From NCBI GenBank assembly GCA_021781475.1, contig JAJXWT010000006.1, positions 1 to 42,335 of the forward strand: a stretch of DNA of 42,335 nt, written 5' to 3'. The translations under genes were made by a program, and so were the position numbers. Positions 1-42,335 of the stretch are shown one piece after another. Within the stretch, counting starts at the first letter, position 1. Every line of letters starts with the position of its first letter. Below the pieces are notes generated by a model. It was not told where the DNA came from. It saw only the letters and a list, made by a program, of their open reading frames with translations, and searched no databases. The stretch comes from a bacterium. Its GTDB lineage: Bacteria; Patescibacteriota; Saccharimonadia; Saccharimonadales; Saccharimonadaceae.

Positions 1-448
1 GTTCGCGCTTTTTGCCAACTTTTTTGTGGTGCACAACGGCTGGCACGATTGCTCGTGCAAACGCGCGGGTAGTCTGCGAACCGGCTTTTGCTAATACGCG
101 CGGCATGGTGTAAAAGCCGTATATCATAATCACAAGGCACGCGAGCACGACTATGCCGCCAATTATTAATGACATTGTTGTATTTGGACTAAATAGTGGG
201 GCTGGCGGCATGGCGGTGTGCGGCGCGGCACCCTTGGGCAGCATAAAATTTACAGATTTTGCATATGGGTATAGCAGCAGCGCTAGCACCCAAAGCCACT
301 CCAAAAACAGAGAAAAATAACCGAATACCCCAAAAACGTTTGCAAGCTTGAGTGCAAGCGATGGCTTTTGCAAGGCAACTTTGTGCATATGGTTATGATA
401 CCATGCCCGGTAGCGTGGCGGTATGCCAAGGGGGCCATTTGTACGCAT
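1..448 (-). CDS. membrane protein, partial (runs off left edge)
   Basis: An open frame reads leftward from an ATG at 446-448 to the window edge without a stop, giving 149 residues. It has two hydrophobic segments, at about residues 38-60 and 92-114, joined by a Pro/Ala-rich loop, then a basic tail (HHKKVGKKRE). I do not recognise the family. A second in-frame ATG lies at residue 21. No clear Shine-Dalgarno site precedes either start. Base and codon use resemble the GC-richer core genes after 8.5 kb rather than the AT-richer genes at 0.7-8.2 kb, so the chromosome/element boundary should lie just to its right. The function is unknown; the call rests on an uninterrupted frame and the membrane segments. 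Confidence 0.5.
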   Translation of the reverse strand, partial: MRTNGPLGIPPRYRAWYHNHMHKVALQKPSLALKLANVFGVFGYFSLFLEWLWVLALLLYPYAKSVNFMLPKGAAPHTAMPPAPLFSPNTTMSLIIGGIVVLACLVIMIYGFYTMPRVLAKAGSQTTRAFARAIVPAVVHHKKVGKKRE

Positions 449-457
449 ACCACAACA

Positions 458-495
458 AGAAAAATCCTGGCACCAACTAGTGACAGGATTTTTCT
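458..495. terminator. perfect 12-bp hairpin, terminator-like
   Basis: AGAAAAATCCTG (458-469) pairs perfectly with CAGGATTTTTCT (484-495) around a 14-base loop. The A/T-rich outer ends make it terminator-like on either strand. It sits upstream of the leftward gene and not behind any visible rightward gene. Its right arm contains GTGACAGGATT (480-490), which recurs inside tRNA-Pro at 8243-8253, so it may instead mark the left end of the element. Confidence 0.4.
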
Positions 496-499
496 ATGG

Positions 500-661
500 T
501 CGACTGACGGTAACACGCAACGAACCTCGGAAATACTCGAATCCCTGTATCGAGTACTATCAAACTACGAGCTTTTGGAGAGGCGAATTAGTAAGACTAA
601 GCTACTGCTTCAAAATCTTGTAAAGCCAGAAGAAATAGAGACGACACACTTCTTAATGTAA
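500..661 (+). pseudogene. possible C-terminal remnant of a gene
   Basis: This frame gives a charged, helix-like 53-residue stretch (containing SEILESLYRVLSNYELLERR) that looks like real protein rather than noise, but has no credible start codon or ribosome site of its own. It could be the tail of a gene cut by insertion of the neighbouring element, or chance. I do not recognise it. The rest of the 449-746 interval holds the hairpin at 458-495 and the promoter of the next gene. Confidence 0.22.
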
Positions 662-677
662 ATGTTTCACAAAGGTC

Positions 678-707
678 TTTACTTAAAGTACTTTAAGTAG
701 CTACAGT
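678..707 (+). promoter_or_regulatory. MerR-type promoter with palindromic operator
   Basis: A -35-like TTTACT (678-683) and a -10-like TACAGT (702-707) are separated by 18 bases, and the perfect 16-bp palindrome CTTAAAGTACTTTAAG (682-697) fills the spacer. MerR-family activators bind a dyad between -35 and -10, and a MerR gene follows two genes on. This is therefore probably the autoregulated promoter of the aldo/keto reductase-MerR operon. Confidence 0.6.
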
Positions 708-746
708 AGATGTAGTAATAGAGATTATTCTCTAAAGGAGGCATTT

Positions 747-1595
747 ATGTCAGAAGTACCTACAGTGAAATTGAATAACGATAAGGAAATGCCAATATTG
801 GGCTTTGGTGTGTTTCAGATGAGTAATGGAGAAGCTGAGGAGAGCGTGCTCAACGCTATTAAGGCTGGCTATCGCTCAATCGACACCGCAACTTCGTACG
901 GCAACGAAGAGGCAGTTGGTCGAGCAATCGCAAAAAGTGGTGTACCACGGGAAGAACTATTCATCACAAGTAAACTCTGGATTGCTGATGCAAGCGAGGA
1001 GAAAGCAAAGGTAGCAGTCCAACGCTCACTCGATAAGCTGGGTCTTGATTACCTTGACCTGTACTTGCTACACCAACCATTTGGTGATGCGTTTGGTGCT
1101 TGGCGTGGGCTTGAGACTATGTACGATGAAGGCAAATTAAAAGCTATCGGTATCTCAAACTTTAACAACGTGCAGACGTACGACCTTCACTACAATGCCC
1201 GTATTAAGCCAATGGTCAATCAGATTGAAACCCATCCGTTCAATCAGCAAAATGAAGCTCATAAGTTGTTTGCTGAGCTTGGTATCGTCCACGAAGGCTG
1301 GGCACCATTTGCGGAAGGTGCGCACGACATTTTCAAGAATGAAGTACTTGGTGGCATTGCGGAGAAATATAGTAAGTCTATTGGACAGGTTATTCTTCGC
1401 TGGAATGTGCAACGTGGTGTCGTAGCAATTCCAAAGTCTGTAAAAGAAGAGCGTATCAAGGAGAACTTTGATGTGTTTGACTTCGAGCTGACCGACGAAG
1501 ATATGCAAAGTATTGCTAACCTCGATGCGGGACTAAAGACAGTTGACCACACCGACCCTGAGTTCTTAAAGTACTTATACAACCGCACGGTATAA
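747..1595 (+). CDS. aldo/keto reductase
   Basis: A 282-aa protein of the AKR superfamily (2,5-diketo-D-gluconate reductase / YvgN-like), which reduces aldehydes or ketones with NADPH in the cytoplasm. The catalytic tetrad is visible: Asp46 (RSIDTATSYGNE), Tyr51, Lys76 (FITSKLW) and His109 (LYLLHQP). The C-terminal cofactor-phosphate motif IPKSVKEERIKEN is also present. Length is normal for the family. The ATG follows a canonical AAAGGAGG seven bases upstream. A MerR regulator starts 11 bases after its stop, and a palindromic operator lies in its promoter, so expression is likely induced by an electrophile or aldehyde. The physiological substrate cannot be read from sequence. Confidence 0.93.
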   Translation: MSEVPTVKLNNDKEMPILGFGVFQMSNGEAEESVLNAIKAGYRSIDTATSYGNEEAVGRAIAKSGVPREELFITSKLWIADASEEKAKVAVQRSLDKLGLDYLDLYLLHQPFGDAFGAWRGLETMYDEGKLKAIGISNFNNVQTYDLHYNARIKPMVNQIETHPFNQQNEAHKLFAELGIVHEGWAPFAEGAHDIFKNEVLGGIAEKYSKSIGQVILRWNVQRGVVAIPKSVKEERIKENFDVFDFELTDEDMQSIANLDAGLKTVDHTDPEFLKYLYNRTV

Positions 1596-1606
1596 AATAA
1601 AACTAT

Positions 1607-2080
1607 ATGAGCACTTCATCGAAAGCCAAAACTTACACTATTACGGAGACCGCTAAAATCAGTGGTCTCCCTGAAAGCACCCTTCGTTACTACGAGACAA
1701 TTGGATTAATTGAGCCAATTGGGCGAGATAAAAACACAAAGCGTCGTGTTTACAGCGAAGACGATGTCAACTTAGTCGTTGCGGTAGCCTGCTTAAATGC
1801 AACAGGTTTTTCAATAGAGGATATGCGAGCGTACCTAGATAATCGTGAACTTGGCGACGCTGGTGCAAGTGCTCAAATCGAGCTACTTAGTGGTCAGTTG
1901 AAGCACCTTGAGGAAGAGATGCATTATGCAGAATTACGTATTGAGTATGTGAAGTCAAAGGTGGATTTTTGGCAGTCCATAGTCAAAAAAGACAGTAAAG
2001 CCATCGAAGCATCTCGCAAGAAAACCTATGCGATTGCTGACGAAATGAAGCTACCCAAAGCAACAACTAGAGTAAAATAG
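1607..2080 (+). CDS. MerR-family transcriptional regulator
   Basis: A 157-aa protein. Residues about 9-55 form the MerR winged helix-turn-helix (TITETAKISGLPESTLRYYE, then GLIEP and RRVYSEDDV). A long amphipathic helix at about residues 90-130 would form the antiparallel dimer coiled coil. There is no C-terminal cysteine cluster, so it is probably not a metal sensor; the class resembles AdhR-type regulators that control aldehyde-reducing enzymes. It lies 11 bases behind the reductase gene and probably controls both from the 16-bp palindrome at 682-697. No Shine-Dalgarno site is evident, and translation may be coupled. Confidence 0.88.
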   Translation: MSTSSKAKTYTITETAKISGLPESTLRYYETIGLIEPIGRDKNTKRRVYSEDDVNLVVAVACLNATGFSIEDMRAYLDNRELGDAGASAQIELLSGQLKHLEEEMHYAELRIEYVKSKVDFWQSIVKKDSKAIEASRKKTYAIADEMKLPKATTRVK

Positions 2081-2084
2081 ACGT

Positions 2085-2246
2085 ATGAGTGATACAAACG
2101 AAGAAAAAGAAGTCGCAGTAGTTCAGCAGAACGAAGCATCCATACCACCGCAGGCATCTGCTACCGATACGTCAAACCAAGACGCTAAAGTATCTACAGA
2201 CCCAAGTGGCGAGAAGTATATCCGTAGTCTTACCGACGAAGAATAG
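2085..2246 (+). CDS. small acidic hypothetical protein, 53 aa
   Basis: An ATG four bases after the MerR stop opens a 53-residue frame ending at TAG 2244-2246. It is hydrophilic, acidic and rich in Ser, Thr, Gln and Glu, with no membrane segment and the C-terminal sequence EKYIRSLTDEE. It looks intrinsically disordered. Its tight spacing suggests it is the last gene of the AKR-MerR operon. I do not recognise it. The following 233 bases (2247-2479) hold only a promoter. Confidence 0.45.
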   Translation: MSDTNEEKEVAVVQQNEASIPPQASATDTSNQDAKVSTDPSGEKYIRSLTDEE

Positions 2247-2421
2247 TCGCTAGGTACCCCCCTACCCTCGAATAGCTTATTTTAGCTGTTTGCTGTAAAC
2301 GCACTACCTACCTAAATTGTTGTCGATGGGTAAAAAACACCTGTTTGGAAATAGCCCAACAATTAGTCAGCCGTAACAGTGGTCAGGTTGTTGGGAGAAA
2401 ATGTTGGCTAAAGGCAAGGTG

Positions 2422-2450
2422 TTGACAATAAGCGTAATCGGTTTTATTAG
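2422..2450 (+). promoter_or_regulatory. sigma-70 type promoter for the two-gene unit
   Basis: TTGACA (2422-2427), a 17-base spacer and TATTAG (2445-2450), 29 bases before the ATG at 2480. The -35 is consensus and the -10 is fair. It gives the two following genes their own promoter, separate from the AKR-MerR operon. Confidence 0.5.
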
Positions 2451-2479
2451 TTGTACTCTAGGGGTAGAATGTAGAGAGT

Positions 2480-5017
2480 ATGGCACGCAAACACGCAGAC
2501 AAAAACTATCTGTTTGCTCGCCTAGGTTCCACTAGGCTCTTTTGGCGTGTGCGTTACGGATTTGGATGGATAAACTTTAAGCGGATAAGTGCTGGCTTCC
2601 AAGTACGGAGCAAGCTTAGTGACACGACTACCGAAGTCCAATATTGGCGAGCTTTATCAAAAGGTACAGTACTACCAATCTTATTGGCGTTAATAGTCGG
2701 TTTTGCATTGTACGCTTTTCAGCTTAATCTGGCTTTTTTCACAGACATTCATTGGGTTCACGATAGTTTTATTGGTCGATACCTTGCACTTGCTCTTGAT
2801 GGTGACGCATACGTACAGATGCTCACTGTTATCGCTGGTGTCACGGGTGTATTTCTAGGTCTTTACTTTACGGCTGTAAGTACGGTCATATCAAATGCGC
2901 ACTCTTCGGTATCTGGAGATGTTCGAGGACTGATACTGAGAGACAGACTTGGCAATAATTATGTCAAACTGGTGGCATTTTTGACGGCTCTTTCTGTAGT
3001 TCTGCTTGCTTTTAGTGCCACTGGAACGACACCGTTCCATCTGGCTATTCCGCTATTAGCAGTTATCTCGTGTATCGCAGTATTTGCGTTCGTTAACCTA
3101 GGACAGCGAGCTTTCTTTTTGTCCGACCCAACACTATTCTTCAACACTCTTTCTTCTGAATTATTGAAGTGGGTAAAGAGAGCCACTACTGGAGGATACC
3201 AGTGGCAAAACCCTAGCTTTCAGCAACATTATCGAAAGCAGGCACTTAAATCTGCAACCACACTTGCAACACTAGCGAAGATATCAGGAGAGAAGCCTGA
3301 ATTGCAGGGTGAGTCACTCCCACGATTGTTGAGGAGCCTGCTAGCTCTTTTGACTGTCTACTATGAGGACAAGCACCGAATACCACTTGATAGCGGTTGG
3401 TACGGAAAGAAATTCCAGCACAAGCAATGGTATCTTACAGAAAGTACTGAACTTGAGATGGCTACGCAGACCGACTCGGGGCTTAAGCCGAATGAGATAC
3501 CTGATACGACTTGGCTGGAAGATGTAATATTAGAAGTCGTTTTCAAGGCTTTCAAGGGCGATGTTGAAGCTGGTGACTATCAGGCACTTTATAACAAGAT
3601 TGCTAACTTGCCTGACTTCTTCAGTAGAGCTAGTAGTAGTTGGCAAGCGGGTGATGCAAAGAAGTGGCACGCTAAACTTTCAAAAGATGTTCTCGCCAAA
3701 CTAATTGCCAGCAAGGAGGTTGATGAAACGCAAGAGGCTTACTCGATAGCTGTAGCCGATATTGTTGCGAGTTTGCCACTTTCTCTTGAACTTGGATTTA
3801 TAAAGTCTGTAAGAGAACTCGACTTGGTCAAGTTACGTAACCAATTATCTCGCACCAAATGGTCAAGCCCAGACGCACCATATAGGATTGCACTTCCACC
3901 GAACACCATTAAATCCCTAGAGGAAGTGCGTGATGGGTCTGTGTTTGAGAAGCAGACGCACGCACGCAACAGGACGCAAAATTGGTATGTCACTGAGCTT
4001 GCTTTTAAGAATATTGAATGGGCATTGTATCAACAGTGGCAATCGCTGATGGGATTGTTAGAGGCTTGGTATAGTGAGGCTGGCAAGACGTTGGCTGATG
4101 CAAAAAAGTATAAACATTCGGCTACCGTATATGCCAGAGCTATCGAACAGGCTTGGAAATTAGACAGCCACATTGAGCATTTGAAAGAAGCGTCGGAAGC
4201 ACTACGTAAAGACATTAAGCTTGATTTTAAGCGACCATCTTGGGAGTGGGATAAAGAGCACGAACGGGTCGCTAAATTCCGAAGTATGGCGATTGAAGGA
4301 CAAGCTAAGTTAATCCCGCATCTTTGGAACACCAAGGAGCCAAATCCAGATATGCCAGACTTTTTTGGTGGTGCTGTGCATCGCACTGGTGAAGCGTGCT
4401 ACGAAGCCTTAATGGAAGGTGATGCCGACAAATTTAAGAGCCTCTTCAGACCGTACTTTTTAGGTATATTAGGCATATTTGAAAGTGTGAGACCTCAGGT
4501 TAAAGACTGGGAGGTCTCCTCTGCGATGGCTTGGATGTCAGAGCCTATATTAGACTTATTTGACATTAGCGGTTATGCATACGTTTTAGCGGAGTATCAC
4601 AACAAGCCTGAGCTGTGGAATGAATGTAAAGGTATATGGGACACATATCTCACGAGTATGCCTCAGCAGTTACAGTCTTTTGCCCTTATCTCTGACTATC
4701 ACCAAACACCAAGGGGTGTAATTACGCCACGTGCAACACTCCGTAGTCGGTGGGAGATTGCATTAGCAAGGCTTCTCGGTAACTTACCACGACAACGCAC
4801 AACTGGCTTCTATTCTCGACCGCCAGTTGAACATCCTAGTGCGTTAATTCGAAACATTGCACCATCAACTGATTTGCCTCATATGTTTAGCGATGCTACA
4901 GATGTATTTACGGTTAAATACTTCCTTGAAAGGCAAGATGCTTCTGGCTTTGATTTTGGTGTCAACCAATCAAAAGTAGACCATATAAACAGACAGCAAG
5001 GAGACGACGATGCTTAG
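2480..5017 (+). CDS. large membrane protein of unknown function, 845 aa
   Basis: Four hydrophobic segments lie near the N-terminus, at about residues 62-84, 113-137, 162-180 and 187-207. About 640 residues of soluble, mostly helical sequence rich in Trp, Lys and Glu follow. The membrane part (AGVTGVFLGLYFTAVSTVIS, then a conserved-looking SSVSGDVRGLILRDRLGNNY) faintly recalls DUF2254-type membrane proteins, but I cannot assign a family. No nuclease, ATPase or protease motif is visible. Its last eight bases overlap the start of the next gene, so the two products are probably made together and may act as a pair. It is cargo of a recombinase-encoding element, where defence or host-interaction genes are common. 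Function not assigned. Confidence 0.75.
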   Translation: MARKHADKNYLFARLGSTRLFWRVRYGFGWINFKRISAGFQVRSKLSDTTTEVQYWRALSKGTVLPILLALIVGFALYAFQLNLAFFTDIHWVHDSFIGRYLALALDGDAYVQMLTVIAGVTGVFLGLYFTAVSTVISNAHSSVSGDVRGLILRDRLGNNYVKLVAFLTALSVVLLAFSATGTTPFHLAIPLLAVISCIAVFAFVNLGQRAFFLSDPTLFFNTLSSELLKWVKRATTGGYQWQNPSFQQHYRKQALKSATTLATLAKISGEKPELQGESLPRLLRSLLALLTVYYEDKHRIPLDSGWYGKKFQHKQWYLTESTELEMATQTDSGLKPNEIPDTTWLEDVILEVVFKAFKGDVEAGDYQALYNKIANLPDFFSRASSSWQAGDAKKWHAKLSKDVLAKLIASKEVDETQEAYSIAVADIVASLPLSLELGFIKSVRELDLVKLRNQLSRTKWSSPDAPYRIALPPNTIKSLEEVRDGSVFEKQTHARNRTQNWYVTELAFKNIEWALYQQWQSLMGLLEAWYSEAGKTLADAKKYKHSATVYARAIEQAWKLDSHIEHLKEASEALRKDIKLDFKRPSWEWDKEHERVAKFRSMAIEGQAKLIPHLWNTKEPNPDMPDFFGGAVHRTGEACYEALMEGDADKFKSLFRPYFLGILGIFESVRPQVKDWEVSSAMAWMSEPILDLFDISGYAYVLAEYHNKPELWNECKGIWDTYLTSMPQQLQSFALISDYHQTPRGVITPRATLRSRWEIALARLLGNLPRQRTTGFYSRPPVEHPSALIRNIAPSTDLPHMFSDATDVFTVKYFLERQDASGFDFGVNQSKVDHINRQQGDDDA

Positions 5018-5930
5018 AATATCGAGGGCTTACTTTCCAAACTCAGAACGCTCAAACAACGAGGCGGTGTTGTATGCTTTTATGTTTATTCGTGACGTTC
5101 ATACAGGCATAATGCCATTTCGTTCAGGTGGAAAATATCCCTTTACAGTTACGCTGTCTAGGAAAAATCAGAACCTAGAGAAGCAACTAAAGTCATTTCT
5201 GAATGTAGGTCAGTATGGTGGATGGTCGCTAGAAGAGGCGGTATGGGATGCAGTTGAGACATTATCACAGTATTTGGCTACATTCGGTGAAGTATATCTA
5301 GAAGTCGTGAGTAAAGACGATAAGCCGAAAAAAGGAATTACGGATAAAGAGCTTGAATTTTTACCTTTAGGAAAAGTCGTAAAGTTATTCAATAGTTATG
5401 TTCAGATTGTTCCTACAAAAAACTGGAAGCGTGGCGAGAAGAAGTTTTATGTAATTCCATCGGACAGGATATGGCACCTCAAGTTGCCACGGAAGCTTGG
5501 CACCCCTCGTGCACATCGTAAGATGCTCAAAAGACTTAATCTACTATCAGAACCTATGCCTGAGTTTGCACTAAAAGATGGTGAACTTGGTAGCTCTGCT
5601 AAGTATGATTTTTCGGTTCATCACCACCTGAAAGACCTTGCTATTGAGCGGACTACTAGTGGTTGGGGAAGTATACGAAGCTTAAACCAGATTAAGGGGA
5701 CGACCGAATACTACTACATTGTTAATCGGCTTCAGTCTGCTTATTCGCAGGCATTGCTTCGTGAACATATAGTAAAAGAAATTAACGCCCTACTTTTACA
5801 ACTGGGCATAAAAAATACCATAGAAGTCGAAGGCTTAGCATTGGCGAAAGATATCAAAGCCACTATTCCCAAATTAGAGAAGGGTGAAATCGGCTTCGAC
5901 AAAGCGTTGGAAGCACTTAAGGGGCTGTAG
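5010..5930 (+). CDS. hypothetical protein, 306 aa, partner of the 845-aa membrane protein
   Basis: The ATG at 5010 lies inside the end of the upstream gene, preceded by AAGGAG. The product is soluble and basic, with no signal or membrane segment. The N-terminal half is alpha/beta in appearance; one stretch around residues 74-100 (AVWDAVETLSQYLATFGEVY) faintly recalls phage portal proteins, but the rest does not support that. The C-terminus ends in charged helices (IPKLEKGEIGFDKALEALKG). I do not recognise a family. The overlap with the upstream gene argues for a two-component system: membrane subunit plus cytoplasmic partner. Confidence 0.7.
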   Translation: MLRISRAYFPNSERSNNEAVLYAFMFIRDVHTGIMPFRSGGKYPFTVTLSRKNQNLEKQLKSFLNVGQYGGWSLEEAVWDAVETLSQYLATFGEVYLEVVSKDDKPKKGITDKELEFLPLGKVVKLFNSYVQIVPTKNWKRGEKKFYVIPSDRIWHLKLPRKLGTPRAHRKMLKRLNLLSEPMPEFALKDGELGSSAKYDFSVHHHLKDLAIERTTSGWGSIRSLNQIKGTTEYYYIVNRLQSAYSQALLREHIVKEINALLLQLGIKNTIEVEGLALAKDIKATIPKLEKGEIGFDKALEALKGL

Positions 5931-5931
5931 C

Positions 5932-6159
5932 TTATCGACCTTGCTCGTTGCGGATATTTGTATTAGTAAAGCCTCGTTTCGCCATAGCTTCATCAAAGGT
6001 TTTGTCCATATACATCAAGTCAGCAATCCAGCCGATGAAGAGATAGTTACAGGTAACACTTCGCCAGAACCAGCCTTTAGCATTGCCGAGATACCATCTG
6101 TTGATAGGTAGTATGAAGCTACAAGCGGTTAGTATTTTGTATGTTTTGCGGTCTTTCAT
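5932..6159 (-). CDS. TM2-domain-like small membrane protein, 75 aa
   Basis: The pattern fits a TM2 domain: a first hydrophobic stretch (ILTACSFILPINRWYLG), a Trp-containing turn, a second hydrophobic stretch and then an IADL motif. TM2 proteins normally show two membrane helices around a short loop with a (H)RFYLG-like motif, seen here as NRWYLG. GAGGA lies seven bases before the ATG at 6159. It is convergent with the 306-aa gene, one base apart. The role of such proteins is unknown. Confidence 0.6.
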   Translation of the reverse strand: MKDRKTYKILTACSFILPINRWYLGNAKGWFWRSVTCNYLFIGWIADLMYMDKTFDEAMAKRGFTNTNIRNEQGR

Positions 6160-6210
6160 TAAGCGTTCCTCGCTTTAGTTGATATGACCGTTGAAAATGC
6201 TCTAAATAAA

Positions 6211-6349
6211 AAGGGACACCGCCAACGGGTGTCTAGCCTGTTTGTTCCGCAATAAGTTTTCACCTACTGTTTCGGGCGATGCCCCTTTCTAAGGTGAAAA
6301 CCAAACGGAAAAACCGAAAGGTAGTTATTGCGACATAAACAAGCTAGAC
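6211..6349. ncRNA. strongly folded intergenic sequence upstream of the recombinase
   Basis: Nested inverted repeats can be seen. GTCTAGC near 6231 pairs with GCTAGAC ending 6349. CGCAATAA (about 6248-6255) pairs with TTATTGCG (6325-6332). GTTTTCACCT (6256-6265) pairs perfectly with AGGTGAAAAC (6292-6301). GGGC/GCCC and CGG/CCG hairpins sit inside, and GACACC/GGTGTC precedes them. This gives a branched fold of roughly 120-140 bases in a gap without an ORF, 90 bases before the recombinase start. It could be a structured RNA, an attachment or regulatory site for the recombinase, or both. It matches no RNA family I know. Confidence 0.4.
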
Positions 6350-6437
6350 CACTTGATTATAGCAAAAATCTTCGTATATAAGATATACGACAAAACTGTT
6401 GAACCTCTTTTGCAACCCTAAAGGATATAATAGCTGT

Positions 6438-8246
6438 ATGGCAGAGGGAGAAAAGAAAACCAGAGGACGCCACAAGATGGTACGCATACCTCTCACCGAA
6501 GAGCAACTACTCAAGTCCGAGCAGTTGGTTGCTGATGCCTTGAAAGATAATCCCGATGTATATAACTTACCTGAGAGTAAGTACAGTATCGAAACCCTAA
6601 TAGACTTCTTCACCAAATCAACTGAAGGAAGCCAGCGTATCTTACCAAAGGAAAGACGGCGGTATGTGATGTACCTTCGCAAGTCTACAGATGATGAAGC
6701 AAAGCAGGTTCGCTCGCTCGAAGACCAAGAAAAAGAATGTAGAGAATTGGCTAAGCGACTAGGGATTGCGATAAGGCAAGAAGACATCTTTATTGAGAGT
6801 GCATCGGCGAAGAAGTCGGGTAACAGACCTATCTTCGACAGAATGCTACTTGGTTTTAAGACAGGTAAATATCAAGGTCTGCTCGCTTGGTCGCCAGACC
6901 GTCTCTCTCGAAATATGAAAGAAGCGGGTGAAATAATTGAAATGATTGATGTTGAGCAAATCCAAGACTTGCACTTCAAGACATACCAATTCGACAACTC
7001 ACCAAATGGGAAAATGTTACTTGGAATACTGTTTGCTACATCTAAACAATACTCGGATAAATTAGCTGTCGATGTATTACGAGGCATTACTGGTGCCATT
7101 GGTGATGGTAAATACGTAGGGCAAATAAAGAGAGGCTACTACGTGGATGTCTCGGGTCATTTTATACCTGATAGCAATAACTGGCGATTGTTGCGTCAGG
7201 CGGTCAATATGAGGCTAAAAGACGGCAAAACAAACCAAGAAGTTGCCGACTTCCTGAATGATGCCCACTTTAGCTATCGGAAGTCTGAAGATGACGAATA
7301 TAAAATCGCCAAGATGGATAAAAAGTCAGTCAGTCTTTTATTCAATGACCCGTTCTATTGCGGAGTGTATAAATACGGCGACAATATAGCCAATCTGAAC
7401 GAGCAGTATGACTTCCTGCCTCTCATCACAACCGACGAGTACATAGCACTGAGCCAAAATATGTCGAATAGCTTTAATGAGCAGTTTGTAGGACGTGCGA
7501 GCGTTGCAAAAAGATTAGACTTTGGCTTGCTTCGTGAGAAAGTTATTTGCCATTATTGCGACAGGATAATGACCTTCCAACGTACGAAAATCCATAGAGG
7601 TAAAAATGCTGGTAGCTGGATGCTTAGCTTTTATTGCCGAAACAAGGAGTGCCTGCGACACGACGATAAAAAAGCTATCGAACAGTATGGTAAAAAGCTG
7701 CCTAAGACCGTACGTATGAAGTACATTACCGCTCACATCGAGTGGACTTTACGGCACCTCACAAAGAATACCCTTAAGGCGTACAAGCTCTATATAGGTC
7801 GCCTAGAACAAAAGCTAGTAGTCGATAGAGAGATTGCAAAACGCAAGCTCGTAGATGCCAAGGCTGAGCTAAAACAGAACGAAGTTATGTATGCAAAGTA
7901 TCAGAACTTGCAGGTTATCAGTCTGGATGATTACAAGAAGCACCATAAGGGTAAGCTGGAGCATTACCAGAACCTCATTACTACTAATACGGCGAGCATC
8001 GAGAACCTGAATAAAGAGCTAGCAAAGCTCAATAGTGCATTGCCTACTCGTGAGCAATTCGTTGAACTTGTTAATTCTTATCTGAAAACAGTGTTGAATA
8101 CCACAGATTTGATTGAAGAAGACGCAGTATACAAAGAAGTGGTGTTGAACCTACGTGTCGCAGACAACGCTGTATCTGTTATAAAGCTAAATCCACCATA
8201 CAATATGATGGTGGATTTAGACAATAATTCTTCTTGGTCGGGGTGA
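6438..8246 (+). CDS. large serine recombinase (site-specific integrase)
   Basis: A 602-aa protein that cuts and rejoins DNA through a serine nucleophile. The resolvase domain starts near residue 75 (YVMYLRKSTDDEAKQVRSLE, with the catalytic Ser in RKST) and includes SPDRLSRN. A recombinase domain (NQEVADFLNDAHFSY... NDPFYCGVYKYG) follows, then a zinc beta-ribbon (CHYCDR...YCRNKEC) and a C-terminal coiled coil. I start it at ATG 6438, six bases after a TATAAT box (6426-6431), consistent with a leaderless mRNA; an upstream TTG at 6399 is less likely. The stop codon lies inside the 3' end of the oppositely oriented tRNA-Pro, so the gene probably defines the right end of an integrated element. Confidence 0.92.
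   Translation: MAEGEKKTRGRHKMVRIPLTEEQLLKSEQLVADALKDNPDVYNLPESKYSIETLIDFFTKSTEGSQRILPKERRRYVMYLRKSTDDEAKQVRSLEDQEKECRELAKRLGIAIRQEDIFIESASAKKSGNRPIFDRMLLGFKTGKYQGLLAWSPDRLSRNMKEAGEIIEMIDVEQIQDLHFKTYQFDNSPNGKMLLGILFATSKQYSDKLAVDVLRGITGAIGDGKYVGQIKRGYYVDVSGHFIPDSNNWRLLRQAVNMRLKDGKTNQEVADFLNDAHFSYRKSEDDEYKIAKMDKKSVSLLFNDPFYCGVYKYGDNIANLNEQYDFLPLITTDEYIALSQNMSNSFNEQFVGRASVAKRLDFGLLREKVICHYCDRIMTFQRTKIHRGKNAGSWMLSFYCRNKECLRHDDKKAIEQYGKKLPKTVRMKYITAHIEWTLRHLTKNTLKAYKLYIGRLEQKLVVDREIAKRKLVDAKAELKQNEVMYAKYQNLQVISLDDYKKHHKGKLEHYQNLITTNTASIENLNKELAKLNSALPTREQFVELVNSYLKTVLNTTDLIEEDAVYKEVVLNLRVADNAVSVIKLNPPYNMMVDLDNNSSWSG
8187..8220 (-). terminator. 13-bp perfect hairpin, likely tRNA-Pro terminator
   Basis: CTAAATCCACCAT (8187-8199) pairs perfectly with ATGGTGGATTTAG (8208-8220). 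It starts 15 bases downstream of the tRNA-Pro 3' end and probably ends that transcript. The recombinase frame on the other strand reads straight through it. Confidence 0.5.
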
Positions 8247-8310
8247 CAGGATTCAAACCTGCGACCTCACGGTCCCAAACCGCGCGCGCTATCAGCTGCG
8301 CCACACCCCG
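8235..8310 (-). tRNA. tRNA-Pro (TGG)
   Basis: A full cloverleaf of 76 bases with CCA encoded. The 7-bp acceptor CGGGGTG/CACCCCG has discriminator A. The anticodon loop is TTTGGGA (anticodon TGG), and the T-loop is TTTGAAT. Its 3' end overlaps the recombinase stop codon on the other strand. A partial second copy lies 144 bases upstream. Confidence 0.95.
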
Positions 8311-8366
8311 AAATAAATATGTACCTGAACCATTTTATAGTATTTTAGGCGGTTGGTCCAAACCGC

Positions 8367-8453
8367 GGCCACGTTTCGCGGCCCCGCAAGCCAGGCAAAT
8401 GAGCATAGCTCAATTGTGGCATTGCCTTGCGGATTGCCACCGGGCAATCCTCA
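8367..8453 (-). repeat. 87-bp triple-hairpin repeat, copy A
   Basis: On the minus strand this begins TGAGGATTGCC and ends AACGTGGCC. It contains three hairpins: GATTGCC/GGCAATC, AATGAGC-like/GCTCATT, and GGCCGCG/CGTGGCC around AAA. The same sequence, with about ten differences, recurs at 17284-17369. Both copies are joined to pieces of tRNA genes. Copy A sits between a 24-base tRNA-Pro 5' fragment and a GCGGTT/AACCGC hairpin. Confidence 0.8.
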
Positions 8454-8477
8454 CGCTATCAGCTGCGCCACACTCCG
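8454..8477 (-). pseudogene. tRNA-Pro fragment (5' 24 bases)
   Basis: The first 24 bases of tRNA-Pro, through the D-arm, are repeated here with one change, together with similar upstream sequence (TGTAC and a TATAAT-like box further up). The rest of the gene is replaced by the 87-bp repeat. It cannot make a tRNA. Confidence 0.8.
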
Positions 8478-8562
8478 AAATACGAATGTACTGAGGTATT
8501 ATACGTGATAACAGTATAAAAATCTATACGCCGCCGCCGTAATACGTGTACAATACGAGCAT

Positions 8563-10035
8563 ATGAACTTGTTTCGAAAAAATCGTGTGCCGATAGTGGC
8601 CTATATTGTTATTAGCGCAGTGCTTGCAATGGGCATTAGCTTTTGGATTGGCATTCACCAGAGCGTCTGGTTTGACGAAGCGTATAGCATTTTGGTGGCA
8701 AAGCAGGGCGTGGGTCATATTATCCACCTGGTGAGCCTTGATACGCACCCGCCCGGGTATTATATTCTTTTGCATGCGTGGGGGAGCCTATTCGGTTGGG
8801 GCGCTGTATCTTTGCGCTTGCTGAGTGAGCTTGCTATGGGGGGCGCATTGGTTGTGGCGGGGTTGCTTGTTCGCCGTTTGTTTGGCGACCGTGCTGCTAT
8901 ATTTTCGGTAATTCTTGCAGCAATTGCGCCGCTACTTTTACGGTATGGCTTTGAAATCCGCATGTACGCGCTCGCCTCATTAATCGGCGTGGCAGCAACA
9001 TATGTGCTTGTGGCCGCACGGGCTGATGCTGGGCGCTATGCATGGCGGTGGATTTTGTATGGTGTGTTGGTGGCGGTTGGTATGCTGACGCTCTACCAGT
9101 TGGCGCTGCTGTGGCTTGCCCATGTGGCCTGGCTCGCCTATGTCGACCGCAAACACTTAAAACAGGTATGGTTGTTGCCGTGGGCCCGGGCCTACGTGGG
9201 GGCATTTATATTATTTGTGCCGTGGCTGCCAAAGTTTATTGGGCAGATTGGTAATGGCTCGCTTGCCAATATTGGCCAGCCCATGAATATTGAGCAGTTG
9301 CTTGGCGCGGTGTCGTTTAATATTTTATATGAGCCGCTGTGGCAAGTGGGCGTAGCCGGCACGCTCGTGCTTATCGCGGCCATTGTTGGCGCGGTGTGGG
9401 CATGGCGCTATACCTACCGCCAGCGCAAGCTCCGGGAGCACCTGTTGCTGCTTACCTTATATATTGCCGTGCCAATAGTATTATTTATGGTCATTTCGCT
9501 GGTACGCCCAATGTATGTGGAGCGATACCTTTCGCAGGTCGCAATCGGGCTTATTATGCTGTTTGGCGTTATTACAGCGGCCGTAACGAAAAAAATGCCC
9601 AAAGCCCACCGCATGGTGGTGTATGTACTGGCGGCTGGCTCTATGCTTGCGGGGGTGTATCAGCTTGCGGTTGTAGGGAACTATAATTTTCAGCGCATGC
9701 AAAAACCAGCTGTCGCGCAAGTTGCGCACACCATTGACTGTAACGGCGCAACAGTTGTCGCCGCAGACCCGTATGTTGAGACCGAGCTTTCGTATTATTT
9801 GCCCACGAGTTGTTCCACTCATTTTTATAGCCAGTGGGCAACGCTAGGCGGCGGCTACGCGCCGTATAGTAATAGTCCGCTACGGCTGGCAAGTAAAAAT
9901 ATTCTACCCATGGGCAAACGGCTTTATTATGTGTACTATGGCGAACCACAGCTAAATGTTGCGGCAACGTATACAAAAACCGCAACCTATACAAAAGGTG
10001 GGTTAACAGTTGTCACCTATGAAACACATTCGTAA
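8563..10035 (+). CDS. GT-C family glycosyltransferase (PMT_2/GT39-like)
   Basis: A 490-aa integral membrane protein with about ten or more hydrophobic segments. The first outside loop carries WFDEAYS (Asp38-Glu39), the catalytic acidic pair typical of ArnT/PMT-type enzymes, followed by DTHPPGYYILLHAW, also characteristic. Such enzymes move a sugar from a polyprenyl-phosphate donor to a lipid, protein or wall acceptor on the outer membrane face. The ATG is eight bases after TACAAT (8549-8554), so the mRNA is probably leaderless. It overlaps the next gene, a paralogue, and the two form an operon. Donor and acceptor are unknown. Confidence 0.85.
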   Translation: MNLFRKNRVPIVAYIVISAVLAMGISFWIGIHQSVWFDEAYSILVAKQGVGHIIHLVSLDTHPPGYYILLHAWGSLFGWGAVSLRLLSELAMGGALVVAGLLVRRLFGDRAAIFSVILAAIAPLLLRYGFEIRMYALASLIGVAATYVLVAARADAGRYAWRWILYGVLVAVGMLTLYQLALLWLAHVAWLAYVDRKHLKQVWLLPWARAYVGAFILFVPWLPKFIGQIGNGSLANIGQPMNIEQLLGAVSFNILYEPLWQVGVAGTLVLIAAIVGAVWAWRYTYRQRKLREHLLLLTLYIAVPIVLFMVISLVRPMYVERYLSQVAIGLIMLFGVITAAVTKKMPKAHRMVVYVLAAGSMLAGVYQLAVVGNYNFQRMQKPAVAQVAHTIDCNGATVVAADPYVETELSYYLPTSCSTHFYSQWATLGGGYAPYSNSPLRLASKNILPMGKRLYYVYYGEPQLNVAATYTKTATYTKGGLTVVTYETHS

Positions 10036-11563
10036 ATTACGCGCATTACTTGACTGGAAAGATTGGGCTGCAATTGCTGCAAGCCTGAGTGCCGCGGCCG
10101 CGCTTAGCCTTAGCAATATTACTCGTTGGAGTATATGGTTTGATGAAGCATTCAGCGAGCACCTAAGCCGGCATTCATTCTTTGATATTGCACGCTATAC
10201 CATTGCGGATGTCCACCCGCCGCTTTACTACTGGGTGCTAAAGGTGTGGTGCATGGTGTTTGGGCGCTCTGAATTGGCACTGCGATCGTTAAGCCTGGTG
10301 TTCTTGCTAATCGCTATCGCTATTGCGTATGTACTTGTACGGGCGCTCTTTTCGCGTCGGAGTGCGGTATTTTCGTCGGTTTTATTGGCGTTTTCGCCCA
10401 TGTTGTTTCGCTATGGTATCGAAGCCCGTATGTATACCATGGAAGTATGTATTGTCGTGGCAGCGACCGCGGCGCTTGCCTATGCGGTTCGTCACAAATC
10501 CCGCGGCGCCTGGGTGACATACGGGGTGCTGATTGCAGTTGGCATGTTTACACACTATTTGTCGTTGATGGTTTGGGTTGCGCAGGGCTTGTGGTTGTTG
10601 TGGCAAAACCGCGCCGCAACCGTACCCAAAACAGTGCGGAGTACACTGCGCCGGGGTTATGGCACCACTCTACTTACGGCGCTCTTGCTGTATGCGGCAT
10701 GGCTGCCATTTATGATATGGCAGTTTTTACATATTCAAACGACTGGTTTTTGGGTGCCTTCGGTTACAATTAACACAGTTCCTAACCTCATTAGCAATAT
10801 GTACACGTATTACGATAGTAGCGCGGTGCAGGGCTGGTTTGCTGTTTTGCTTATTGCAGTTGTTGTGGTGACAGTATACGCGGTGTTGTTTGCCCGCCGG
10901 TCGCTCGATAGGAGCAAGCGGCAGGCGTATTCACTGGTTTTGGTTACGGCGCTTGTTCCTCCGCTGTTATTATTTTTGGGGTCAATGCCGCCGCTGCAAC
11001 CGGCATTTGTTGATCGGTATTTGCTTTCCTCAATCACTTTTTGGTTTATGGCGATCGGTATTGCCCTTGCGGATATGTGGCGCATGCCGTCACGGGCGCT
11101 ATTTGCAAAAGGTATTTTTATTGTGACAATGGCGACGCTTGTTATTGGTTGCGTGCAGGTGTATGTCATTGGTAATTTTAATAAAGATAACGGCAGCGTG
11201 CATACGATGCGTCAAGCCATGCAGCTAATTGCACGCCATGCGCGGGGCACCGAACCAGTAATTACTGATTATGCCGGCCGGTACTATGCGGCAGATTACT
11301 ATCAGTTGCCGGGGCATAAGGTGTATTTTCAATCGCAAGACAGCACGACCGATGGTTCGTATGCGATGCTGCGCGGTGAAACTTCGCATAAGATTGTTAA
11401 TCTTGCGGCGTTTGGCAAGCGGCATTCCATTGCATGGTATATTACCTCGGAGCCTAGGGGCGTGGCATCGAATGTGCCGGTGGGCTGGCGGGTTGTTCGC
11501 ACTTATTTGGTACAGCAGCCGTCACTACTCCGCGTAATCAAGATGCAATACGTTGGTGGCTAA
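10019..11563 (+). CDS. GT-C family glycosyltransferase (PMT_2/GT39-like), paralogue
   Basis: 514 aa from ATG 10019, which overlaps the end of the upstream gene by 17 bases; a GTG at 10010 is possible. It has the same architecture as its neighbour: SIWFDEAFS (Asp42-Glu43) in the first outer loop, DVHPPLYYWVLKVW, then many membrane segments and a soluble C-terminal portion. The shared layout points to tandem duplication followed by divergence, perhaps for two sugars or two acceptors of one surface glycan. It is convergent with GatD, directly abutting. Confidence 0.85.
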   Translation: MKHIRKLRALLDWKDWAAIAASLSAAAALSLSNITRWSIWFDEAFSEHLSRHSFFDIARYTIADVHPPLYYWVLKVWCMVFGRSELALRSLSLVFLLIAIAIAYVLVRALFSRRSAVFSSVLLAFSPMLFRYGIEARMYTMEVCIVVAATAALAYAVRHKSRGAWVTYGVLIAVGMFTHYLSLMVWVAQGLWLLWQNRAATVPKTVRSTLRRGYGTTLLTALLLYAAWLPFMIWQFLHIQTTGFWVPSVTINTVPNLISNMYTYYDSSAVQGWFAVLLIAVVVVTVYAVLFARRSLDRSKRQAYSLVLVTALVPPLLLFLGSMPPLQPAFVDRYLLSSITFWFMAIGIALADMWRMPSRALFAKGIFIVTMATLVIGCVQVYVIGNFNKDNGSVHTMRQAMQLIARHARGTEPVITDYAGRYYAADYYQLPGHKVYFQSQDSTTDGSYAMLRGETSHKIVNLAAFGKRHSIAWYITSEPRGVASNVPVGWRVVRTYLVQQPSLLRVIKMQYVGG

Positions 11564-12286
11564 CTAACGGGGGCGGCTAGCGGCAATCCGTCGCGCTTCG
11601 GACGCAAAGCGATCATCGACCACTGTTGCGGTAAACTCGCCGAATTTGCGAGTTGTCGCCTTTTCGATAAGCCAGTCGGCAACGGCGGGGTTTTTAGGCA
11701 GCAACGAGCCATGTAAGTAGGTGCCTATCACGTTATGGCACACGGCGCCCTCCGTCGCGTCCTTACCGTTATTACCAGCTCCACGGTACACGGTGCCAAA
11801 TGGCTGCGCAGCTTTCCCTAGCATTGTACGGCCGCTGTGGTTTTCGTACCCAATAATGTCACCAAAAAGATTACTTTTTGTGACAATATTGCCGATCATT
11901 CGTTCGCTGCCCCCGTAGGTTTCGATATCGAACAGGCCAATGCCGTTAATGGTGTGGCCTTCGCGGGTTCTAAAAAATTTACCAAATAGTTGGTACATGC
12001 CACAAATCATAAGCATGGGCACTCCAGATTTTGCAAGCGCGAGGAGCTTGGGACCCTGGTTTAAAAGGTCGGCCTGTATAACGTCTTGGCCACTGTCTTG
12101 GCCGCCGCCGCCAACAATCAAATCGACATCTGGCGGGAATTGATCGCCAGGATTATGCTCTAAAAGCTCGACTTGATAGCCGTGCCATTCAAGGCGCCGT
12201 TTTAGCGTAAGCGTATTACCCCAGTCACCGTAAATATTCATATCGCGTGGGTAAAGTTGCAAAAGGCGAATAGTTTTTTCTGTCAT
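11564..12286 (-). CDS. gatD: lipid II isoglutaminyl synthase, glutamine amidotransferase subunit GatD
   Basis: 240 aa. GatD releases ammonia from glutamine and passes it to MurT, which amidates D-isoglutamate in the lipid II stem peptide. The class I amidotransferase features are present: Cys95 in MLMICGMYQLFG and His192 in IGTYLHGSLLPKN. The N-terminal LYPRDMNIYGDWGN is typical of GatD/CobB-like proteins. Its ATG overlaps the MurT stop by four bases, so the two are translationally coupled as in other Gram-positives. Amidated stems are common in Actinobacteria and Firmicutes, the hosts or relatives in wall chemistry of Saccharibacteria. Confidence 0.93.
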   Translation of the reverse strand: MTEKTIRLLQLYPRDMNIYGDWGNTLTLKRRLEWHGYQVELLEHNPGDQFPPDVDLIVGGGGQDSGQDVIQADLLNQGPKLLALAKSGVPMLMICGMYQLFGKFFRTREGHTINGIGLFDIETYGGSERMIGNIVTKSNLFGDIIGYENHSGRTMLGKAAQPFGTVYRGAGNNGKDATEGAVCHNVIGTYLHGSLLPKNPAVADWLIEKATTRKFGEFTATVVDDRFASEARRIAASRPR

Positions 12287-13578
12287 AGTACTTTCTCCAC
12301 AGTAGTGATTTTACTTAACTGCTTGCGAATCGCAAGCATTGCGGTGTAGGTGCAATATATGCGCTTTGGCATATCGGGAGCCGTCGCCAAAAAATGCTCC
12401 AGCGCGTGGGGAACGGATGGCTCGACATATTTTACTTCGACTTCGTCGTACTGTAGCCGTAGGGCCATATCGTATGCGCGTATGCCGCCCACGGTTGTGA
12501 CCCCAGATTTTGCAAGTGATTCAAAATCAACATCCCACAGCCAGCTCATATCCCGGCCATCAGCATAGTTGTCATTGATTGCAATCATGGTCGCGACATG
12601 TTCAGCGTTGAATGACGCAAGGCTTAAGCGGAACCCGGAGGGGTTTTTTACAAGGACAAGCTCAACCGTTTGGCCGTTGACGACTATATCCTCGCCGCGT
12701 CCAAATGCCGGCTGTACCTGCTGGAGCGTTTGCAGCATTTTGTTTTCGTTGATCTGTGGGCCCACGATTACGCGGCAAAGCGCTACTGCGGCGGTCGCGT
12801 TTTGAACGTTAAACAGGCCCTTTAGCCTTAGCTCAACAGTGTGTCTCTTTTTGTCGTATGCAATAGTGGCTGCCTTGCCCGTGATTGAGTCAAGGCACGT
12901 ATCATCGGTGGGCCCAACCGGTTGTTCGGCCATTACTCCATTTTTTACAGTGCCGGCGTGGATTTGGTCGTCAGTTGGGAACTGCTTTGCCAGGTCACGG
13001 CTAACACCAAAAGTACGGATCTTTGCTTTTATGCCATCTGTAAAATGGGCGCTCCCGAGCCGTGGGTCATCACGGTTCAGCACGATTGCCCTCGTGGTTC
13101 GGGTGGCGACTGTATGGAGCATATCTGCGGTGGTGTCAATTTCGCCAAAGCGGTCCAGTTGATCACGTAATACATTCAAAAATAATGAATACGTTGGTTG
13201 AATTTGAGTAGAAAACTTAACCGCGTAAGCTTCGTCTAACTCTAATACGGCTATATCAAATGGTAGGTTACCTTTTTTATCTACTGACTCAATTACCGCA
13301 GCGACAATACCGCGGGTAAAGTTACTGCCCGTGCGGTTTGTGAATACCCTTAGGCCCTGGCTTTCAAGCAACTCAACCACCATTTTGGTCGTTGTAGTCT
13401 TACCGTTTGTGCCGCTTATAAGCACGGTGCCGTACACCAACTGACTCAAGGAACGTTTCAAAAAACTGGGGTCAACCCGCTCAATTACTAATCCAGGCAG
13501 TGCTGAGCCACCGCCACCACGAAGCCGGGATGCGGCGCGCACTCCCTTACCTAGTAATGTAATTATCTGCTGTTTCAC
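12283..13578 (-). CDS. murT: lipid II isoglutaminyl synthase, Mur-ligase-like subunit MurT
   Basis: 431 aa. The Mur ligase P-loop is at about residues 53-62 (ISGTNGKTTTT), followed by TNRTGSNFTRG, the middle-domain LELDEAY and, near residue 350, WLWDVDFESL, which carries the Asp expected for activating the GatD partner. The C-terminal DUF1727 region is present. The four-cysteine ribbon typical of MurT is missing: no CxxC pair occurs, and only one Cys lies in the corresponding region. I take the start as GTG at 13576-13578, eight bases after TATAAT (13587-13592 on this strand), i.e. leaderless. It forms an operon with gatD. Confidence 0.93.
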   Translation of the reverse strand: MKQQIITLLGKGVRAASRLRGGGGSALPGLVIERVDPSFLKRSLSQLVYGTVLISGTNGKTTTTKMVVELLESQGLRVFTNRTGSNFTRGIVAAVIESVDKKGNLPFDIAVLELDEAYAVKFSTQIQPTYSLFLNVLRDQLDRFGEIDTTADMLHTVATRTTRAIVLNRDDPRLGSAHFTDGIKAKIRTFGVSRDLAKQFPTDDQIHAGTVKNGVMAEQPVGPTDDTCLDSITGKAATIAYDKKRHTVELRLKGLFNVQNATAAVALCRVIVGPQINENKMLQTLQQVQPAFGRGEDIVVNGQTVELVLVKNPSGFRLSLASFNAEHVATMIAINDNYADGRDMSWLWDVDFESLAKSGVTTVGGIRAYDMALRLQYDEVEVKYVEPSVPHALEHFLATAPDMPKRIYCTYTAMLAIRKQLSKITTVEKVL

Positions 13579-13586
13579 TAGGGCCT

Positions 13587-13612
13587 ATTATAACGCACCG
13601 CCATGCTATAAT
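13587..13612. promoter_or_regulatory. divergent pair of -10 boxes for leaderless mRNAs
   Basis: The minus strand has TATAAT at 13587-13592, eight bases before the murT GTG. The plus strand has TATAAT at 13607-13612, six bases before the ATG at 13619. The two genes share a 40-base intergenic region in which no Shine-Dalgarno site fits for either. Confidence 0.65.
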
Positions 13613-13618
13613 ACGGTC

Positions 13619-13996
13619 ATGTTTATAGTTGACTTGCTCCAGTGGTGGTATGGAGAAGGGTGGGCGCGCCAGTTTTTGTATGCTAAGGGGCGGGCATTAA
13701 GTATTTACGACTATTTTTCGGTCGACCTACTAGTTAAAACGTGGTTTTCGCCCTTTCGCCAAATTTCAGCCCAACAAGTGGATGGGCCACTCTCATTTCG
13801 TTGGCGAGCCTTTACGGATCGACTAATTTCGCGTTTTATTGGGGCGTTTATGCGCACAATTTTAATTATCGCTGGCTTGGCTGCCATTGTGTTGTACAGC
13901 GTGGCGGGGGTGGTTGCACTCATGGTTTGGGCAATCGTTCCATTTTTCCCAGTCATCGGTCTTGTTGCCGGGCTAGTGGGGTGGATGCCATGGTAG
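13619..13996 (+). CDS. small membrane protein, 125 aa, upstream of Clp-type ATPase
   Basis: A hydrophilic Trp-rich N-terminus (LLQWWYGEGWARQF) is followed by two close hydrophobic helices at about residues 76-98 and 100-121. The ATG lies six bases after TATAAT, so the transcript is probably leaderless. Its stop overlaps the start of the Clp-type gene (ATGGTAG), so the products are probably co-translated and may form a membrane complex. I do not recognise the family. Confidence 0.7.
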   Translation: MFIVDLLQWWYGEGWARQFLYAKGRALSIYDYFSVDLLVKTWFSPFRQISAQQVDGPLSFRWRAFTDRLISRFIGAFMRTILIIAGLAAIVLYSVAGVVALMVWAIVPFFPVIGLVAGLVGWMPW

Positions 13997-16419
13997 GTAC
14001 CGGGTTTGATTATTCGAGCGCTCGTGCAAAGCGGGCACGAATAGGCTGGAGGTTGCGCGGGCCGTTGGGGCGTGCAACTCAAGCCGTTGCTGTAGGGCTG
14101 TTGCTGATAGCTATCGCCCTGCTGGTACTGCATATTCCAATCGGGTGGTTTTTGCTTGGGTTAGCGGTTGTGCCGCAAATGGTCCATGATTGGTACACCG
14201 ACGAGTTGCATCACTTGCCTGCGGGTAAGAGTGATACAATTGACGCCCTCCTATCGGGCGATGTATTGGGGCAGCTGCCCAAAAACCCAACGCCACATTC
14301 TATTGCGACGGCAGTAGGAAAGGTGAGTAGCGGCCACTTTATGGGTGCGCGGCTTGGTATCACGCCAGTCTTTTTGCAGCAGCTTGCGAGTGATGACCCG
14401 GCGCAGACGCCCGAGCTGTTCCGTCGAGCCGAAAACATTAGGCAGTCGCACGCTGCGCCGCACATTACGGCGAGTATTTTAGCCGCGGCGATCGTACGGA
14501 GTTACCCTGGGTATGAGTCGATTATTGCTCAAATTAACCTTGACGATGCCGATATTGATGCGGGGATTGAGTGGGAGCAGTACCTGCGTAGTATGATTGA
14601 GCATTACCGCACGCCACGTCGCACTGGCGGCATTGCTCGTGATTGGTCGTTTGGCTTTACGCCGCTTTTGAGCCACTTTGGCACCAATATTAGCCAACAG
14701 ATTAATGCGGCGGGTGGTATCGTGACGGTTGATATCGAATCGCACGCCAATGCAACTAGCCAGCTTATCACGACATTCAGCAACGATGGGCGCCAAAACG
14801 CGGTTTTGGTAGGTAAAGAAGGCGTTGGTAAAACATCAATAATCCACGCATTCGCAGATAAGTTGCTCGATGCAAATAGCAAGCTTGCGCGCAACTTAAA
14901 ATTCCGGCAGGTCATTATGCTTGATTCGAGCGCCTTAATTGCCGCTGCGCCGGGCCGAGGGCAACTCGAAGATTTGGTTATGCGGGTGCTGTCCGAAGCC
15001 TACACTGCCAAAAACATTATTTTGTGCCTCGACAATGCCCAGCTGTTTTTCGAAGAAGGTATCGGGGCGGTTGATCTCACGAATGTGCTGCAGCCAATTT
15101 TAAACGCAGGCAACGTGCGCATGATTTTAAGTATGGACGAACAGCGATACCTACAGGTCAGCCAGCGTAACCCGTCGCTTGCTAATTCGTTAAACCGTAT
15201 TAATATCGCTCCAGCGACAAAGCAGGAAACGATGGCGGTGCTGCAAGAGCAAATTGTGTACGTTGAAATACGCCAAAAGGTTACCTACATGTACCAAGCG
15301 TTAAAAGAGGCCTACCGCTTAAGCGAGCGCTACGTGCATGATTTAGACATGCCGGGCCGTGCGATGAAGCTGGCCGAAAGCTCGGCCGCGTACCATGAGG
15401 CAGGGTTGGTCACGATCAATTCCGTTCAGCAAGCGATTGAAAAAACCATGGACGTTAAAGTAAGCGTTGCGCACGATGCGAATGATAGGCAGCGACTTTT
15501 AAATATGGAGTCACTGATCCACGAGCGTATGGTCAACCAATCCCGTGCCGTGGGCGTAGTAAGCGACGCATTGCGCCGAGCGCGGGCGGGGGTCCGTAAC
15601 CAAAACCGACCAATAGGGGCCTTTTTGTTCCTTGGCCCGACTGGTGTCGGTAAAACCGAATTGAGTAAGGCGCTCGCCGATGTGTACTTTGGTGGCGAGG
15701 GGCGCCTAATACGGGTAGACCTTAACGAATATGTGCAGCCGAGCGACGTGAACCGCCTAATTGCCGATGGCGCCGACGACCCAACGAGCCTGACCGCTCA
15801 GGTGATGAAACAACCGTTTAGCGTGGTGCTGTTAGACGAAATAGAAAAAGCTGCGCCCGAAGTATTGGCCACCCTGCTGCAGCTGCTCGATGAAGGCATT
15901 TTGCGTGATGTAAAAAACCGCGACATAAGCTTTAGGGACGCAATTATTGTCGCCACCAGTAACGCTGGCGCTGACCGCATTCGTGAATATATTGACCGCG
16001 GTTACCAGGTTGAACAATTTGAACAGCAGTTTACCGACGAGCTGATTAATAGCGGCCAGTTTAGGCCTGAGTTTTTAAACCGCTTTGATGAAATCGTGGT
16101 GTTTCGGCCGTTTACCAAAGACGAGCTGGTGCAGGTGTTGGATATGATTTTGGCTGGTGTGAACAAAACGCTCGAGCAGCAAAAGGTGACAGTGGAACTT
16201 GATGATGAGGCAAAGCGATTTTTGGTGGATAAGGGCTATGATCCACGCCTTGGCGCCAGGCCAATGCGCCGGGTGGTGCAAAAAGCGGTCGAAAACACGG
16301 TCGCCAAAAGTATGTTAGCCGGTGAGCTTAGTGCCGGTCAGTCGCTCCACCTTAACCTAGCAGATGTGCAAAAGGTATTTGATAATACGGCGCTCGCTGA
16401 AAGCATTGCTCAAAGTTAG
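13990..16419 (+). CDS. membrane-anchored ClpB/ClpC-type double AAA+ ATPase
   Basis: I start at ATG 13990, overlapping the previous stop, giving 809 aa; an earlier in-frame start at 13741 would lie inside the upstream gene. Residues about 32-70 hold one or two membrane helices. An N-domain-like helical region follows. AAA1 has Walker A GKEGVGKTS from Gly275, but its Walker B reads CLDNAQ, with Asn349 where the catalytic Glu is expected. AAA2 has GPTGVGKTE from Gly549, Walker B VVLLDEIEKA (Asp616-Glu617), a sensor-like ATSNAGAD and the C-terminal small domain (RPEFLNRFDEIVVFRPFTK). It probably unfolds or remodels proteins at the membrane. D1 is probably a poor hydrolase. It is convergent with the phosphatase gene, overlapping it by four bases. 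Confidence 0.9.
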   Translation: MVGTGFDYSSARAKRARIGWRLRGPLGRATQAVAVGLLLIAIALLVLHIPIGWFLLGLAVVPQMVHDWYTDELHHLPAGKSDTIDALLSGDVLGQLPKNPTPHSIATAVGKVSSGHFMGARLGITPVFLQQLASDDPAQTPELFRRAENIRQSHAAPHITASILAAAIVRSYPGYESIIAQINLDDADIDAGIEWEQYLRSMIEHYRTPRRTGGIARDWSFGFTPLLSHFGTNISQQINAAGGIVTVDIESHANATSQLITTFSNDGRQNAVLVGKEGVGKTSIIHAFADKLLDANSKLARNLKFRQVIMLDSSALIAAAPGRGQLEDLVMRVLSEAYTAKNIILCLDNAQLFFEEGIGAVDLTNVLQPILNAGNVRMILSMDEQRYLQVSQRNPSLANSLNRINIAPATKQETMAVLQEQIVYVEIRQKVTYMYQALKEAYRLSERYVHDLDMPGRAMKLAESSAAYHEAGLVTINSVQQAIEKTMDVKVSVAHDANDRQRLLNMESLIHERMVNQSRAVGVVSDALRRARAGVRNQNRPIGAFLFLGPTGVGKTELSKALADVYFGGEGRLIRVDLNEYVQPSDVNRLIADGADDPTSLTAQVMKQPFSVVLLDEIEKAAPEVLATLLQLLDEGILRDVKNRDISFRDAIIVATSNAGADRIREYIDRGYQVEQFEQQFTDELINSGQFRPEFLNRFDEIVVFRPFTKDELVQVLDMILAGVNKTLEQQKVTVELDDEAKRFLVDKGYDPRLGARPMRRVVQKAVENTVAKSMLAGELSAGQSLHLNLADVQKVFDNTALAESIAQS

Positions 16420-16817
16420 CGTAGCTCATTTGCTAGTGTATCAACCCGTTCTTTTATTTGATCACGAACACACCGGTGGAACTCCAGCGATTGGTGGCGT
16501 GGGTCGTCAACCTGCCAAAACCCGATTTTTTGGTGGGATTGTATATGCGCTGGCAGTTTGTCCTTGGGCACAAATGAGACAATAAGGTCAGCCGCGTCTA
16601 CCCGCCGCTTGTCCGCAAACTTGCGTTTTGCACCTTCTAGCGTGTGTCCAGCTTCGGCCATGACCTGGATAACAATTGGGTCAATCGGCTTGCCTATTCT
16701 CACGTTTATGCCGGCACTTGTTGCGTGCATAGTGCCAGCCAGTTTTGATGAATTAAAAAATAATTCTGCCTCTTGACTCCGTGCAACATTGCCGTTACAT
16801 ATAAAAAGGATATTCAT
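16416..16817 (-). CDS. low-molecular-weight protein tyrosine phosphatase / arsenate reductase-like
   Basis: 133 aa from the ATG at 16815-16817; ten extra upstream codons are possible but the family starts here (MNILFICNGNVARS). The P-loop C-x5-R-S is complete, with nucleophile Cys7 and Arg13, and the C-terminal general-acid Asp lies in WQVDDPRH. Such proteins dephosphorylate tyrosines or, with extra cysteines, reduce arsenate; the additional redox cysteines of ArsC are not obvious, so a phosphatase is more likely. No partner kinase is nearby. Confidence 0.82.
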   Translation of the reverse strand: MNILFICNGNVARSQEAELFFNSSKLAGTMHATSAGINVRIGKPIDPIVIQVMAEAGHTLEGAKRKFADKRRVDAADLIVSFVPKDKLPAHIQSHQKIGFWQVDDPRHQSLEFHRCVRDQIKERVDTLANELR

Positions 16818-16833
16818 AGTGACTACATAATAA

Positions 16834-16856
16834 CAAAAAAGCGGCAAATGCCGCCA
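16834..16856 (-). terminator. terminator of tRNA-Gly
   Basis: Read on the minus strand, GCGGC and GCCGC pair around ATTT-like loop bases and are followed by six T. It lies about 15 bases behind the tRNA-Gly 3' end. Confidence 0.75.
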
Positions 16857-16871
16857 AAGTCTGCTCTCGTT

Positions 16872-16946
16872 TGGTGCGGGTGCGGAGAATCGAACTCCGA
16901 TCCCAAGTTTGGAAAACTTGTATACTAACCGCTGTACTACACCCGC
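16872..16946 (-). tRNA. tRNA-Gly (TCC)
   Basis: A 75-base cloverleaf with encoded CCA. The acceptor GCGGGTG/CACCCGC has discriminator A, the anticodon arm is CAAGT-TTTCCAA-ACTTG (anticodon TCC), and the T-arm is CGGAG-TTCGATT-CTCCG. It is a single-gene transcript with its own terminator. The 182 bases between it and tRNA-His hold no ORF, only likely tRNA promoters. Confidence 0.95.
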
Positions 16947-17128
16947 GTATAACTGCTAAAGTATAGCAAACTCCGACTATATAATAAATGATAAGGTGGC
17001 CTGTCGGCTTGGTAATAATGTCGTTTTGGTGTGGCAGCGCTAAACAGATGACAAAGATACGTCAATTTGCTACAATACCTTAGTATTTCCGCGTATCGGC
17101 AATACAATAGCACCTAAACGATCGGTAT

Positions 17129-17206
17129 GGCGAACGTAGCTCAGTTGGTTAGAGCGCTGGTTTGTGGAACCGGAGGTCGTGGGTTCAAGACCCATCGTTC
17201 GCCCCA
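17129..17206 (+). tRNA. tRNA-His (GTG)
   Basis: 78 bases including the extra G at position -1 (17129) that identifies tRNA-His, paired to C73, with encoded CCA. The anticodon arm is CTGGT-TTGTGGA-ACCGG. Its terminator follows at once. A copy of its last 20 bases, fused to a dispersed repeat, lies about 180 bases downstream. Confidence 0.96.
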
Positions 17207-17207
17207 T

Positions 17208-17240
17208 AGAAAATACCCAGGTTTACCCTGGGTATTTTCT
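17208..17240 (+). terminator. terminator of tRNA-His
   Basis: A 14-bp perfect stem, AGAAAATACCCAGG (17208-17221) with CCTGGGTATTTTCT (17227-17240), directly after the tRNA. Confidence 0.8.
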
Positions 17241-17283
17241 ATGGAAGGGTTAGGGTAACTTGAACCCACCCTAGGGTCGTGGG

Positions 17284-17369
17284 TGAGGATTGCCTGTGGC
17301 AATCCGCAAGGCGATGTCACAAATGAGCTATGCTCATTTGACTGACTCGCGGGGTCGCGGAACGTGGCC
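17284..17369 (+). repeat. 86-bp triple-hairpin repeat, copy B
   Basis: Begins TGAGGATTGCC and ends AACGTGGCC, matching the minus strand of 8367-8453 with about ten substitutions and one indel. Hairpins seen: GGATTGCC/GGCAATCC around TGT, CAAATGAGC/GCTCATTTG around TAT (perfect), and a third involving CGCG/CGTG. GGTCGTGGG, as in the tRNA-His T-arm, precedes it, and the tRNA-His 3' end follows. The repeat therefore sits where the T-loop would be. Confidence 0.85.
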
Positions 17370-17389
17370 AAGACCCATCGTTCGCCCCA
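17370..17389 (+). pseudogene. tRNA-His fragment (3' 20 bases)
   Basis: An exact copy of the last 20 bases of tRNA-His including CCA, followed by a matching flank (TAGAAAA) and its own terminator. The 5' part of the gene is absent or unrecognisable, and the 86-bp repeat lies immediately upstream. Confidence 0.85.
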
Positions 17390-17390
17390 T

Positions 17391-17423
17391 AGAAAACACT
17401 CCCCTGTACGGGGAGTGTTTTCT
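17391..17423 (+). terminator. terminator behind the tRNA-His fragment
   Basis: AGAAAACACTCCCC (17391-17404) pairs with GGGGAGTGTTTTCT (17410-17423). It keeps the AGAAAA/TTTTCT base of the tRNA-His terminator but has a different, still fully paired, upper stem. Confidence 0.75.
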
Positions 17424-17440
17424 TGGTATACTGTTGATAT

Positions 17441-17517
17441 GCCCCGGTAGCTCAGTTGGATAGAGCAGAGGACTTCTAAGCCTAAGGTCGCTGGTTCAAT
17501 TCCAGCTCGGGGTACCA
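17441..17517 (+). tRNA. tRNA-Arg (TCT), weak anticodon stem
   Basis: A 77-base cloverleaf with encoded CCA. The acceptor closes as GCCCCGG/TCGGGGT with two G-T pairs, the T-arm is GCTGG-TTCAATT-CCAGC, and the anticodon loop is CTTCTAA (anticodon TCT). The anticodon stem GAGGA/GCCTA has mismatches at both ends (G-A and A-G), leaving three pairs. The 3' end TACCA is also the outer edge of the inverted repeat of the neighbouring recombinase element. Confidence 0.82.
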
Positions 17518-17647
17518 TTTTTGGACAAATTGGAGATTTCGGGCGATTTTCGCCCGTTTTTTCTTGGGTTTTGCGGAGCAAAACCCAAATGTTCTTGGGG
17601 GGAGAAATTTCTAGGGCAGCCGTTGGCTGCACTTTTTTGGATTTTAG
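17513..17647 (+). repeat. left terminal inverted repeat of recombinase element
   Basis: The reverse complement of 19208-19311, identical except for one 31-base insertion here (about 17568-17598). It opens with TACCA, the last five bases of tRNA-Arg(TCT), and includes CGGGCGATTTTCGCCCG followed by a T run. That is a factor-independent terminator which can serve tRNA-Arg. Confidence 0.9.
17538..17563 (+). terminator. terminator inside the inverted repeat
   Basis: The CGGGCGA/TCGCCCG hairpin followed by six T lies 20 bases after tRNA-Arg(TCT). The same hairpin occurs in the right repeat, where it faces the opposite way. Confidence 0.75.
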
Positions 17648-17806
17648 AAATAGGTTCAATCCGTCGATTTCAGCAAAAGCCGACTTTATAGCTCTCGGCT
17701 CGGCACTTTTTGCAATTCTATTGAGGTCAGACGCTTGTTTAATCCAATATCGCATAGGTTCAATCCACGCATTAGCGGCAAGCGTTAGCTTGCTCACTTG
17801 TTCCTC
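17648..17806 (-). pseudogene. continuation of recombinase frame beyond an in-frame TGA
   Basis: Reading the recombinase frame past its TGA (17807-17809) gives EEQVSKLTLAANAWIEPMRY and further plausible residues into the inverted repeat. The ANAWIEPM-type motif is what large serine recombinases usually carry near their C-terminus, so this is the gene's severed tail. The stop could have arisen by one base change from TTA (Leu). The true original stop is not clear. Confidence 0.7.
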
Positions 17807-19060
17807 TCAAGACTTCCTGTCGCTCATCAGTTCGGCTTGCTTGGCTTTGTAGGTTGGTTGGTCAATGTCTTGGTCTAAATAGCTATCTAACAACCGTTTT
17901 AGCTTTTCCTGTAAGTCCGCAATCCGTGTTTGAGCGTTAGCGATGAACACGGCAGAGCTTTGCTCTGCTTTCTTTTCGTCGTTGTTGAGCATGTCGTTGA
18001 GGGCGTTAGCCCACGACTTTGGCAGAGCGTAGCTCTGCAAGATGTCAGATAATTGCACCGTTAAATCTGGCTCGGTTATGGTCGGCTCGGTGCATTTCAC
18101 AGCTTTGTTTTTTCGAGTACACCGATAATATACATACTCATGCACATTACCGTTTTTCTGGTGTTTCACTTTCTTTTCGGCAGTGATTGCCATGTTACAC
18201 ATACCGCATGTCATCAGTCCGCAGAATACCTGTGGAGCAGTTACACCCTTTTGCGGGTGGCAACGTTTGGCGATCACTGCTTGCACTCGGTCAAACAACT
18301 TCTTTTCTATGATAGCTTTGTGCTTTCCCTCATGCACCTCACCGCCGTAGCGAAAATGTCCATAGTAGAACGGATTTGTCAGCATATACTTAATCTGGTC
18401 TTTGCTAAGCGGTTTTTTGCCTTTAGTCATAATACCTTTGCTGTATAGAAAGTCGGCAATATCTTGCAGCGTTTTATCGCCTACAGCGTACAGCTCAAAC
18501 GCTTCAATAACAAACGGCGAACGCCGTTTGTCTACAATGATTGTTTTCTTACGCACGTCGTTTATGTAGCCAATAGGGGCGATACTCGGATAGTGTCCAA
18601 GTCGGACTTTTTGTCGCAACCCTCGTTTTGTGTTCTCGGACAAACTGTCTACATAGTATTTCGATTGGCTAAATGCCATAGACAGCATAAACTTACCTTG
18701 AGAAGTGTTTTCAAACCAAAATGTCGGGAATTTGAGCGATTGCAAACGCATTTGATCGAGTGCGTAGATAATTTGTCCGCCGTCAATCGAGTTACGAGCA
18801 AGACGGTCAGGGTGCCACGACAAAATCCCGTTTGCTTCGCCGTTTTGTATGCGTTTCATCATCTTGTTAAACTTGGGTCGTCCGGGGGTCTTGGCGGACT
18901 TTTTCTCTATGATAACCCCCGCAATCTTGAGGTTATTGTCGGCGGCAAACTTACGCAGCTCCACAATCTGTGCCTCAACAGATAGCACCTGTTTATCTTC
19001 CACATCGGTACTTTTGCGTACATAGATGAAGTACACAATGTTAGCTAGTAGTTCTTGCAT
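17807..19060 (-). CDS. serine recombinase, truncated by in-frame TGA
   Basis: I start at the ATG 19058-19060, preceded by AAGGGGG five bases upstream, giving 417 aa before TGA. The resolvase domain starts at about residue 9 (YFIYVRKSTDVEDKQVLSVE, catalytic Ser in RKST) and includes SWHPDRLARN. The recombinase domain (TLQDIADFLYSKG... LTNPFYYGHFRYG) and zinc ribbon (CGMCNMAITAEKK... YYRCTRKNKAVKC) are intact. The C-terminal coiled coil is cut at SDRKS. Whether the short form is active is unknown. It is related in layout to the recombinase at 6438-8246 but clearly divergent. It lies between inverted repeats and downstream of a nested inverted-repeat site. Confidence 0.88.
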   Translation of the reverse strand: MQELLANIVYFIYVRKSTDVEDKQVLSVEAQIVELRKFAADNNLKIAGVIIEKKSAKTPGRPKFNKMMKRIQNGEANGILSWHPDRLARNSIDGGQIIYALDQMRLQSLKFPTFWFENTSQGKFMLSMAFSQSKYYVDSLSENTKRGLRQKVRLGHYPSIAPIGYINDVRKKTIIVDKRRSPFVIEAFELYAVGDKTLQDIADFLYSKGIMTKGKKPLSKDQIKYMLTNPFYYGHFRYGGEVHEGKHKAIIEKKLFDRVQAVIAKRCHPQKGVTAPQVFCGLMTCGMCNMAITAEKKVKHQKNGNVHEYVYYRCTRKNKAVKCTEPTITEPDLTVQLSDILQSYALPKSWANALNDMLNNDEKKAEQSSAVFIANAQTRIADLQEKLKRLLDSYLDQDIDQPTYKAKQAELMSDRKS

Positions 19061-19078
19061 AGTTGCCCCCTTAAACTT

Positions 19079-19174
19079 AAATGGCTGCCTCGGTTGCATA
19101 CAAACTAGGAAGCCTAGAATTGTCCGAGACAGCCGTTTAAGCTATCAAAAAGACTTCCGAATTAGTTTGTATGC
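19079..19174. promoter_or_regulatory. interleaved inverted repeats upstream of recombinase (att or leader)
   Basis: Two pairs of arms alternate. AAATGGCTGCCTCGG (19079-19093) matches CCGAGACAGCCGTTT (19124-19138) with two mismatches. GCATACAAACTA plus GGAAG (19096-19112) matches CTTCC (19154-19158) and TAGTTTGTATGC (19163-19174). The A-B-A'-B' order cannot form as simple nested hairpins; in RNA it would be a pseudoknot, in DNA two overlapping dyads. It lies just upstream of the recombinase start and is a candidate attachment or autoregulatory site. Confidence 0.6.
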
Positions 19175-19207
19175 TCTTTTATTTTACCAGAAACCCGCCA
19201 TCGGCGG

Positions 19208-19311
19208 CTAAAATCCAAAAAAGTGCAGCCAACGGCTGCCCTAGAAATTTCTCCCCCCAAGAAAAAACGGGCGAAAATCGCCCGAAATCTCCAATTTGTC
19301 CAAAAATGGTA
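19208..19311 (-). repeat. right terminal inverted repeat of recombinase element
   Basis: A 104-bp sequence matching 17513-17647 in reverse complement, lacking that copy's 31-base insertion. Its outer end (GGTA, 19308-19311) is shared with the start of the 184-bp repeat of the next cassette, so the two structures are joined with about five bases in common. Confidence 0.9.
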
Positions 19312-19490
19312 GCCTTTTACGACTACGCTCGTACTTATTTTAGCACGAAGTGCTGAAGCTCAGCCCCGACGCCTAGCGCGGGCAAGCCCGCGCTGCGCCC
19401 CGCCAGAAAAACCGTCCCTTGCATTATTTTTGAGATTTCCCCCGCCGTATTTTTTCTTTTCAGTTGAAAGGGTCGGATTTTTCTGTCGGT
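19307..19490 (+). repeat. 184-bp perfect inverted repeat, left arm
   Basis: Compared base by base with the reverse complement of 22549-22732, I see no difference over 184 bases. Internal hairpins include AGCAC/GTGCT (around GAA) and AGCGCGGGC/GCCCGCGCT with a two-base loop, then an A/T-rich core. No ORF is convincing here. With the right arm it brackets four cargo genes. Confidence 0.92.
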
Positions 19491-19513
19491 GGCGTTGTTT
19501 GTAGCCAAACATG

Positions 19514-20122
19514 CTAACCATTTTGCTGGCGTAAGTGTTTTATCTCTTCGACAAATCTTGAATGCACGGTTGGTATGTCTCCTGACGCATCCACGAATCT
19601 TGTGAGTGCAATCCTGCGTAGAGCGTCAATTGCCAAGTTTGTAGTTTGCGTGTCTAGCTGGTAGCGATGCTTGGCAAATTCTCGTAGATCTTCGCCCTGC
19701 AATCTTTCGCCATCTCTTTTTCCTCGTGCTACTATGCGGTCTACACTGATGTCCATAGGTAACTGCATAGCAATAGTGCCGAGTAGCTTATGGCGGCGTC
19801 GTGAGACTGTTTCATGAAACGATTCAACAGCTTCCGGATGCCGCGGGTATCCATCGATAAGAGCCAGTGTGTCATCGCTATTATCAAGTGGTTCAAAAAT
19901 AGTACCTTCAACAACCCAGTCTGGCAGGGGTGAAGGCGCGTCAGGGGCATTGATATATTGGGAAAACTCGGATGCCTCACCTCCAGTTCTTATGGCACGC
20001 AGACGATTCCCTGCTGATATGTGCTGTACCCTAACACCATCTAAACCGTCAGACGCGAGCCTAGAGCACTGCGTGGATTTTCCTGACCCGACATAACCAT
20101 GGACAACTACTATTTCTGACAT
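19514..20122 (-). CDS. P-loop nucleoside/nucleotide kinase (adenylate-kinase-like)
   Basis: 202 aa from the ATG at 20120-20122. Walker A is GYVGSGKST at residues 9-17, with an adenylate-kinase-type substrate segment (QHISAGNRLRAIR) and the Walker B-like LALIDGYPRHPEAV, which matches the DGYPR(T/N) motif of adenylate kinases. A lid-like region contains RIVARGKRDGERLQGED. The normal LID zinc site is absent, and the substrate loop differs from true Adk, so it probably phosphorylates another nucleotide. It is divergent from the Nudix gene, with 57 bases between the starts. Confidence 0.75.
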   Translation of the reverse strand: MSEIVVVHGYVGSGKSTQCSRLASDGLDGVRVQHISAGNRLRAIRTGGEASEFSQYINAPDAPSPLPDWVVEGTIFEPLDNSDDTLALIDGYPRHPEAVESFHETVSRRRHKLLGTIAMQLPMDISVDRIVARGKRDGERLQGEDLREFAKHRYQLDTQTTNLAIDALRRIALTRFVDASGDIPTVHSRFVEEIKHLRQQNG

Positions 20123-20144
20123 TATCTCTATCTGCTCCAAAACC

Positions 20145-20173
20145 TTGATACTATACTATATTTATGATATAAA
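20145..20173 (+). promoter_or_regulatory. promoter of the Nudix-NTase-GT operon
   Basis: TTGATA (20145-20150), 17 bases, TATAAA (20168-20173), then six bases to the ATG at 20180. The transcript would start at or next to the start codon, so the Nudix gene is probably read from a leaderless mRNA. Confidence 0.65.
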
Positions 20174-20179
20174 ATACAC

Positions 20180-20596
20180 ATGGATTCTGTCAAGAAGGAT
20201 ATAGAGGTTGCGCTACTCGCATTTATCAGTAACGATAAAGTGCTACTAAACCGACGCGCTGACGCAGATAGTGAGATGTGGGAGTTTATTGGTGGTGGAG
20301 TAGAAGATGGTGAAACACCACAAGATGCTATTCAAAGAGAGATACTTGAAGAAGTAGGATATCCAGTGTCGCAAAAAAAAGATAGATTACAGTTTATGGG
20401 AGGCCTGTCGTTTGAAGACCATAGAATTGTCGCAAAAGTCCATTTTTTTACGGCTAAATTTCCTGGCTTTGAATATTTCTCTGATAGTGACGAAACATTT
20501 GTCAAGGACCTTAAACTTTTTAACCTAGATGATGCGCTGAAGTTAACGCTACTTCCAATCACGAGAGAACTTATAGAAAAGCAGTATATACGCTGA
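20180..20596 (+). CDS. Nudix hydrolase
   Basis: 138 aa. The complete Nudix box G-x5-E-x7-R-E-U-x-E-E-x-G-U is present (GGGVEDGETPQDAIQREILE followed by EVGY). The metal-binding glutamates are intact, so it should cleave a nucleoside diphosphate linked to another group, such as a sugar nucleotide, NAD-like molecule or damaged NTP. Substrate specificity cannot be read. It is the first gene of a three-gene operon; the next start is 17 bases away. Confidence 0.9.
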   Translation: MDSVKKDIEVALLAFISNDKVLLNRRADADSEMWEFIGGGVEDGETPQDAIQREILEEVGYPVSQKKDRLQFMGGLSFEDHRIVAKVHFFTAKFPGFEYFSDSDETFVKDLKLFNLDDALKLTLLPITRELIEKQYIR

Positions 20597-20613
20597 CCAA
20601 GAGACTTACAGCC

Positions 20614-21303
20614 ATGCCCACCACACCTAACCAAAGAGATACCGATATACAGATAGCGTCAGAAGTATCTACGCTCGTGGGGACCGAGCGTGACTTTTTC
20701 GTGCTTACCGGCAGTTATTCTATAGATGCATTGACCGGTGCCGATGTAAAACATAACGATATTGATGCCAATGTGTTTACGACGGATATCCCGACCGCAC
20801 TAGGGAGGACGGCAGCATTTCTGCAAACATACGCGAGTGAGGCGGAATTAACAAAGCAAACGGACGATAGACTGGAATATCAGTATCCTCATCAATATGG
20901 CTCAACACAGGTAGAAATGCAATTCGTAAGGTATGAGAGCTTTCTTAAAGACAGTAACGGTACTAACTTCGCTCTTCCAAGTAAAGGCAGTCATGAGGTT
21001 ATTGTCCCGACAGTACAGATGGCGCTTCGGGAGACGAACCAACATGAACATATATTTTCCGTTAAGTCGCTGCCGTTCGCAATTGGAACATGGGCGCTTC
21101 GCATTTCTGGCGTTGCCCTAGATCAAAAACGACCGGTGCGAGAAAGTGATATCAGACACTTTGCATTTCTAGCCGCAATGCCACACGACAGAGCGGCGAC
21201 TTTGAGTGCAATACAGCATCATCCGCAAATGCCAGACGACTATGACGCGGGCGATGTTCTCGATGCATCCTATGAAATATTAGAGAGGAGGCAGGGACTA
21301 TGA
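20614..21303 (+). CDS. nucleotidyltransferase-fold protein
   Basis: 229 aa. The N-terminal region has the minimal nucleotidyltransferase signature: LTGSYSIDALTG (Gly33-Ser34) followed by HNDIDANVF, with Asp49 and Asp51 as the metal-binding pair. This resembles LinB/ANT-type aminoglycoside nucleotidyltransferases and related MNT-fold proteins. The later acidic residue is not certain. It could transfer NMP to a small molecule, protein or RNA. Its stop overlaps the next start by four bases (ATGA), so translation is coupled to the glycosyltransferase-like gene. Confidence 0.65.
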   Translation: MPTTPNQRDTDIQIASEVSTLVGTERDFFVLTGSYSIDALTGADVKHNDIDANVFTTDIPTALGRTAAFLQTYASEAELTKQTDDRLEYQYPHQYGSTQVEMQFVRYESFLKDSNGTNFALPSKGSHEVIVPTVQMALRETNQHEHIFSVKSLPFAIGTWALRISGVALDQKRPVRESDIRHFAFLAAMPHDRAATLSAIQHHPQMPDDYDAGDVLDASYEILERRQGL

Positions 21304-22490
21304 GTGAGCGAACACTGGTAGGAGTCCCATTCTACGAGCAGGAGGGACAAGAGTGCCTTGACATTACGCTTCGCAACATCGACCAATGCCTAGCAAAACT
21401 TGCAATCGACGCCTCCGTGGTTGTTAGAGTAAATGGTCCAGATACCGCATCTGGCGTAACGCCCAGTCTTACGGTAAATCAGAGCGATTACAATGCGGAA
21501 GTTGAGCTATCTTTGGGCGACAAGTTAAGTCAAGCGAGAGCAATGGATGACATTATCGATATAGCGTCAAGTCGTGATATCGATCGTATTTTCCTGACGG
21601 ATGCAGATATATTCCGATTTACAGATTCACTTGACGCCCTGTGGAATAAAGAAGCAATCATCGTCGGCGCTCGATATAGACCATATCCTATAGAGGTAGT
21701 CGAAGCCGAGTTCGGCGAGTTGACTTATGAGGAACGACTGCTGTATCAGATATTTGACGGAGACCAGCTGCCTCAAGTTCGTCATACTTTAGCGAGACAT
21801 GGAATTGATAGGCGTGACTGGGTAAAAGCATCACTGATGTTAGTTGATGTTGAGCGAAGCAAGGGTATGCATGCCGGACAAAATCAGGCAACAGACAGTA
21901 TCATGAACCGTATGATCAGCAAGAATGATATAAAGATTGCGCAAGATGCCTTCTTTATGCATATGGGAAGAGTCGACATGACCGATCATATCAAAGCGCG
22001 TATTCGTCATTTCAAGGCGGCTGATTCAAGAGGTGAACTCGATACCTTCCTGCATAAAGAGGTAAAACTGCCAGACATCGACACAATAGATAGAATCGCT
22101 GAAGAGGTCAGGAGTAATTATGAGCGAGGAGATTTCTACGCAATGCTCTATCTTGCCCGATGCGCGGTACGAGAAAAAGTGAATGATATATGTATGCAAA
22201 TCACTCAAGGCACTTGGGACGAATCGAGCCACCCGGATATCAGTCCTCGTAGTTTGGCGGATGTCTCCAGCTATGAAAATGCGAAGGATGCAGTAGCGAG
22301 GTTCTTTGTCGACGTAGATTGGAATGAAATCAGAGGCTATGCTGATTCCGTTCCGTCAACTACGCAAGAGAGATTGCGTCGACCATTTGACGTGGCTCGT
22401 CATCTTGCAGATTACAACTTGGCAAAACTAGCCATAGGCAGCTTTATGAATAATGAGCCGCTAGGTCATAAGTCTGTCCGCGCGGTTTAG
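21300..22490 (+). CDS. GT-A (family 2-like) glycosyltransferase-like protein
   Basis: 396 aa. The N-terminal 200 residues look like a GT-A fold: opening strand LVGVPFYEQEG, VVVRVNGPD, then FLTDADIFRF with the DxD-type motif Asp101-Ala-Asp103 for the metal and nucleotide-sugar, followed by an ARYRPYP segment. The C-terminal half is helical and soluble, with no membrane anchor. It is coupled to the nucleotidyltransferase-like gene. The closing sequence runs into the hairpin-rich right repeat. The acceptor is unknown. Confidence 0.6.
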   Translation: MSERTLVGVPFYEQEGQECLDITLRNIDQCLAKLAIDASVVVRVNGPDTASGVTPSLTVNQSDYNAEVELSLGDKLSQARAMDDIIDIASSRDIDRIFLTDADIFRFTDSLDALWNKEAIIVGARYRPYPIEVVEAEFGELTYEERLLYQIFDGDQLPQVRHTLARHGIDRRDWVKASLMLVDVERSKGMHAGQNQATDSIMNRMISKNDIKIAQDAFFMHMGRVDMTDHIKARIRHFKAADSRGELDTFLHKEVKLPDIDTIDRIAEEVRSNYERGDFYAMLYLARCAVREKVNDICMQITQGTWDESSHPDISPRSLADVSSYENAKDAVARFFVDVDWNEIRGYADSVPSTTQERLRRPFDVARHLADYNLAKLAIGSFMNNEPLGHKSVRAV

Positions 22491-22548
22491 CGCGGCGGCT
22501 CTGCCGCCCGAGCGAAGCCCCGACGCCTCCACCGCTTGCGGTGGGCGA
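22478..22548 (+). repeat. hairpin module next to the right inverted repeat
   Basis: GGCGGC/GCCGCC around TCT, then AGCCCCGACGCCT, then CCACCGC/GCGGTGG around TT, then GCGAACCGACAG. The same scaffold with other, equally well paired, hairpins occurs in the 184-bp repeat (19340-19415 and its inverse). Together with the right arm it makes an imperfect palindromic unit of about 200 bases. The 373 bases between 22490 and the NlpC/P60 gene hold this, the right arm and a 9-bp hairpin, but no gene. Confidence 0.65.
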
Positions 22549-22732
22549 ACCGACAGAAAAATCCGACCCTTTCAACTGAAAAGAAAAAATACGGCGGGGG
22601 AAATCTCAAAAATAATGCAAGGGACGGTTTTTCTGGCGGGGCGCAGCGCGGGCTTGCCCGCGCTAGGCGTCGGGGCTGAGCTTCAGCACTTCGTGCTAAA
22701 ATAAGTACGAGCGTAGTCGTAAAAGGCTACCA
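22549..22732 (-). repeat. 184-bp perfect inverted repeat, right arm
   Basis: The exact reverse complement of 19307-19490. It ends at 22732 (GGCTACCA on the plus strand), after which the two flanks diverge. Its identity to the left arm implies a recent origin or continuing gene conversion, and makes inversion of the 3.06-kb interior possible. Confidence 0.92.
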
Positions 22733-22830
22733 AAATTATTCGTTTGGCATGCACCGTGTGCCGCGTATGTAGGATTTTATTATGTTATGCAATAAACACA
22801 TTACAACCTGGTCTAGCTTCGTTTAGCTAC

Positions 22831-22854
22831 GGTTGATATCTTGTCATATCAACC
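22831..22854 (+). promoter_or_regulatory. 9-bp hairpin ahead of NlpC/P60 gene
   Basis: GGTTGATAT (22831-22839) pairs perfectly with ATATCAACC (22846-22854), ending nine bases before the TTG start at 22864. It may be an operator dyad or an RNA hairpin affecting translation. No T-run follows, so it is not a classic terminator. Confidence 0.4.
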
Positions 22855-22863
22855 TAATATGTA

Positions 22864-23427
22864 TTGGAGTCTATCGCAGAAACATTTCGAGAAGCAATCG
22901 TTAATATTGCATCAGACCTTGTTGGTGCACCATCAATAAAATATAATTCAGGGCACCCCGAGTATGGTCAATCACCAACGGATGGCTTTGACTGTTCGGG
23001 CTTTGTGAGATACGTGCTACAAGAGGCCGGGCTGAGTATCCCCGACTATATCGGAATGGATGGCCTGCGGCGACCAATTCGGCATGCCAACGAGTTCTGG
23101 GACCACTATGGAATCGGTGTCCATGATGAATATAGGCAGCCTGGTGATCTTTTATTCTTTTCTAGAAAGGGAACGTTCCCGACGCATGTCGGTATTGTTG
23201 CAGCAGCGGGCGCCTTTATTCATGCGCCTGGCATAGCCGAGTCGAGCGTAGAGCGGAGCATAATTGAGTTTAAGGAAATTGCCAGTAACGGCATGAAGCG
23301 TCAGATATACAAGCGAAATCCAATAGGTTTTAAGTCACCGGTGGTTCCTGTTGTATCGCCTACCTATCGCTATCATCAGAGGCCACTCGCTTATGAACCA
23401 ACGACACACCGACAACGGGCCCATTGA
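22864..23427 (+). CDS. NlpC/P60-family cysteine peptidase
   Basis: 187 aa starting at TTG 22864; an in-frame stop lies three codons upstream, and the ATG at 22859 is in another frame. The catalytic triad is present: Cys44 in DGFDCSGFVRYV, His108 in PTHVGIVA and His120 in FIHAPG. Family members cut peptidoglycan stem peptides (D-Glu-diaminopimelate bonds). No signal peptide or membrane segment is visible, so export is unclear; it could also act inside or be released. A terminator follows directly, and the neighbour is a wall-assembly LCP protein. Confidence 0.85.
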   Translation: MESIAETFREAIVNIASDLVGAPSIKYNSGHPEYGQSPTDGFDCSGFVRYVLQEAGLSIPDYIGMDGLRRPIRHANEFWDHYGIGVHDEYRQPGDLLFFSRKGTFPTHVGIVAAAGAFIHAPGIAESSVERSIIEFKEIASNGMKRQIYKRNPIGFKSPVVPVVSPTYRYHQRPLAYEPTTHRQRAH

Positions 23428-23446
23428 CCAGCAGGGGCTGGTTTTT
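23427..23446 (+). terminator. factor-independent terminator
   Basis: ACCAGC (23427-23432) pairs with GCTGGT (23437-23442) around AGGG, followed by a T run. It begins at the last base of the NlpC/P60 gene. Confidence 0.7.
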
Positions 23447-23497
23447 GTGCCGGATTAGTTCGTGGTTGGTTATATCCGGGTATAATAGTGAGAGCTT

Positions 23498-25156
23498 ATG
23501 GTTCAAAAACGTCGTACTATTGATGGGTTTTATTATTATCATTCTGCAGCTCAGTCGGAGCCGCCTCGTGTTCCGCGCGGGACAGTGTCTCAGTCGATGG
23601 CAGCTGTTGCGATAGATGATGGCGCCGTTACCCAGCAGGATACGGGTGTGCCGACGCCGTGGCAAGAGGAACTGATGGGCCCTATCGATGGCCTTGATGC
23701 TAACGCCGAACTTACCTTAAAAAAGCGAGGGCGCGTGAAGGGCGCGAAAAAGCTAAAGTCGCTTAGGCGCCGTATTTTTGGATGGATGGCCCTTTTGATT
23801 GTCGTTGTTATCCTTGGTACCCTGGGATTCGTTGGCTATCGGCTGTTCGCAGCCACCGGGAAAGTCTTTAAAGGCAATGCCCTGAGTATTTTATTGGCTC
23901 CCGAAACTCCCCTTAAAACTGACCAATATGGCAATAGCAATATTTTACTATTGGGTACTTCCGAGAGCGACCCGAATCATCCCGGTGCCGAGTTGACTGA
24001 TTCTATGATGGTTGCCAGTATTAACCGTCAGACCCATCGAGTGTTCCTGCTGAGTGTTCCGCGCGATCTTTGGGTGACCTATGCTAAACCCTGTGTGGCC
24101 GGCTATAGCGGCAAGATCAACGCTGTTTACGAATGTGCGCTTGGCAGTAATCTTGGCGGGCTATCGACAACGCAAAACGATGAGGCAACTGCTGAAAACC
24201 TCACCGCCGAAAAAGTGGGGAGTGTAACCGGGATAAATATCCAATACGTTGTCCATATGAACCTTGCAGTTATTCAGAAAGTGGTGGATGCCGTTGGCGG
24301 CATTGACATTACGATAAATAGTCCAGACCCTCGTGGTATCCTTGATCGCAACTTTGACTGGCGTTGCAACTACAAGTGCTACCTTGTGAAATATCCGAAT
24401 GGCCCGGTCCATTTAACTGGTACTGATGCTATGTGGCTCGCCCAGGCGCGTAATGACTCTGGCGGATATGGGCTGCCTCGAGGCAACTTTGACCGTGAGG
24501 AAAACCAGAGGAAGATTATTATGGCGACGAAAGATAAGGCGACAAGTATCGGCTTTCTTGCAAACCCCTTAAATGTGATCAATCTACTTGATGCAATGGG
24601 CGCTAACTTACATACCAATATCGATACTTCGGAAGTAAAGACGTTTGTTACAGCCATCAAGGAAATATCAAATCAAAATATTACCTCGATCGATATTATG
24701 ACCGATAACCCAAATATCCTTACCACTGGCACTGGGCCTGATGGGTCAAGTATCGTTCGCCCAATAGCCGGCCTGGAAGATTACAGTGGCCTTCAGGCAT
24801 TCACTAAACAGCTGCTAAAGGGGAACGCGCCAGCGATTGGCGAGGCGGCATCGGTTGATGTATTGAACGGAAGCGGAGCCCCGGGTGCGGCTGCGCAGGT
24901 GGGCGACACTCTATCAGGAGTTGGTATAGTAGTGAACCGTGAAGCAAACACTATACCGGGCAATTACCCCCACTACACAATTTACGATATTAGTGGGGGC
25001 AAAAAGCCGAATACGCTTGCCTTGCTTAAGAGTACCTTGAGCGGCGCAAGTGTTCAAACAAACCTCCCGGCCGGGGTAACGAGTACCGCGTCGTTTGTGG
25101 TGATCGTTGGACCCGTAACGCAGGCTAGCTCCGCTTCAGGCACAAGCGCCGGATAG
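23498..25156 (+). CDS. LytR-CpsA-Psr (LCP) family protein with LytR_C domain
   Basis: 552 aa. The cytoplasmic N-terminus is about 93 residues, with a membrane helix at 94-116. The LCP catalytic domain starts at NILLLGTSESD (about 143) and contains the typical DSMMVASINRQTHRVFLLSV, PRDLWV, the VDAVGGIDI motif and ARNDSGGYGLPRGNFDREENQ, the Arg-rich lipid phosphate site. A LytR_C domain follows near residues 455-540 (SVDVLNGSGAPGAAAQVGD). LCP enzymes attach lipid-linked glycopolymers to peptidoglycan outside the cell. The ATG is 11 bases after TATAAT (23481-23486). The long N-terminus is unusual but plausible. Confidence 0.92.
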   Translation: MVQKRRTIDGFYYYHSAAQSEPPRVPRGTVSQSMAAVAIDDGAVTQQDTGVPTPWQEELMGPIDGLDANAELTLKKRGRVKGAKKLKSLRRRIFGWMALLIVVVILGTLGFVGYRLFAATGKVFKGNALSILLAPETPLKTDQYGNSNILLLGTSESDPNHPGAELTDSMMVASINRQTHRVFLLSVPRDLWVTYAKPCVAGYSGKINAVYECALGSNLGGLSTTQNDEATAENLTAEKVGSVTGINIQYVVHMNLAVIQKVVDAVGGIDITINSPDPRGILDRNFDWRCNYKCYLVKYPNGPVHLTGTDAMWLAQARNDSGGYGLPRGNFDREENQRKIIMATKDKATSIGFLANPLNVINLLDAMGANLHTNIDTSEVKTFVTAIKEISNQNITSIDIMTDNPNILTTGTGPDGSSIVRPIAGLEDYSGLQAFTKQLLKGNAPAIGEAASVDVLNGSGAPGAAAQVGDTLSGVGIVVNREANTIPGNYPHYTIYDISGGKKPNTLALLKSTLSGASVQTNLPAGVTSTASFVVIVGPVTQASSASGTSAG

Positions 25157-25326
25157 GTAGACTAAAATCGTAAAAGGTGTCGGCACGAGTTGATTTTTGC
25201 TTCTGGCCTGTGCGCGGGCTCTGATAGTGCTGACAGCTCTTGGCGTGCCGTATATTGCTAGCAAATCGCACGGTCGGCTGCTTAATTTGTTGTGTTTTTT
25301 TATTGCGCTTATGCTAAAGTAAAAGT

Positions 25327-26172
25327 ATGAAAAAGTCTACAAAGCTCGCACACATACATCATAAAATGAGAACAGTCAGCCTGTTTGGGGTTGGCCTATT
25401 TATTGCCGCACTGGTTGTTCAGTCGATAGTAGTGGGGAATATCGTTTGGTACTTTACCATGCTCAAGTCATCGGCCGGTGTAAACGGCGCAGCGGTATTT
25501 GCTATGTTTGCCCTCGCTGGCCTGCTAGCGCCGCTCGCGGCATTCTTGATTGGTGATCGCTCTACGAAAATAAGGTCGCGGTATGAGCACTTTTATAATG
25601 GCGTGTTGTTCGCGTTTATGGCAGTGTGGCTTAGCATGTTCTTGGAATTTTATGTTGCTCCGTTAATGCCAGGGCTTAAGGTGCCCTACCTTGGGGACAC
25701 CATGCAGGCGTTGTGGCCCATTGTTGCTGCCCTAGTGGTGAGTATTGTGATTGGTATTGAATATGGTCACAAGCGCCACCAAAAGCTGTTACACGAATAT
25801 GTGCCATTCCAAATTGCACTTACCGTTCCCCTCATTGCATTGATTGCCGGGAGCGCGTGGGGGCTGATACGGCAGCTGGCAAGTCCATACCCGTCTGCTT
25901 ACGGTATGGTGATTATTGTGCCGCTTTTGTTGTGGCTTGTTTTGCTTGGAATTTCGTACTACCTTTCAACAGAAAAGACTATGCCCGGTAAAATTACCGA
26001 ATCATGTGTGTCGGCGAGTATTGGCCTGTTCGCGGTGATGATTGCCTCGCAAATTCCGTATTATGGGTTTGGGCTTGCAACGGACATACTGGTTCCTTCG
26101 GCAATTGGTACTTTGGTGTGGTTGGCGTTCGTATATGTGTATTACTACCGCCTGACAGACAAGCTGAGTTAG
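25327..26172 (+). CDS. integral membrane protein, 281 aa, unknown
   Basis: Seven or eight hydrophobic segments spread across the whole length (about residues 18-43, 53-73, 87-107, 127-146, 160-179, 193-211, 226-246, 251-273), with short charged loops. No motif recognised; it could be a transporter or assembly factor. The ATG at 25327 has no clear Shine-Dalgarno site. The 170 bases before it contain no gene. A strong terminator follows. Confidence 0.7.
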   Translation: MKKSTKLAHIHHKMRTVSLFGVGLFIAALVVQSIVVGNIVWYFTMLKSSAGVNGAAVFAMFALAGLLAPLAAFLIGDRSTKIRSRYEHFYNGVLFAFMAVWLSMFLEFYVAPLMPGLKVPYLGDTMQALWPIVAALVVSIVIGIEYGHKRHQKLLHEYVPFQIALTVPLIALIAGSAWGLIRQLASPYPSAYGMVIIVPLLLWLVLLGISYYLSTEKTMPGKITESCVSASIGLFAVMIASQIPYYGFGLATDILVPSAIGTLVWLAFVYVYYYRLTDKLS

Positions 26173-26190
26173 CAGAACACGTAATTACGT

Positions 26191-26226
26191 AATAAATCCA
26201 ACCCATATGCATGGGTTGGATTTATT
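26191..26226. terminator. 15-bp perfect bidirectional terminator
   Basis: AATAAATCCAACCCA (26191-26205) pairs with TGGGTTGGATTTATT (26212-26226). It ends the membrane protein gene and isolates tRNA-Arg(CCG), whose TATAAT box follows at about 26244. Confidence 0.85.
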
Positions 26227-26261
26227 ATAGCGGTGCTACTTGCTATAATAAGGGACGTTAT

Positions 26262-26338
26262 GCGCCCGTAGCTCAACTGGATAGAGCGTTGGTTTCCGGT
26301 ACCAAAGGTTGTAGGTTCAAATCCTGTCGGGCGTACCA
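26262..26338 (+). tRNA. tRNA-Arg (CCG)
   Basis: A 77-base cloverleaf with encoded CCA. The acceptor is GCGCCCG/CGGGCGT, the anticodon arm TTGGT-TTCCGGT-ACCAA (anticodon CCG), and the T-loop TTCAAAT. A TATAAT box lies about 13 bases upstream. It ends ten bases before the convergent HTH-MurA stop. Confidence 0.95.
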
Positions 26339-26348
26339 AGAATTTATT

Positions 26349-27875
26349 TTAGTTCCAGGTTGTTTCGATATCGGCGCCAAGGCTATTCAGCCGGTTGGCT
26401 AAATCTTCGTAGCCACGGTTAATGCTGTAAATGTCGCGCAGGGTAGATTTACCTGGTGCGGCAAGCATGGCCAGCAATATCACAACGCTTGGGCGCAGGG
26501 CAGCTGGCGCGGTAATGTCAGCGGGTTTCCAGCGGGTTGGCCCAGTAATATACACGCGGTGCGGGTCAATCATATCAATTTTCGCGTTTAGCTTGCTGAG
26601 TTCTGTAAAGTAAATCGCGCGGTTTTCGTAGCTCCAGTCGTGCACTAGTGTGCGGCCTTCGGCGGCACAGGCAATCAGGCCCATAAAGGGGAGGTTATCC
26701 ATGTTAATGCCGGGGAACGGCATGGCGTGCAGCTTATCTTTTGGCGCCACAAGCTCTGAATGCTTGATTGTGATATCAACCAGGCGGCTTTTGCCGTTTC
26801 GGGCCGGGTATTCGTCGCTTATGGTGCAGCTGAGCCCCATGCCTTCGAGCACGGCGAGCTCAAGTTCCAAAAACTCGATTGGTGCCCGCGTGACGGTCAG
26901 CTCGCTACCTGTTACGACGGCCGCTGCAATAAAGCTCATTGCCTCGATAGGGTCTTCGCTCGGGTAATATTCAATATTTTTATCAATTTGCGTAACACCG
27001 TGAATTTTTAGCACCGTGGTGCCGATACCTTCAATTTTGACACCAAGCTTTTGCAAAAAAAAGCATACATCTTGCACCATGTAATTGGGGCTCGCGTTGC
27101 GAATCGTCACCTCACCATCGTAAAGCGCTGCAGCCATAATGACGTTTTCGGTGACAGTGTCGCCACGTTCTACCAAAACAATATCTTTTTTAACCTGTTG
27201 TTTATGCATGGTCGCTTCGTAGCGCGTGCTCGTGGCTTCGACGCTAAGCCCAAATGGCGCAAGGCCGGTCATGTGGGGCTCAACCGTGCGAGTGCCCAGG
27301 CTGCAACCCCCCGCAAACGGGATGCTAAAGTTGGCATATTGGTGCATCAGCGGGCCTAAAAACATAATGACAGTGCGAGTACGCTCGGCGGCCTGTACGT
27401 CCATTTGGTCTAGTTTGAGTTTACGCGGTGGAGTCAGCTCTAGGTCGTTATTGGGGAGCCACTTACACTTAACGCCAATACTTTCGAGTACCTCTATAAT
27501 TCGGTTGACTTCTTCGATACGGGCAACGCGGCGCAGGGTTGTTTTGCCCTTGTTTAAAAGCGCGGCGCACAACAATCCAACAGCGGCATTTTTGCTGGTT
27601 TTTACCTCAATCGATCCGTGGAGTTTTTTGCCGCCATTGACGACAAAATTTGTCTTGCCTTCTTTATTAAGGCGCACGATTTCGCTTGAAAGGACTTCGC
27701 CAATCCGGCTAAGCATGTCAACGCTAATGTTTTGGCCACCGTTTTCTATGCGGTTAATGGCACTTTGGCTAGTGTTAAGGGCGATTGCGAGTTCGGCTTG
27801 GGTCATGTTGCGCGCAAGGCGTGTTTCTTGGATAAGTTTGCCGATACTCTGCAGGTAAGTTGTGGTGTTTTCCAT
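26349..27875 (-). CDS. murA: UDP-GlcNAc 1-carboxyvinyltransferase (MurA) with N-terminal XRE helix-turn-helix
   Basis: 508 aa in one uninterrupted frame. Residues about 8-66 are an XRE-type HTH (LIQETRLARNMTQAELAIAL, TSQSAINRIENG). Residues about 75-508 are MurA, which adds enolpyruvate from PEP to UDP-GlcNAc in the first committed wall step. The active-site Lys95-Asn96 (KTSKNAAVG) and the catalytic, fosfomycin-target Cys191 in FAGGCSLGTRTVEPH are present, as is ALRPSVVILLAM near the end. Normal MurA is about 420-430 aa, so the extra length is the DNA-binding domain. It may autoregulate or sense wall precursors. It is divergent from glyA. Confidence 0.93.
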   Translation of the reverse strand: MENTTTYLQSIGKLIQETRLARNMTQAELAIALNTSQSAINRIENGGQNISVDMLSRIGEVLSSEIVRLNKEGKTNFVVNGGKKLHGSIEVKTSKNAAVGLLCAALLNKGKTTLRRVARIEEVNRIIEVLESIGVKCKWLPNNDLELTPPRKLKLDQMDVQAAERTRTVIMFLGPLMHQYANFSIPFAGGCSLGTRTVEPHMTGLAPFGLSVEATSTRYEATMHKQQVKKDIVLVERGDTVTENVIMAAALYDGEVTIRNASPNYMVQDVCFFLQKLGVKIEGIGTTVLKIHGVTQIDKNIEYYPSEDPIEAMSFIAAAVVTGSELTVTRAPIEFLELELAVLEGMGLSCTISDEYPARNGKSRLVDITIKHSELVAPKDKLHAMPFPGINMDNLPFMGLIACAAEGRTLVHDWSYENRAIYFTELSKLNAKIDMIDPHRVYITGPTRWKPADITAPAALRPSVVILLAMLAAPGKSTLRDIYSINRGYEDLANRLNSLGADIETTWN

Positions 27876-27944
27876 ATACCTAATAATATATCATGGATGA
27901 TATAAAATCAAGCTGCTATAATATAGAAAACTGGAGATACCGCT

Positions 27945-29204
27945 ATGCAAGACAAAGAAGTAGAAGCATTAATTTTGGCAGAACAACAGCGTCAGGCCGA
28001 AGGGCTCGAATTGATACCTAGCGAAAATTACGTGTCAGATGATGTGCTACGCGCGCTTGGCAGCAAGTTCACGAATAAATATTCAGAAGGTTATCCTGGG
28101 CGCCGGTATTATGGTGGTCAACAATTCACCGATCAGCTAGAAACACTGGCGATTAATCGTGCCAAACAGTTGTTCCGCGCCGACCACGCCAATGTACAGC
28201 CCCACAGCGGCGCACAAGCGAACGAAGCAGTGTACTTTGCATGGTGCGAACCAGGTGACACGATTTTGGCGATGGATTTGAGTCACGGCGGGCACTTAAC
28301 ACATGGCGCGCCAGTTACCAGGAGTGCGCGTGAGTATAACTTTGTTCGTTATGGCATGAAAGATATCAGCACGGGTGAAATTGACTACGACCAGTTGCGT
28401 CAACTTGCGCTCGAACACAAGCCAAAGATAATCCTGGCAGGGTTTAGCGCCTACCCGCGCGAGCTAGATTATGAAAAGTTTGCGGCCATTGGCAATGAGG
28501 TGGGGGCGCTATTAATGGCCGATATGTCCCACATTGCGGGGCTTATTGCTGGCGGTGTTGCAAAAAATCCCCTCGATTACGGGTTCCATGTGATTACTAC
28601 GACAACACACAAGACCTTACGCGGTCCGCGCGGCGGGTTAATTTTAAGCAAGGGGGTGGTGTCTAACCCGCTCAAAAAACCGGAAAAAACGCTTGAAAAC
28701 ATTCCGACACTTATTGATCGTGCGGTGTTCCCGGGCACGCAGGGCGGGCCACATATGAATACAATCGCCGCCAAGGCCGTTGCCTTTGGTGAGGCCTTAA
28801 AACCTGAGTTTCATGACTACGCAAAGCGGGTGATTGAAAATGCCGCGGCGCTTGCCGATGAGCTGCAGGGGCGGGGCTTTGAGCTGGTGACAGGTGGTAC
28901 AAGTAACCACTTGCTGCTCGCCAATGTATACAGTAGCTTTGGTATCGACGGTAAAACTGCCGAAGTGGCGCTTGATAAAATTGGTTTAACGCTGAATGCA
29001 AACGTTGTGCCTGACGATCCGCTCCCACCGTTTCGGCCAAGCGGCATACGCCTTGGCACGCCGGCGCTGACAACCCGTGGCCTTAAGCCTGGTGATATGG
29101 CGACGATTGCGGCATGGATTGATTCGGCGATCAAAAATCACAATAACGACCAGGAACTAACAATGTTACACGCCCAAGTTGAAAATTTCCTGAAAAATTA
29201 TTAA
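27945..29204 (+). CDS. glyA: serine hydroxymethyltransferase
   Basis: 419 aa, normal length. A PLP enzyme interconverting serine and glycine with tetrahydrofolate, feeding one-carbon metabolism. The N-terminal signature is ELIPSENYVSDDVL, then NKYSEGYPGRRYYGG; the cofactor-binding HSGAQAN and DMSHIAGL are present, and PLP-binding Lys223 lies in TTTTHKTLRGPRGG. GGAG lies about ten bases before the ATG, and a TATAAT box is visible near 27916. It is one of the few metabolic genes normally kept in reduced CPR genomes. Confidence 0.97.
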   Translation: MQDKEVEALILAEQQRQAEGLELIPSENYVSDDVLRALGSKFTNKYSEGYPGRRYYGGQQFTDQLETLAINRAKQLFRADHANVQPHSGAQANEAVYFAWCEPGDTILAMDLSHGGHLTHGAPVTRSAREYNFVRYGMKDISTGEIDYDQLRQLALEHKPKIILAGFSAYPRELDYEKFAAIGNEVGALLMADMSHIAGLIAGGVAKNPLDYGFHVITTTTHKTLRGPRGGLILSKGVVSNPLKKPEKTLENIPTLIDRAVFPGTQGGPHMNTIAAKAVAFGEALKPEFHDYAKRVIENAAALADELQGRGFELVTGGTSNHLLLANVYSSFGIDGKTAEVALDKIGLTLNANVVPDDPLPPFRPSGIRLGTPALTTRGLKPGDMATIAAWIDSAIKNHNNDQELTMLHAQVENFLKNY

Positions 29205-29214
29205 TGGCTATGCT

Positions 29215-29242
29215 TTGATATTCGCGTAGGCTGGCGTACACT
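29215..29242 (+). promoter_or_regulatory. promoter of the surface SGNH hydrolase
   Basis: TTGATA (29215-29220), 16 bases, TACACT (29237-29242), with a 5' leader of about 25 bases containing GAGGGGAG just before the ATG at 29273. Unlike many neighbours, this gene has a clear Shine-Dalgarno site. Confidence 0.5.
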
Positions 29243-29272
29243 CGTATTCATTAGATAAACAGAGGGGAGACT

Positions 29273-32200
29273 ATGAATCGAGTAGTCGTTGTTTTGTGTG
29301 GCGTGTTGCTACCATTTGCGGCATTTGTAAACGCAATAAATATACCAAGCGCGTACGCAACCGCAGTTGACCCAGGGTGGGCGAGCGGAGATGTTAAATA
29401 CGAAGCACTTGGCGCGAACTCGCCGTACCCAAGGCGGTGTGTCACAGAGTATCGAAAAATCAGCCCAATTATGGGGCATATCTACACGAGCCTGGACCAA
29501 ACGCCAGACATACAAGTGTGCGTGTATAAAAACAAGAGCTTTCAATATGCAGAGTACCAACGCGACTATTATATATATCCAACTTGGCCAAGTTTTGGAA
29601 CTGTAACAGAGTCCGGTGTGGCATTCGGGGATATTGCTGGCGACACACTGATACCCTCAGACGTAATAAGTGCACAAGTCGATCTGGGACGATTATACAC
29701 AGGTGAAGGTAGTGACATATATCTATACCAGACGAGGGAGGCGAATTATGCGCTCTCCCTTGCGGTTATGGAACGGCCGCTACTACATGACGTAGTCGAT
29801 TCTAATGGAATTCTCCATCTCGCAGGGGAACATAATTACAAGCTTCGGTCGATAAGTGAACGAGGTGATTATGCTGACGTCTCCGCGCTTGGCGGGTCGG
29901 TCTCAGAGAACGGGAGGTACGCTGTATTTGCTGGTGAGAATATTGGTTTTTTTATCCTAGATCTTGACCAACACAAGGGAGTACTATTAAACAACTCGTT
30001 CAGAACAACTCAAGATATATCACCTAAGCCGGCGCCTACTCTCGCCATTAGCAATGATGGAAAGTATGTAGTTGCGGGTGGCTGGAATGTTGATACTTTA
30101 GTATACAGCGACATTAATGCAGGGTGCGGTGTTGAATTTCATGATGAGATTAACCTGGGAGATCTGCGTTATATGCATGTATGTGATAGCCGTGACCTAA
30201 CAAGCTTCACTTCAAGATACGCGCTCTCGCAGCCCAGCGGCTACCATACGCTCATTGATGTGCATATGAGCGCCAGAGGAGATAGCTTTACTTATTTTGA
30301 TGCCGAAAAATGGGCAACTATCTACGCACCTAATTATCTCCCGCCAGATTCTATGGACTACATAGCACTGGGCGACTCGTATACTAGTGGCGAAGGTGAT
30401 TACTACCACCCCGAGGGGTCGCACTACTTACCACTAACGAATATTCTGGGCAATTACAAGGTCGGTACCCCAAGGGAATTGTGCCACCTGAGCGACCGTT
30501 CCTATCCTTTTTTGCTAGCGAAAGACATGGGCGTTTCGCGCGGTGCTGATATGCAATCTGTCGCCTGCTCGGGGGCGGTGCGCAGCGATATACTCAGTAC
30601 AAACATTGCGGGTGGCATCAATCTTAATTATCTTGGCCAATCTACGCCGCTATTCGATCGGTCATCCTTGCCGCGTTTGCAACTGCTGCAAAATGCGCCG
30701 GAATATCAAGCAGAAGCAAGGGCAAACTTTATCCCGGGTCGTGTTCAGCAAGTGGAGTTTATTAAACAGCACCACCCCAAGGTAGCAACAGTTGGGGTAT
30801 CGGGCAATGATGTTGGCTTTGCTTCGGTACTAACGGCATGCCTTTTAAATAACCCACTGGAAACGTGTGACTATGCAAGGCCGAGCGGTTTACAGGACAT
30901 GGCTAACATATTGCAGGGTAATTATGATAGGCAGCTTGAATTTTACACACAGCTGAAAAAGGCGTCCCCAGGTACCGATTTTTATGCGGTTGGGTACCCG
31001 CAATTTATAAGTGATGACCAACTAGTTTGCTGGAGCCTTGGGGGTTCATTAAACCAGCAGGAGCGGGCGCTTATAACAAAAAGCGTAACCTACCTTAACG
31101 CTACAATCCGTAATGCCGCTTCAACGGCCGGTATAAAATATATCAATATTGAGCATGCACTCGACGGCAAACAAATGTGTGGCCAGGGCAGTGGCGCGGT
31201 AAGTCATCCCCTTAACAAGGTGATATACGGTGCTATTACCGGGGACCTTTTAGGGTTCGAAGACAAAGATGTGATTGACTCAAAATCGCCGGTAGAAGAT
31301 TACCTATATCAACAACTTAGTGCGACGTATCGTAACTCTGCCGAAAGCTTAAGCAATAACCCTATGTCAGCGGCACTGCTTGTTGCGACCGAAACATTCC
31401 ATCCGAATGCGATTGGGCACCAGCTGATTTATGAATATATACATAACCACCAGAACGGCACATCACTGCTCGACGATGGCTGCGACGGCACCGTGATTAT
31501 TTGCCCGAGCGCCTTGGGCGCTCACGAGCCGCCGGTTCCTGCTGAGTTTGGTACCGTTAAATCACTTAAAACAGAGGTCGCGTCAATTATATTGCGCCAA
31601 AGTGGCGATGGGACATATACGGAACCAGGTATTGGTGGTGTTGTTGAGCGGGGCGCTCGCGTGCATGTACGCCCCATGGCACTCGAATCGGCGGGCTTGG
31701 TGGCTGGGGCAAAAGTTACGCTGCATTCTGACCCTGTGATGCTAGGTGGTGTTTTGGTGCAAAACGGCTCAATTGCATCGACTGAATTGCAAATTCCAGA
31801 GTATGCAAGCATTGGCTTCCATACTATTTCACTTGATATAGCCTTGGCTGATGGCGGGTCGTTAAAGTATGTGCAGCCCATTTTCATTACTGGGCCGGCA
31901 GACGATATTGACGGTGATGGTGTGGCCAACAAAGTTGACACCTGTGAGTTCCTTGCGCCAAGTGGTACAGACCTGGACAGTGACGGCATCGATGATGTCT
32001 GCGACATTTTGCGGCACGAGCAAGCTGGACCAATAGGTGATTCGCAGTATTCTACTCGTGCTACTACAGCTCAGCCCCCTGCGTTAACGGCAGGTAGTGC
32101 TAGTATATTTCATAAGCCCTATACTCCTAACCACACTGCCTTAGATATCGTGCCCCATGCGGCGGCTACTGTTGCGCTACTAGACGCAAACAACCATATG

Positions 32201-32287
32201 GGCGAGTCAGACAACCATTTGCTATTGATTACAGTATCAGTTTTAGCGTTTCTATTGACAGTATATCTGCTTCTTCATAATCGTTAA
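29273..32287 (+). CDS. large surface-anchored SGNH/GDSL hydrolase, 1004 aa
   Basis: The N-terminal signal sequence covers about residues 1-25 (VVVLCGVLLPFAAFVNA). Residues to about 355 look like beta-propeller blades (VSENGRYAVFAG, AISNDGKYVVAGG). The SGNH hydrolase domain starts at YIALGDSYTSGEG with nucleophile Ser369, continues with GVSGNDVGF (block III Gly-Asn), and ends with TFHPNAIGH where His710 is the base; the residue three before it is Glu707 rather than the usual Asp. Near residues 880-905 two DxDxDG repeats (DIDGDGVANKVDTC, DLDSDGIDDVCD) match thrombospondin type 3 calcium sites. The last about 20 residues form a membrane helix with a short basic tail. It is probably an exported esterase acting on glycans or host material. 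Confidence 0.85.
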   Translation: MNRVVVVLCGVLLPFAAFVNAINIPSAYATAVDPGWASGDVKYEALGANSPYPRRCVTEYRKISPIMGHIYTSLDQTPDIQVCVYKNKSFQYAEYQRDYYIYPTWPSFGTVTESGVAFGDIAGDTLIPSDVISAQVDLGRLYTGEGSDIYLYQTREANYALSLAVMERPLLHDVVDSNGILHLAGEHNYKLRSISERGDYADVSALGGSVSENGRYAVFAGENIGFFILDLDQHKGVLLNNSFRTTQDISPKPAPTLAISNDGKYVVAGGWNVDTLVYSDINAGCGVEFHDEINLGDLRYMHVCDSRDLTSFTSRYALSQPSGYHTLIDVHMSARGDSFTYFDAEKWATIYAPNYLPPDSMDYIALGDSYTSGEGDYYHPEGSHYLPLTNILGNYKVGTPRELCHLSDRSYPFLLAKDMGVSRGADMQSVACSGAVRSDILSTNIAGGINLNYLGQSTPLFDRSSLPRLQLLQNAPEYQAEARANFIPGRVQQVEFIKQHHPKVATVGVSGNDVGFASVLTACLLNNPLETCDYARPSGLQDMANILQGNYDRQLEFYTQLKKASPGTDFYAVGYPQFISDDQLVCWSLGGSLNQQERALITKSVTYLNATIRNAASTAGIKYINIEHALDGKQMCGQGSGAVSHPLNKVIYGAITGDLLGFEDKDVIDSKSPVEDYLYQQLSATYRNSAESLSNNPMSAALLVATETFHPNAIGHQLIYEYIHNHQNGTSLLDDGCDGTVIICPSALGAHEPPVPAEFGTVKSLKTEVASIILRQSGDGTYTEPGIGGVVERGARVHVRPMALESAGLVAGAKVTLHSDPVMLGGVLVQNGSIASTELQIPEYASIGFHTISLDIALADGGSLKYVQPIFITGPADDIDGDGVANKVDTCEFLAPSGTDLDSDGIDDVCDILRHEQAGPIGDSQYSTRATTAQPPALTAGSASIFHKPYTPNHTALDIVPHAAATVALLDANNHMGESDNHLLLITVSVLAFLLTVYLLLHNR

Positions 32288-32289
32288 AA

Positions 32290-32329
32290 GATAATAGAAC
32301 GGCCACATAAACGTGGCCGTTCTATTATC
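32290..32329. terminator. 17-bp bidirectional terminator between convergent genes
   Basis: GATAATAGAACGGCCAC (32290-32306) pairs perfectly with GTGGCCGTTCTATTATC (32313-32329). It separates the SGNH hydrolase gene from the leftward pilin gene. Confidence 0.88.
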
Positions 32330-32345
32330 AGAGAACCCGTTTGGC

Positions 32346-32804
32346 CTAGTATGGGCCGCCCGCAGCCATCGCTGTCCACGCCGTACATGCCGGTGAGTTA
32401 TTCCCAATCACTGTATTAACAGCTGCACCTGTCTGGTAGTTCCAGTAGGTAAGTTGCGCGGATGTCGAATTTCCTGTTGTACATTTAGCGTAAACAAGAG
32501 TATTCGGTTGGCTTGGTTGTGCGGTTAGTGCAGTTACTGTGTACAAACCAGAACCCGCGAGGCTCGAGTCGGATTGTGCGTTAAAGTCAGTAAGTGACGC
32601 CGGATAGGATTGCGCGATTGCATTTGCTGCTTCCGCCTTTGTTTGCATGGTGTTCTCAGCTGCGGCAGCAGAAGATGTGTAGGCCCTGTTCTGTATGCCA
32701 TTGTAGGCAACAATCGTAATCGCGGCCAGGATTGCGATAATCACGACGACGATCAAAAGTTCGACGAGCGTAAAACCGCGGTTATAGTTTTGTTTTAGAG
32801 TCAT
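32346..32804 (-). CDS. type IV pilin-like protein (major-pilin type)
   Basis: 152 aa. A short basic leader ends in RG|FTLVELLIVVVIIAILA, the prepilin peptidase site with Glu at +5, then the conserved hydrophobic helix. The globular domain is Ala/Ser/Thr-rich with two Cys near the C-terminus that could form a disulfide loop. Family knowledge: such pilins build type IV pili, used by Saccharibacteria for twitching and host contact. The start is ATG 32804; no assembly ATPase is in the window. A separate 84-base gap sets it apart from the three prepilin genes upstream. Confidence 0.9.
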   Translation of the reverse strand: MTLKQNYNRGFTLVELLIVVVIIAILAAITIVAYNGIQNRAYTSSAAAAENTMQTKAEAANAIAQSYPASLTDFNAQSDSSLAGSGLYTVTALTAQPSQPNTLVYAKCTTGNSTSAQLTYWNYQTGAAVNTVIGNNSPACTAWTAMAAGGPY

Positions 32805-32888
32805 TTATATGCCCCCTAGTTATTATTCTTTTCTTTATAATATGTATGATACCGGTTGTGCTTGCTAAATGCAATAGTTTGCCGCGTA

Positions 32889-33704
32889 TTATGTTGGGAT
32901 AATTTGTGTTGTGTCTGCACGGCTTGCGGCGAGGCTCATGGTAGTTGATATGGTGTCTCCGCCGATAGTTCTTGTAACGGTTATACTAATTTTTACGCTG
33001 TCTGCTTGTGTGGGGTCTGTAAGGATTGTACTGGGGTCACTTTTATTGTAGTAGGCAACAGTCAGGGCGCTTACGTAACTGACGAGCTGTGAATCCTTTG
33101 AAACGCAAATAGGGTTTGAGTTGTAGTTAATCGATACACAGCTGTTGCGTTGCCATGGTGCGGTACAGGTTGTATTGGGGCCAATGGTGCTACTTTGGTC
33201 ATTTGGCGGAACAATTTCTCGGCGATACAGCGAGGTAACGCCATTTATGGTGTTTAAAAAGTAAATCGTTTTAGTGTACAACGGATTATTCACCTGCACC
33301 TGGCCACTGCACGGGCTGGGGTCGTTGGCGTAGTACACGATTTGCCGTGTGGGGTCAAAGGGGTTTTTGTCTGTTGCCGGCGCGTTAAAGATAATGTCGT
33401 TATTGGTGCTGCTAAAAGCTTGCGTGCCATTGTCTTTACCCTGTGGCGATGTAGGTGTAAAGCTACTTAAAAACGTGGTGCTATAAAATGCATCTTGCTC
33501 AATTTGGTCTAACGCTGCCTGTGCGTCGTACTGCATTTGGACCCGTGCGTTCGATATAAACACGTTACCAACAAGCGTGATCATAAAGCCCACAAGCGTT
33601 GCGATAACAAGCACGACAAGGGGAGCCACGACCAGCATTTCGACTAAGGTGAACCCTTTTGTATGCCGCACCTTAGATTTAATTTGGCGATATATACGTT
33701 GCAT
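32889..33704 (-). CDS. prepilin-type minor pilin, 271 aa
   Basis: A leader of 17 residues ends in KG|FTLVEMLVVAPLVVLVI with Glu at +5 and a hydrophobic helix containing an unusual Pro. The large globular domain resembles minor pilins of the PilW/GspJ type that cap the fibre tip. Its start overlaps the end of the preceding gene by 26 bases, so it is the last gene of a three-gene operon read leftward. Confidence 0.85.
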   Translation of the reverse strand: MQRIYRQIKSKVRHTKGFTLVEMLVVAPLVVLVIATLVGFMITLVGNVFISNARVQMQYDAQAALDQIEQDAFYSTTFLSSFTPTSPQGKDNGTQAFSSTNNDIIFNAPATDKNPFDPTRQIVYYANDPSPCSGQVQVNNPLYTKTIYFLNTINGVTSLYRREIVPPNDQSSTIGPNTTCTAPWQRNSCVSINYNSNPICVSKDSQLVSYVSALTVAYYNKSDPSTILTDPTQADSVKISITVTRTIGGDTISTTMSLAASRADTTQIIPT

Positions 33705-34053
33705 GGGTAACCGTAGTGCCTCCGTAGGTAATGGTTGATGTGATATACGACATGCTGCTTGGTAAATTAGCAGGGGGGCAGGTGATTGTTACGGTCGCCT
33801 GGGCGCCAGATGGTAGTTGCGCGGTTGCTGGGATAGTGGGTGTACTGCTGCTTGCGGTGCATGGGTTGGTAGCGGCGGCCGAGCCCTCGCGCATAAACTC
33901 GTAGGCTAGGTTGCTTGCCGAGGCGCGTAGGCGGGTGGCGGAGCTGTCGTTCATAACGAACGTATACAGCTGGTACGCGGTGAGGAGCATCATTAAACCC
34001 AGTATTAAGGTAATAATCAGTTCGACTGCCGTAAAACCATGTTCGTTTTTCAT
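33679..34053 (-). CDS. prepilin-type minor pilin, 124 aa
   Basis: A leader of only six residues before G|FTAVELIITLILGLMMLL; Glu at +5. The small globular part has two Cys. It overlaps both neighbours (four bases upstream, 26 downstream), showing translational coupling. It resembles GspH/FimT- or GspI/PilV-type minor pilins in size. Confidence 0.82.
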   Translation of the reverse strand: MKNEHGFTAVELIITLILGLMMLLTAYQLYTFVMNDSSATRLRASASNLAYEFMREGSAAATNPCTASSSTPTIPATAQLPSGAQATVTITCPPANLPSSMSYITSTITYGGTTVTHATYISPN

Positions 34054-34652
34054 TGGTGGGCGCTCGCTACAGTTTGCATTGTGCCAGTTTCGGGCAAGTA
34101 ATACAGGTTATACCGCACGCACTCGGCCGAAAAACAGATATTATTGCTTGCGTCGATTGGCTCATATATATACACACCCGTTGAGCCGTTAAGGGCGGCG
34201 GTAACGGTTGCTGAGTTTTCGGCCGCAGCATTGCCGTTGCATGGCGCTGCGCTCGCTGATGTACAGATTACCTTAAACGTTGTACTGACATCGGTTGTCT
34301 GGCTCACATCTGGTGGGTAAAAGTTATTAATTGCAGTGCCAGGCAAAATTTGCGTAAGGGTTACGCTGCTTGGCGTGCTCAGGCCTGTGACAGCTTTGTT
34401 TTCGGCCTGCAAAATTTCGTTCACGCTTGGGTAGGCACCTTGGGTAATATACGTAGCACTCACAAGGGGGTTCCCCTTAAGGTAGCGAGCCTCAAGCCCT
34501 TTCGCAATCGTGCCAACATCACCCGCACGTTCGGCATCGCGCGCTTTCGTTTGCGAGCTATTAAACGAGGCAACGCCAAGGGTTAACAAAATGGCCATAA
34601 TTGTCATAACGACAACAAGCTCAACGATCGTAAAGCCTTTGGGGCGAATCAT
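34050..34652 (-). CDS. prepilin-type pseudopilin, 200 aa
   Basis: Leader MIRPKG|FTIVELVVVMTIMAILLT with Glu at +5, then SFNSSQTKARDAERAGDVGT, typical of GspG/PilE-like pilins in CPR bacteria (a region that often binds calcium or packs on the helix). It is the first gene of the three-gene minor pilin operon; its last bases overlap the next ATG. Confidence 0.85.
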   Translation of the reverse strand: MIRPKGFTIVELVVVMTIMAILLTLGVASFNSSQTKARDAERAGDVGTIAKGLEARYLKGNPLVSATYITQGAYPSVNEILQAENKAVTGLSTPSSVTLTQILPGTAINNFYPPDVSQTTDVSTTFKVICTSASAAPCNGNAAAENSATVTAALNGSTGVYIYEPIDASNNICFSAECVRYNLYYLPETGTMQTVASAHQ

Positions 34653-34676
34653 ACTATAAGCATAAGGTTTTTTAGC

Positions 34677-35696
34677 CTATAACTCAAGCGGCTCTTGTTC
34701 GATTTCGATATGGAACTTTGTACGAACGGCGGCCCTAATCTCTTCGCGGGCAGCGGCTAGGTCGGCGTAGCCCGTTGCGGATTCATTAATCAGCACGAGG
34801 GCATTTTTATCGTGTACGCGCATACCATGGAGCACTTGGCCTTTTAGCCCACATTGTTCAATAAGCCAGCCAGTAGGTATTTTGCGTTTTTGGTTTGCCA
34901 TTTCGTAGTTCGGCATTGTGGAGTATTGCGCTATGAGTTCGCTAAACTGCCAGTTTTCAATAACTGCGTTTTTAAAGAACGAACCGGCATTAGGTAATTG
35001 CGTTGGGTCCGGGAGCTTTTCGGCCCGGATTGCAATAACGGCGTCACGAATTGCCTCGGGCGTGTAAATAGTGGCACCTTTTTGATCTAAATATCGTTGC
35101 ACGGCCTCGTAAAAAGGCGGCTGCGGGGCCGTTTTAAATAGGCGAAATGTTACCGATGTAATGCCATAACGGCCTGCATCTAACCCCCTAAAAATACTGC
35201 TCCGGTAGCCAAAGTCGCAATCCAGGTTTTTTAGCGTCACAAACTGGTTGGTTTGGCTGTCGAATGCATCAACACTTACAATGGTGTCGGCAACCTCTTG
35301 CCCGTAAGCGCCGATATTTTGCACTGGTGCTGCGCCAACGGTGCCGGGTATGGCCGAAAGGGCTTCGACGCCACTGGCATGCATAGCTATAGTGCGCTGC
35401 ACAAAATCGTCCCATATTTCGCCAGCCCCCACCTGAATGGTGATATCACCAGCGGTTTCAGCAACAACTGAATACCCCTTAATCATCATGCGAATAATTA
35501 TTCCGGCAAAACCTTCGTCGTGGGCGATTGTGTTGCTACCGCCCCCCAAAATAAAATAAGGCATGTTTTGGCTTTTGGCGCGCATCATTAGTTCGGATAG
35601 TTCTTGCGGCGTATGTGCATCGGCCATAAACTTGGCTGGGCCGCCAATGTGCATGGTGGTGTAGTTTTTAAGCGGGATGTCAGTGTGGATGTCCAT
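34677..35696 (-). CDS. murB: UDP-N-acetylenolpyruvoylglucosamine reductase
   Basis: 339 aa. A cytoplasmic FAD enzyme reducing the MurA product to UDP-MurNAc with NADPH. FAD-binding signatures are NYTTMHIGGPAKFM and FILGGGSNTIAHDEGF; SAIPGTVGAAPVQNIGAYGQE is intact; the proton donor Ser239 sits in NAGSFFKN; and the C-terminal acidic motif is near residues 331-335. The presence of the YRSSIFRG loop and the overall length fit the E. coli-like type I MurB. It lies 24 bases downstream of, and transcribed toward, the pilin operon. Confidence 0.95.
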   Translation of the reverse strand: MDIHTDIPLKNYTTMHIGGPAKFMADAHTPQELSELMMRAKSQNMPYFILGGGSNTIAHDEGFAGIIIRMMIKGYSVVAETAGDITIQVGAGEIWDDFVQRTIAMHASGVEALSAIPGTVGAAPVQNIGAYGQEVADTIVSVDAFDSQTNQFVTLKNLDCDFGYRSSIFRGLDAGRYGITSVTFRLFKTAPQPPFYEAVQRYLDQKGATIYTPEAIRDAVIAIRAEKLPDPTQLPNAGSFFKNAVIENWQFSELIAQYSTMPNYEMANQKRKIPTGWLIEQCGLKGQVLHGMRVHDKNALVLINESATGYADLAAAREEIRAAVRTKFHIEIEQEPLEL

Positions 35697-35719
35697 AACA
35701 GGTATTATACGCCAAACAA

Positions 35720-35744
35720 AATAGGCGCCGTACGAGCGCCTATT
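35720..35744 (-). terminator. terminator of tRNA-Arg (TCG)
   Basis: On the minus strand AATAGGCGC pairs with GCGCCTATT around a seven-base loop and is followed by a T-rich run. It lies 12 bases behind the tRNA and just ahead of murB. Confidence 0.75.
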
Positions 35745-35756
35745 ACTAAAATCATA

Positions 35757-35833
35757 TGGTACACCCGGCAGGATTCGAACCTGCGACCACTTGGTTCGAA
35801 GCCAAGTACTCTAATCCGCTGAGCTACGGGTGC
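35757..35833 (-). tRNA. tRNA-Arg (TCG)
   Basis: A 77-base cloverleaf with encoded CCA. The acceptor is GCACCCG/CGGGTGT, the anticodon arm CTTGG-CTTCGAA-CCAAG (anticodon TCG), and the T-arm GCAGG-TTCGAAT-CCTGC. Confidence 0.95.
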
Positions 35834-35859
35834 AAAACTGGTCGTATTATAGCATGTCC

Positions 35860-35888
35860 TTGAGATGGCTGCGCCCCTCCGCTATACT
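35860..35888 (+). promoter_or_regulatory. promoter of the MscS gene
   Basis: TTGAGA (35860-35865), exactly 17 bases, TATACT (35883-35888), then eight bases to the ATG at 35897. A leaderless transcript is expected. Confidence 0.65.
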
Positions 35889-35896
35889 GGGTGGGT

Positions 35897-36880
35897 ATGC
35901 AAGGAATATATAACACCATTAATTCGCTGCAAGTGACACTCAACATGCACTCATTCGGCCCACTGATAGTGCTTTTAATTGTCGCTTTTATTATTGGCAA
36001 GGTTATGAGTGCTATGCTATACGCCGTGAGTCGGTTTGTCAGCCGGCGCGCCGATGCGTCGGGGAGCCAATCGACCGTCACGACATTACGCCGCATTGAA
36101 ACGTGGATTATTCTTTCGATTGCTATTGTACAGGTGCTCCTTGCGCTTGGGGCGGTATATATATGGTGGAACACGACCCATGACGAAGGGGGTAAAAGTA
36201 GTACCTTAATTGGGGTGAGCGCAATTGCCGTTATACTGCTTGGTGGCATTACCGGCCCATTGCTCCGCGATATTGCGTTTGGTGCTAGCATGATGGCCGA
36301 GCACTGGTATGGGGTGGGCGATTTAATAAGTATTGATTTTCCAAAGGTGCAAGGCGTAGTAGAAAGCGTGAGCCTACGCTCCACCCGTATCCGTGGCATG
36401 AACGGCGAAACGCACTGGGTGGCCAATTCCTCAATCCAGGGCGTAAGCGTAACAAGGCGCGGCCTGGTGTGGATTGCGGTTGATATTTTTGTGAACGATA
36501 TCGCAAAGGCCGATATTCTTATTGAACAAACAAACCAGCTTTTGCCCACGGGGTCAACACTTGTGGCAGAAAAGCTAGCCATTAAAAATATTGAACAAAA
36601 AGCCGATAACATATGGCGTGTGACGGCAGTAGCGGGCGTCGCCCCCGGGCGTGAATGGACTGTCCAGGACACGGCGATTGCTGTTATGAAAAAGCTTGAC
36701 GAAACGAACAAAAAGCCAGTGTTACTTGTTGACCCAGTATCGCATTTTGACGACCATGAGGCCGAAACGCAAATTCGCCGGGCATTAAAAAACGCCCGTA
36801 AGCCATATCAAAAGTTTAATTACGCCAAACTTACTCCAAATCAACTTGCGAATAAGGCAAAAAAACAAAACAAAAAATAG
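35897..36880 (+). CDS. MscS-family mechanosensitive channel
   Basis: 327 aa from ATG 35897; a GTG two codons earlier is unlikely because the promoter places the transcript start at the ATG. There are three membrane helices at about 20-45, 70-95 and 105-130. The third, pore-lining helix runs into LLRDIAFGASMMAEHWYGVG, then the MscS beta-domain GDLISIDFPKVQGVVESVSL and NSSIQGVSV. It opens under membrane tension to release solutes. The C-terminus is Lys-rich (NKAKKQNKK). No coupled partner. Confidence 0.9.
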   Translation: MQGIYNTINSLQVTLNMHSFGPLIVLLIVAFIIGKVMSAMLYAVSRFVSRRADASGSQSTVTTLRRIETWIILSIAIVQVLLALGAVYIWWNTTHDEGGKSSTLIGVSAIAVILLGGITGPLLRDIAFGASMMAEHWYGVGDLISIDFPKVQGVVESVSLRSTRIRGMNGETHWVANSSIQGVSVTRRGLVWIAVDIFVNDIAKADILIEQTNQLLPTGSTLVAEKLAIKNIEQKADNIWRVTAVAGVAPGREWTVQDTAIAVMKKLDETNKKPVLLVDPVSHFDDHEAETQIRRALKNARKPYQKFNYAKLTPNQLANKAKKQNKK

Positions 36881-36897
36881 GTACGGGAGCTGCCATT

Positions 36898-37061
36898 TAC
36901 AGATATAATTTTTTTTGGTATAGTGTTGTAGCATTACGGGCCAGTAGCTCAGCTGCCTGTCCGAGGCGCTCGCCGCCGAGTAAGAGTATAAGCACCAGGT
37001 GCTCTAACCTTGTTCGGGCGTACGCCTTGCGAATGAGCAATCGCACCTTTGTTATTAAAAT
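36898..37061 (+). pseudogene. promoter and rearranged fragment of tRNA-Lys
   Basis: A TTTACA, 17 bases, TATAGT promoter leads into GGGCCAGTAGCTCAGCTG (36939-36956), the first 18 bases of tRNA-Lys, after which the sequence breaks off. Near 36995-37008 CAGGTGCTCTAACC appears, the reverse complement of the D-arm/anticodon-side piece of the same tRNA. The intact gene begins at 37062. This looks like a duplicated tRNA 5' end with an internal inversion. The interval holds no protein gene. Confidence 0.65.
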
Positions 37062-37138
37062 GGGCCAGTAGCTCAGCTGGTTAGAGCACCTGCCTCTTAA
37101 GCAGGGTGTCGAGGGTTCGAGCCCCTCCTGGCCCTCCA
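37062..37138 (+). tRNA. tRNA-Lys (CTT), integration site
   Basis: A 77-base cloverleaf with encoded CCA. The acceptor is GGGCCAG/CTGGCCC, the anticodon arm CCTGC-CTCTTAA-GCAGG (anticodon CTT), and the T-arm GAGGG-TTCGAGC-CCCTC. The discriminator is T, which is unusual for tRNA-Lys. The integrase gene on the other strand ends inside this tRNA, so the 3' part may have been rebuilt by the inserted element. Base composition rises sharply right after it. Confidence 0.92.
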
Positions 37139-38349
37139 GGGGTGAACGCGTGATTTTTCGCGCTTTCACCTGTGGATAATTCGATTTTGACAGCAGTAGT
37201 TGCAGCAACGTCTGCTGTCAGCAGCTCGCCCATCCGGGCGAGTGCTTTCGTTTGGCCCTGTAAATCTCCGTGCTGATACAGCTGCTGCGTGGTGGTCACG
37301 TGGGAGTGGCCGAGGATCAGCTGGGCGTCCCGTGCGGGAACGTGCAGGTTCTTCAGTGTGGTCGCGGCCGTGTGTCTGGTGTGGTGCACCGTGATCCGTG
37401 GCAGCCCCGCAGCGGTGCGGATCTCATGGAAGGTCCGGACGAAGTTCTTGGGGTCGACGGGCGTGCCGGTGGAGGAGAGCAGGACGTAATCGCTGGCACG
37501 GGTCCCTGGGACGGGCCGGTCCATGGGGACCTCTTCGCCGTAGGCCTCGATGTAGCGCGTGAGCAGCGCGTCCCGGACGGCTGGGATGAGTGGCAGCAGG
37601 CGGCGGCCGGCCTCGGTCTTGACCGGGCCAGCCGTGAGTTTGCTGCCGATGCGTTGCAGTTGCTGCTCGACCTTGAACTGGTTCTGCTGGAAGTCGACGT
37701 CCCCCCAGCGCAGCCCGAGAACTTCACCGCGGCGCATGCCGTAGCTGAGCAGCATGAGGTATCCCGCGTACCAGCGGTGCGTCTCGGCAGCGGCCAGGAA
37801 GGTCTTGGCCTGGTCGGGGGTCCAGGGGGTGATGGGTTTGCGGTGCCAGGCGGGGATTTCCACGAGCTTGGCGACGTTCTTCAAGATGAGTTCTTCGCGG
37901 GCGGCGCGGCTGAGTGCGGCGCGCAGTACCGAACGGATGGCGTGCGCGGTGCGGACGGACGTGCCAGTGGCGAGCTTGGAGTTCAGGAAGGTCTGGACGT
38001 CTTGGACGTTCAGCTGGGAGAGCCGTGTGGCGCCGAGCGCTGGCTGCAGGTGTAGGTGGACGATGCCCGTGTAGTTGTCGAGGGTCCGGGGACGGTCCTT
38101 GACCGCGACGACGGCCTTGAGCCAGTAGTCGAGGTACTCACCGACGGTCCACTCTCGAGCGGGAGTGCGGATGCCCTTGCGGTCGCGGGCGATGATTGCC
38201 TCGAGTCGGTCGTGGACTTCTTGGCGAGTCTTGGCGTAAATGTGCACGCGCTTGCGGGTGCCGTCGTTCAGCTCGACGTACGCCGAGCCACCGTAGCGGC
38301 CGTCGGCGCGCTTGTAGATGGAGCCTTCTCCGTTGGCTTTCCTAGGCAT
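37081..38349 (-). CDS. int: tyrosine recombinase / phage-type integrase
   Basis: 422 aa. An N-terminal arm-binding domain (GEGSIYKRADGRYGGSAYVE) and core-binding SAM-like domain (WTVGEYLDYWLKAVVAVKD) precede the catalytic domain. The catalytic residues are Arg206 (YGMRRGEVLGLRW), Lys244 (GPVKTEAGRR), His322-x2-Arg325 (HHTRHT), His348 (ILGHSH) and Tyr358 (QLYQH). The architecture matches actinobacterial phage and ICE integrases. The last about 19 codons read antisense through tRNA-Lys, so the true C-terminus depends on the attachment junction. The start overlaps the xis stop by eight bases. Confidence 0.94.
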   Translation of the reverse strand: MPRKANGEGSIYKRADGRYGGSAYVELNDGTRKRVHIYAKTRQEVHDRLEAIIARDRKGIRTPAREWTVGEYLDYWLKAVVAVKDRPRTLDNYTGIVHLHLQPALGATRLSQLNVQDVQTFLNSKLATGTSVRTAHAIRSVLRAALSRAAREELILKNVAKLVEIPAWHRKPITPWTPDQAKTFLAAAETHRWYAGYLMLLSYGMRRGEVLGLRWGDVDFQQNQFKVEQQLQRIGSKLTAGPVKTEAGRRLLPLIPAVRDALLTRYIEAYGEEVPMDRPVPGTRASDYVLLSSTGTPVDPKNFVRTFHEIRTAAGLPRITVHHTRHTAATTLKNLHVPARDAQLILGHSHVTTTQQLYQHGDLQGQTKALARMGELLTADVAATTAVKIELSTGESAKNHAFTPGGPGGARTLDTLLKRQVL

Positions 38350-38563
38350 CGCGGTGGTCCTCCTGGGTGCGGAGTTGCTCCACGAAGTCGTCGAGGTCCT
38401 CGGGAGTGATCAGATGACGGCCGAGGACGCGTACGGTCTTGATGCGATGGTGGTTGATGAGCTGGTACATGGTCCAGCGGCTGATACCCAGTGTCTGGCA
38501 GGCATCGTTGATGCTCAGCAGCCGCGGTGTGGCTGGCGGTATGGGGTTTTGGATGGTGGTCAT
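38342..38563 (-). CDS. xis: excisionase-like helix-turn-helix protein
   Basis: 73 aa from the ATG 38561-38563, with AAAGGAGG five bases upstream. A MerR/Xis-type helix-turn-helix fills residues about 16-62 (LLSINDACQTLGISRWTMYQ, then VRVLGRHLITPEDLDDFVEQ). Such small proteins sit beside integrases and direct excision. It overlaps both integrase and ImmA genes, so expression is coupled. Confidence 0.85.
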   Translation of the reverse strand: MTTIQNPIPPATPRLLSINDACQTLGISRWTMYQLINHHRIKTVRVLGRHLITPEDLDDFVEQLRTQEDHRDA

Positions 38564-39180
38564 GTGATCCTCCTTTCGGTGACGTAGATGCTCAGCTGTT
38601 CTGGGGCTATCGGCGTGAGGTCGAGGTCGTCCAAGCGGTGGCCGAGTTGGGTGTGGTCGACATGGAAGCGTCCGGCGAGAGTGCATCGGTCGACTGTCTC
38701 AAGAGAGGCTCGCCGCAGCTGGTCCGCAGGCATGAGGACACATGCTGCGAAGTGGTCTGCCACGAGCTCGCGCTCGCCGGCCGCGACGTGGGGCCGCCCG
38801 TCATAGAGTCGGCCGAGGTTCGGGTGGTCGATGACGTGCTTGAACTCGTGGAGCGTGTTGAACCGGCGCCGCGACAGTGGCTCCTCGGCCCGGATGTGGA
38901 TCTTCCAGGTGTGGTCACCCCAGAAGGCAATCCCCGACACGGGGAGCTCGTGGACCGGCGTGATGCTGACGAATGGGATCTTCTCGATGAGATCCACTGG
39001 GAACGTGTCGGTGGTGATGTGCAGAATGTCTCGCAGGAGGTCGGCTTGCTGCTCAGCGATATGTAGCGATTCGAGGTGGCTGACGTGTCGATCGGGCACG
39101 AGGGCGCGCAATGTGTGGAGCACCGTGTCGAAGTTGATATCCGAACGGCGCTGGACGTCGGTGTTCTGCTGGATTGTCAT
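38560..39180 (-). CDS. ImmA/IrrE-family metallopeptidase
   Basis: 206 aa. Zinc site HEFKHVIDH (HExxH) near residue 111, followed by the third ligand region ELVADHFAACVLMP, both diagnostic of the ImmA/IrrE family. In ICEBs1 ImmA cleaves the ImmR repressor to switch the element on; the XRE gene 43 bases upstream is the likely substrate here. AAAGGAGG lies just before the ATG. The C-terminus overlaps xis by four bases. Confidence 0.9.
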   Translation of the reverse strand: MTIQQNTDVQRRSDINFDTVLHTLRALVPDRHVSHLESLHIAEQQADLLRDILHITTDTFPVDLIEKIPFVSITPVHELPVSGIAFWGDHTWKIHIRAEEPLSRRRFNTLHEFKHVIDHPNLGRLYDGRPHVAAGERELVADHFAACVLMPADQLRRASLETVDRCTLAGRFHVDHTQLGHRLDDLDLTPIAPEQLSIYVTERRIT

Positions 39181-39223
39181 GGTGCCTCCTTTCGTGTCCT
39201 CGGATGCGGCTTTCCTGGAGTCC

Positions 39224-39643
39224 TTACTGGCGGGTCTTGCGTCGATCTGACGGCATCATCGGCGGCTCGTCCTCCCCGGGCGCTGGCCCGTGCAAGTTCA
39301 CTCCCTCGCGCTCAGCGACGGTCTGCAGGTACGCACCGACCGAGTCGATGGCTTCATCCGAGAGTTGTCTGTAGCGCGTGCGCAAGTAGGGGGTCAGGGT
39401 TGGCAGGTCTTTGGGAACCGCGTATCCGGCCAGGGCGTACAGGTCACTCATCTGGACGCCGAGTACGGTTGCGACGTTGGCTAGGATGTCGGGTCGCGGT
39501 GAGCGATACTCGCCTCGCTCCAGTCGCACGACGTAGGCCGTGTCGGCGCCAATTTGCCGAGCTAGCTCGCGTCCCGTGATGCCGCGGGCGATGCGATGCT
39601 CTTTGATGTATTTGCCGATCGTAATTCCAGGTAGCTGCTTCAT
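39224..39643 (-). CDS. XRE-family repressor of the element
   Basis: 139 aa. An XRE HTH at residues about 8-66 (IGKYIKEHRIARGITGRELA, ADTAYVVRLERGEYRSPRPD) with the SDLYALAG extension, then a helical C-terminus probably used for dimerisation or recognition by ImmA. AAGGAG lies 11 bases upstream of the ATG. The gene starts the XRE-ImmA-Xis-Int operon, behind a clear promoter, and is probably autoregulating. Confidence 0.85.
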   Translation of the reverse strand: MKQLPGITIGKYIKEHRIARGITGRELARQIGADTAYVVRLERGEYRSPRPDILANVATVLGVQMSDLYALAGYAVPKDLPTLTPYLRTRYRQLSDEAIDSVGAYLQTVAEREGVNLHGPAPGEDEPPMMPSDRRKTRQ

Positions 39644-39669
39644 GTTGGACGTTTCTCCTTATTCCTCAG

Positions 39670-39698
39670 ATTATACCTCAATTTCTGTGTAAAGTCAG
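39670..39698 (-). promoter_or_regulatory. promoter of the repressor-integrase operon
   Basis: On the minus strand CTGACT (39693-39698), 17 bases, TATAAT (39670-39675), about 27 bases before the XRE ATG. It lies in an AT-rich patch (39650-39770) inside otherwise very GC-rich DNA. Confidence 0.6.
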
Positions 39699-39766
39699 CA
39701 TTTCTGGCGATTTTCGGGCGCTATTTTGTGGTATTGATTCGCAATTCTCTATTGCGCGTATCTCCT

Positions 39767-40225
39767 CTATTGCATGAAAACGTAGAGTGCGCCGTCGAGG
39801 GGAACAATGTCCCAGGTGTCGCGTACGCGCTCGGCGATCCCGGCTCGGTCGAGGATGATGTAGCCGGAGATGCCCAGTCGCTCGGCGAGCGAGCTGATCT
39901 CGGCCTCCCAGGTGGCGATCTCGGTGAGGGAGTCGACGATTTCGTCCATGCTGGCGAACTGCCCGACGTAGGTGTCTCGGAACATGTCGACAAGCTCGGG
40001 GTCATCCGGTCGGACGTCGGGCAGGCGCAGGAACGCTCGGAATGGATTGCCGTAGTGCTCGATCGCCGCCTGAGCGATGCGGGGTAAGCCGGGTTCGTCT
40101 TCGAGGGCCTGGGGAGCGACGGGCGCCGGCTGGGCCTCGGGGTGATCGATGCGCTCGGCTGCCGGGCTGGCGGCGATGTCGTCCCGGTGCCAGGGATCGA
40201 CGCGTGGATGTTCAGGGTTGGTCAT
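39767..40225 (-). CDS. ArdA-like antirestriction protein
   Basis: 152 aa. The first about 50 residues are Pro/Ala/Glu-rich and probably disordered. The C-terminal part resembles the ArdA C-terminal domain: FRDTYVGQFASMDEIVDSL (ArdA: F-D-x-x-Y-x-G-x-F-x-S), a middle segment, then GYIILDRAGIAERVRD and a final LYVF. ArdA proteins mimic DNA and block type I restriction enzymes when conjugative DNA enters a new cell. The N-terminal ArdA domains are not obvious, so this is a short form. AGGAGG precedes the ATG; it overlaps the upstream gene by four bases. Confidence 0.55.
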   Translation of the reverse strand: MTNPEHPRVDPWHRDDIAASPAAERIDHPEAQPAPVAPQALEDEPGLPRIAQAAIEHYGNPFRAFLRLPDVRPDDPELVDMFRDTYVGQFASMDEIVDSLTEIATWEAEISSLAERLGISGYIILDRAGIAERVRDTWDIVPLDGALYVFMQ

Positions 40226-41070
40226 GTGTTTCCTCCTTTCGTGGTGAGTGGTTCAAGTGGTCGAGAGCCGCCTGGCGGGGGATGGGGACCCAGGACGTGT
40301 GGCAGGGCGTCGAATGTGGTCACCCGGTGCAGCTGCGCTTCGGTGCTGGCGGCTGGAGGCGCCAGAGCGGCCTCAACGGCCTTCTGGCGTCGGCTGTCGC
40401 GGACGACCCAGACGACGCGGGGGAAGACGCCGTGTTGCGCCTCATGTCGCCCACTGGCGCGGTAGCGCTCGTACGCCCTCGCCTTACGTTGCAGAGTGGG
40501 GCGGTGTTCCGTGCCGAGGTCGACCTCGACGAATGAGTGCTCCTCGAACTCTGCGTCGGCCGTGATGACGTACAGGTCTGGCTTGAGCCGCAGGGGAGCA
40601 CCGGACGGTCCCATGAACTCTTGCCAGCAGGCTGGCTCGGTCTGGATGGTGAAGACCTCGAAGGCGCCTGCTCGTTCGGCCTCGACCAAGCTCACGGCTA
40701 CCTCCGCGATACCGAGGGTGTGCATGGCGAACAGCCACGAGGACTTGGGCAGTGGGCTGTGTTGGGGGAGCCCCGAGAGCACTGCGTGGATCCGATGCCC
40801 TGACGTGCTGAGCTGCCAAGTGAGACTGGATGAGCCGCCCTGGAACCCACCGATCCGTTGGTCCATCCGTGTGACGAGGTGCCGCTTCTCGAGGCGGCCC
40901 ATGATCCGGTTCGTGGCCCGGGCGCCTTGGTCCTTGCCATGGTGATCGCTGAAGTGAAGTCGACGGATGAGAGTGGACGACAGCAGCCGGTACCGGGCGA
41001 GCGAGTCGAGGATGTCCCGATCGCGCGGAGTCAGTGCTTCCAGGAGCCGAGCGTCAGCAGTGGTACTCAC
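40222..41070 (-). CDS. replication-relaxation family protein
   Basis: 282 aa from GTG 41070, chosen because GGGAGG lies six bases upstream; the longer frame to 41127 would run into a hairpin. It has an N-terminal winged helix (LTPRDRDILDSLARYRLLSS, then LEKRHLVTRM), a linker, then a nuclease-like core (RLKPDLYVIT... FVEVDLGTEH... KARAYERYR) with the D-x-n-E-x-D pattern. Family knowledge: these proteins occur on actinobacterial plasmids and ICEs next to TraG-like ATPases and are thought to act in DNA processing for replication or transfer. Confidence 0.8.
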   Translation of the reverse strand: MSTTADARLLEALTPRDRDILDSLARYRLLSSTLIRRLHFSDHHGKDQGARATNRIMGRLEKRHLVTRMDQRIGGFQGGSSSLTWQLSTSGHRIHAVLSGLPQHSPLPKSSWLFAMHTLGIAEVAVSLVEAERAGAFEVFTIQTEPACWQEFMGPSGAPLRLKPDLYVITADAEFEEHSFVEVDLGTEHRPTLQRKARAYERYRASGRHEAQHGVFPRVVWVVRDSRRQKAVEAALAPPAASTEAQLHRVTTFDALPHVLGPHPPPGGSRPLEPLTTKGGNT

Positions 41071-41114
41071 CGCGAACCTCCCGCCCCCAGGTGGCGCAGA
41101 CGAATCGGGCCGCC

Positions 41115-41137
41115 CTGACCCCCACACAGGGGGTCAG
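41115..41137. terminator. 9-bp GC-rich hairpin between ATPase and relaxation genes
   Basis: CTGACCCCC (41115-41123) pairs perfectly with GGGGGTCAG (41129-41137). It lies in the 172-base gap between the two coding regions and may attenuate transcription. No T-run follows. Confidence 0.4.
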
Positions 41138-41242
41138 TTCCGGCTTGCGAAGGCTTGGAACCGGGCCACCACGGGCACGACAGGGAGACGCGGGTCAAGG
41201 CGGCCGGATGCCCGGCTGGATGGTCGAGGGGATGGTCCCAGC

Positions 41243-42199
41243 TCACCGGGACCTCCGCTTCGTCCCCACCACGGGCGCGGTGGTCTGCGCGGGCGTGCCC
41301 TTGGCGACCTGGGCTGGAGTCAGGGCGGCTGAGTCGCTGTCTGTGGCCGGGTGTTCCGGGTGTTGGCCGTCGGCGTCGGTGGGACCTTCGCCGTCGCCCG
41401 GTGGTGGCGTGGGGGTTGCAGTCGCCGGCGTGTAGATCGACTCGGATCGGGCGGCGACGGCTGCCGGGTCGATCCTGCGGGGTTCCGGCGGCAACGTTGT
41501 GACCAGGCTCCAGCCGGATGGATGGCCATTCGCGACGAGGTTGGCGTAGGCGTGGAACTTCGGGAGCGCGATGAAATCCTCCGCCGCCAAGTCGGGTGCC
41601 ATTTGCGCGAAGTCACGGGCGTCGGCGTATTCGGTCGCGAACACGATCTTGCTGCGGGCGTTCATGTCGACGGCGGCTCGCAGCTCGGCTGGGAACTGGG
41701 ACCGGAATTGGGCGGCCAGGAACCAGCCGACGGATAGTGAGCGGGAGACTGCGAGGGCGTCCGCGAGGCTCACTGGCAGGTGCAGGAACCGCGGTGCCTC
41801 GTCGACGTACACCATGCCGGGGCGCCGATGCGCGTTGAACTCCGTCGCCCGTTCTTGTGTGGCCTGCCATAGGTCGGCGATCACGAGGCTGCCGAGCAGG
41901 GCGGCAGTCCCGGGGCCGATGAGGCCCTCGTTCAGTGGGACCAGGACAATCTTGTTCTCTCGCCAGATGTCTCTCAGCCGGAACGCACCGGTGGATTGCC
42001 CGAACATGCGCGCCAAGGCCGGTCGGAGTAGCAAGCTGCGGATCTTGTTCAGGGGCGCGGCGATGGCCTGGGCCTGCCCGCGGGGGCTCAGTGCCTCGTA
42101 CCACTCCCAGAAGCTCGACAGGCCAGCGTCACCCTCCAGGGTGGCGAGTCGGTGACGGCGGAATGTCTGGTCTGTGAGGATCCGGGGCAGGTCGAGCAT
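41243..42199 (-). CDS. TraG/VirD4-like conjugation ATPase, C-terminal half
   Basis: 318 aa from ATG 42199, but the true start is doubtful. It opens in mid-domain (LPRILTDQTFRRHRLATLEG, WEWYEALSPRGQAQAIAAPL), carries a Walker B-like GMVYVDEAPRFLHLP and the following AAQFRSQFP helix, and ends in a Pro/Thr/Asp-rich tail. No Walker A is present, and no Shine-Dalgarno site precedes the ATG. Upstream in the same frame lies a TAG, while another frame is open to the window edge, so the gene is probably frameshifted or its N-terminal half lies in another frame. Such ATPases couple DNA to type IV secretion. Confidence 0.7.
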   Translation of the reverse strand: MLDLPRILTDQTFRRHRLATLEGDAGLSSFWEWYEALSPRGQAQAIAAPLNKIRSLLLRPALARMFGQSTGAFRLRDIWRENKIVLVPLNEGLIGPGTAALLGSLVIADLWQATQERATEFNAHRRPGMVYVDEAPRFLHLPVSLADALAVSRSLSVGWFLAAQFRSQFPAELRAAVDMNARSKIVFATEYADARDFAQMAPDLAAEDFIALPKFHAYANLVANGHPSGWSLVTTLPPEPRRIDPAAVAARSESIYTPATATPTPPPGDGEGPTDADGQHPEHPATDSDSAALTPAQVAKGTPAQTTAPVVGTKRRSR

Positions 42200-42335
42200 G
42201 GTGGGCGAGGTGAAGGTATGATTATTTGTGCTGGGAGAGGTTTGTATTTCGGGTTTGACCTACGGATGCCGGCGGCGCCCACCGCCCGCAGGGCTGCGGA
42301 AGGGGGGGATGCTGAAGTGGACGCCACTATCGACA
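42200..42335 (-). pseudogene. probable upstream part of the TraG-like gene in a second frame
   Basis: From the window edge the frame beginning VDSGVHFSIPPSAALRAVGA has strong GC third-position bias until about 42240, as a real gene would, then the bias weakens. Coding appears to switch to the frame of the next ORF around 42200-42240. A seven-base G run near 42302-42308 and the AT-rich stretch at 42200-42250 are candidate sites of a frameshift or junction. Confidence 0.35.

Follow-up and report, generated by a model that had tools for sequence, protein, structure and literature searches.

What are the two long inverted repeats that bracket four genes in the window, i.e. the whole stretch of 42,335 nucleotides that was analysed? 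Self-comparison of the window confirmed the first-pass annotation in that 19307-19490 is the exact reverse complement of 22549-22732 over all 184 nt, a spacer of 3,058 nt lying between them; the match breaks off sharply at either edge. A genome-wide search found only these two copies of the repeat in the 809-kb genome. The first-pass annotation had missed a second inverted repeat (17510-17647 and 19208-19314), which adjoins the 184-bp pair, flanks the gene of a serine recombinase and begins at the 3' end of the abutting tRNA-Arg(TCT) gene. The two inverted repeats, A/A' and B/B', overlap by 8 bp. The features of the locus are given below, named by the attachment sites that are derived in the following paragraph; a colon marks a junction.

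17441-17517, plus strand: tRNA-Arg(TCT), target of integration, intact including the CCA end; provides the left half of attL
17510-17647, plus strand: arm A, which meets the tRNA end at attL; core at about 17513-17517, TACCA
17807-19099, minus strand: large serine recombinase (Resolvase, Recombinase, Zn ribbon); an in-frame TGA ends the frame early
19208-19314, minus strand: arm A', the inverted counterpart of A on the upstream side of the recombinase, without 31 bp found in A
19208-19490, minus strand: complete attP (B:core:A) in inverted orientation; core 19307-19314
19307-19490, plus strand: arm B, 184 bp; its outer end (to 19356) codes for the recombinase tail of the circle form, ending in FYDYARTYFSTKC and a stop
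about 19395-19490: conserved stem-loop in the inner part of arm B
19514-20140, minus strand: cargo, adenylate-kinase-like P-loop kinase (Pfam ADK, E 6.7e-13)
20180-20596, plus strand: cargo, NUDIX hydrolase (Pfam NUDIX, E 1.3e-17)
20614-21303, plus strand: cargo, possible nucleotidyltransferase (weak; sub-threshold PF10706, E 0.0036)
21300-22490, plus strand: cargo, protein of unknown family without a Pfam match or a PDB sequence match
22549-22732, minus strand: arm B', exact inverted copy of B; core at about 22725-22732, GGCTACCA

The order in the chromosome is tRNA:A, recombinase, A':B, cargo, B':flank. Arm A supplies the tRNA gene with a new terminator and codes on the minus strand for the 3' end of the recombinase. 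Where the two inverted repeats meet, B, core and A make up a full, inverted attP; the ends are attL (tRNA:A) and attR, the latter formed by the outer end of arm B' and the flank from 22733. Written in one orientation the three junctions tRNA:A, B:A (the middle one, inverted) and B':flank had a core in common, which was the end of the respective tRNA (TACCA, CTCCA, CACCA, GACCA). This held for 14 of 14 elements, a set that was later extended; at L100, L125 and L132 the shared stretch is down to a few bases around the discriminator. Three junctions with a common tRNA-end core constitute the pattern of attL, attP and attR, in which attL and attR share their core with the chromosomal target. The flank past attR often opens with a hairpin and a T-run, which we read as the displaced terminator of the tRNA. 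Judged from its sequence, the element is about 5.2 kb long (about 17513-22732) and inserted at the 3' end of tRNA-Arg(TCT), with the 184-bp inverted repeat as its right part. The unit proposed in the first pass, a four-gene cassette, has to be replaced by this larger element of recombinase and cargo at a tRNA gene.

Because the window's flank with its NlpC gene is hardly conserved, an empty site was not obtained for its own element and the comparison was made on genomes G009 and G011; nor was one obtained for the element of G007, the flank of which is unique. In the sister species G011 nothing is inserted at tRNA-Val, the empty locus being joined precisely at the core TGGTGG, and the sequence missing there is the whole element from tRNA to attR that G009 carries. 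By these alignments insertion is site-specific, and the architecture and the mobility of the element are well supported. Locus L064 (7636-14952) is a record of successive insertions: two tandem elements lie behind one tRNA-Leu, the newer of which displaced the older from the tRNA.

Homologues of the 184-bp arm were present in 32 genomes out of a set made up of the own genome and its relatives, mostly as inward-facing pairs around unrelated genes at a spacing of 0.8-8 kb, which excludes a chance origin of the repeat. Absence of the repeats around cassettes elsewhere had been named in the first pass as a refutation; when looked for, the repeats did recur, but they enclose other, unrelated cargo. 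The identity of the arms was often 97-100% within a pair and mostly 70-90% between elements. Many pairs are adjoined by a recombinase module of about 1.5 kb with its own arms. A search of genome contigs with a recombinase alignment yielded at least 565 confirmed relatives, out of which 80 were kept for locus analysis, nearly all titled as Patescibacteria groups. The A/A' repeat was found at 67 of the 80 loci, with the B/B' repeat as well at 27, and at 69 an antisense tRNA lies directly downstream of the recombinase, which faces it. At a strict cut-off (E <= 1e-100) the recombinase was detected in 63 out of 287 genomes sampled from the phylum. Going by this homology, the element is widely spread within the phylum. 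The literature searched, a limited library of papers, held no published description of it, nor, as the first-pass annotation had stated, of an element with such unusual cargo. Apparently, this is a small mobile element at tRNA gene ends, widespread but undescribed in ultrasmall Patescibacteria.

The recombinase was also seen on contigs titled Acinetobacter, Syntrophaceae and Deltaproteobacteria (L066, L088, L120), which are either mis-binned or mark a spread beyond the phylum. At L155 (8598-15241) of a single-contig genome two elements occupy neighbouring tRNA genes of one cluster and face each other. A viral or plasmid source was considered and rejected: no relative was confirmed among viral contigs (IMG/VR), and the matches listed from plasmid collections cover only 1-2% of the query, located at the tRNA. 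Phage recombinases among the matches listed were about 26% identical or less.

We consider it very likely that each 184-bp repeat represents the B half of an attP, which is present in duplicate in an integrative element of a serine recombinase. Extrapolated from the integrated form, the circle should hold two full attP copies (B:core:A), inverted and one at each end of the recombinase gene. One of them would be bound and recombined with the 3' end of the tRNA as attB, the core taking in the discriminator base and the next C, and arm A would replace the displaced terminator. If integration used the attP behind the recombinase, the gene would face the tRNA and lose its tail; the other attP would leave the recombinase facing away from the tRNA with its native tail. 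One orientation prevails at most loci. The few contigs that point to use of the second attP include three (L085, L129, L130) with the order tRNA:A'-recombinase that end at or before the end of the repeat, and their arrangement may be an assembly choice. The case of L134 is firmer: here a second tRNA meets the element exactly at A', and as the identity between the arms is only about 81%, a repeat collapse is unlikely. These loci suggest that both attP copies are able to work. As an observation in its own right, the recombinase module of L134 (9584-11557) stands alone between two facing tRNA ends, each joined exactly at the core.

Three other explanations of the repeats were weighed against a duplicated attP. 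The first is a phase-variable invertible cassette, where 19491-22548 is flipped by the recombinase or RecA and thereby gains a different neighbourhood; inversion between the 184-bp repeats was among the possibilities raised by the first-pass annotation. A serine recombinase gene adjacent to perfect inverted repeats would fit, as would a cargo that varies in direction between elements. Yet the repeats recur with unrelated cargo as half-attP sequences at tRNA insertions, an empty site exists (G011), and according to PMC3783163 known serine integrases do not recombine attP in other site pairings; we regard flipping as improbable. An ordinary transposon with long terminal inverted repeats and a transposase acting in trans is a most improbable reading, since the exact empty site in G011 largely refutes it. 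Inverted ends and variable cargo would be expected of a transposon, but insertion was seen only at tRNA ends with a matching core, the element has a serine recombinase, its boundaries are not a pair of inverted ends, and the middle attP copy would go unexplained. That the assembler made the repeat is hardly credible either, although the window is from a draft of 30 contigs and many contigs elsewhere stop at such repeats; in many relatives they stop just outside A', as expected where repeats halt short-read assembly. The same structure exists in the single-contig genomes G007, G009, G203, G326 and G354, and arm lengths and reading frames are conserved across the phylum. Both repeats lie beside a tRNA in G203, G326 and G354, thus the plan is not an artefact, which the first-pass annotation had named as a possible refutation.

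The recombinase matched the Pfam families Resolvase (E 5.5e-22), Recombinase (1.6e-17) and Zn ribbon (2e-8) in that order. The best NCBIfam match was CcrB with 132.9 bits, which does not reach the curated cut-off of 900 for this recombinase. The attP sits within the 3' end of the recombinase's own gene, arm A being the 3' coding end. In 26 of the 27 elements printed, reading through attP into B adds a short tail that is conserved as roughly FYxxARTYF; in the one exception, L064, it is hidden by the arm boundary chosen, and the attP and attR lines hold the sequence. In the integrated state the frame continues into the tRNA and yields unrelated tRNA-antisense peptides. The older recombinase of the tandem in L064 ends with ARTHFSTKCEK, derived from its neighbour's B arm. 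Conservation of the frame across the core points to selection on the tail of the circle form. A native-type tail was predicted by AlphaFold to be a helix, at a pTM of 0.46 that is too low to place it on the protein. As read from these frames, integration swaps the conserved tail for a tRNA-antisense peptide. The exchange would most likely be a lock that blocks use of the spare attP by the integrated recombinase, an integration-dependent switch. We infer this effect of the tail by analogy with integration-dependent immunity of mycobacteriophages, where attP also lies inside a gene and integration changes the C-terminus of the protein (PMC9635641). In the phages that gene encodes a repressor bearing a degradation tag; in the present element it encodes the recombinase, the tail of which is conserved.

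In the window's own recombinase an in-frame TGA at 17807-17809 replaces a Leu codon of the relatives and removes the C-terminal region, with homology extending to about 17444; most relatives are uninterrupted. Together with the 31 bp absent from A' and the perfect B arms, the TGA indicates that this copy is probably inactive and only recently dead, unless the stop is a sequencing error. The median identity of B arms was 100% at loci with an intact recombinase (n=27) and 90.6% where it was broken or missing (n=13; Mann-Whitney p=6e-5), a correlation among loci that are unevenly sampled and not independent. Exceptions to the trend were the window, L041 and L043; in the latter two the arms are perfect and the stretch read contains no recombinase. 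The data suggest that the arms are homogenised during the mobile phase and drift apart later. In mobile copies the arms would be held identical, probably by recombination or repair between the inverted copies. The first-pass notion of a young or gene-converted structure applies in so far as the repeat is real and young or homogenised; it does not apply to the bracketed four genes as the unit.

Of the 12 pairs predicted for the stem-loop of the inner B arm, 7 show at least one compensatory change. Hairpins with a G-rich loop are a conserved feature of inner B arms in Saccharibacteria and Parcubacteria, e.g. at 19395-19490 of the window and in L109, L111, L116 and L132; by eye, parcubacterial arms have hairpins of a different build with similar G-rich loops. 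The G-rich motif was dismissed as a genome-wide signal, since the 13 genomes examined from the genus contained only 7 matches, most of which fall on known arms.

Target recognition probably involves the T-loop. A GGTTC-type box is located 25 nt before the core in attP (25 of 27 elements); in the tRNA, the GGTTC of the T-loop precedes the core by 21 nt (23 of 27). In the Listeria integrase the zinc-domain motif is 5 bp closer to the centre in attB than in attP (PMC3783163); the corresponding shift here is 4 bp. The T-loop box is thus a putative binding motif, and its universality would account for the use of so many tRNA genes by one family.

The cargo varies by element and lies in either direction in different elements. 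Altogether 101 cargo proteins matched 142 Pfam families, none of them present in more than three members. The cargo is arbitrary and the element works as a gene-delivery vehicle. Neither replication genes nor transfer genes were recognised in the cargo, nor phage genes in the element. In the window, Pfam bears out the kinase and the NUDIX gene of the first pass; its nucleotidyltransferase matched nothing but an aminoglycoside adenylyltransferase model below threshold, and its glycosyltransferase call lacks a Pfam match. The idea of a defence island was abandoned, the cargo not being mainly defence and the PADLOC tallies consisting mostly of methyltransferases. At L027, L029, L043 and L047 cargo modules with B-type arms have no recombinase nearby, and several adjoin palindromic tRNA-type terminators.

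Why should attP be doubled? Any answer has to be inferred, and those considered are of limited probability. Tentatively, the inverted attP pair may make a two-part circle, from which double exchange at two sites could install the recombinase half and the cargo half independently; the recombinase would lock itself, its C-terminal tail indicating whether it is integrated. Pointers to such a new class of mobile element are the recombinase alone at L134 and the cargo without recombinase in the stretch read at L027, L029 and L043; if true, it would rank as a major way for Patescibacteria to gain genes. A second scheme, compatible with a duplicated attP, is amplification in the manner of the yeast 2-micron plasmid, a circle halved by inverted repeats that hold the recombinase's own sites. 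As the circle replicates, recombination of one attP copy with its inverted partner would lead to many copies of the circle. The general plan is alike and the arms stay identical, but a replication gene was not recognised, attP with attP is not a known reaction of serine integrases, and the recombinase faces one way at most loci, all of which makes amplification unlikely. Distinctly unlikely, finally, is that imported single-stranded DNA gains a duplex attP by folding at the inverted repeats, repair of the stem keeping the arms identical. Saccharibacteria are naturally transformable, and conservation of com genes extends across the CPR (PMC10633639); the perfect pairing of the arms and a cargo without recognised transfer genes would also agree. 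Double-strand exchange on a folded strand, however, would leave hairpin ends.

Returning to the integrative element with a duplicated attP, it shares with serine-integrase phages and islands a large serine recombinase, site-specific insertion, attL and attR, and a zinc-domain box that is shifted between attP and attB. It differs from them by a second, inverted full attP inside the element, by the position of attP in the recombinase's own 3' end, by many tRNA targets and by the absence of recognised phage genes. SCC with Ccr is likewise a small vehicle with a serine recombinase and variable cargo, and CcrB is the best NCBIfam match, far below the cut-off. The target of SCC is rlmH, in contrast to the tRNA end used here, and the inner inverted attP and the tail exchange set the element apart. 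Unlike the yeast 2-micron plasmid it relies on a serine instead of a tyrosine recombinase, integrates into the chromosome and has no replication or partition genes that we could see. With integron gene cassettes it has in common a non-recurring cargo on a common vehicle; it integrates as a unit at a tRNA gene, without an IntI tyrosine integrase or an attC array.

With their tiny genomes, Patescibacteria form a very large bacterial branch that is poorly understood. The element would explain gene islands at their tRNA genes as well as many contig breaks in assemblies. Its compact serine integrase that accepts many tRNA ends, with a possible integration switch in the enzyme's own gene, may serve as a basis for vectors in organisms for which few genetic tools exist. 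A minor observation concerns other tRNA genes of the window: the 3' end of tRNA-His has a 31-bp copy (97%) 183 bp downstream (17186-17216 and 17369-17399), and the stretch that precedes the second copy, 17283-17369, matches the inverted 8367-8454 beside tRNA-Pro (88 bp, 89%). This looks like a small tRNA-associated element or a remnant.
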